This document shows, one piece after another, positions 1 to 33,945 of a stretch of DNA of 33,945 nucleotides. The DNA is taken from positions 1 through 33,945 of the forward strand of contig JAAFJG010000049.1 of assembly GCA_013298075.1 (NCBI GenBank), in the 5' to 3' direction. Under the pieces are notes generated by a model. That model was not told where the DNA came from, did no database searches, and was given only the letters and a program-made list of their open reading frames with translations. A program made the position numbers and the translations under genes. The DNA is from Cytophagales bacterium. GTDB lineage: Bacteria; Bacteroidota; Bacteroidia; Cytophagales; Microscillaceae. Each line of letters opens with the position of its first letter. The stretch's first letter is position 1.

Positions 1-153
1 AAGACAAAGCAAACAATAGGAAACAAAATCTAACTTCCCACTTTTACGTATAAAATCATTAGAGTTACTACGAAACTTTTCTTTAGTATTTGGGTCATTT
101 AAAAAAACTTTTAACGACTCAATTATTTTTAATAATTTACTACTACAAACCAT
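1..153 (-). CDS. IS4-family transposase, N-terminal 51 residues only
   Basis: The reading frame runs from an ATG at 153 off the left edge of the window without a stop. It gives 51 residues that include FRSNSNDFIRKSGKLDF, the kind of F-x-R-x-x-K-L-x-F stretch seen near the N-terminus of IS4-family DDE transposases. Such enzymes cut and paste their own IS. A TATCTTTG box at 175-182 (minus strand) lies 22 bases upstream and is a plausible -7 element, so the gene probably carries its own promoter. The catalytic DDE residues are outside the window. The family call rests on a short segment and is moderate. The right end of the IS should lie just beyond, at about 215-235, where it meets the methyltransferase fragment. 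Confidence 0.55.
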   Translation of the reverse strand, partial: MVCSSKLLKIIESLKVFLNDPNTKEKFRSNSNDFIRKSGKLDFVSYCLLCL

Positions 154-235
154 AACTAATATAATATTTTTTTGCAAAGATAATAAATTTTTGTAAATTA
201 TTTCGCTTTTCTTAAGTTAATAGCATTGAACTTTA
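154..235 (-). mobile_element. Outer end of the IS element (non-coding, inferred)
   Basis: This non-coding stretch joins the transposase start to the broken methyltransferase. The methyltransferase frame stays open back to a TGA at 227-229 and makes sense as protein from about 236. The IS terminus is therefore probably in 215-235, where the minus-strand sequence reads taaagttcaatgctattaa. The other inverted repeat lies outside the window, so the exact boundary and any target duplication cannot be seen. Confidence 0.4.
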
Positions 236-1426
236 GTCTATGGTAATATGCTTGATTATTATTTTATTAAAAGATTGAAAAAAAATCAAAATATCGGAGA
301 AATAGTGAATGAAAAAAAAAATTTTTTTATAAGACAAGGTCTTAAAAGAAAGGATAATAATATAATAAAATCATCAAATGAAATAATAGGAAGAACATTT
401 TTGAATACAAATAATTTAAAATCATTTAGAATTTTACCTTTGTGTGAAACTTGGATAGAGGAAAAAGTTGTTTATTTACCAGAAACTATAACCTTTGATA
501 GAGATACATTGGTTATCAAACAAGGCGTAGATGATAATTTTAGAGGTGTTTCTGCTATAAAATATGATGATGCTGTTTTTACAAGTTCTATCACTGCTAT
601 TAAATCAAAAAATAATGATTTAGATGTTTTGAAAAATATAAACGCTTTATTTAATTCTTCTTTATTTTCTTATTTTATGGTTCTTACAAACTCATCAGTT
701 GGTATTGATAGATTTCGTTCATTTGATAAAGAAAAATTTGCATTCCCCTTTTGCGAGGATAAAGAGAAAAAAATCATTAAACTTGTTGATGAAATTGAAA
801 AAATTGCAAACAAACAAAATCAAGGCAATGATTTATTGCAATCTGAAAAGCAAAATTTGGAAAAACAGTTTAACTTAAAACAACAAGAAATAGAGCAGGA
901 GGTTATAAAACTTTTCAAATTAGACGAGGAAGAAAAAGACCTATTGGATTACGCTTATAATATTTCTATTCCAATGATAAAAAACAAAAATTTTAGTTCA
1001 ATTTTTAGAGAATTAAAATATACTGATATTCAATTGGAAGAATATGCAAAAATATTTATCAATAGTTTTAATAGGACCTACAATTCAGAAGGTAATTATT
1101 TTGAGGTTGAAATTTGGTGGACAAAACATATAATAGGAATGAAATTTAAAGTAATCCCTGAAAAATCCGAAAATGAAAATCAAATTATTTGGAAAAAAGG
1201 ACAAGAAATAAATGAAATTTTACAATATATAGGGAATCTACAATTTTCAGAAGTAAGTGATGATATTTTTATTCAAAAAGACCTGCGTGGTTTTGAAGAA
1301 GACTATTTTTATATCATAAAACCAAATGAATATAAATTATGGCACAAAGCAGTTGCCCATAACGACCTGAGAGAAATCGATAACGATATTATGTTAGCAG
1401 CAAAGGAGGAACTCGAAAATGAATAA
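236..1426 (+). pseudogene. N6-adenine DNA methyltransferase / type II R-M protein, 5'-truncated by an IS
   Basis: This is the C-terminal part of an Eco57I/TaqI-like N6-adenine methyltransferase, or a combined restriction-modification protein. The first ATG is at 248, but the four codons before it (236-247) read V-Y-G-N and run into MLDYYFIKRLKK. That resembles the conserved W-G-N-x-x-D-Y-x-L-I-K segment at the start of the TaqI-like specificity region, so coding sequence has been lost upstream. Visible parts are the specificity-like region (about residues 1-170, with LVIKQGVDDNFRGVSA), a coiled segment (175-225) and a conserved-looking tail (YIIKPNEYKLWHKAVAHNDL). The SAM-binding and NPPY catalytic motifs are absent, so the fragment cannot methylate DNA. 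Its last 8 bases overlap the next gene. Confidence 0.6.
1402..1410 (+). promoter_or_regulatory. Unusually strong Shine-Dalgarno site
   Basis: The sequence aaaggagga ends 8 bases before the ATG at 1419. Most genes in this window have no such site. It lies inside the end of the methyltransferase fragment and, with the 8-base overlap, points to translational coupling of the two genes. Confidence 0.5.
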
Positions 1427-2093
1427 TAACAAAAATACAAACGCAATCACATTCCAACCCAAAAAAACTCGTTATATTGGGAATTTTGAGTTTATTATGT
1501 CACAAGTATACGAATGTTGTGCTTTAATGCTCGCAGATTTTGCTACGGACAAAATCCCTAATGATGAGGTAGAAATTCATACGCGTCTATATAATGACTA
1601 TTTAGAGAATAATGAAATTTTATCAAAATTAGGATTAAAAAACTATTTCTTTGATTTTGAAGTATCACTAATCAATCCAATAGGTTACACAACACCCAGC
1701 AGAACAGACATAAAAGTATATCATAACAAAGATAGAGAAACTGACAGAAAAGCATATAATATAGTTGAATTAAAGCGAATAGATGGCAAAACTCGGTTAA
1801 ACAAATATTATATAACGGGCGGTATTCAACGATTTACCTCTCTACAATACCCAGCTTTCTTTGGTGTATTTGGAATGATAGCTTTTGTAGTTAAGTCTAT
1901 AAATATTAATAATAATGTTACTAAAATTAATAATTTATTGAATAAAAATTATAAGGCTGACATAAATACACAAAAACTATTAACACAATCACATCTATCT
2001 AATAGTTGGTATGAATCAGCCCATAAAGATACGAGTGGTAAAGATTTAAAAGGATATCATCAGTTTTGGGATATTTCAGCAATTATAATATAA
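1419..2093 (+). CDS. Putative PD-(D/E)XK-type restriction endonuclease or R-M accessory protein
   Basis: A 224-residue protein I do not recognise as a named family. It holds a plausible PD-(D/E)XK nuclease core: a beta-rich FFDFEVSL (77-84), then RTDIKV with Asp97, then YNIVELKR with Glu117 and Lys119, followed by GGIQRFTSLQYP, which could be the helix after the core. The spacing D97-E117-x-K119 fits the fold, but I infer the function from this pattern and from the neighbour. It overlaps the methyltransferase fragment by 8 bases and has its own strong ribosome site, so it was probably the partner gene of that R-M system. The frame is intact although the methyltransferase is broken. No signal peptide or membrane segment is seen. 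Confidence 0.5.
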   Translation: MNNNKNTNAITFQPKKTRYIGNFEFIMSQVYECCALMLADFATDKIPNDEVEIHTRLYNDYLENNEILSKLGLKNYFFDFEVSLINPIGYTTPSRTDIKVYHNKDRETDRKAYNIVELKRIDGKTRLNKYYITGGIQRFTSLQYPAFFGVFGMIAFVVKSININNNVTKINNLLNKNYKADINTQKLLTQSHLSNSWYESAHKDTSGKDLKGYHQFWDISAIII

Positions 2094-2283
2094 ATACTTA
2101 AATTACTTTATTTGTTCTTTTATTTTCAGGTTAAACGCACCTAATAAGCCATATTTTTTAATAATTCCTTTAAATATTTATCATTCCAACCTGCTTTTTT
2201 TCTTCGTTCTTTTATACTATGTTTATCGTTTTGTAAAGTAAGTGCTTTGAGTACTATTTTTCTAAGTATATACACACACGAAA

Positions 2284-2405
2284 TTGGTTTTTGGGATTTT
2301 ATTATTTTGAGTGAAGCGAAAAATATTGATGTTATAGGACGATTTGTGAACGAAAAATGAGATTTCTTCCTTCGGTCGGAATGACAAAGTTCATCCCAAA
2401 ACCAA
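2284..2405. repeat. MITE-like 122-bp element with inverted ends
   Basis: The ends ttggtttttggga (2284-2296) and tcccaaaaccaa (2394-2405) are inverted repeats differing by one extra T. The interior contains ttccttcggtcggaatgaca, a motif I recall from dispersed intergenic repeats in Bacteroidota (recollection, not a search). It explains most of the open frame on the minus strand at 2141-2440, which I do not call as a gene. The remainder of 2094-2283 and 2406-2507 shows no clear feature. Confidence 0.5.
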
Positions 2406-2507
2406 CTTCCGATATGTATATTTACCCAAAAATCATTCAAAAATAAGGGTAGAACATACGTGTCCTATCCTCTTTTTTTATTTAATTTTGAAAAAATAAG
2501 ATATTTT

Positions 2508-2539
2508 TTTGGCAATATATTTTTTAGGAATTATCTTTG
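2508..2539 (+). promoter_or_regulatory. Promoter of murF-alr (TTTG-N20-TATCTTTG)
   Basis: TTTG at 2508-2511 and TATCTTTG at 2532-2539 are separated by 20 bases, matching the Bacteroidota -33/-7 pattern TTTG...TAnnTTTG. Transcription should begin near 2545. The upstream TTG start candidate at 2537 lies inside the -7 box and cannot be the main start. This decides for the ATG at 2558. Confidence 0.7.
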
Positions 2540-2557
2540 TCAATAAACCAAAAAAAG

Positions 2558-5038
2558 ATGTTACTTTCTACGCTTATCACACAAATTACTTTTGAAGATT
2601 ATCAATTTGAAAATCAAAATATTGAAATAGAATATTTATTGACAGATAGTCGCCAAGTTTTTTTTCCTCAAAATTCTTTATTTTTTGCTATTGATGGGCA
2701 AAGAAATGATGGACATTTATTTATAGAAGAATTGTATCAAAAAGGAATTAGAAATTTTATTATCGAAAAAAAAGAATTTCTACAACCTAAAAAATATCAA
2801 AATTCTAATTTTATTTATGTAAAAAATGCCGTTCAAACACTCCAAGAAATGGCTACTATTCATCGAAATAAATTTCAAATTCCAATATTGAGCATCACAG
2901 GAAGCAATGGAAAAACGATTGTGAAAGAATGGTTGAGCGAATTATTGGACGATGATTTTTCAGTTATCAAAAGCCCAAAAAGTTATAATTCTCAAATTGG
3001 CGTGCCACTTTCTGTTTGGAATATCAAATCTTATCACGATTTTGGAATATTTGAGGCAGGTATTTCGAAACCAAACGAAATGCAAAATTTGGCAAAAATC
3101 ATTCAACCTACTATCGGAATTTTTACTAATATTGGCTCTGCACACGATGAAGGTTTTGAAAATCGCACTCAAAAAATAGAAGAAAAATTACAATTATTTA
3201 AAAATGCAAAGCAAATTATTTATTGTGAAGATGAGATAGAAATTAAAAATAGCATCGAAAAAATATTACCCAATATCCAAAAAATCACGTGGACAACCAA
3301 AAATATAAACAATGATTTTTATATCGAATACAAAACTTCAAAACAAAAAACGACTATATATATTCACACAAAAAATGAAAAATATAAATTTATCACCAAT
3401 TTTATAGACAAAGCATCTTTAGAAAATATATCACATTGTTTGATTTTTTTATTGACGCAAACCAATTTTTCTGTCCAAAAAATAAATAAATCTATCCAAA
3501 ATTTGCAAGCAATTTCAATGCGTTTATCGTTAAAAAAAGGCATTAACGATTGTTATTTGATTGATGATAGTTATAATAATGATGTGGCAGGTTTGCATTT
3601 GGCTTTAGATTTTTTACAAAATCAACCACAAAAAAAACAAAATATTTTGATTGTTTCTGATATTTTAGAAAGCAATTTAAAAAATGAAAATTTATATATT
3701 TCGTTGGCTTTATTGGTCAAAAATGCAAAAATTGACGTTTTGATTGGCATTGGAAAAAATATTTCATTGGCTAAAAAACATTTTGAATGGATGGATACAA
3801 CTTATTTTTTTGACAATACAAACGATTTTTTGGTGTCAAATATATATCAAAATTTTAAAGAAAGTTTAATTTTAGTCAAAGGTGCGCGAACGTTTCAATT
3901 TGAAAAAATTATTCAACAATTACAACAAAAAACGCATCGAACTGTGTTAGAAGTCAATTTAGAAGCGTTGGTTCATAATCTTAATTTTTATAAATCATTG
4001 CTACAAAAAAATACGAAAATTATGGTAATGGTCAAGGCTTTTGCTTATGGAGCGGGCAGAATTGAGGTTGCTCATTTGTTGCAAAATCAAAGAATTGATT
4101 ATTTGGCGGTTGCGTATGCTGATGAAGGCGTAGATTTGCGAAATAATGGAATAAAATTGCCAATTATGGTCATGAGTCCTTCTGTGGATACATTTGAGCA
4201 ACTTTTTAAGTATCAATTAGAGCCAGAAATTTATAGTTTTAAGATTTTGAAAGAGTTTTTGGCGTTTGCTGAGAATAAAAATTGGAAAGATTTTAAAATT
4301 CATATCAAATTAGATACAGGAATGAATCGGTTGGGTTTTTTAGAAGAAGAAGTTTCTTTTTTGGCTGATTATTTAGCTCAAAATTTACCTTTTGCTGCAT
4401 CTGTAGCGAGTGTTTTTTCTCATTTGGCTGCTTCTGATGATTCAAAACACAATGAATTTTCGTATCAACAAATTGATATTTTTAAAAAATCTACGGCTAT
4501 TTTAGAAGATATTTTAGGATATAGTTTTTTGAAACATTTATGTAATTCGCCTGCGATAGTTCGATTTTCTGAGGCACATTTTGATATGGTGAGATTGGGA
4601 ATTGGTTTGTATGGCATCGAAACAAATGCTATTTTTCAAGATAAATTATTGCCGATTGCTACGCTTAAAACGACTATTTCGCAAATTAAACACGTAAAAA
4701 AAGGGCAAAGCGTAGGATATAGTCGGAGCGAAATAATGGAAAAAGATACAAAAATTGGAGTGATAAATATTGGTTATGCCGATGGATTTAATCGTTTATT
4801 GAGCAATGGCGTAGGAAAAGTATCCATCAATGGAAAAATTGCGAAAATTGTTGGGCGTATATGTATGGATATGAGTATGATTGATTTGAGCGAAATAGAC
4901 GCAGAAGAAGGCGATGAAGTGATTATTTTTGGCAATGAAATTTCTATTCAAGACCTCGCCAACGACCTCAAAACTATTCCTTACGAGATTTTGACAAGTG
5001 TGGGCGAAAGAGTAAAAAGGATATTTTTTAAAGAATAA
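2558..5038 (+). CDS. murF-alr: Bifunctional MurF (UDP-MurNAc-tripeptide:D-Ala-D-Ala ligase) / alanine racemase
   Basis: A cytoplasmic enzyme of peptidoglycan synthesis. The N-terminal half is a Mur ligase that adds D-Ala-D-Ala to UDP-MurNAc-tripeptide using ATP. The C-terminal half is a PLP-dependent alanine racemase that makes the D-Ala. With the ATG start the protein has 826 residues. TGSNGKT (114-120) is the ATP-binding loop, and LIDDSYNNDVAG belongs to the central ligase domain. The racemase begins near residue 460, with VMVKAFAYG carrying the PLP lysine (Lys493), then the VGYSR segment expected to hold the catalytic tyrosine, then NIGYADGFNR. This fusion is a known Bacteroidota arrangement. 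An in-frame TTG at 2537 was rejected because it lies in the promoter. The 3' end faces the lipoprotein gene across hairpin H1. Confidence 0.95.
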   Translation: MLLSTLITQITFEDYQFENQNIEIEYLLTDSRQVFFPQNSLFFAIDGQRNDGHLFIEELYQKGIRNFIIEKKEFLQPKKYQNSNFIYVKNAVQTLQEMATIHRNKFQIPILSITGSNGKTIVKEWLSELLDDDFSVIKSPKSYNSQIGVPLSVWNIKSYHDFGIFEAGISKPNEMQNLAKIIQPTIGIFTNIGSAHDEGFENRTQKIEEKLQLFKNAKQIIYCEDEIEIKNSIEKILPNIQKITWTTKNINNDFYIEYKTSKQKTTIYIHTKNEKYKFITNFIDKASLENISHCLIFLLTQTNFSVQKINKSIQNLQAISMRLSLKKGINDCYLIDDSYNNDVAGLHLALDFLQNQPQKKQNILIVSDILESNLKNENLYISLALLVKNAKIDVLIGIGKNISLAKKHFEWMDTTYFFDNTNDFLVSNIYQNFKESLILVKGARTFQFEKIIQQLQQKTHRTVLEVNLEALVHNLNFYKSLLQKNTKIMVMVKAFAYGAGRIEVAHLLQNQRIDYLAVAYADEGVDLRNNGIKLPIMVMSPSVDTFEQLFKYQLEPEIYSFKILKEFLAFAENKNWKDFKIHIKLDTGMNRLGFLEEEVSFLADYLAQNLPFAASVASVFSHLAASDDSKHNEFSYQQIDIFKKSTAILEDILGYSFLKHLCNSPAIVRFSEAHFDMVRLGIGLYGIETNAIFQDKLLPIATLKTTISQIKHVKKGQSVGYSRSEIMEKDTKIGVINIGYADGFNRLLSNGVGKVSINGKIAKIVGRICMDMSMIDLSEIDAEEGDEVIIFGNEISIQDLANDLKTIPYEILTSVGERVKRIFFKE

Positions 5039-5081
5039 TGCTTTTTTATTTTTTATATGTAAAATAATTATCCATATTTAG

Positions 5082-5134
5082 TTTTTCATTGGGAGTTGTC
5101 AATGTAGAAAACTTGACAAACTCCGAATGAAAAA
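5082..5134. terminator. Bidirectional hairpin terminator, repeat H copy 1
   Basis: Outer arms tttttcatt (5082-5090) and aatgaaaaa (5126-5134) enclose a 31-nt hairpin core (5093-5123): gagttgtcaa, a 10-nt loop, then ttgacaaactc with one bulged A. It sits between the convergent murF-alr and lipoprotein genes and has A/T tracts on both sides. The same core recurs at 27120-27150 with different outer arms. Confidence 0.7.
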
Positions 5135-5152
5135 TTATATAAAAAAAAGAAA

Positions 5153-6034
5153 TTAAGACACAATTTGATTGCGAATTTCTTTTACTTTATTAGTAATTCC
5201 TTGAATATTTTTATCGGTCAATAAAGCACCACCTTGATTTTTTTCTAATTTTTCTTTGATATTCAAATCAACATATATTTTTTTCAATTCTTCTAATTGA
5301 GCAATGATTTTTGTAACATCTTCATCTTTTTCGATGCTTTTTAATGCGTTCAAAACGCTTTCTAATGTTTTTTGTTGATCGACTACAATGCGTACTAAAC
5401 CTGATAAAATTTGGTTTTTAGCATCTTCAGGCAACAAATCTTTTGGATAACTAGAAATAATTTGCGTAGCAATATACAATCCTTCTACCAAAGTTCCTGC
5501 AGCAATTAAAGTTGCTATATTCGTTTGTTTGTTGTTTTTCAAATAACCATCTGCTTGTGAAATGGCATTGTTGATAATAGAAGATAAAGTATCTACATTT
5601 TTGATATTTTTTTCAAATCTTTCTTGCATTTTTGGGTCTAATGCAGTAGAAACGCCAATTTTATCCGCCAAACTTTTGACTGCTTTTACATAATCTAAAC
5701 CATTTTGAACTTTTTGGAAAGCCGATAAATAGCCCAAATCTGTCGCATATACGCCTAAGTTTAAAGCCGCTTTTGCGTTGGTAGTTTTATATTTTTCTAC
5801 GTTTGCGTGTGGATTAGGGATATTTGCATTAAATTCTGTCCCCGTTGCTTGTAATTGATAAGGTAATTCAGAAGGTTTTGGTGCATCAGCCAATGCTTTT
5901 TTTAGATTTTCTTTTACTTCAGGTTTTGAAGCAGTTGTATCTATTTTCTCATCATTTTTTTTACTTTCTCCACAGCTGAATAAAAATAATGAAGTAACAA
6001 ATAAATAAGAAAGAGTTAAAAATTTAATTTTCAT
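5153..6034 (-). CDS. Predicted lipoprotein of unknown function
   Basis: A 293-residue protein with a lipoprotein signal peptide: positively charged MKIK, a hydrophobic stretch, and lipobox LFSC with Cys21. It should be exported and anchored to a membrane. The mature part is acidic-basic and largely helical, with segments such as LNLGVYATDLGYLSAF (about 90-105), a Gln-rich middle and a Lys/Glu-rich C-terminal coil. I recognise no enzyme motif. Similar helical lipoproteins are common in Bacteroidota, where function is unknown. Upstream, the minus strand has TATCTTTT (near 6100), one base from the usual -7 box. It is monocistronic and convergent with murF-alr. Confidence 0.7.
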   Translation of the reverse strand: MKIKFLTLSYLFVTSLFLFSCGESKKNDEKIDTTASKPEVKENLKKALADAPKPSELPYQLQATGTEFNANIPNPHANVEKYKTTNAKAALNLGVYATDLGYLSAFQKVQNGLDYVKAVKSLADKIGVSTALDPKMQERFEKNIKNVDTLSSIINNAISQADGYLKNNKQTNIATLIAAGTLVEGLYIATQIISSYPKDLLPEDAKNQILSGLVRIVVDQQKTLESVLNALKSIEKDEDVTKIIAQLEELKKIYVDLNIKEKLEKNQGGALLTDKNIQGITNKVKEIRNQIVS

Positions 6035-6187
6035 AGTTAATAAATAAAATAAAAGTGATTTTTTTTTGAATATATGTATATTATTTTTTAGAAATACTAA
6101 AAAGATACTAAAAATTTGGCAAGTTTAATACATTTTTTTTCAATATACAATTTTTAGACTAAAAATTTTATATTATTTATTATTGCT

Positions 6188-7408
6188 CTACAAAAAGCCA
6201 ATCAACAAAGCCCCTAAAATTAAAAAAGGAATAGGAATTTTGGTAAATTGTAAAATTAAAAAAGTACAAATTGTAATAAAAATATATAGATAATTATTCA
6301 CAATCGGAAACAATAAAAGACAAGCACCACCTATTGCCAAACCTGACGCACTCGCATTAATGCCTTCCAAAGATGCTTTTACTGCTCTGATTTTTTTTAA
6401 CTCGTCCCAAAATCTTATCACAAAAAAAATAATAAATGTACCAGGTAAAAAAACTCCTGCACACGCCATAAACGCCCCTAATATCTGCCCAAAAACGCCG
6501 TACTCACGCATAGATAACACGCCCACAAACGCCACAAAAGAAAAAACAGGACCGGGAATAAATTGAGAAAGTCCAAAACCTGATAAAAATTCTTGTTCTG
6601 ATAAATATTTTTTTACTTGTACAAATTCTGTCAATAAAACAGGAATCAAAACCTGTCCGCCACCATAAATAAAGCTTCCATTTCTATAAAAATTTTCGAA
6701 TAAACGAATAGGCAAAGCACCTGTGATATAACCCAAAATAGCCGCAAAAATCAAAACTCCCCAAAATAAAAAGAAATTTGCCCACTCAATTTTTATTTTT
6801 TTCTCGTGATGTTTTTCTTGTTTTTCAAATTTTAAGGAAGTTACGAAACCACCTCCCACAACTACCAACGGAAAAACCCAAGGAGAACGAAAAAATACAG
6901 AACAAATAGTCGAAAAAATCACCAAAAAAATACCCGTTTTTGTATTCACAACTTTCGTGGTGATATTTAAAGCCGCATAACAAACCAAACCAATGACAAC
7001 AGGTTGCACAAAACGCATAAATTCTAAAGAAATTTTCATTTCGTGTAAATATACAAAAAACAATCCACACAAAGTCATCAAAAAACAACCAGGCAAACTC
7101 CAAATCAACAAAGTTAGATAGGCTAATTTTGCTCCTCCCAATCGAAAGCCCAAAGCAGTAACAATTTGAGTAGAAGTCGGACCTGGCAAAACTTGGCACA
7201 AAGCAATGAGTTCTAAAAAATCTTTTTGATTGATATAGGCTCTTTTTTCTACAAGAGTTCGCAAAAAAATAGCAATATGTGCCTGTGGACCTCCCCAAGC
7301 CATAATAGATAACTGCCAAATATCTCTCAAAAAAATAATATATCTTAACCTTTTCAATGTTTTAGATGGAAATATTTTTTTAATTATTGTCCCATACTTA
7401 TGATACAA
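6188..7408 (-). CDS. chrA: Chromate transporter family (ChrA/CHR) membrane protein
   Basis: A 406-residue inner-membrane protein made of two homologous halves, as in long-chain CHR transporters. The first half has AWGGPQAHIAIF, LVEKRAYINQKDFLELIALCQVLPGPTSTQ and a run of membrane helices. The second half repeats the pattern with YGGGQVLIPVL, KKYLSEQEFLSGFGLSQFIPGPVFSF and further helices. Family members export chromate, probably in exchange for another anion; some act on other substrates, so chromate is the family-level guess. Its start overlaps the end of the EVE-domain gene by 25 bases, so the two are co-transcribed and probably translationally coupled. The next in-frame Met lies inside the conserved region, which supports the start at 7408. 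Confidence 0.85.
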   Translation of the reverse strand: MYHKYGTIIKKIFPSKTLKRLRYIIFLRDIWQLSIMAWGGPQAHIAIFLRTLVEKRAYINQKDFLELIALCQVLPGPTSTQIVTALGFRLGGAKLAYLTLLIWSLPGCFLMTLCGLFFVYLHEMKISLEFMRFVQPVVIGLVCYAALNITTKVVNTKTGIFLVIFSTICSVFFRSPWVFPLVVVGGGFVTSLKFEKQEKHHEKKIKIEWANFFLFWGVLIFAAILGYITGALPIRLFENFYRNGSFIYGGGQVLIPVLLTEFVQVKKYLSEQEFLSGFGLSQFIPGPVFSFVAFVGVLSMREYGVFGQILGAFMACAGVFLPGTFIIFFVIRFWDELKKIRAVKASLEGINASASGLAIGGACLLLFPIVNNYLYIFITICTFLILQFTKIPIPFLILGALLIGFL

Positions 7409-7788
7409 TCAAATTCGTCTTTTGTTATAGGCGAAACAGACAAACGAGATTGTTTTAATAAAGCCATTTGATTTAATTTTTCTTCACTTTTGATTTGTGA
7501 TAAAGTTACAGGTTTTTGTAATTTTTGATATGTTTTTACATCAATACAAACCCAATCGCCTTTTTCAGCGGTTGTATCAGCATAATATTCATTGACCACT
7601 TCTGCAATTCCTACAATTTCTTTTCCTGTTACGCTATGATAAAACAAACATAAATCTCCTTTTTGCATTGTTTTGAGATTATTTCTTGCTTGATAATTTC
7701 GCACTCCGTCCCAACGTCCTATTATTTCATTTTCTAAATCGTCCCAACTATACGCCTCAGGCTCTGATTTAATTAACCAATATTTCAT
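7384..7788 (-). CDS. EVE domain-containing protein
   Basis: A 134-residue single-domain protein of the EVE family (thymocyte nuclear protein 1-like). The PUA-like fold of this family binds modified bases in DNA or RNA. Diagnostic parts are MKYWLIKSEPEAYSWDDL at the start, WDGVRNYQARNNLKTMQKGD, LFYHSVTGKEIVGIAEV, and a C-terminal LKQSRLSVSPI. The aromatic residues of the W-D-G-V-R-N-Y-Q-A-R block line the ligand pocket in known members. Length is typical. A TATCTTTG box at 7813-7820 (minus strand) lies 24 bases upstream, so it has its own promoter after the recA terminator. It is the first gene of a two-gene unit with chrA. A functional link between the two is not evident. Confidence 0.85.
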   Translation of the reverse strand: MKYWLIKSEPEAYSWDDLENEIIGRWDGVRNYQARNNLKTMQKGDLCLFYHSVTGKEIVGIAEVVNEYYADTTAEKGDWVCIDVKTYQKLQKPVTLSQIKSEEKLNQMALLKQSRLSVSPITKDEFDCIISMGQ

Positions 7789-7812
7789 TTTTTAAATCTA
7801 ATAATTTGAACG

Positions 7813-7820
7813 CAAAGATA
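7813..7820 (-). promoter_or_regulatory. -7 box of the EVE-chrA unit
   Basis: On the minus strand this reads TATCTTTG, matching TAnnTTTG, 24 bases before the ATG. I see no convincing -33 TTTG at the right distance. Confidence 0.45.
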
Positions 7821-7853
7821 AACAATCGCAAGGATTTTTGTATAGTTTACACA

Positions 7854-7905
7854 AAAAAAATTAGTTTTTTGTTTATTTTTAGATAAACAAAAAACTAATT
7901 TTTTT
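7854..7905. terminator. Terminator downstream of recA
   Basis: A perfect 23-bp inverted repeat (7854-7876 and 7883-7905) with a 6-base loop ttttag. The stem is flanked by an A tract on one side and a T tract on the other, so it can act in both directions. It lies 29 bases past the recA stop and isolates recA from the EVE-chrA unit. Confidence 0.8.
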
Positions 7906-7934
7906 ATATTGAAATAAAAAGAATATTATTTATT

Positions 7935-9011
7935 CTATTCATCATCTTCGTCATCGTTTTCTTCAGCCATTTTCTTTTTGGCTTTTGCGTCCATTCTTGG
8001 TGCATTTTCAGAAATTTTGATTTTGATTTCTTTTTCTAATTCTTCCATCAATTCAGGATTTTGTGATAATACATCTTTCACAGATTCACGTCCTTGTCCT
8101 AATTTTGAATCTTTGTAAGAAAACCAAGAACCTGCTTTTTTGATAACGTTTAATTCTACGCCAATATCCAAAATTTCGCCTACTTTTGAGATGCCTTCGC
8201 CATAAATAATATCAAACTCAACTTGTTTGAAAGGCGGCGCAACTTTATTTTTAACTACTTTTACTCTTGTTCTATTGCCTAAAATACTATCCGCACCTTC
8301 TTTGATTTGTCCTATTCTACGAATATCCAAACGCACAGACGCATAGAATTTTAACGCATTTCCACCCGTTGTTGTTTCTGGGCTACCAAACATTACTCCG
8401 ATTTTATCACGTAATTGATTGATAAAAATACAACAACAACCTGTACGATTGATTGTTCCTGTCAATTTACGCAAGGCTTGCGACATTAATCGAGCCTGTA
8501 AACCCATTTTACTATCGCCCATATCTCCATCTAACTCCCCTTTTGGCACTAATGCAGCCACTGAGTCAATGACGATAATATCAATCGCCCCTGAACGAAT
8601 TAAATGTTCAGCAATTTCTAAGGCTTGTTCGCCATGGTCAGGTTGCGAAATCAATAAATTTTCTGTATCTATTCCTAATTTTTCTGCATAAGAGCGGTCA
8701 AAAGCGTGTTCTGCATCAATAAAAGCTGCAATTCCACCTGCTTTTTGGGCTTCTGCAATGGCGTGCATAGCCACAGTTGTTTTTCCTGATGATTCAGGTC
8801 CGTAAATTTCTATCACACGCCCACGTGGAAATCCGCCTACACCTAATGCAATATCTAATCCCAAAGAGCCAGTTGAAATGGTTGCAATATCTTCTACCCT
8901 TGCATCATTCAAACGCATTACTGTACCTTTTCCAAAAGTTTTATCCAATTTCTCCATTGTGCTTTGGAGAACTTTGAGTTTTTCCGCTTTGTCTGTTGAA
9001 CTATTTGCCAT
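7935..9011 (-). CDS. recA: Recombinase RecA
   Basis: The 358-residue DNA strand-exchange ATPase of homologous recombination and the SOS response, acting on ssDNA in the cytoplasm. Walker A is GPESSGKT (71-78), Walker B IIVIDS (145-150), with the DNA-binding loop segments [13 protein letters not shown] (154-166) and [21 protein letters not shown] (loop 2 region), and an acidic C-terminal tail EENDDEDDE. Length and order are normal. One oddity is three cysteines in a row (192-194, GCCCIFINQ), where most RecA proteins have small or beta-branched residues. The promoter at 9050-9081 fits the Bacteroidota pattern. I see no LexA box. Confidence 0.98.
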
Positions 9012-9049
9012 ATAAAAAATTGTTTTGAATATTTTGATTTATTTTTTAG

Positions 9050-9081
9050 CAAAGATAGACTATTTTTTTGACAATTCCAAA
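9050..9081 (-). promoter_or_regulatory. recA promoter (TTTG-N20-TATCTTTG)
   Basis: On the minus strand TTTG (9081-9078) and TATCTTTG (9057-9050) are 20 bases apart, a clean Bacteroidota promoter, 38 bases before the recA ATG. Confidence 0.7.
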
Positions 9082-9111
9082 AAAAAGTTTATTTTTTTAA
9101 AAATATTTTTA

Positions 9112-9750
9112 TTATTTGAGAAATGGATTACTTATTTTTTCTACGCCAATCGTGGTCGGTTGTCCATGTCCTGTATAAATTACGTAGTCATCAGGCAACA
9201 AAAAAAGTTTATTTTTGATGCTATTCATCAAATCTTCGTGATTACACATCGGAAAATCTGTCCTTCCGATGCTTCCTTTGAATATCACATCGCCACCGAT
9301 AATAAATTTTTCGGCGTGATTGATAAAGGCTACATGTCCGGGTGCATGACCTGGCAAATGTAAGATTTCTAAAATCGTATTACCAAAAGTAATTTGTTGT
9401 CCTTCTTCTAAAAAAATATCTGCTGTTGATTCGTCATAAGGTGCTAAATTATACATTTTAGCAAGTGAGGAACAAGAAGCCAACACAGGCACATCTGCTT
9501 GATGAATAGCCAATTTTAAATCATAATTTTTTTGAAAATATAAATTACCAAATACGTGGTCTAAATGACAATGTGTATTTAATAAATGAACTAATTGAAT
9601 TTCTTCTTTTTCTATAAAATTGTCCAAAATACCTCTTTCAGCGTGCATTTGACAGCCTGGGTCTATGATAATTCCTTGTTTGGTTTCATCATATAAAATA
9701 TAGGTATTTTCTTGGAAAGCATTGAAAACAAAACTTTTGATATGTATCAT
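9112..9750 (-). CDS. Metallo-beta-lactamase-fold hydrolase (glyoxalase II-like)
   Basis: A 212-residue cytoplasmic metal-dependent hydrolase. The THCHLDH motif carries His60, His62, Asp64 and His65. Later ligand blocks are LHLPGHAPGHVAF, GGDVIFKGSIGRTDF and YTGHGQPTTIG. This is the short YcbL/glyoxalase II-like subgroup, whose members hydrolyse thioesters such as lactoylglutathione, although the physiological substrate is often unknown. The C-terminal glutathione-binding domain of classical GloB is absent, so GloB itself is unlikely. The ATG directly follows the stop codon of the upstream 52-residue gene with no gap, so the two form an operon read from the promoter near 9944. Confidence 0.88.
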   Translation of the reverse strand: MIHIKSFVFNAFQENTYILYDETKQGIIIDPGCQMHAERGILDNFIEKEEIQLVHLLNTHCHLDHVFGNLYFQKNYDLKLAIHQADVPVLASCSSLAKMYNLAPYDESTADIFLEEGQQITFGNTILEILHLPGHAPGHVAFINHAEKFIIGGDVIFKGSIGRTDFPMCNHEDLMNSIKNKLFLLPDDYVIYTGHGQPTTIGVEKISNPFLK

Positions 9751-9909
9751 TTATTTATTGATTTTTTTTGAAGTTCCTGCTATTACTTTATAAGCTACAT
9801 AGCCTCCACCAATCAAAAGTCCATACCAAAAAACAGCTTTTAACATAGTTAATGCAATCATTACTACTATTATTACTACGCCTACTTCGATTAAATCACT
9901 CAGTTTCAT
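9751..9909 (-). CDS. Small membrane protein, 52 residues
   Basis: A short gene of 52 codons. It starts MKLSDLIEVG, continues with two hydrophobic segments (about 8-25, VVIIVVMIALTMLKAVF, and 29-45, YGLLIGGGYVAYKVIAG) and ends in a basic tail TSKKINK. It should be a two-pass or hairpin inner-membrane protein. I recognise no family. Support for it being real: a good promoter immediately upstream (9944-9974), an ATG 34 bases from that -7 box, and a stop codon that touches the ATG of the hydrolase gene, a typical operon junction. Confidence 0.65.
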   Translation of the reverse strand: MKLSDLIEVGVVIIVVMIALTMLKAVFWYGLLIGGGYVAYKVIAGTSKKINK

Positions 9910-9943
9910 ATTTTTATATATTTAATTTTTTAGAATTTTTTTA

Positions 9944-9974
9944 CAAATGTAAATCTTTTTTTTATAAATACAAA
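9944..9974 (-). promoter_or_regulatory. Promoter of the small membrane protein-hydrolase operon
   Basis: Minus strand: TTTG (9974-9971), 19 bases, TACATTTG (9951-9944). It matches the TTTG/TAnnTTTG pattern and lies 34 bases upstream of the ATG at 9909. Confidence 0.6.
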
Positions 9975-10111
9975 AAATATAAGTTAAAATTAAAAAAATG
10001 TTTGGAGATAGACTTTTTGTTTTGGAAAATGTAAATATTTTTTTTAATTTTTAGGGAATTTGTATGGAAAATAAAAATATATTTCTTATATCTAATTTAT
10101 AAGTGAAAACT

Positions 10112-10150
10112 AAGGTATAACGCTTTGCTTAATACTTAAATCAGCTGGGT
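10112..10150 (-). repeat. Palindromic repeat P, copy A (diverged)
   Basis: On the minus strand it contains cccagctgatttaagtatta followed by agcaaagcgttatacc, the same order as copies at 10533 and 11515, but with a decayed left arm. It sits just past the stop codon of the 93-residue gene. Confidence 0.5.
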
Positions 10151-10155
10151 ATTAA

Positions 10156-10437
10156 TTATTCAACTTTTTTTGGTAATATTTTCCACTGAAAATACATTCC
10201 GTAATAAAGTTCATTACCAATTTGTATAATTATATCATATTTGGCATCATCATCAAGGTTTTTATAATGATTCCAAACAATATCACAAGCCCTCGTCATA
10301 TCCTCTCTTGTTAATATCTTACAATATTTAAAAAAAATTTCTCTTGCACCGTCATATTTTGAGTTAAAATTATTCAAGTTAACAGTTCCAATATAATCAG
10401 AGAATTCATCAGATAGATTTTTTATTGCTTCTTCCAT
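10156..10437 (-). CDS. Hypothetical protein, 93 residues
   Basis: A small, soluble, mixed-charge protein (MEEAIKNLSDEFSDYIG...), predicted mostly helical. It contains three Trp/Tyr-rich stretches (FFKYCKIL, IVWNHYKNL, LYYGMYFQWKIL) and has no signal peptide or recognisable motif. Start and stop are clear and repeats P-A and P-B flank it, which suggests an accessory cassette. Its reading quality (few rare codons, balanced composition) looks like a real gene, but I cannot assign a role. An immunity-type or orphan accessory function is possible but unsupported. Confidence 0.5.
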   Translation of the reverse strand: MEEAIKNLSDEFSDYIGTVNLNNFNSKYDGAREIFFKYCKILTREDMTRACDIVWNHYKNLDDDAKYDIIIQIGNELYYGMYFQWKILPKKVE

Positions 10438-10532
10438 GACTTTTGTGTATTTTTTATGTTTTTTTGATAATTATTTTCAGGCATTTCAAATAACGGTTTT
10501 ATTGAAATATTATTATTTTCTCATTTGTTATA

Positions 10533-10563
10533 GGTTTAAGTAACGTCGCTTAATACTTAAGCC
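10533..10563 (-). repeat. Palindromic repeat P, copy B
   Basis: Arms ggtttaagta and tacttaagcc pair with one G-T mismatch around an 11-nt centre. It lies 15 bases beyond the stop of the retropepsin-like gene and may serve as its terminator. Confidence 0.6.
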
Positions 10564-10577
10564 AGTTGGGCATGTTT

Positions 10578-10978
10578 TTATTCTATAATTTCTATAGTTT
10601 GATTAGGCAAATCGATAGTAAATTTTTTACCTTCAAAAAAATCTAATCCTAAATAACCTGCATATTCATTGCTTACATCAACATCTGCTACTTGTACCGA
10701 TTTATTTTCAAAAGTTATACCTAATGCTTGAAAAAATAAGTAAGAAAATGAATAAGAATCTATTGCACCTGAAGCGGTCATTATTCCACTATTTTTATTC
10801 TTTTTACTTGGTTTGAATCCTAATTTTTTTGCTTTGTGCGTATGTATTACCGTATGCGTACAACCTGTGTCTAAAACCATATAAAATCTATCTAATTCGT
10901 CATCTGCATAAAAAAAACTTCAATAAGTATAAGTTTTTCGTTTGAAAACTTAAAATCGATTAGTTGTATTTTTTTCAT
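10578..10978 (-). CDS. Retropepsin-like aspartic protease, frameshifted at a T8 run
   Basis: A small clan AA aspartic protease of about 132 residues, read in two frames. The first part starts at an ATG at 10978 (MKKIQLIDFKFSNEKLILIEV). At the eight T residues 10917-10910 the frame must shift by -1 to reach YADDELDRFYMVLDTGCTHTVI, where DTG is the catalytic triad motif, and the later GYLGLDFFEG, the second conserved block. Both parts fit one retropepsin fold, so the 100-residue frame starting at ATG 10880 is only the 3' part. The ATG at 10978 overlaps the stop of the 107-residue gene (ATGA), an ordinary coupling. Causes could be a one-base deletion, a homopolymer sequencing error or ribosomal slippage on T8. 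Such proteases act on unknown peptides. Confidence 0.7.
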
Positions 10979-11298
10979 TTTTCAGACGTAATTTTCCTAA
11001 CTGACGTAATTACTTTTATTGGTGGCGGAGCATTTTTTGGCATGATATATACAAAAGCAAAAGAAGTAAAATTATTTTTAGTTTTCACCTTTTTTTTATT
11101 TTTTAACCAAAAATTTGTAATCTCTTCATCTGTATCACCAAAAATAATAACACTTGATTTTATTTTTGTTAATGATTGATTGTCTGAACAACCCAAAATC
11201 AAATGTTTACCTTCATATTGTTTTTCAATATTTTCCCAAGTTTGCCAATTAGGTTCAAGTTGTATATTTTCCATTTCTTTTTCTTCTTGTTTTGTCAT
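10975..11298 (-). CDS. Hypothetical protein, 107 residues, coupled to the retropepsin gene
   Basis: A charged cytoplasmic-looking protein starting MTKQEEKEMENIQLEPNWQTW, with a possible second start at Met9 (11274). A central LILGCSDNQSL and SVIIFGDTDEEI may form beta strands, and the C-terminal part KNNFTSFAFVYIMPKNAPPPIKVIT is hydrophobic-mixed. I recognise no family. Its stop overlaps the retropepsin ATG by four bases (ATGA), so the two are one transcription unit and may act together. That the protease acts on this protein is speculation. The gene is followed upstream (11299-11514) by AT-rich sequence without clear features. Confidence 0.6.
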   Translation of the reverse strand: MTKQEEKEMENIQLEPNWQTWENIEKQYEGKHLILGCSDNQSLTKIKSSVIIFGDTDEEITNFWLKNKKKVKTKNNFTSFAFVYIMPKNAPPPIKVITSVRKITSEK

Positions 11299-11514
11299 GT
11301 TTTTATTTTTTTATAAAATATTATTTTCTATTTATAACGCAAACATAATCCATAAAAGTATATTTTATGATATATTGAGAGGATTTTTAGCACGTAAATA
11401 AAAACGAATAAATACAAAAAAATAAATCATTTCAAAATTTCTCTCGCTGTTTTTCGTCATTTTTAAGTTGATTTGTCATTTGTGTTAAGCCTTCAAATTT
11501 TTCATTATCTAACT

Positions 11515-11547
11515 GGTTTAAGTATTAAGCGAAGTATTACTTAAACC
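11515..11547 (+). repeat. Palindromic repeat P, copy C
   Basis: Perfect 10-bp arms ggtttaagta and tacttaaacc enclose a 13-nt centre (ttaagcgaagtat). Orientation is opposite to copies A and B, so the three copies bracket the orphan gene patch 10.1-11.3 kb. Confidence 0.65.
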
Positions 11548-11821
11548 CAAAAAACCGAAATCTCCCGACTTCACTATTCGAAGAATAGCAACTTTTACGA
11601 CTTTATAACGTTATTGTATTTGAAAAAAGTTTGTTTATTTTTTATTTTTTAATAAGTTTTTTAAGATACAAAGTGAGCATATAAATAAATGGTAAACAAT
11701 AATGGAAATAAACAAAAACATAGTTTAAAGTTAAAAAATGTAATTTTTCTTTTCTTTTGATACGTATATCAATAAGCAATCAATCCATATAACATTGCAA
11801 AAACTAAAACTTATTACTACT
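11548..11821. other. Intergenic stretch before the ABC permease
   Basis: AT-rich sequence with one short palindrome (ctattc-gaa-gaatag near 11575) and no exact TAnnTTTG box. A TTG codon at 11795 opens the permease frame nine codons early, but the ATG at 11822 is the better start. Confidence 0.4.
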
Positions 11822-13069
11822 ATGTTTGATTTAGATAAATGGCAAGAAATTTATACGTCCTTAAAAAAACATAAATTACGTACTTTTTTAACTGCTTTTG
11901 GCGTTTTTTGGGGTATTTTTATGTTAATAGTGATGTTGGGTGCAAGCAAAGGACTCGAAAATGGCGTAATGAGTACGTTAGATATTGCCGCCAATAGCGT
12001 TTTTTTATGGTCAAATAAAACCAGCGAACCGCATAAAGGATTGAAAGCAGGGCGTTTTATCAAATTTCAAAATGATGATGTCGAAGCATTGTATAATCAA
12101 ATTCCAGAAATTGATGTAGTCGCACCAAGAAATGTTTTGAATGGTGCCAATGTAACGCGTAAAACAAAAAGTGCAGGTTTTAGTGTTTTTGGTGATGTGC
12201 CTGAATTTGTGAAAGTTAAAAAAATGATGATTGTAGAAGGTCGTTTTGTGAATAAAAAAGATATGGAAGAACGCCGAAAAGTAGCTGTGATTGGCGAGGA
12301 AGTTCAAAAAACTTTATTTACAAAAGATGAAAATCCGATTGGACAATATATCACGATTGCAGGAATTTATTTTCAAGTAGTGGGCGTTTTTCGAGGTTTT
12401 GGGCGTGGAGAAGATGTCATGGAAGATGCCAAAACGATTTATTTACCACATAAAACTTTACAAACCGCTTTCAATCAAAGCAATAGAATTTCTTGGTTTG
12501 CTCTTTTGCCTAAGCCAAATGTTCCTTCTTCATTGATTGAAAAAAGAGCAAAAGAAGTCTTAGCCACCAGACATTCTGTTGCGCCCAATGATTTAAAAGC
12601 GTTCGGAAGTGCGAATGTAGAAGAAGAAGTAGCACAAATACAAGGACTTTTTATAGGAATTTCGGGATTTAGTTGGTTGGTGAGTATCGGAACTATTTTT
12701 GCGGGAGTGATTGGCGTGAGTAATATTATGTTGATTACGGTCAAGGAACGTACTAAAGAAATAGGCATCAGAAAAGCATTGGGGGCAACTCCTTATTCTA
12801 TTGTGAGTTTGATTATTCAAGAATCTGTCGTTTTGACTTTGATTTCGGGCTATATTGGTTTGTTAGTCGGAGTTGGTTTGGTCGAAGGTTTAAATCAATT
12901 ATTGAAAAGTACAGGGTCAGAAAGTGATTTTTTTGCGAATCCAGAAATTAGTCCTGTGATTGCTTTTACTTCATTGATTGTGTTGGTTGTATCGGGTGCG
13001 TTGGCGGGTTTGGTGCCTGCACGCAAGGCGGCTATGGTCAATCCTGTGGTGGCTTTGAAAGATGAATAG
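11822..13069 (+). CDS. MacB/FtsX-family ABC transporter permease
   Basis: An inner-membrane permease of 415 residues with the MacB topology. A first helix follows KKHKLRTFLTAFGVFWGIFMLI. A periplasmic MacB-core domain fills about 45-270, and three C-terminal helices form the FtsX domain around SNIMLITVKERTKEIGIRKALGATP. Such permeases work with a separate ATPase, a membrane-fusion protein and TolC, moving small molecules or lipoproteins. None of the partner ATPase or fusion genes is adjacent; a TolC-like gene lies next door but on the opposite strand. The start MFDLDKWQEIYTSLKKHKLRTF matches close relatives in Bacteroidota, so I prefer ATG 11822 to the upstream TTG. Confidence 0.9.
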   Translation: MFDLDKWQEIYTSLKKHKLRTFLTAFGVFWGIFMLIVMLGASKGLENGVMSTLDIAANSVFLWSNKTSEPHKGLKAGRFIKFQNDDVEALYNQIPEIDVVAPRNVLNGANVTRKTKSAGFSVFGDVPEFVKVKKMMIVEGRFVNKKDMEERRKVAVIGEEVQKTLFTKDENPIGQYITIAGIYFQVVGVFRGFGRGEDVMEDAKTIYLPHKTLQTAFNQSNRISWFALLPKPNVPSSLIEKRAKEVLATRHSVAPNDLKAFGSANVEEEVAQIQGLFIGISGFSWLVSIGTIFAGVIGVSNIMLITVKERTKEIGIRKALGATPYSIVSLIIQESVVLTLISGYIGLLVGVGLVEGLNQLLKSTGSESDFFANPEISPVIAFTSLIVLVVSGALAGLVPARKAAMVNPVVALKDE

Positions 13070-13134
13070 AAAATTAAATGCTTAGAAATTTGTACAAAAA
13101 ATGAAAATTTTTTTTTTGATTTTTTGAATTATAT

Positions 13135-13215
13135 TTTGAATTGCCTCCAGATTTATCTGGAGGATAAATAAAATTCAATTGTTGGCTTTAGCCAAAATTT
13201 TATATTTTTTTCAAA
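13135..13215. repeat. Repeat E copy 1 (double hairpin)
   Basis: Contains hairpin cctccagat-tt-atctggagg (13144-13163) inside ttgaatt/aattcaa arms, then a second hairpin ttggc-ttta-gccaa. It recurs at 32690. Both copies lie between convergent genes (here permease and tolC). From memory, similar ggctttagcc elements recur in other Bacteroidota. Confidence 0.65.
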
Positions 13216-13252
13216 AATAAATGGCATAAATGCTATAATAAATGGCATAAAT
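13216..13252. repeat. Two 16-bp direct repeats
   Basis: The sequence aataaatggcataaat occurs at 13216-13231 and 13237-13252, a 21-base period. A related ataataaatggc follows repeat E copy 2 (near 32792), so this may be part of the same element. Confidence 0.5.
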
Positions 13253-13282
13253 ACCGTTTCTATTCATAGAAAAAACAAAAAA

Positions 13283-14590
13283 TTATTTCAATAAACTTCC
13301 ACTAATTCTTAATAAATTAATTTCTTGTACTTTTAATTGAAAATTTAACGCTAATACACGATTTTGAATTTCTAAAAAAGTTTGTTGTGCATCACGAAAT
13401 TCTAACGCAGTTATTTTTCCTAATTGAAATTTTTCGACTGTGATTTCTAAATTTTGTTTGGTAATAACTACATTTTCTTTTTCAATTTTTAATAACTCCA
13501 AAGAAGTTTGATATTGTTCGAAGGCTTGTGCCAAAAGAGTTTCTGCTTCTAATTGCGTTTGTTCAATTGTAGTTTGTTGTCTTTTTTGAGTAATCATTGC
13601 ATTTTGAATATTTCTTTGTCTTTCATATCCATCAAAAATAGGAATACTAATCGTAACACGTCCATTCAAACCATAATTTTGATTGGTGCGCAAAATACCT
13701 GCTCCTGCCACCGCAGTGGCATAATTATAACCTGTCGTAAAATTTACGCTTGGCAATAATTGTCCTTTTGTGATTTGTGTATTAGTTTGTGCTATATCAT
13801 TTTGTTTTCTTTGTATCAATAATTGCGTATTTTGATTTTTTAGATTTTCTACCAATTCATTGTAAGAAATTGTTTTGGTTTCGGGTAGATTTTCGGCAGT
13901 ATCAAATTCCGTTTTTATAGGACGATTTAAAATTTGATTGAGTTGAATTTTGGCTATTTTAATTTGTTGTAATTGCTGAATTAAATTCGCGCTATCTCTT
14001 TTGGCATCAATTTGCGCCCTCAAATAATCGTTTTTTGACATCGCACCCAATTCAAATCTATCTTTGGCAATTCTTACTCTTTCTTGTGAAATGCTTAGAT
14101 TTTCTGATAAAACTTTTGCATTTTGTTTGTTTTGAACGATATTGCAATACGTAATAATTGTATTGGCAGCAATATTTTCAATTTGTAATCGTCCATTCAA
14201 ATTGACTAATTCTTTTTGTAAACCTAAAATTTGATACGTTCTTTGGGCAGCATATCCATTGAAAATCAACCAATTCATATTTACGCCAATATTTCCATTT
14301 CTATTGACTGCATTATTTACATTTTGGACGTTTCCTGTTAAAAATTCTTGGCGAGCATTGATAACACTTCCGCCATAATCTATATTTCCTGTAATCGTGG
14401 GTTGTAAACCTGCATTACCTTTTTGGTGATTATTTTGAGCGATTTGTTGGTCTAATTTAATAATTTGCACCGAAAAATTTTGAGATAAAGCCATTTGCAA
14501 GGCATCATCAATAGTTAAAATTTGGGCAAATATCTTTATTTCTAATAAAAAAAAAGAATAAAAAAAGAATAGAAGTATTTTAGTAAGCAT
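13283..14590 (-). CDS. tolC: TolC family outer-membrane efflux protein
   Basis: A 435-residue outer-membrane factor with a signal peptide ending FAQ (about residue 23). It has long helical, Gln/Asn-rich repeats typical of the TolC barrel-tunnel protein. The two halves show the usual pattern: LTIDDALQMALSQNFSVQI at the start, ERVRIAKDRFELGAMSKNDYLRAQ in the first half and EITVEKFQLGKITALEFRDAQQTFLE in the second. It would form the outer channel of a tripartite pump or type I secretion system. No fusion protein or ATPase is next to it, and the convergent MacB-like permease at 11822 is a possible but unproven partner. The start at 14590 gives a proper signal peptide. Confidence 0.9.
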   Translation of the reverse strand: MLTKILLFFFYSFFLLEIKIFAQILTIDDALQMALSQNFSVQIIKLDQQIAQNNHQKGNAGLQPTITGNIDYGGSVINARQEFLTGNVQNVNNAVNRNGNIGVNMNWLIFNGYAAQRTYQILGLQKELVNLNGRLQIENIAANTIITYCNIVQNKQNAKVLSENLSISQERVRIAKDRFELGAMSKNDYLRAQIDAKRDSANLIQQLQQIKIAKIQLNQILNRPIKTEFDTAENLPETKTISYNELVENLKNQNTQLLIQRKQNDIAQTNTQITKGQLLPSVNFTTGYNYATAVAGAGILRTNQNYGLNGRVTISIPIFDGYERQRNIQNAMITQKRQQTTIEQTQLEAETLLAQAFEQYQTSLELLKIEKENVVITKQNLEITVEKFQLGKITALEFRDAQQTFLEIQNRVLALNFQLKVQEINLLRISGSLLK

Positions 14591-14865
14591 AAAAATATCG
14601 TAATAAAAAAGAATGATTTTAATACAACGTTTTTAAAAGCAAAAACTCCCACAAAATCCAAAAATTAACATAAAATTAAATAGCATGTTTATTTTTGGGA
14701 AGTATTTTTTGATTATGTTTTAAATTTGTTATTTATTACAAACGCTACTTTAACCAATACAAATTTATTTTTGATAAATTAACTATGTTTTTCCATTAAT
14801 TGTATTATATTTGCGTTTAGAATGATTAACATTGTTTAGATTTTTTTTGATATATTGATTTATAC
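14591..14865. other. Divergent intergenic region, tolC side
   Basis: AT-rich sequence. One TATATTTG box on the plus strand (14806-14813) could serve the SpoIIE-type gene at 15049, but I see no good -33 TTTG. If it is used, the MITE-like element that follows lies within the leader. Confidence 0.35.
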
Positions 14866-15034
14866 AATTATAACTGATGTTACGTAGCCTTTAAATAAGA
14901 TTTGTAATAAGTAGATTTTCTTTCGTTTTATTCTGCTTTCTTACATTTATATTCATTGAAAATCAATACTTTATGATAATGAAATTACCATTTGACAAAT
15001 TAAAATTTTACCTTGCGTAACATAAGTTATAATT
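14866..15034. mobile_element. MITE-like element M, copy 1
   Basis: About 169 bp with 21-bp imperfect inverted ends (aattataactgatgttacg... and ...cgtaacataagttataatt, two mismatches). The interior (gattttctttcgttttattc and the following ~90 bp) is nearly identical to 33674-33818. No open frame is inside. It ends 14 bases before the ATG of the TPR-SpoIIE gene. Confidence 0.65.
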
Positions 15035-15048
15035 TATGAAACCTTATT

Positions 15049-16983
15049 ATGAAAAAATATTTTGCATTTGTTCTTTTCTTTTTTCTTTTTAAGATAATTA
15101 TTTTCGCACAAAATTATACTAATCTTAATGCGAATTTGAGCATAGAAGATGCCGTTAAAATAGCACAAGAAAAGGAAAATATGGGCGATAAAAAAGAAGC
15201 AACTCGTTATCTCAATCACGCTGCCTCTGTTTGTTGGGAAAATAAAAATTATCCGTGTGCAATAGAATGGTTCAAAAAATCTATGCAACTTAACCAAGAA
15301 GTTGGCAACGAAAATGGCGTATTGATGTTGCATAACAACTTAGGAATGATTGCTGCTGACCAAAAAGAATATCAAAATGCCATTACTTATTTTGAATATA
15401 CATTAGCAGGAAGAAAAAAAACAAAGGATAAAGTAGGTATGATTTCATCGTTAATAAATTTATCCGTGTGTCATAATAACCTTAAACAATATAATCAATC
15501 TGTCCAAAGATTAGAAGAATCGTTAGATTATGCTCGTCAAATGAATGATGCTACTCAAATGAGAAGTTGTTATGGAATGTTAGCTGAAACGTATGATAAA
15601 GCTGGAAATGGTGATAAATCAAGATATTATTTTGATTTATACAGAGTTTTTCACGAAAAAATACAAAAAGATAGAGATAATAAGTCAAGAAGTGAAGTCG
15701 AAAAATCAAAATTTGAAGCGGAAAAAGCTAATTTAGTTGCCAAAGATTTAGCATCAGAAAAAAAAATAAAAGAATTAGAATTAGAAGTAAAAGAAAAAGA
15801 ACTTTTAAACAAAGATTTTTCATTGCGTGCCAAAGATGAAGAATTGAAAGATACAAAAGATTCAAATCTTGTCTTATTTTCGCAAAAAACAAAAGCAGAA
15901 TTAGCACAAATAGCCTCTGAAAAGGAAAAAGAAGTAAAAAATCTAAAAATAAAACAAATCGAAGCACAACAAGATAGACAAAAAATTGTACAATATGCAC
16001 TGATGGTAGGAGTTATTTTGTTGATTTTATTCTTATCTGTTTTGGCATTAAGATATAGAGAAAAAAGAAAAAGTAATCAATTATTAAATCAACAAAATAC
16101 AGCTATTCTCGAACAACAAGCCGAAATTACTCAACAAAGAGATTATATTTTTTCACAAAATCAAAGCCTTGCCAAAACTTTAAAACAACTAAATGAAAAA
16201 AGTCGCCATGTTACCTCAAGTATAGAGTATGCTTTTCGTATTCAAACTGCGATGATGACCAATGCTTTATTACTCAAAAAATTTCCTGCTCATGATTTTT
16301 TTATTCTTTGGAAGCCAAGAGATATTGTTTCGGGTGATTTTTATTGGATTGCCGAAAAAGATGACAAATATATTTTAGCCGTCGCAGATTGCACAGGGCA
16401 TGGAGTTCCCGGTGCTTTTATGTCTATGATTGGGGATTCGTTACTCAATCAAATTATTCATGACAAAGAAATTAGAGAGCCAAATTTAATTTTAGATGCG
16501 TTGAATGAAGGCATTTTTACGACTTTAAACCAAAAAGATACAAAAAATAGAGACGGAATGGATATTGCTTTGATTGTGGTAGATAGTAAAACAAAAATTT
16601 TAGAATATGCTGGGGCTAATAATTCTTTATACTATCTACAAAATAATATTTTTCACGAAATAAAAGCAGATAAATTTGGAATCGGAGGCACAATTACACA
16701 CAGAGATGGCTCTCAACGAAAATTTACAAAACATACCGTTGATGTATCTATTCCTACAAATTTTTATTTATATTCTGATGGATATTCTGACCAATTTGGT
16801 GGAGAAGATAATCGTAAATTTATGTCTAAAAATTTTAAAGAATTACTGACACAAATACACCAACAACCTGCTCAAGACCAAAGAAAAGTATTGAATGAAA
16901 CGATTATAAATTGGATGGGTGAAAAAGAAAATCAAATTGATGATATTTTGGTAGTTGGTGGAAAAATTGATTTTTCTTTGTAA
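15049..16983 (+). CDS. TPR-coiled coil-SpoIIE phosphatase signalling protein
   Basis: A 644-residue membrane-anchored PP2C-type serine/threonine phosphatase. A signal peptide (ends FAQ, residue 21) leads a periplasmic TPR region (about 30-195), a Lys/Glu-rich coiled coil (205-310), one membrane helix (about 315-335), a second coil (345-395) and a cytoplasmic SpoIIE domain (396-640). Metal-binding motifs are visible: DIVSGDFYW, ADCTGHGVPGAFMS, DGMDIAL, YSDGYSDQFGG and QIDDILVVG. The architecture, periplasmic sensor plus cytoplasmic phosphatase, is common in Cytophagales and probably acts in partner-switch or sigma-factor control, but the target is unknown. The ATG directly follows MITE-like element M, so its expression may depend on that element. 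Confidence 0.9.
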   Translation: MKKYFAFVLFFFLFKIIIFAQNYTNLNANLSIEDAVKIAQEKENMGDKKEATRYLNHAASVCWENKNYPCAIEWFKKSMQLNQEVGNENGVLMLHNNLGMIAADQKEYQNAITYFEYTLAGRKKTKDKVGMISSLINLSVCHNNLKQYNQSVQRLEESLDYARQMNDATQMRSCYGMLAETYDKAGNGDKSRYYFDLYRVFHEKIQKDRDNKSRSEVEKSKFEAEKANLVAKDLASEKKIKELELEVKEKELLNKDFSLRAKDEELKDTKDSNLVLFSQKTKAELAQIASEKEKEVKNLKIKQIEAQQDRQKIVQYALMVGVILLILFLSVLALRYREKRKSNQLLNQQNTAILEQQAEITQQRDYIFSQNQSLAKTLKQLNEKSRHVTSSIEYAFRIQTAMMTNALLLKKFPAHDFFILWKPRDIVSGDFYWIAEKDDKYILAVADCTGHGVPGAFMSMIGDSLLNQIIHDKEIREPNLILDALNEGIFTTLNQKDTKNRDGMDIALIVVDSKTKILEYAGANNSLYYLQNNIFHEIKADKFGIGGTITHRDGSQRKFTKHTVDVSIPTNFYLYSDGYSDQFGGEDNRKFMSKNFKELLTQIHQQPAQDQRKVLNETIINWMGEKENQIDDILVVGGKIDFSL

Positions 16984-17008
16984 GATTATAAAAAAACTCG
17001 TATAAATG

Positions 17009-17398
17009 TTAAAATTCGTTTCTTTGTATGTTTGAGTAAGTAATATAGTAATAAAACCACATCAAAATTTGAGGTAGTATCGTACAAAAGATAATAAAAG
17101 AAATAATATCAAATATGAAAGGTAGGAATGAAAAAATAAACACCAAAATAATAGTCGAACTATAAAAATGTATTTGTCTATATATTTTTATTTTTCCTAC
17201 ATATTTTATAAACATATTAGGAAGCGCACTCATCAAGTATTGATAAAATCCAATAAAAAATTGAAACAACAAAAAATAAATATATATTTCATAACCATTA
17301 GAAATAGTTAGAAACAATAAAAAAAGTGAATTCATGATTACTAAAATGGTTTGTAATGCAAAATCTATTTGAATAAAACTAACATTTAATTTAGTCAT
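17009..17398 (-). CDS. Four-helix membrane protein of unknown function
   Basis: A 129-residue, very hydrophobic protein with about four membrane helices (near 10-33, 38-60, 78-98 and 98-120) and aromatic-rich loops. No family is recognised. Its ATG overlaps the last 8 bases of the upstream 127-residue membrane protein gene, so the two are an operon and probably coupled. Low-complexity, aromatic-rich composition is as expected for an AT-rich membrane protein. It ends only 26 bases from the convergent SpoIIE-type gene. Confidence 0.55.
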   Translation of the reverse strand: MTKLNVSFIQIDFALQTILVIMNSLFLLFLTISNGYEIYIYFLLFQFFIGFYQYLMSALPNMFIKYVGKIKIYRQIHFYSSTIILVFIFSFLPFIFDIISFIIFCTILPQILMWFYYYITYSNIQRNEF

Positions 17399-17774
17399 TT
17401 CTATCTCCTTTCAAAGCACTTAAAAACAATCCTAAACCACCAATCATCAACACTAAAATAATTATTAACTCAAAAGAAGTCATACTTTTAAGTTGAAATT
17501 GTGTTTTTGAAATCACGCCAAAAACCAACATCGCCAAAGAACCCAAACCCAATAACCAACCAAATAAATTTCGACTATCATAAAAAATCATTCCAATTCC
17601 AAAAATCATAGGAATTAAAACCATTCCACCCGTAACCTGAAATCCGCCCGCATTATACAAAGAATGAGAAAATCCTGTATAAACTTGTATAGAATTTAAA
17701 AACATATATGTTCCACCCGCCAACATCATCACTCCCACTAAAAATCTTGTTGTTTTATCGCCTCCGCTTACCAT
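17391..17774 (-). CDS. Small multi-pass membrane protein of unknown function
   Basis: A 127-residue protein with about four helices: near 10-28 (FLVGVMMLAGGTYMFLNS), 47-65 (TGGMVLIPMIFGIGMIFY), 69-88 (LFGWLLGLGSLAMLVFGVIS) and 100-120 (FELIIILVLMIGGLGLFLSA). Gly-rich helices suggest tight packing. The N-terminus MVSGGDKTTR is cytoplasmic by the positive-inside rule. I know of conserved but uncharacterised proteins of this kind in Bacteroidota and assign no role. It is the first gene of a two-gene unit with the 129-residue protein. Confidence 0.65.
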   Translation of the reverse strand: MVSGGDKTTRFLVGVMMLAGGTYMFLNSIQVYTGFSHSLYNAGGFQVTGGMVLIPMIFGIGMIFYDSRNLFGWLLGLGSLAMLVFGVISKTQFQLKSMTSFELIIILVLMIGGLGLFLSALKGDRND

Positions 17775-17874
17775 AATTTATTTGTTTTCTTTTGCCTAAG
17801 AAGTTTTTGATAGTTGTGTAAGAAAATATTTTGGCAAAAAATATTTTTATTTTTAAATTTATTTTAAACTAATT

Positions 17875-18156
17875 TTAAAGCATAATCACGCCTTCTATTT
17901 GAGTAGCACGTTTGTAATGATCGATAATTTCGTCAGCAGACAAAACCACCAAACGCACCGTAATCGAAGTATGTTTTCCTGTGGCAGATGTTCGCATCGT
18001 AATTTCAGCATTTTGTTCTTCAAATTGGGCTGTCAATAAAGCAACTTTATGATTATCAGAAGGCAACACAAATTTAAACATATATAACAAAGGAAAACTT
18101 TCGGTTTCTTCTAATTTTGCACGTAAAGTTTCCCAAGTAGTTTGTTGAGATTCCAT
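17875..18156 (-). CDS. DUF493 family protein (YbeD-like)
   Basis: A 93-residue cytoplasmic protein of the DUF493/YbeD family, a small ACT-like alpha-beta fold. Diagnostic segments are FPLLYMFKFVLPSDN, the AEITMRTSATGKHTSITV block and SADEIIDHYKRATQIEGVIML at the end. YbeD in E. coli is implicated in lipoate-related regulation by context, but the molecular role is not established. Length is typical. The promoter (18185-18214) is good and overlaps no other gene. It is divergent from bcp. Confidence 0.88.
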   Translation of the reverse strand: MESQQTTWETLRAKLEETESFPLLYMFKFVLPSDNHKVALLTAQFEEQNAEITMRTSATGKHTSITVRLVVLSADEIIDHYKRATQIEGVIML

Positions 18157-18184
18157 ATTTATATTTTATCTTTTTATTTATATG

Positions 18185-18214
18185 CAAAAATACAAAAAAA
18201 ATCTAAATTACAAA
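18185..18214 (-). promoter_or_regulatory. Promoter of the DUF493 gene
   Basis: Minus strand: TTTG (18214-18211), 18 bases, TATTTTTG (18192-18185), 28 bases before the ATG. Confidence 0.55.
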
Positions 18215-18231
18215 AAAATATATGTTATTTA

Positions 18232-18262
18232 TTGTATTTTATGTTTTTATCTGCTAACTTTG
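18232..18262 (+). promoter_or_regulatory. Promoter of bcp-porD
   Basis: TTG at 18232-18234, 20 bases, TAACTTTG at 18255-18262. The leader contains an ATG at 18272 opening a 13-codon frame that overlaps the bcp start out of frame; significance unknown. Confidence 0.6.
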
Positions 18263-18301
18263 TAAGGTAAAAATGGATTTTAAATTAAATCAAAAAAAAC
18301 A

Positions 18302-18757
18302 ATGCTTACATTAAAAATAGGCGATAAAGCACCTAATTTCAATTCAAAAGATGAAAAAGGCAACGAAATCAGCCTCGAAAAATATATCGGACAAAAAATA
18401 ATTTTATATTTTTATCCCAAAGATAATACATCAGGTTGTACGGCACAAGCCTGCGATTTGAGAGATAATCATACCAATTTGCAACAAAAAGGGTATGTAG
18501 TTTTGGGAGTAAGTTCGGATAATGAAAAAACACATCAAAAATTTATCGATAAATTTGAGTTGCCTTTTACTTTGATTGCCGATACAGACAAATCAGTTCA
18601 CGAATTGTATGGCGTTTGGCAAGAAAAATCTATGTATGGAAAAAAATATATGGGAACAGCCCGCACTACTTTTGTGATTGATGAAAATGGAATGATTACA
18701 AATATTATCGAAAAAGTAAAAACAGCCACACACACCGCACAAATTTTAGGAGAATGA
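18302..18757 (+). CDS. bcp: Thioredoxin-dependent thiol peroxidase (Bcp/PrxQ)
   Basis: A 151-residue peroxiredoxin of the Bcp/PrxQ group that reduces hydroperoxides with thioredoxin in the cytoplasm. The active site is YPKDNTSGCTAQACDLRD, with peroxidatic Cys46 and resolving Cys51 five residues later, the hallmark of this subgroup. Later family blocks are VVLGVSSDNEKTHQKFIDKF, LPFTLIADTD and TFVIDENG. Length is normal. It overlaps the porD gene by four bases (ATGA), so both come from the promoter at 18232-18262. Confidence 0.95.
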   Translation: MLTLKIGDKAPNFNSKDEKGNEISLEKYIGQKIILYFYPKDNTSGCTAQACDLRDNHTNLQQKGYVVLGVSSDNEKTHQKFIDKFELPFTLIADTDKSVHELYGVWQEKSMYGKKYMGTARTTFVIDENGMITNIIEKVKTATHTAQILGE

Positions 18758-19671
18758 AACTTTGTTTAAATATTTTTTTATCGATTGTATTTTCATCGAT
18801 TCTTACATCAAAACTTATCGCACAAGAATTAAATTGTACCGTAACGGTTGATGCTACGCGTTTGAATACTGCCCAGGTATCTGAAAAATCTATTTTTGTT
18901 AATTTGGAAAAATCTATTCGTCAATTTATGATAGATAGAGAATGGACAAATGACCAATTTAAAAAAGGCGTAGAGCAGATTAATTGTAAAATTTTGATTA
19001 CGGTAACAGAAGCACCCGCACAAAATTCGTTCAAAGCCACCGCACAAGTCGTTTCGACTCGTCCTGTTTATGGTACAAATTATGAAAGTCCGTTGTTAAA
19101 TTTTAACGATAAAAATTTTAATTTTGATTATGTGGCAGACCAGCCCATGATTTTTAATGATAATAATTTTACGACTAATTTGACTTCTATGTTAGCTTTT
19201 TATGCGTATTCGATTTTGGCTTTAGATTATGATAGTTTTTCGAAAGCAGGCGGAAATCCGTATATTGAAAAAATGTTTAATGTAACCAATGTTGCGCAAG
19301 CGAGCGGAGATGAAGGTTGGTCAAAAACACAAAATCAAGTGAATAGATATTGGTTAGCAGAAAATTTACAAAATCAAATTATGAGTCCTTTTCGTGAAGG
19401 TTTGTATGAATATCATCGAAAAGGAATGGATTTATTGCTCACAAAACCTGATGAAGCTCGTAATAATATTATCAAAACTTTGGAAGCATTGAAAGAAGTC
19501 AATCGATTAAAACCATCTTCTACTTTATTAAATGTATATTTTGACGCAAAAAACAAAGAAATTGTAGATATTTTTAGAGATTCAAGCCCTGAATTGAAAC
19601 AAAAAGTAAGGTTGATTGTGGTTAATTTAGACCCAGCCAATGCTGTAAAATATGATGTTTTGGCAAATTAA
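18754..19671 (+). CDS. porD: PorD/DUF4835 family protein (type IX secretion-associated)
   Basis: A 305-residue exported protein with a signal peptide ending IAQ (about residue 24) and the DUF4835 layout: ELNCTVTVDATR at the mature start, FMIDREWTNDQF, RPVYGTNYESPLLNFNDKNFNFDY, FYAYSILALDYDSFSKAGG and a C-terminal helical part. In Porphyromonas, PorD of this family is linked to the type IX secretion system, but its exact role is unclear. Its ATG overlaps the bcp stop (ATGA). The pairing with a peroxidase is a shared transcript, not an obvious pathway. It marks the organism as Bacteroidota. Confidence 0.85.
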   Translation: MKLCLNIFLSIVFSSILTSKLIAQELNCTVTVDATRLNTAQVSEKSIFVNLEKSIRQFMIDREWTNDQFKKGVEQINCKILITVTEAPAQNSFKATAQVVSTRPVYGTNYESPLLNFNDKNFNFDYVADQPMIFNDNNFTTNLTSMLAFYAYSILALDYDSFSKAGGNPYIEKMFNVTNVAQASGDEGWSKTQNQVNRYWLAENLQNQIMSPFREGLYEYHRKGMDLLLTKPDEARNNIIKTLEALKEVNRLKPSSTLLNVYFDAKNKEIVDIFRDSSPELKQKVRLIVVNLDPANAVKYDVLAN

Positions 19672-19725
19672 TTTTTGTCAATAGAATAAAATTTATAAAA
19701 AATATATCCACTAAAAAATAAAAAA

Positions 19726-20052
19726 ATGACAATAGAAGAAGCCCAAAAAATAGTAGATACTTGGATAAATACTACGGGAGTTAGGTATTATAACGAATTG
19801 ACAAATATGGCAATTCTAACCGAAGAAGTAGGCGAAGTAGCAAGATTGATGGCTCGAATGTATGGCGAACAATCTTTCAAAGAATCAGACAAAGACAGAG
19901 ATTTGGGCGATGAAATTGCTGATGTTTTGTTTGTATTGATTTGTATTGCGAACCAAACAGGAATCGACTTGACAGATGCGCTCAAAAAAAATTTGGAGAA
20001 AAAAACAAATCGAGACAAAGAAAGACACGCCAATAATGAAAAATTAAAGTGA
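19726..20052 (+). CDS. MazG-like nucleotide pyrophosphohydrolase
   Basis: A 108-residue single-domain all-alpha NTP pyrophosphatase. The metal-binding motif is EEVGE (Glu33, Glu34, Glu37) and the second pair is in DEIADVLF (Glu63, Asp66), as in the MazG/dUTPase-zeta superfamily. These enzymes hydrolyse NTPs or dNTPs to monophosphates and act as house-cleaning enzymes; the preferred nucleotide here is unknown. It is much shorter than E. coli MazG (two domains). It lies 54 bases after porD, convergent with the ABC ATPase gene 37 bases further on. Confidence 0.85.
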   Translation: MTIEEAQKIVDTWINTTGVRYYNELTNMAILTEEVGEVARLMARMYGEQSFKESDKDRDLGDEIADVLFVLICIANQTGIDLTDALKKNLEKKTNRDKERHANNEKLK

Positions 20053-20089
20053 TTTTTTTGCTCTTTTTTATGTTGAGATATACAAATTA

Positions 20090-20743
20090 TCATAAATTCA
20101 TTTGATTTTGAAATTTCCATTCATACGTATAACCCAATGAAGTCATCAAAACGGTGGCTTGATTATTTTCTGATTCTTGTTTCAAGAGTTCGCTTGCTCT
20201 TTCGATATTTTCTTTATCCAAATGGCTAAAAGGTTCGTCTAATAATAAAACCTCAAAAGGTTGCAAAATAGAACGAATAATGGCTACTCTTTGTCTTTCT
20301 CCATACGATAAAAAAGCTGTTTTTTTGTCTAATAAATGGCTAATTTGTAATTTTTCAGCCATTTTTTTGATGTTTTTTTGTTTGCCAATTTCTGTCAAAT
20401 TTGCTTTTATCAACAAATTTTCTTCTGCTGTCAAATGCAAAAAAAGCCTTAAATCTTGAAATACAATCGCTATTTTATTTTGTCTGATTGATGCCCAATT
20501 TTGCAAAGAAAATTGTTGAATATCTTGATTATCTAACAAAATATTTCCTGTATAATCATTCCTAATTCCGTACAAAAAATGCACAAAAGAAGATTTTCCT
20601 TTGCCCGAAAACGCAGAAATTTGAGTCGTTTGTCCTGCTATAAAATTACAATTCGCTTGCCAAATATTTGATGGAATAGATTGATTTTCTATATTTTGCG
20701 AAGCCAAAGGAATTGGCAAAACATTTTTGAGTGTAATTTGCAT
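20090..20743 (-). CDS. ABC transporter ATP-binding protein with atypical motifs
   Basis: A 217-residue ABC ATPase, probably paired with a permease encoded elsewhere. Q-loop IVFQD (93-97), signature LSYGERQ (145-151) and Walker B VLLLDEP (165-171) are present. Walker A reads AFSGKGKSS (44-52), so the first glycine of GxxGxGKS is Ala44. The H-loop is TSLGY, with Ser202 where His normally sits. These changes might lower ATP hydrolysis, or mark a divergent LolD/FtsE-like subgroup. No permease is adjacent. The N-terminal 30 residues are unusual for the family. Confidence 0.8.
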   Translation of the reverse strand: MQITLKNVLPIPLASQNIENQSIPSNIWQANCNFIAGQTTQISAFSGKGKSSFVHFLYGIRNDYTGNILLDNQDIQQFSLQNWASIRQNKIAIVFQDLRLFLHLTAEENLLIKANLTEIGKQKNIKKMAEKLQISHLLDKKTAFLSYGERQRVAIIRSILQPFEVLLLDEPFSHLDKENIERASELLKQESENNQATVLMTSLGYTYEWKFQNQMNL

Positions 20744-20888
20744 AGATTGTTTAGTTTTTACTGGATATTTTTAGTTTTGTTCTTAAATCCGAACTTCCGC
20801 CTCTTATATTATAGTATTTACGAATATTGGAGAGAAAATATTTTATAATTTTTGTATGAATTTCTTTTTTTAAGGTAATTTTGATATT
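20744..20888. other. Intergenic region upstream of the ABC ATPase
   Basis: AT-rich, no clear promoter box of the TAnnTTTG type on the minus strand and no RNA structure that I can support. Confidence 0.3.
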
Positions 20889-21020
20889 AGAGTTTTTTAA
20901 ATGGTAACCAAAAATTGACAAAAATCATTAAAAATTCAAGAAAAAAGAAAAAAAATCCGTATTAATCCGCTAAATCCGTGTTATCTGTGTGCTAAAATCT
21001 CTTTCATTTAAAAAATACTA
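20889..21020 (+). repeat. Repeat R copy 1
   Basis: A ~130-bp element beginning agagttttttaaatggtaac, with an internal run of degenerate direct repeats (aatccgtatt, aatccgct, aaatccgtgtt, atctgtgtgct) and ending in tctctttcatttaaaaaata. Near-identical copies are at 28266 and 33820. No open frame. Confidence 0.75.
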
Positions 21021-21079
21021 TTAAAAAAAGAAAAGAGTAATTTTTAGCGTCTAAAACTTAAAACATACACTTTTCAATT

Positions 21080-21202
21080 ATGAAAAAATTCATTTACAAA
21101 ATTAGAAATATTTTTGATAAATTCCAAATAGTTACTCATAAAACTTACCAAAAAAATTTTTATAAAATTATTTGGAGTTTAATAAAAAGTAAAAAAGTAT
21201 AA
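21080..21202 (+). CDS. Possible 40-residue basic peptide
   Basis: ATG at 21080 opens a 40-codon frame, MKKFIYKIRNIFDKF..., rich in Lys, Ile and Phe and amphipathic, ending at a TAA at 21200. It lies 135 bases from the 3' end of the bacteriocin-type exporter gene, on the opposite strand. I see no double-glycine or NHLP leader and no promoter, so it could be chance in AT-rich DNA. Confidence 0.2.
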   Translation: MKKFIYKIRNIFDKFQIVTHKTYQKNFYKIIWSLIKSKKV

Positions 21203-21336
21203 TTACTTCTTTGGCAGAGCGTATCAAATCAATGCGTTAAAAATATTATTCGTCGTTTGGAGAGTTTTTTAGAGAAGTTTAATTTGATTATGAAAATAAA
21301 TTTTTCTCTAAAATAATAAAATTATTCTCAAAAAAA

Positions 21337-24243
21337 TCATTCTAACTGCCTCATAGCTAATTGTTTAAAAAGTCCTTCTTCCTGAATAAGTTGTTGATAA
21401 GTGCCTTGTTGAATAATTTTTCCCTGCTCGAAAACAAAAATTTTATCTACGTTTTGAATCGTACTCAAACGATGGGCAATAATAATTCGAGTGGCTTGTA
21501 ATTTGGTTAAACTTTGTGTAATTACTGCTTGTGTAATATTATCTAAAGCACTTGTAGCCTCATCAAAAATAACAATTTTTGGTTTTCTAACTAAGATTTT
21601 TGCAATCAAAAGACGTTGTTTTTGTCCGCCTGAAAGCGTTGAGCCACCTTCATTGATGACCGTATTCATTTGCATAGGCATTTGTTTGATGTCTTCATCA
21701 AAGGCAGAAAGTTTGGCTGCCTCCCAAGCATCTTCTATGGTTAGGCTGGGAGAATGTCCAATAATATTCGATAAAATATCACCGGGCATCAATTGACTAT
21801 CTTGCAAAACTGTTCCAATCTGACGACGAACCAATCGAATATCAGCCTGCGAAATATCTTGTCCATCATAATAAATAGCACCCGATTCTTGCATTTCAAA
21901 ACCCAATAACAAACGAATTAACGTAGATTTTCCTGATCCTGAAGCACCTATGAAAGCCACTTGTTCGCCTGCTTCTATTTTCAAAGAAATTTCTTGCAAT
22001 ACCAATGGCATATCATTTTGATACCTAAAATGTAAGTTTGAAATCTCAATATTGCCTTTTAATTTCCCCGGATTATGTTTTTCTACATCACTTTCAGGCA
22101 CGTTTTCTAAAATAGGTTTTGCCCTTTCGTACAGCGGAACAATTTTATAGGCAGTCAATAAAGTAGAACTCAAATGCAAAAGTCCTGCGGTAAATGCACC
22201 ATAAGCCGCATAAAAAGCCAAAAAACTACCTGTACTCAAATTCATTTCTGTTTTTTGAAATGTATAAAATAAAATAGCCGTACCAAAAATAGGTATAATC
22301 ATTTCCCAAACACTTTGCCAATTTTGTGGTTGTTGTGCTAATCTTGCTAAATATTTACTTTCTGTAAAAAAACGTAACCAATGTGTATAAGCGCGTATTT
22401 CTGTGCCTGTAACTCGAAATTTTGTTAAACCTGATAAAATTTGTAATGCCCAACCTTGCGTTTTTCCATCTGCTTCACGCCTTTTTTTCTCAATTTTTGC
22501 TTGTTTTTGTCCTAAAAAATATAAAATTAAAACTTGAAAAGCCACTAACATTAACGCTACAAAAGTCAATAACACGCTATAAAAAAGCAATAAAATAAGA
22601 TTCAAACACGCAAAAACGCCTCCTAAAATACCAGTAATTACCATTCCTGATAATAATTTTCTGATTTCATTGATGCCCATAATTCTATCGCTCAAATCTC
22701 CCACCGAAAAATTTCTAAAAAAATGAACAGGTAATTTCAAAACTCTATCCAAAACTCCCGCTTGCAAACGATAATCCATCATTAATTCGAGTCGCAAAAG
22801 GGCTGTATTTTCTGTCAATTGAAAGATTAAATTGCCAAAAGTAACCAATAATAAGGCAAATCCAATTTGAAAAATTTGCGTTTTGGCTGCATTTGGAATA
22901 ACTTCATCAAATAAAATTCCTGTCAAAATAGGCATAGATAAACCCAAAAAACTGGCTATCAAACCCCAAAATAATATTTTTGAGATGTCTTTTTTATTTT
23001 TTTCTAAAGAAAATTTTAAAATATCTTTGGTTGTTAGTGGTTTATTTTCAAAAGTAGGATAAAAAACATATCCAATTTTATCGATTTTTTTTGCGTTTTC
23101 TGAATTGATGATAAATTCTGTTTGCGTGTGTGTATTGTACGCTACAAAATTATTTTTTTGTGGAATAATAGCAATCGTTTCATTTGTTTTTGTCAAAAAA
23201 CCAACCATTGCACTCGCATTTTTTTGATACCAATTTCCTTCTAATTTTACTTCTCTGTATCTAATTTGAGAACTTCGAGCAATTTCTCCCAACGGGTCAG
23301 GCGTATTTTTATTGATAGGCGTAACTAACGTAATTTCCTCAAAATTGGCAACCATTTGGCAAGCCAAAAAAAGTGCATCTTCTGAATCAAAAGCAATTCG
23401 ATTCAAAAAATGAGAAGGATTTTTTCCTTCTAATATATTTTTAGTTTGATTTAAGGCGTTTTTAGTTTGTTGATATTGATGTTGATAACTATCAAAAAGT
23501 TTTTTTTTTTCGGTTATATCTTCAAAAATAATTTCATTTTTTTCGAGAGTTAAAATAATAACATCCAAACTTGCCATTCCTTGCCAAGCAGCTTCACTTT
23601 GTAATGCTTCTTGTGTTTGAATGAATTTTAGGCCTAAATTTCGTTGATTATTTTGCCAAAAAGAGCGTCTTGTCAAAGGTAAAATTAAATCATTTTCAGT
23701 ATTTTCGATTTGAATTGTGCCATTGATAGAAACTTTATCGATTTTTTCTGCGGCTATTTTTGCCCACACGATATTTTTTTGGGCTGATATTTTTTCATCA
23801 TTTCTTAAAATCAATCTTTCATTTTGTTGCACCAATACATCGGCGGTTTCGTTGGGATAACTTTTATTTTGAGCAATTTTATAAAATATATTTTCAATCC
23901 AATGGTCAATTTTTTGGGTAAATATTTCTTGTGTTTCTTGATTTTGATATAATTTTTTAAAATTTTCTAAAGTCATTTCCCAAATAATACTATCTTCTGT
24001 GGCATCAACTAAAAAAGAAATTTCAGTATTACTTTTATATACATTCATACCAAAAAGCAATTCATCTTTAAAAATTTCACTAAAAAAAAATCGTTTTCCT
24101 ATCGGATTTTTTTCTTCTATTTTTGTGGTATAAAGATGTATATTTCCTGTTTCTAATAACCAAACACTTTCAGGATTATCCAATAAAAAAGGAGTATTGA
24201 CAGTCAAAAAATGTTTTTGGCTGTTATCAAAAAAAGATTGCAT
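21337..24243 (-). CDS. NHLM-type bacteriocin ABC exporter (permease-ATPase fusion)
   Basis: A 968-residue inner-membrane exporter of the NHLM bacteriocin ABC2 type. Residues 1-400 are a soluble N-terminal region without the C39 peptidase that cleaves double-glycine leaders. About 405-690 is an ABC transmembrane domain (PVHFFRNFSVGDLSDRI is the classic coupling segment), and about 725-965 is the ATPase with Walker A GASGSGKST (near 765), signature LSGGQKQR and Walker B IVIFDEATSALD. Relatives export modified peptides with nitrile-hydratase-like leaders, usually beside a companion protease-transporter and precursor genes, none of which is found here. It may serve an unlinked precursor. A TAACTTTG box (24266-24273) lies 23 bases upstream. 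Confidence 0.85.
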   Translation of the reverse strand: MQSFFDNSQKHFLTVNTPFLLDNPESVWLLETGNIHLYTTKIEEKNPIGKRFFFSEIFKDELLFGMNVYKSNTEISFLVDATEDSIIWEMTLENFKKLYQNQETQEIFTQKIDHWIENIFYKIAQNKSYPNETADVLVQQNERLILRNDEKISAQKNIVWAKIAAEKIDKVSINGTIQIENTENDLILPLTRRSFWQNNQRNLGLKFIQTQEALQSEAAWQGMASLDVIILTLEKNEIIFEDITEKKKLFDSYQHQYQQTKNALNQTKNILEGKNPSHFLNRIAFDSEDALFLACQMVANFEEITLVTPINKNTPDPLGEIARSSQIRYREVKLEGNWYQKNASAMVGFLTKTNETIAIIPQKNNFVAYNTHTQTEFIINSENAKKIDKIGYVFYPTFENKPLTTKDILKFSLEKNKKDISKILFWGLIASFLGLSMPILTGILFDEVIPNAAKTQIFQIGFALLLVTFGNLIFQLTENTALLRLELMMDYRLQAGVLDRVLKLPVHFFRNFSVGDLSDRIMGINEIRKLLSGMVITGILGGVFACLNLILLLFYSVLLTFVALMLVAFQVLILYFLGQKQAKIEKKRREADGKTQGWALQILSGLTKFRVTGTEIRAYTHWLRFFTESKYLARLAQQPQNWQSVWEMIIPIFGTAILFYTFQKTEMNLSTGSFLAFYAAYGAFTAGLLHLSSTLLTAYKIVPLYERAKPILENVPESDVEKHNPGKLKGNIEISNLHFRYQNDMPLVLQEISLKIEAGEQVAFIGASGSGKSTLIRLLLGFEMQESGAIYYDGQDISQADIRLVRRQIGTVLQDSQLMPGDILSNIIGHSPSLTIEDAWEAAKLSAFDEDIKQMPMQMNTVINEGGSTLSGGQKQRLLIAKILVRKPKIVIFDEATSALDNITQAVITQSLTKLQATRIIIAHRLSTIQNVDKIFVFEQGKIIQQGTYQQLIQEEGLFKQLAMRQLE

Positions 24244-24265
24244 TCAACAAAATATTTATGTATTG

Positions 24266-24273
24266 CAAAGTTA
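24266..24273 (-). promoter_or_regulatory. -7 box of the NHLM exporter gene
   Basis: Minus strand TAACTTTG, 23 bases before the ATG at 24243, with no clear -33 TTTG. Confidence 0.4.
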
Positions 24274-24350
24274 TTAAAAAAATAGTGAATTTAAAATTTT
24301 ATTGATTATTTGTTGTTTATTTTTTGGAAAATTATGAGAATAAATTTTTA

Positions 24351-24382
24351 TTTGTTTTTTGCATATTATTTGACTATTTTTG
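24351..24382 (+). promoter_or_regulatory. Promoter of hemG-rlpA
   Basis: TTTG at 24351-24354, 20 bases, TATTTTTG at 24375-24382, 21 bases before the hemG ATG. Confidence 0.65.
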
Positions 24383-24402
24383 CGTTTAAAATAAAAAAAT
24401 AA

Positions 24403-25698
24403 ATGGTAATTATTATAGGTGCAGGAATTTCGGGCTTGTCTTTGGCGTATTTTTTACAGCAAAAAAATATTCCTTATCAACTCATAGAAAAATCAAACGA
24501 AGTGGGAGGATATTTACAAACCAAAAAAATAGACAAGTATCAATTTGATTTGGGTGCAAATACCATTTTGACAGACGAATTTTTGATGAATTTTTTACAA
24601 GAAATTGGTTTAGAAAATGAAATCATAGAGGCAAAAGATGTTAGCAAAAATAGATATATTCTCAAAAATGGAAAATATTGTGCGTTGCCTTCCAAACCTC
24701 AACATTTATTATTTAATTCGTTTTTTAGTTGGAAAACAAAATGGAAAATCTATCAAGAATTAAATAAAAAAAAGGAAAATATTGAGAACGAAACCTTATC
24801 ACATTTTTTTGAAAGGCGTTTTTCAAAAGAAATCGTTGATTATGCACTTACGCCTTTTGTGCGAGGAATTTATGCAGGAAATCCTGATAATTTATTGATA
24901 GAAAAAACTTTTCCATTGCTCAAAAAATACGAAAATGAATATGGTTCGGTCATTCGTGGCTTTATCAAAAACAAATCAGGAGAAAGAAAAAAAACAATTA
25001 GTTTTAAAAATGGTATGAATATTTTACCCGTTTTTATTGCTAAAAAACTATCAAATATTACATTAGATTGTGAAGTGAAAAATATAGAAAAATCAGAGGA
25101 TAAATATATAATCCAAACAACCAAAGGAAATTTTGAAGGCGATAAAATTGTGTTTGCTTTGCCAAGTTTTAACGTTTCGAAACTTTTATGTAATATATTG
25201 CCCGATTCGAAAGTATTGAATGAAATAAACTACGCACCGATGAAAATTGTTTATTCAATTTATGAAAAAGAGAGCGTAAAACATCAATTAAATGGTTTTG
25301 GTGGATTAAATCCCGCCGTTGAAAATACGTTTGCTTTGGGAAGTATTTGGAATAGTTCAATTTTTGACAATAGATGCAAAGAAAATCAAGTAATGTTTAC
25401 GACTTTTGTGGGCGGAAGTGCTGCACCAGAAAAAATAAAACTAAGCGAACAGGAAACCAAAGAAAAAGTACATCAAGAATTATCAAATTTTTATAAAATT
25501 ACAAAAAAACCGATTTTTTCTTACATTTATTTTTGGGAAAATGCACTTCCTCAATATGATAAAAATTGTATCAAAGCACACGAATGGATTGAAAATCAAC
25601 AAAAAAATAATATATTTGTCTGTGCAAATTGGTATGGTGGCGTTTCTTTGGGAGATTGTATCAAAAAAGCAGAAAATCTAACTAAAAATTTATTATAA
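24403..25698 (+). CDS. hemG: Protoporphyrinogen/coproporphyrinogen oxidase (HemG/HemY type)
   Basis: A 431-residue FAD enzyme of the oxygen-dependent protoporphyrinogen oxidase family, a late step of haem synthesis. The dinucleotide motif is IIGAGISGLSLAYFLQ (3-18), followed by LIEKSNEVGGYLQT and DLGANTIL. The C-terminal FAD-binding block is FVCANWYGGVSLGDCIKKA. Amino-oxidase-type sequence in between, FKNGMNILPVFIAKKL, binds substrate in relatives. The family cannot be split reliably into proto- and coproporphyrinogen oxidases by sequence alone. It is followed two bases later by rlpA, so they share a transcript, and no other haem gene is present here. Confidence 0.9.
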   Translation: MVIIIGAGISGLSLAYFLQQKNIPYQLIEKSNEVGGYLQTKKIDKYQFDLGANTILTDEFLMNFLQEIGLENEIIEAKDVSKNRYILKNGKYCALPSKPQHLLFNSFFSWKTKWKIYQELNKKKENIENETLSHFFERRFSKEIVDYALTPFVRGIYAGNPDNLLIEKTFPLLKKYENEYGSVIRGFIKNKSGERKKTISFKNGMNILPVFIAKKLSNITLDCEVKNIEKSEDKYIIQTTKGNFEGDKIVFALPSFNVSKLLCNILPDSKVLNEINYAPMKIVYSIYEKESVKHQLNGFGGLNPAVENTFALGSIWNSSIFDNRCKENQVMFTTFVGGSAAPEKIKLSEQETKEKVHQELSNFYKITKKPIFSYIYFWENALPQYDKNCIKAHEWIENQQKNNIFVCANWYGGVSLGDCIKKAENLTKNLL

Positions 25699-25700
25699 TT

Positions 25701-26435
25701 ATGAAAAATAATCTCATTTTTATCTTCTTTTTTTATGTTGTATCTTTTCAAATTTTGGCACAAAAATTTGAAAATTACAAAGAAGAAGGCATTATTTCTT
25801 ATTATACCGAAAAATTTGAAGGACGAATAACAGCCTCTAATGAAGTTTTTAAAAATGAAGAATTAGTTGGCTCACACAAAAAACTTCCGTTTGGTACAAA
25901 AGTTTTGGTAACGAATTTAACAAATAACAAAGAAGTTATCATTCGTATCAATGATAGAGGTCCGTATGCGTATGGGAGAATTATGGATATTTCTGAATCT
26001 GCTGCTAATAAAATTGGATTAGTAGAAACAGGAACGGTCAAAGCAAGTATCAAAGTAATCAGCGTGGGCAAGCAAGAAAACGCCAAAGTCGAATTCGATA
26101 AAAATTATTTGAAAGAAAAAAAAACACCCACAAATACTGATGATTTGACCATTGGAAAAACGTATAGTATTTGGAAAACCGAACAACTTCCCAAAGGTTA
26201 CGGCATACAATTAGGCACGATGCAAAGTTCGGAGGCGAGTATAAAATATGCAAAAAAAATCTTACAAGACTTAAATTTTAAAGAAAAATCTTTTATTTCT
26301 GTCTATAAAAATGATAGCGGAGAGGTATCTTACAAAGTATTTTTGGGGGAATATCAAGACGAAAAAACAGCCAAAAGTATGATGAAAAAATATACTTCTG
26401 TGATTGGCACACAAACAATGGTTAAAAAATATTAG
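25701..26435 (+). CDS. rlpA: RlpA-like septal ring protein with SPOR domain
   Basis: A 244-residue exported protein with a signal peptide ending LAQ (about residue 21). A double-psi beta-barrel of the RlpA type (about 30-118) has SYYTEKFEGRITASNEVF, HKKLPFGTKVLVTN and INDRGPYAYGRIMDISESAA, with Asp in the conserved D-x-S position. A linker leads to a SPOR domain (about 163-244), which binds denuded septal peptidoglycan. RlpA proteins are lytic transglycosylases in some species; whether this one cleaves glycan is not provable here. It begins two bases after the hemG stop. Confidence 0.88.
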   Translation: MKNNLIFIFFFYVVSFQILAQKFENYKEEGIISYYTEKFEGRITASNEVFKNEELVGSHKKLPFGTKVLVTNLTNNKEVIIRINDRGPYAYGRIMDISESAANKIGLVETGTVKASIKVISVGKQENAKVEFDKNYLKEKKTPTNTDDLTIGKTYSIWKTEQLPKGYGIQLGTMQSSEASIKYAKKILQDLNFKEKSFISVYKNDSGEVSYKVFLGEYQDEKTAKSMMKKYTSVIGTQTMVKKY

Positions 26436-26482
26436 ATTTTATCAAAAAAAATCACCAAAAAAATCACTCAAAAAAACAATTT

Positions 26483-27109
26483 ATGAAACCATTTGCGATT
26501 TTTATTTCTGCTATTTTTCACCCGCTTTTGTTGCCGAGTTATGGTTTTGGCGTGTTGTTTTTTTTGAGTAATTTAACTATTTTTCCTACTTCTACGGACA
26601 TAAAATGTCGTTTGTGGTTTATTTTATTTGTCCTTACTTTTGTCGTTCCTTTTTTTGTGATACTTGTTTTTTATTTCACTAAAAAAATTACAAATTTGAT
26701 GATTGCAAACAAAGAAGAGCGAATCAATCCATTTTTATTTACTACTTTATTGTATTGTTTTTTCACTTCTTTTTTTTTGATAAATGAAAATTTGATACGA
26801 TTTCCTGCACTCGGTATTATTTTGACAGGTATTACATTGTCTTTGGCAGTCTTAACTTTGGTAACTTTATATTGGCAAATTAGTGCGCATAGTATTGGTA
26901 TGAGCGGTATGTTAGGAAGTACTTTAGCGTTACAAATGGTGTATGATAGTAATTTGTTGTTGCCTTTTTTTAGTTTGATATTTTTGACAGGTTTGGTGAT
27001 GAGTATGCGTTTGTATTTGCAAGCACATACGCCTTCGCAAGTGTGGGCAGGAGCGGGAGTTGGCTTTTTTATTAACTTTTTTGTAGTGCTTTCTGTGGCT
27101 TTTTTTTAA
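26483..27109 (+). CDS. PAP2-like integral membrane protein
   Basis: A 208-residue inner-membrane protein with about six helices, resembling PAP2/phosphatase superfamily members. The three motif positions are recognisable but altered: KEERINPF for the first, SAHSIGMSG for the P-S-G-H block, and RLYLQAHTPSQVWAG for the third, where Gln replaces the usual Asp after His. Such variants may not be phosphatases and their role is unknown. Possible activity on lipid-linked phosphates is inference from family. It follows rlpA by 47 bases on the same strand, so is probably in the same unit, and it ends directly at hairpin H2. Confidence 0.7.
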   Translation: MKPFAIFISAIFHPLLLPSYGFGVLFFLSNLTIFPTSTDIKCRLWFILFVLTFVVPFFVILVFYFTKKITNLMIANKEERINPFLFTTLLYCFFTSFFLINENLIRFPALGIILTGITLSLAVLTLVTLYWQISAHSIGMSGMLGSTLALQMVYDSNLLLPFFSLIFLTGLVMSMRLYLQAHTPSQVWAGAGVGFFINFFVVLSVAFF

Positions 27110-27160
27110 TCGTTTGTTTGAGTTGTCAATGTCGAAGACTTGACAAACTCAGACAAACGA
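27110..27160. terminator. Bidirectional hairpin terminator, repeat H copy 2
   Basis: Outer arms tcgtttgt (27110-27117) and acaaacga (27153-27160) enclose the same 31-nt core seen at 5093-5123 (here 27120-27150, two base changes in the loop, same bulged A). It begins one base after the stop of the PAP2-like gene and faces the convergent gene at 27174. Confidence 0.7.
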
Positions 27161-27173
27161 TATATCATAAAAA

Positions 27174-27944
27174 TTACCAATAATATCTTTGCACCAAATA
27201 ATTAGCAATTACTTCTTTGATAGTCGAAGTACTCATATCTTTTGCTTGTAATGTGAACACAATATTATCTTTTAAGGTAGTAACTCTTATTGATTTTCCA
27301 TTGAGTTCGGTCATTGCTTCAGCTATTTTTTTACCTTCGTGATTTAAAATTTTGTATATTGTCATAATATTTCCACCTATCATTTCATTATTATTTGAGA
27401 TACGTCCCAAACTTTTGAAATCTTGTTGTACATCATCGCCATAAATACTAATTGACGCTTGTCTATTTCTTTCTAATAAAGTTGTATTGTTATTATTATT
27501 TCCGATGGTATTATTTCCAATATTGTTATTAGGAACATTAATCATAGGTTTTTCTGCATACAAAGTAACAAATCTTTTTTCGCCTTCTTCACTAAAACCA
27601 TTTTTGGTCAGCACGCCATTTCTAACTAAATATTTTGCTAAACCTTTTCTATCAATCACATCTGGATACGCTTTTTGATTTGATTTGATAAAAGTTACTT
27701 CTGTAATATCTAGTACGGTTTCAGATACTTTAGCCAACATTACTTCTTTGTCAGTATTATCTTTGATGCTATAAGTACTAATTGGGTCAAGTAATCCACC
27801 ACCGCTCAACGTTTCAATACTTCCTACAATTTCATTATCTAATTTGATTTTTTTTGTTTTTTTATCAAATTCTATTTTTTGTTTTTGAGCAAACAAACCA
27901 ATGTGGACAATCAATATAATTGTCAAAAAAAATATTTTTTTCAT
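27174..27944 (-). CDS. Secreted protein of unknown function
   Basis: A 256-residue exported protein with a signal peptide (MKKIFFLTIILIVHIGLFAQ, residues 1-20). The mature part begins Lys-rich (KQKIEFDKKTKKIKLDNEIV), passes through beta-rich segments (IVGSIETLSGGG, TVLDITEVTFIKS), then an Asn-rich linker (136-155) and a C-terminal mixed region ending YLVQRYYW. I recognise no domain. A TAATTTTG box (27995-28002, minus strand) lies 50 bases upstream. It is monocistronic and convergent with the PAP2-like gene. Confidence 0.7.
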   Translation of the reverse strand: MKKIFFLTIILIVHIGLFAQKQKIEFDKKTKKIKLDNEIVGSIETLSGGGLLDPISTYSIKDNTDKEVMLAKVSETVLDITEVTFIKSNQKAYPDVIDRKGLAKYLVRNGVLTKNGFSEEGEKRFVTLYAEKPMINVPNNNIGNNTIGNNNNNTTLLERNRQASISIYGDDVQQDFKSLGRISNNNEMIGGNIMTIYKILNHEGKKIAEAMTELNGKSIRVTTLKDNIVFTLQAKDMSTSTIKEVIANYLVQRYYW

Positions 27945-28208
27945 AATAATTTTACTTTTTTAAGTATAAACGAAAAAATTGATGAAATGTTTTGCAAAAT
28001 TATATTTTTTTATTTTTAGAGCGTGCTTAAAAATTATTTCCACTAAAAAATTATTTTATTAAATACTTTTTTGTATATTATTTACATAAAAAAATAATTT
28101 CCCTTAAACCTTTATTTTTAAATGTTCCGTTACTGAAAAATCATAACATTAGTTTTATAAATCATCAAAATCAATCCTATGAGTATTCATATAATTTTTT
28201 CAATATTT
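27945..28208. other. Divergent intergenic region before hutU
   Basis: AT-rich; it holds the TAATTTTG -7 box of the secreted-protein gene (27995-28002, minus strand). Nothing else is recognised. Confidence 0.4.
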
Positions 28209-28240
28209 TTTGTACTTCATATATATATTTATTACTTTTG
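28209..28240 (+). promoter_or_regulatory. Promoter of hutU, upstream of repeat R
   Basis: TTTG at 28209-28212, 20 bases, TACTTTTG at 28233-28240. Transcription would start near 28246, so the leader (about 165 nt) runs through the whole of repeat R copy 2. Confidence 0.6.
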
Positions 28241-28265
28241 CATAGAAAGTATATTTTTTCATAGT

Positions 28266-28389
28266 AGAGTTTTTTAGATGGTAGCCAAAAATTGACAAAA
28301 ATCATTAAAAATTCGAGAAAAAAGAAAAAAAATCCGTATTAATCCGCTAAATCCGTGTGCTAAAATCTCTTTCATTTAAAAAATACTAC
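28266..28389 (+). repeat. Repeat R copy 2, in the hutU leader
   Basis: Same element as at 20889 and 33820, but 9 bases shorter: tatctgtgt is missing between two GTGT direct repeats (ccgtgttatctgtgtgct versus ccgtgtgct), a typical slippage deletion. Confidence 0.75.
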
Positions 28390-28410
28390 TATATAAACAT
28401 AAAAAAAATA

Positions 28411-30111
28411 ATGCCAACAATCGCAGAAGAAAAAAAAACAAAACTAAGTCTTTTTTTAGAAAAATATGCTAATCACCCACATTATAAAGCCCCAAGAGGA
28501 AACGAATTGAACGCAAAATCTTGGCAAACAGAAGCCGCATTGCGTATGTTTTTGAATAATTTGGACGCAGAAGTAGCAGAAAATCCCGCCGAATTAGTCG
28601 TATATGGAGGCACAGGACAAGCAGCCCGAAATCGTGAATCTGTCGAAAAAATTATCGAAATTTTATTAGAATTAGACGATGAACATAGTCTTTTAGTCCA
28701 ATCTGGCAAACCTGTAGGCGTATTACCCACACACGCACAAGCACCACGCGTATTGATAGCCAACTCAAATTTAGTTCCTAAATGGGCAACTTGGGAACAT
28801 TTTGAAGAATTAAAACAACGCGGATTGATGATGTACGGACAGATGACCGCTGGAAGTTGGATTTATATTGGCACACAAGGAATTTTACAAGGAACGTATG
28901 AAACTTTTGCAGAATGTGGTAGACAACATTTTGGTGGAGATTTGAAAGGACGATTGTTAGTTACAGGTGGCATTGGCGGTATGGGTGGAGCGCAACCTTT
29001 GGCAGCAACGATTGCAGGGGCAACTTTTTTAGGAATTGATATTGATAAATCTCGAATCGAAAAAAGATTAAAAGATAAATATATCGATAAAATTACTGAA
29101 AATTATGAAGAAGCAGTTCGTTGGGCATTAGAAGCAAAAGCAAAATCAGAAGCAATTTCAATCGGTTTGGTGGGAGATATTGGAGATGTGTTAGAAAGAT
29201 TATTAAAAGATAATATTATTCCTGATGTTTTGACTGACCAAACTTCCGCTCATGACCCTGTTTTTGGGTATGTTCCGAATGGTTTACATTTAGACGAGGT
29301 GGAAAAATTACGCAAAGAAAATCCTGTTTATTACAAAGAACTTTCTTTGAAATCGATGGCAAGGCACGTAAATTTGATGTTAGAAATGAAAAAAAGAGGG
29401 GCAAAAGTTTTTGATTATGGCAATAATTTACGCGAATTTGCCAAACAAGGCGGTTGTGAAAATGCTTTTGATTTCAAAGGTTTTGTACCCGAATATATAC
29501 GCCCACTTTTTTGCGAAGGAAAAGGTCCTTTTCGTTGGGTAGCACTCTCTGGAGATGAAAATGATATTAAAGTTACAGATGAAGCATTAATGGAGGCTTT
29601 TCCTGAGAATACGCACATGAAAAAATGGTTGAAAGCCGCTCAAGAAAAAGTGGCTTTTCAAGGTCTACCTGCTCGAATCTGTTGGTTAGGAATGGGCGAA
29701 AGACAAAAAGCAGGCTTGATTTTTAATGAATTAGTCAGAACAGGCAAAGTAAAAGCACCGATTGTGATTGGGCGTGATCATTTAGATTGCGGTTCGGTTG
29801 CCTCTCCTAATAGAGAAACAGAAGCCATGTTAGATGGTTCTGATGCAGTGTCTGATTGGGCTTTATTAAATTTGATGGTCAATACAGCCGCAGGAGCAAC
29901 TTGGGTTTCTTTGCATCATGGTGGTGGAGTTGGTATGGGGTATTCACAACACGCAGGCATGGTAATTATTGCAGATGGCACAGAAAGATCTAAAAATTGT
30001 ATCACAAGAGTTTTGAATAATGATCCTGCTATGGGCGTTTTAAGACACGCAGACGCTGGTTATGACATTGCTAAAGAAACAGGCGAAAAATTTGGATTGA
30101 ATATTTGGTAA
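28411..30111 (+). CDS. hutU: Urocanate hydratase (urocanase)
   Basis: A 566-residue cytoplasmic enzyme of histidine degradation that adds water to urocanate to give imidazolonepropionate, with tightly bound NAD+ as electrophile. The family blocks are all present: [26 protein letters not shown], the NAD-binding [15 protein letters not shown] (near residue 186), [23 protein letters not shown] (whose Cys is probably the one that contacts NAD), and [21 protein letters not shown]. The frame opens earlier with a GTG at 28357 inside repeat R, but ATG 28411 gives the usual N-terminus. No other hut genes are nearby. Confidence 0.95.
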
Positions 30112-30134
30112 AATGTATTGAATCTATCAAAATA

Positions 30135-30173
30135 AAAAAAACTTGCTTTTCAATCAAAAAAGCAAGTTTTTTT
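30135..30173. terminator. Bidirectional terminator between hutU and the peptide-binding lipoprotein
   Basis: Perfect 16-bp arms (30135-30150 and 30158-30173) aaaaaaacttgctttt / aaaagcaagttttttt with a 7-base loop. A and T tracts allow function on both strands between convergent genes. Confidence 0.8.
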
Positions 30174-30188
30174 ATTAACTATTTTTGA

Positions 30189-31838
30189 TTACTTTTTAAT
30201 ATTTACATTTTCAAGCATCAAATTATTCATTACATCAGCTTCAAGCCCTACCACATAATTTTGTTTCATATGTAAAATTTCATCATAATATAAAACAATT
30301 ACAGGCGAATTTTCCATCAGAATTTTATCCATTTTATGATAATCTGCAAAACGAGTAAAAGGATTGTCCGTTTCGTGTGCTTCTTCGAATAATTTATCGT
30401 ACTCAGGATTAGAAAATTTAGTGGTATTAGGTCCGTTTGGCGTTAAATTTTTGCTATAATACAAGGCTAAAAAGTTTTCTGCATCAGGATAATCACCAAT
30501 CCAAGAGGCTCTATACATTCCTGCTTTTCCTTCTTTTACCATTGTATTGTGGGCAGAGAATTTATTCATTTCGATTTTGATTTTTACACCAATTTTTTCG
30601 AAATCTTTTTGCAAATATTCAGCAATTTCTTTATCCGTTGTATAAGTATAAAGCGTTAATGAAGGCAAACCTTGACCGCCCGGAAAACCTGCTTCTTTCA
30701 ATAATTCTTCTGCTTTTTTAGGATTATAAGCATATCCTTTTACTTGTGTGCTATCAAAAGATGGCAAGGCAATCGGTACAAAACCTGCTTCACCTGCCAC
30801 CCCTAATCCGTGTCTTAATACTGAAATCAAACCTTTACGATTGACTGCATAATTTAACGCTTGTCTAACTTTTAATTTAGAAAAAGGAGAAGATGCGTCA
30901 TCAACTTTAAAACCAATATATTCTGTGAGCATATATGGAATTTTTTCTACTTTGAATTTACCTGCAAATTTTTCTTTTACTTCGCCTGTTTTTTCCAACA
31001 CAATTTCCCTTGATTGTTCTGATAAATTGACAACCAAATCTAAATCACCTTTATAAAACATATTAAATTCTGTATTTCTATCTTCTACAAAAGTAACTTC
31101 TACTACGTCAAGATGTGGCAAAGGTGTATTAGTTTTTGGATCATTTTTCCAATATTTAGGATTTTTATGCAAAACCATTTTATTTTTTTCGTCCCAATAT
31201 CCTTTTTTCAACATAAAAGGACCTGTTCCTACTGGATTTCTACCTAAATCATCCCCATATTTATCAATGGCTTCTTCAGGCACTACATACGTATAAGGCG
31301 TAGCCAAGATATGTAAGAAAGCTGGGAAACGACGTTGTAAATAGATTTTAAAAGTATGATCATTGACTACTCTGAAACAAGTATCAGAAGGCACTCCATC
31401 AGATGCTTTTAAAACTTTATCAGCAAAAATCCATTTTCCTGTGCCTAATGTAAGTAATCTTTTGAAAGACCTTACAAAATCTTCTGCTTTTACCTCACGC
31501 CCTTTTCCGTTTGGAAAACAAGGATTGTCGTGGAAATAAATACCATCTTTGATAGTAAAAGTATAAACTTTTCCATCAGGGCTGATTTCATATTCTTTCG
31601 CCAATGCTTTGTGTGGGTCTAAGTTTTTAGTAAAATCAAATAACCCATTATAAATTTGGGTAACAGCCCAAACATTTGCCCTTGTACTCGCAAAAGCAGG
31701 ATCTAACGAACTTAAGCCTCCTGTTTGGTTGTATCTAAAAGTTTTTTGTTTTGAGCCCTGTCCAGATTGTGAGCCTGAATTGCTACCTGTACAAGCCCAA
31801 AAGCTCATTAAAGTAATAGCCAATAATAAACGTTTCAT
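30189..31838 (-). CDS. Peptide-binding lipoprotein (OppA/DppA-type ABC substrate-binding protein)
   Basis: A 549-residue solute-binding lipoprotein of the family 5 (OppA/DppA) type. The signal peptide ends at lipobox SFWAC (Cys16), followed by a Ser/Gln/Gly-rich spacer. Family features include SSLDPAFASTRANVWAV, PDGKVYTFTIKDGIYFHDN, a VGTGPFMLKKGYW block and VRQALNYAVNRKGLISV, with a two-lobe length typical of oligopeptide binders. Two cysteines (in NPCFPNG and DTCFRV) could form a disulphide. The transport ATPase and permease genes are not beside it, so it may deliver to an unlinked complex. It is convergent with hutU; no exact TAnnTTTG box is seen upstream. Confidence 0.88.
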   Translation of the reverse strand: MKRLLLAITLMSFWACTGSNSGSQSGQGSKQKTFRYNQTGGLSSLDPAFASTRANVWAVTQIYNGLFDFTKNLDPHKALAKEYEISPDGKVYTFTIKDGIYFHDNPCFPNGKGREVKAEDFVRSFKRLLTLGTGKWIFADKVLKASDGVPSDTCFRVVNDHTFKIYLQRRFPAFLHILATPYTYVVPEEAIDKYGDDLGRNPVGTGPFMLKKGYWDEKNKMVLHKNPKYWKNDPKTNTPLPHLDVVEVTFVEDRNTEFNMFYKGDLDLVVNLSEQSREIVLEKTGEVKEKFAGKFKVEKIPYMLTEYIGFKVDDASSPFSKLKVRQALNYAVNRKGLISVLRHGLGVAGEAGFVPIALPSFDSTQVKGYAYNPKKAEELLKEAGFPGGQGLPSLTLYTYTTDKEIAEYLQKDFEKIGVKIKIEMNKFSAHNTMVKEGKAGMYRASWIGDYPDAENFLALYYSKNLTPNGPNTTKFSNPEYDKLFEEAHETDNPFTRFADYHKMDKILMENSPVIVLYYDEILHMKQNYVVGLEADVMNNLMLENVNIKK

Positions 31839-31901
31839 AAATTAAGAGAGTTTTGTATTAAATATTTTTTAAGTCCCCACGCTCAATTATAATATATTTT
31901 T

Positions 31902-31931
31902 AAATTTTCTTTGGGGGATATAAGAAAATTT
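31902..31931. repeat. 10-bp inverted repeat between divergent genes
   Basis: aaattttctt (31902-31911) and aagaaaattt (31922-31931) are perfect inverted arms with a 10-base spacer tgggggatat. It overlaps the start of the DUF5683 promoter. It could be an operator, but there is no second copy to support that. Confidence 0.35.
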
Positions 31932-31960
31932 GTTTTTTATGTAATTTATTTATATTTTTG
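31929..31960 (+). promoter_or_regulatory. Candidate promoter of the DUF5683 gene
   Basis: TTTG at 31929-31932, 20 bases, TATTTTTG at 31953-31960. The gene starts about 100 bases further on, so the leader would be long. Confidence 0.45.
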
Positions 31961-32059
31961 CAATATTAAAATAAAAAAGTTTTTTTTACAAGCAAAAACT
32001 GTTTTATTTTCTATCACAATGTAAATTACTACAATAATATGCAATTTTGCAAACAAATT

Positions 32060-32632
32060 ATGAAAAAATTTATATATTTTTTTATATTTCTTACATTTGT
32101 ATTGTTTCACAACGAAATAAATGCTCAAAATGATACTTTAGCGGTAAAAAAAATTGAAAAAAAAAAACTAAACTCTGTTACAAAAGCCACTTGGTTAGCT
32201 ACTTTTATACCAGGTGCAGGGCAAATTTATAATAAAAAATATTGGAAAGTGCCTATTTTATATACAGGTTTGGGAGTATTGGGTTATTTTATTTATGAAA
32301 ATAACCAATTATATTTAGATTTTAAAGATTCATTTGACCAAAAATATAATCGTTCAGTAGGTTTGCCTTATAATGCTGCCAATGACCCTTTTCCTTTTTT
32401 GAGAATGGAAACAGTCAGATTAAATAGAGATTTTTCTGCCAGAAATAGAAATTTTTTAATTATTATTACAGGTTTGGTACACGGATTGAGCATCTTGGAC
32501 GCACACGTAGATGCGCATCTAAAAACTTTTGACATAAGTGATAAACTAACCTTAAAAATCGAACCTTATCAAGATTATTTATACAATAGTCCATTTGCAG
32601 GCGTTTCTTTGAAATTAAATTGGAGGAAATAA
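32060..32632 (+). CDS. DUF5683 domain-containing protein
   Basis: A 190-residue exported or membrane protein of the DUF5683 family found in Bacteroidota. The signal peptide MKKFIYFFIFLTFVLFHNEINAQ is best read from ATG 32060; an earlier ATG at 32039 adds MQFCKQI in front. The family core is ATWLATFIPGAGQIYNKKYWKVPILYTGLGVLGYFIY, followed by NRDFSARNRNFLIIITGLVHGLSILDAHVDAHLKTFD and a beta-rich C-terminus. The function is unknown; relatives are often near envelope genes, and here it stands alone. Confidence 0.85.
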   Translation: MKKFIYFFIFLTFVLFHNEINAQNDTLAVKKIEKKKLNSVTKATWLATFIPGAGQIYNKKYWKVPILYTGLGVLGYFIYENNQLYLDFKDSFDQKYNRSVGLPYNAANDPFPFLRMETVRLNRDFSARNRNFLIIITGLVHGLSILDAHVDAHLKTFDISDKLTLKIEPYQDYLYNSPFAGVSLKLNWRK

Positions 32633-32689
32633 AATATTTTGGTTCTTAGGAAATTTGTGCGGAAAATCAATTTTTTTTCAAATGTGTTT

Positions 32690-32770
32690 TTTGAATTGCC
32701 TCCAGATTTATCTGGAGTATAATATAAAATTCAATTGTTGGCTTTAGCCGAAAATCTCTACATTTTTCAA
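32690..32770. repeat. Repeat E copy 2 (double hairpin)
   Basis: Contains ttgaattgcctccagattta and tctggag, then caattgttggctttagcc, as in copy 1 at 13135. One base at each stem end differs (gagt, gccga), so the stems are weaker. It again lies between convergent genes. Confidence 0.65.
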
Positions 32771-32884
32771 ATTGATATTTTTCTATATTTTCATAATAAA
32801 TGGCTATTTATAATAAAATAAAATTAGCTCCGCAATAATTTCCAATGAACTATTATTTTTAGATAAAATCTATCAATAAACCAA

Positions 32885-32918
32885 AAAAAAAGACCGATAA
32901 TTCAATCGATCTTTTTTT
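32885..32918 (-). terminator. Terminator of the Glu/Lys-rich lipoprotein gene
   Basis: aaaaaaagaccgat (32885-32898) and atcgatcttttttt (32905-32918) form a hairpin with one G-T wobble on the minus strand and a C-A mismatch on the plus strand. It is thus better as a terminator for the minus-strand gene ending at 32933. Confidence 0.65.
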
Positions 32919-32932
32919 ATGATATTCACTAA

Positions 32933-33493
32933 TTATTTTACACGTGTATAAACTTCTTGTCCGCCCATTCCACCTGCTAATTCAAGTATAAGCGAACTTT
33001 CATCAAGTTTTTTAATTCCAAATTGTGTAAACTTCATGTCAGATTTTGGCAAATCTATAAACAAACCATTCAACCAATTTGGGTCTGTTAGCAACTTTGG
33101 AGTAACTGTAAAAATGGCTTCGTTATCTTTACCACCAATAGATATTGTGCCACGTCTTCCTTTGATAACGAGCATCGATTTACCTTCGAGTTTTTGTTTT
33201 TGTCCTGCTGGATCTAACGATTCAGTAAGTTCCCAAGTGCCTTGTAATAGTTTTGAGGCAGTTTTTTCGTCCATTTTAGGTGTAAGCGTACTTCCTTGTA
33301 ATTGCTTGAAAGCTTCACTTTCTTCTATTTTTTCTTCTTCCGATTTTTCTTCTTTTGGTTCAGATTTTTCGGTAGATGTTTCTGTTTTTACTTTTTCAGT
33401 AGCTTCTGCTGCTGGTTTGTCTGTTTTTTCTTTAGTTCCGCAAGCCACTAAAAAAGCCATTGCAACAGCACATAAAATTAAATTCTTTTTCAT
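32933..33493 (-). CDS. Predicted lipoprotein with Lys/Glu-rich linker
   Basis: A 186-residue lipoprotein with signal peptide ending LVACG (Cys18). A Lys/Glu/Thr-rich low-complexity linker (about 22-62) leads to a small beta-rich domain with LLQGTWELTESLDP, LVIKGRRGTISIGG and LILELAGGMGGQEVYTRVK, a pattern like lipocalin-type small envelope domains. No enzyme residues are seen. The promoter at 33541-33571 is good, and a hairpin terminator follows the stop. Confidence 0.7.
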   Translation of the reverse strand: MKKNLILCAVAMAFLVACGTKEKTDKPAAEATEKVKTETSTEKSEPKEEKSEEEKIEESEAFKQLQGSTLTPKMDEKTASKLLQGTWELTESLDPAGQKQKLEGKSMLVIKGRRGTISIGGKDNEAIFTVTPKLLTDPNWLNGLFIDLPKSDMKFTQFGIKKLDESSLILELAGGMGGQEVYTRVK

Positions 33494-33540
33494 CGTAGAT
33501 AAAATTTGTTTTTTTTAATTAAAAATTATATAAATATATG

Positions 33541-33571
33541 CAAAGGTAAAAAACAAAATAAAAAAAACAAA
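33541..33571 (-). promoter_or_regulatory. Promoter of the Glu/Lys-rich lipoprotein
   Basis: Minus strand: TTTG (33571-33568), 19 bases, TACCTTTG (33548-33541), 47 bases before the ATG at 33493. Confidence 0.55.
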
Positions 33572-33673
33572 ATAGTTATATATTTTATTTCGAATAATGA
33601 TAAAAAAATACTATATTTTTAAGAGCCAAAAACATCACGAAAAGCCAAAAAGTTTTCAGATTCTTCTTTGTAT

Positions 33674-33818
33674 CTGATGTTACGCAGGTTTTAAATAAGC
33701 AGATTTTCTTTCGTTTTATTCTGCTTTCTTACATTTATATTCATTGAAAATCAATACTTTATGATAATGAAATTACCATTTTACAAATTAAAATTTTATC
33801 TTGTGTAACATCGGTTAA
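33674..33818. mobile_element. MITE-like element M, copy 2
   Basis: Near-identical interior to 14866-15034, with inverted ends gatgttacgca and tgtgtaacatc (one mismatch). It directly abuts repeat R copy 3. Confidence 0.65.
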
Positions 33819-33819
33819 T

Positions 33820-33945
33820 AGAGTTTTTTAAATGGTAGCCAAAAATTGACAAAAATCATTAAAAATTCGAGAAAAAAGAAAAAAAATCCGTATTAATCCG
33901 CTAAATCCGTGTTATCTGTGTGCTAAAATCTCTTTCATTTAAAAA
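33820..33945 (+). repeat. Repeat R copy 3 (cut by the window edge)
   Basis: Full-length version, including the tatctgtgt missing from copy 2. It begins one base after the end of element M copy 2 and reaches the end of the window. Confidence 0.75.

What the first reader, a model, noticed from the sequence alone, without database searches (positions are those of the whole stretch)
10578..10978. Retropepsin-like gene split by a -1 shift at eight T residues
The upstream frame (MKKIQLIDF...) and the downstream frame with the DTG motif together make one protease domain, and they meet exactly at a T8 run (10910-10917). Cellular retropepsin genes read through a slip are not something I know. T8 is also a classic indel and sequencing-error site.
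Basis: partly seen in the sequence, partly recalled or inferred. Interest (0 to 1): 0.52.

Follow-up and report, generated by a model that had tools for sequence, protein, structure and literature searches.

The report
Frameshift-broken bacterial retropepsin gene copy
One of several copies of a small HIV-protease-like bacterial gene has lost its reading frame at a run of eight T's; intact and otherwise broken copies in this and related genomes point to an ordinary gene in decay (or a sequence error), not a programmed frame switch.

Summary
In detail: on the minus strand an ATG frame (28 codons, 10978-10892) and a -1 frame (113 codons, 10919-10578) meet at T8 (10917-10910) and together align with one bacterial retropepsin-like domain. 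A programmed slip is not supported. The nearest same-genus homologue (58% identity) and four paralogues in this genome are single intact frames; none of 12 intact copies has a T run of eight; no stimulatory RNA structure was found; and T8 runs are not depleted in this organism's genes, whereas runs of nine or more are. The protease is the second gene of a two-gene unit (small partner, then protease) matching PADLOC's phage-defence candidate PDC-M08: clearly for the protease, weakly for the partner. Of 22 partner genes examined, 12 are followed by an intact protease, 1 by one with an unclear end, 7 by a broken one and 2 by none; three of the broken ones are short remnants in this same genome. 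Best reading: a recent one-base indel inactivated this copy. A consensus error is the main rival and cannot be excluded without reads. Slippage rescue or phase variation lacks positive support. Repeated loss of the protease beside a retained partner is the more interesting by-product.

The parts
10975..11298 (-). Partner gene, 107 aa; its stop overlaps the protease start (ATGA). Intact.
   Evidence: family alignment; profile search; no Pfam match
10892..10978 (-). Frame-0 start of the protease: 28 codons and TAG stop
   Evidence: 8 of 19 residues identical to the intact homologue over the first 20 codons
10910..10917 (-). T8 run at which the frames part; in register as T_TTT_TTT
10578..10919 (-). 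Downstream -1 frame, 113 codons plus stop, with DTGC and YLGLDFF motifs (P0001)
10578..10880 (-). Part of the downstream frame from its first ATG (100 aa), 11 nt after the frame-0 stop; would lack the first strands of the fold

Best explanation
This is a broken copy of a single-domain bacterial retropepsin-like protease gene, the second gene of a two-gene unit (small partner protein, then protease) that is present in several copies in this Bacteroidota genome. A one-base length change in the T run parted the frames recently. As written it gives a 28-residue peptide and at best a re-initiated 100-residue fragment without the first strands of the fold, hence no working protease. Shown: the broken frame, intact paralogues, an intact same-genus homologue, and independent breakage of other copies. 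Inferred: that the lesion is a real mutation and not a consensus error, and that no useful full-length product is made.
For: Four paralogues in the same genome (35-45% identity) and the same-genus homologue (58%) are single frames. 7 of 22 partner genes are followed by a broken protease, with lesions of different kind and place: window frameshift; short N-terminal remnants at C69, C110b and C15 of this genome (C15 seen by eye only); internal deletion in G001 C233; deletion with frameshift in G004 C580; C-terminal remnant in G013 C427. A further copy in G001 C233 is frameshifted elsewhere and an Acidobacteria copy has two in-frame stops. 0 of 12 intact copies has a T run of eight or more. No stimulatory structure. 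T8 not depleted in genes: 43 observed, 40.5 expected.
Against: The downstream half shows no decay and no acceleration (relative-rate p > 0.15 with all nine outgroups, but only 12 to 22 informative sites each), as expected also for a consensus error or a product still made. Shorter runs (T6, T7) are in excess over the shuffles (1.34, 1.26), so T8 at 1.06 could be the start of a decline. No reads were available.
Confidence: 0.58

Rival explanations
1. Consensus or assembly error: the organism has an intact gene and the T run was miscounted.
For: The downstream half evolves like a living protein. GeneTack's authors expected singleton frameshifts validated by BLASTp to be sequencing errors rather than genuine indels (PMC3711429 section 29).
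Against: T8 occurs 43 times in 224 open frames of this genome that are not interrupted there, so the assembly is not generally wrong at T8 (those frames were chosen for being open, so this is weak). Three other copies in this genome are lost by lesions that a miscount cannot make.
Confidence: 0.25
2. Recoding: -1 ribosomal slippage on U_UUU_UUU, or RNA polymerase slippage on the run, makes some full-length protease from the T8 gene.
For: The in-register heptamer is present and the downstream frame is preserved. Transcriptional slippage on eight A's was suggested for IS elements of two species (PMC1088944, passages).
Against: The run is in none of 12 intact copies; no downstream structure (z 0.49, 136 of 200 shuffles fold as well, pseudoknots not tested); T8 not depleted but T9 (8 against 15.5), T10 or longer (0 against 8.5) and A9 (22 against 50.6) are, so the slippage threshold looks like nine.
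Confidence: 0.08
3. Phase variation: the run changes length by replication slippage and switches the protease on and off.
For: The run lies near the 5' end of the gene (nt 62-69), and the unit resembles a phage-defence candidate. G002 C37 has an in-frame T7 at the same place.
Against: The run is no longer than many others in the window and in genes and is not a family feature.
Confidence: 0.07
4. Split gene: the 100-residue piece is made by re-initiation at ATG 10880 and works alone or with the 28-residue peptide.
For: The ATG lies 11 nt after the frame-0 stop.
Against: The piece would lack strands 5-7 and 16-23 and the start of 31-37 of the modelled fold; none of the 12 copies counted as intact is split.
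Confidence: 0.02

Closest known systems
Bacterial single-domain retropepsin-like proteases: Pfam Asp_protease_2 (PF13650), NCBIfam TIGR02281; Rickettsia conorii APRc (PDB 5c9f)
   Same: DTG motif, hydrophobic-hydrophobic-Gly motif, and (intact homologue) the fold: Z 14.1, rmsd 2.8, 122 residues to 5c9f_A
   Different: The window copy is broken. No long N-terminal part as in APRc, which is predicted to be membrane-embedded (PMC4140852, passages). TIGR02281 score 34.3 is below its cut-off 57.95.
PADLOC phage-defence candidate PDC-M08 (A and B)
   Same: Two adjacent genes; protease matches PDC-M08B in 14 of 14 aligned members, best E 4.7e-14
   Different: Partner matches PDC-M08A weakly in 8 of 17 members, best E 1.5e-4, and not in the window's own. 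Defence is untested; it is a library label.
Retroviral -1 frameshift into the protease
   Same: A U_UUU_UUU heptamer in register before protease sequence
   Different: The shift falls inside the protease domain, is not conserved and has no structure behind it. The retroviral arrangement is recalled; a listing abstract on bovine leukemia virus protease mentions it.
Frameshifted pseudogenes and singletons of GeneTack (PMC3711429)
   Same: A frame transition confirmed by homology, with no conserved recoding signal (sections 28 and 29 read)
   Different: Here the same gene family also shows other, independent lesions in the same genome.

Membership tests
Retropepsin-like aspartic protease | Asp-Thr/Ser-Gly active-site motif after hydrophobic residues | tested here: met
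   MVLDTGC; D, T, G invariant in 11 and 14 aligned members. The next residue is C here; S, T or A in the consensus given for APRc.
Retropepsin-like aspartic protease | Downstream hydrophobic-hydrophobic-Gly motif | tested here: met
   GYLGLDFF; G, LGLDF invariant
Retropepsin-like aspartic protease | Retropepsin fold | tested here: met
   For the intact homologue only, not the window copy: pLDDT 90.0; 5c9f_A Z 14.1, HIV-1 protease Z 11.0
Retropepsin-like aspartic protease | One uninterrupted reading frame for the domain | tested here: not met
   Window copy only; frames part at T8
Retropepsin-like aspartic protease | Homodimer with protease activity | not testable with these tools
   needs protein
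Programmed -1 ribosomal frameshift | Slippery heptamer in register | tested here: met
   T_TTT_TTT in frame 0
Programmed -1 ribosomal frameshift | Site conserved among homologues | tested here: not met
   0 of 12 intact copies has a T run of eight or more; all are single frames
Programmed -1 ribosomal frameshift | Stimulatory RNA structure downstream | tested here: not met
   z 0.49 over 90 nt, no pseudoknots considered
Transcriptional slippage site | Run of a length that is selected against in this organism's genes | tested here: not met
   T8 43 against 40.5; depletion starts at nine. T6 and T7 exceed the shuffles, so a mild decline at eight is possible.
PADLOC PDC-M08 | Protease matches PDC-M08B | tested here: met
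   14 of 14 aligned members, P0001 among them
PADLOC PDC-M08 | Upstream gene matches PDC-M08A | tested here: inconclusive
   8 of 17 partners, best E 1.5e-4; window's own none
PADLOC PDC-M08 | Protects against phage | not testable with these tools
   Candidate label only; no paper with the name

The most novel reading that the evidence does not exclude
The partner-protease pair is an effector with its keeper: the retropepsin is costly when active and the upstream partner restrains or activates it. Bacteria therefore often lose or silence the protease while keeping the partner, and the T8 copy is a recently silenced, perhaps reversibly switchable, member of a retropepsin-based candidate phage-defence system.
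Probability: 0.1. Interest if true: 0.62.

Novelty: new member of a known kind. Interest (0 to 1): 0.18.

Why it matters
A programmed -1 shift inside a cellular retropepsin would have been a new way to control an HIV-protease-like enzyme in bacteria. The comparison shows instead one broken copy among several in a multicopy two-gene unit. What stays interesting is that unit: a small conserved partner of unknown function kept beside a protease that is lost again and again, filed so far as a phage-defence candidate in a profile library.

Tried and rejected
Programmed frameshift: set aside for lack of conservation, structure and tract avoidance. Rfam family near the junction: no match up to E 1 in 9700-11800. 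Fold of the partner: model pLDDT 78.5, no PDB match at E <= 0.001; this excludes nothing. DUF5678 for the partner: 1 of 10 Bacteroidota members at E 0.096 and 3 of 7 partners from other loci at E 0.0037, 0.005 and 0.11, all below the gathering score, so not filed there; 'DUF5678' occurs in 1 paper, on another subject by its title (listing). Rate of homopolymer frameshifts in the genome: a frame-switch scan of 434 kb (window and 20 other stretches of 4.71 Mb) gave 10 spots, most of them neighbouring genes by eye, but did not recover the window's own break, so it gives no rate. Flanking repeats as borders of a cassette: three copies lie around the pair, but one search lists none on C77, C115, C69 or C15, and those on C57 and C110 are over 8 kb from the pairs there, so dropped.

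Dropped rows and limits: the tally of 22 leaves out 11 of the 33 rows (E 2.7e-8 or worse); at most 16 candidates per genome were scored there, so copy numbers are lower bounds. Protease hits behind G001 C248 (E 0.001) and G013 C38 (E 0.013) were judged chance. The upstream scan missed the partner of L029. Literature on the pair: 'PDC-M08' 0 papers, 'retropepsin' with 'phage defence' 0 and with 'phage defense' 0, in the held library only. One genome per species is held and no reads, so variation of the run was not seen.

Full report
Observation. The window is contig C98 of a 4.71 Mb, 153-contig genome. On its minus strand a partner ORF (11298-10975, 107 aa) overlaps by ATGA the start of a second gene at 10978. 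That gene reads MKKIQLIDFKFSNEKLILIEVFFMQMTN and stops at TAG 10894-10892. The frame one base back is closed by TGA at 10922-10920 and then open for 113 codons to 10578, with the motifs DTGC and YLGLDFF. In the 25 nt in which the frame must change, T8 is the only run of three or more equal bases. In a codon-phase model the -1 frame scores +34.5 bits over 109 codons downstream and the other two below -150; the 20 upstream codons score only +1.1 in frame 0, still above -22.9 and -13.1.

What the gene is. The downstream piece matches Pfam Asp_protease_2 at 2.5e-10 and gag-asp_proteas at 2e-8, and TIGR02281 at 2.2e-8 but below that model's cut-off. The genome holds four further copies in single frames: C77 (45% identity), C110 (37%), C57 (36%), C115 (35%). 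Of 57 genomes searched, the window's own included, 10 have a match at E <= 0.001. The nearest, in the same genus, is 58% identical, an uninterrupted 135-residue protein with its own partner gene; the same place and identity appear in the named record RDXZ01000031.1, a Bacteroidetes MAG, from which I infer the phylum. An AlphaFold model of that intact homologue (pLDDT 90.0) aligns to Rickettsia conorii APRc with Z 14.1, rmsd 2.8 over 122 residues, and to HIV-1 protease with Z 11.0, rmsd 3.3 over 99. Strands 5-7 and 16-23 of the model, and the start of 31-37, would be missing from a product begun at ATG 10880.

Is the shift programmed? The heptamer T_TTT_TTT is in register, but I found no other sign. 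Of the 12 copies counted as intact, none has a T run of eight or more anywhere in the gene; the longest are T7, in G002 C37 at about the same place and in G001 C264 and C118 elsewhere (alignment of five copies). The 90 nt after the run fold no better than shuffles (z 0.49; 136 of 200 fold as well). In 224 non-overlapping ORFs of at least 200 codons (103,535 codons) from the window and 20 stretches of the genome, T8 occurs 43 times against 40.5 after synonymous shuffling and A8 143 against 137.6; T9 is 8 against 15.5, T10 or longer 0 against 8.5, A9 22 against 50.6, A10 or longer 4 against 25.7. Against my reading: T6 and T7 exceed the shuffles by 1.34 and 1.26, so a mild decline may begin at eight. 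Baranov and colleagues (PMC1088944; abstract and passages seen) give nine as the length at which selection against slippage is evident in many genomes, and note IS elements of two species in which eight A's seem to serve. So T8 is not a marked slippage site here, though low-level slippage is not excluded.

Decay is frequent in this family. The partner profile gave 33 rows in 13 of 291 genomes of the order. I examined the DNA behind the 22 partner genes with E <= 1e-16: 12 are followed by an intact single-frame protease, 1 (G004 C302) by one with an unclear end, 7 by a broken one, 2 by none. The seven: the window copy; in this same genome N-terminal remnants of 21 residues at C69 and 36 at C110b, and at C15 a frame with about ten recognisable residues (by eye only; the search gave none); an internal deletion in G001 C233; a deletion with frameshift in G004 C580; a C-terminal remnant in G013 C427. 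Outside the 22, a further copy in G001 C233 is frameshifted at another place, and in an Acidobacteria record a copy beside an open partner ORF has two in-frame stops. The sites and kinds of lesion differ, as in gene loss. Two partner genes also carry an in-frame stop (G004 C90, G013 C427), so the partner is not always spared.

How recent? Relative-rate counts between the window copy and its homologue are balanced with all nine outgroups (p > 0.15 each, with 12 to 22 informative sites, so low power). Differences at codon positions 1, 2, 3 are 31, 28, 59 in 113 codons downstream and 8, 5, 15 in 19 upstream. The copy evolved as a protein until very recently, or still does. This does not separate a fresh mutation from a consensus error or a product still made. 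GeneTack's authors expected BLASTp-validated singleton frameshifts to be sequencing errors rather than indels (PMC3711429; abstract and sections 28 and 29 read). I give a real lesion the edge because three other copies in this genome are lost by lesions that no homopolymer miscount could make; that is an inference.

The unit. Among 36 loci of the genome collection an upstream small ORF of the partner type was seen in 11: four in records of the same relatives (L026, L027, L028, L036) and seven elsewhere, named Chloroflexota (L030, L033), Planctomycetales (L037), Proteobacteria (L038), Bacteroidetes (L035), Acidobacteria (L054) and an unassigned bacterium (L032). Of the other 25, 22 have open frames of 231 residues or more. 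The two partner groups are related by profile comparison (probability 95.9, E 5.9e-9, 48 columns, 8% identity). PADLOC-DB names the protease PDC-M08B (14 of 14 members, best 4.7e-14) and the partner PDC-M08A weakly (8 of 17, best 1.5e-4, not the window's own). So the pair is already in a library as a phage-defence candidate; what such PDC labels mean I saw in passages of PMC11514479. The held papers gave 0 for 'PDC-M08' and 0 for 'retropepsin' with 'phage defence' or 'phage defense'. Characterised bacterial retropepsins that I saw include APRc (PMC4140852, passages) and RimB (PMC11957791, abstract and outline).

Verdict. Real observation, ordinary cause: an inactivated (or miscounted) copy of a known kind of gene. 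The partner retained beside repeated protease loss is the thread worth pulling.

Noticed in passing
window 10118-10151, 10533-10567, 11506-11570: Interspersed palindromic repeat (GGTTTAAGTA...TACTTAAACC hairpin, often beside a terminator-like hairpin). The core pattern with up to one mismatch has 41 hits in the genome against 1 for the pattern read backwards; several hits come as inverted or direct neighbours 0.2-2.3 kb apart around small ORFs.
   Followed up: partly
L008 (G004:C689) 422-2494: Three partner-protease pairs in tandem, all intact.
   Followed up: partly
L088 (G000:C69), L090 (G000:C15), L082 (G001:C248), L066 (G013:C38): Full-length partner genes with only a remnant of the protease or none behind them: the partner may have a function of its own.
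   Followed up: partly
L054 around 2880-3330: Protease copy with two in-frame stops beside an open partner ORF in an Acidobacteria MAG record.
   Followed up: partly
L130 10560-10565 and L124 18443-18448 (both genome G000): Two other places where the coding frame switches at a run of six: an 817-codon and a 536-codon frame meeting at T6 in L130, and a short frame that looks like a methyltransferase start (recalled motif) in L124. Neighbouring genes or further broken genes; not resolved.
   Followed up: no
L024 (G001:C233) 1762-2456: A small ORF and a PIN-like ORF (family by recall, VapBC-like) next to the two broken protease copies.
   Followed up: no
window 10156-10437 (-): 93-aa ORF without Pfam or PADLOC match, lying between two copies of the palindromic repeat.
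   Followed up: no
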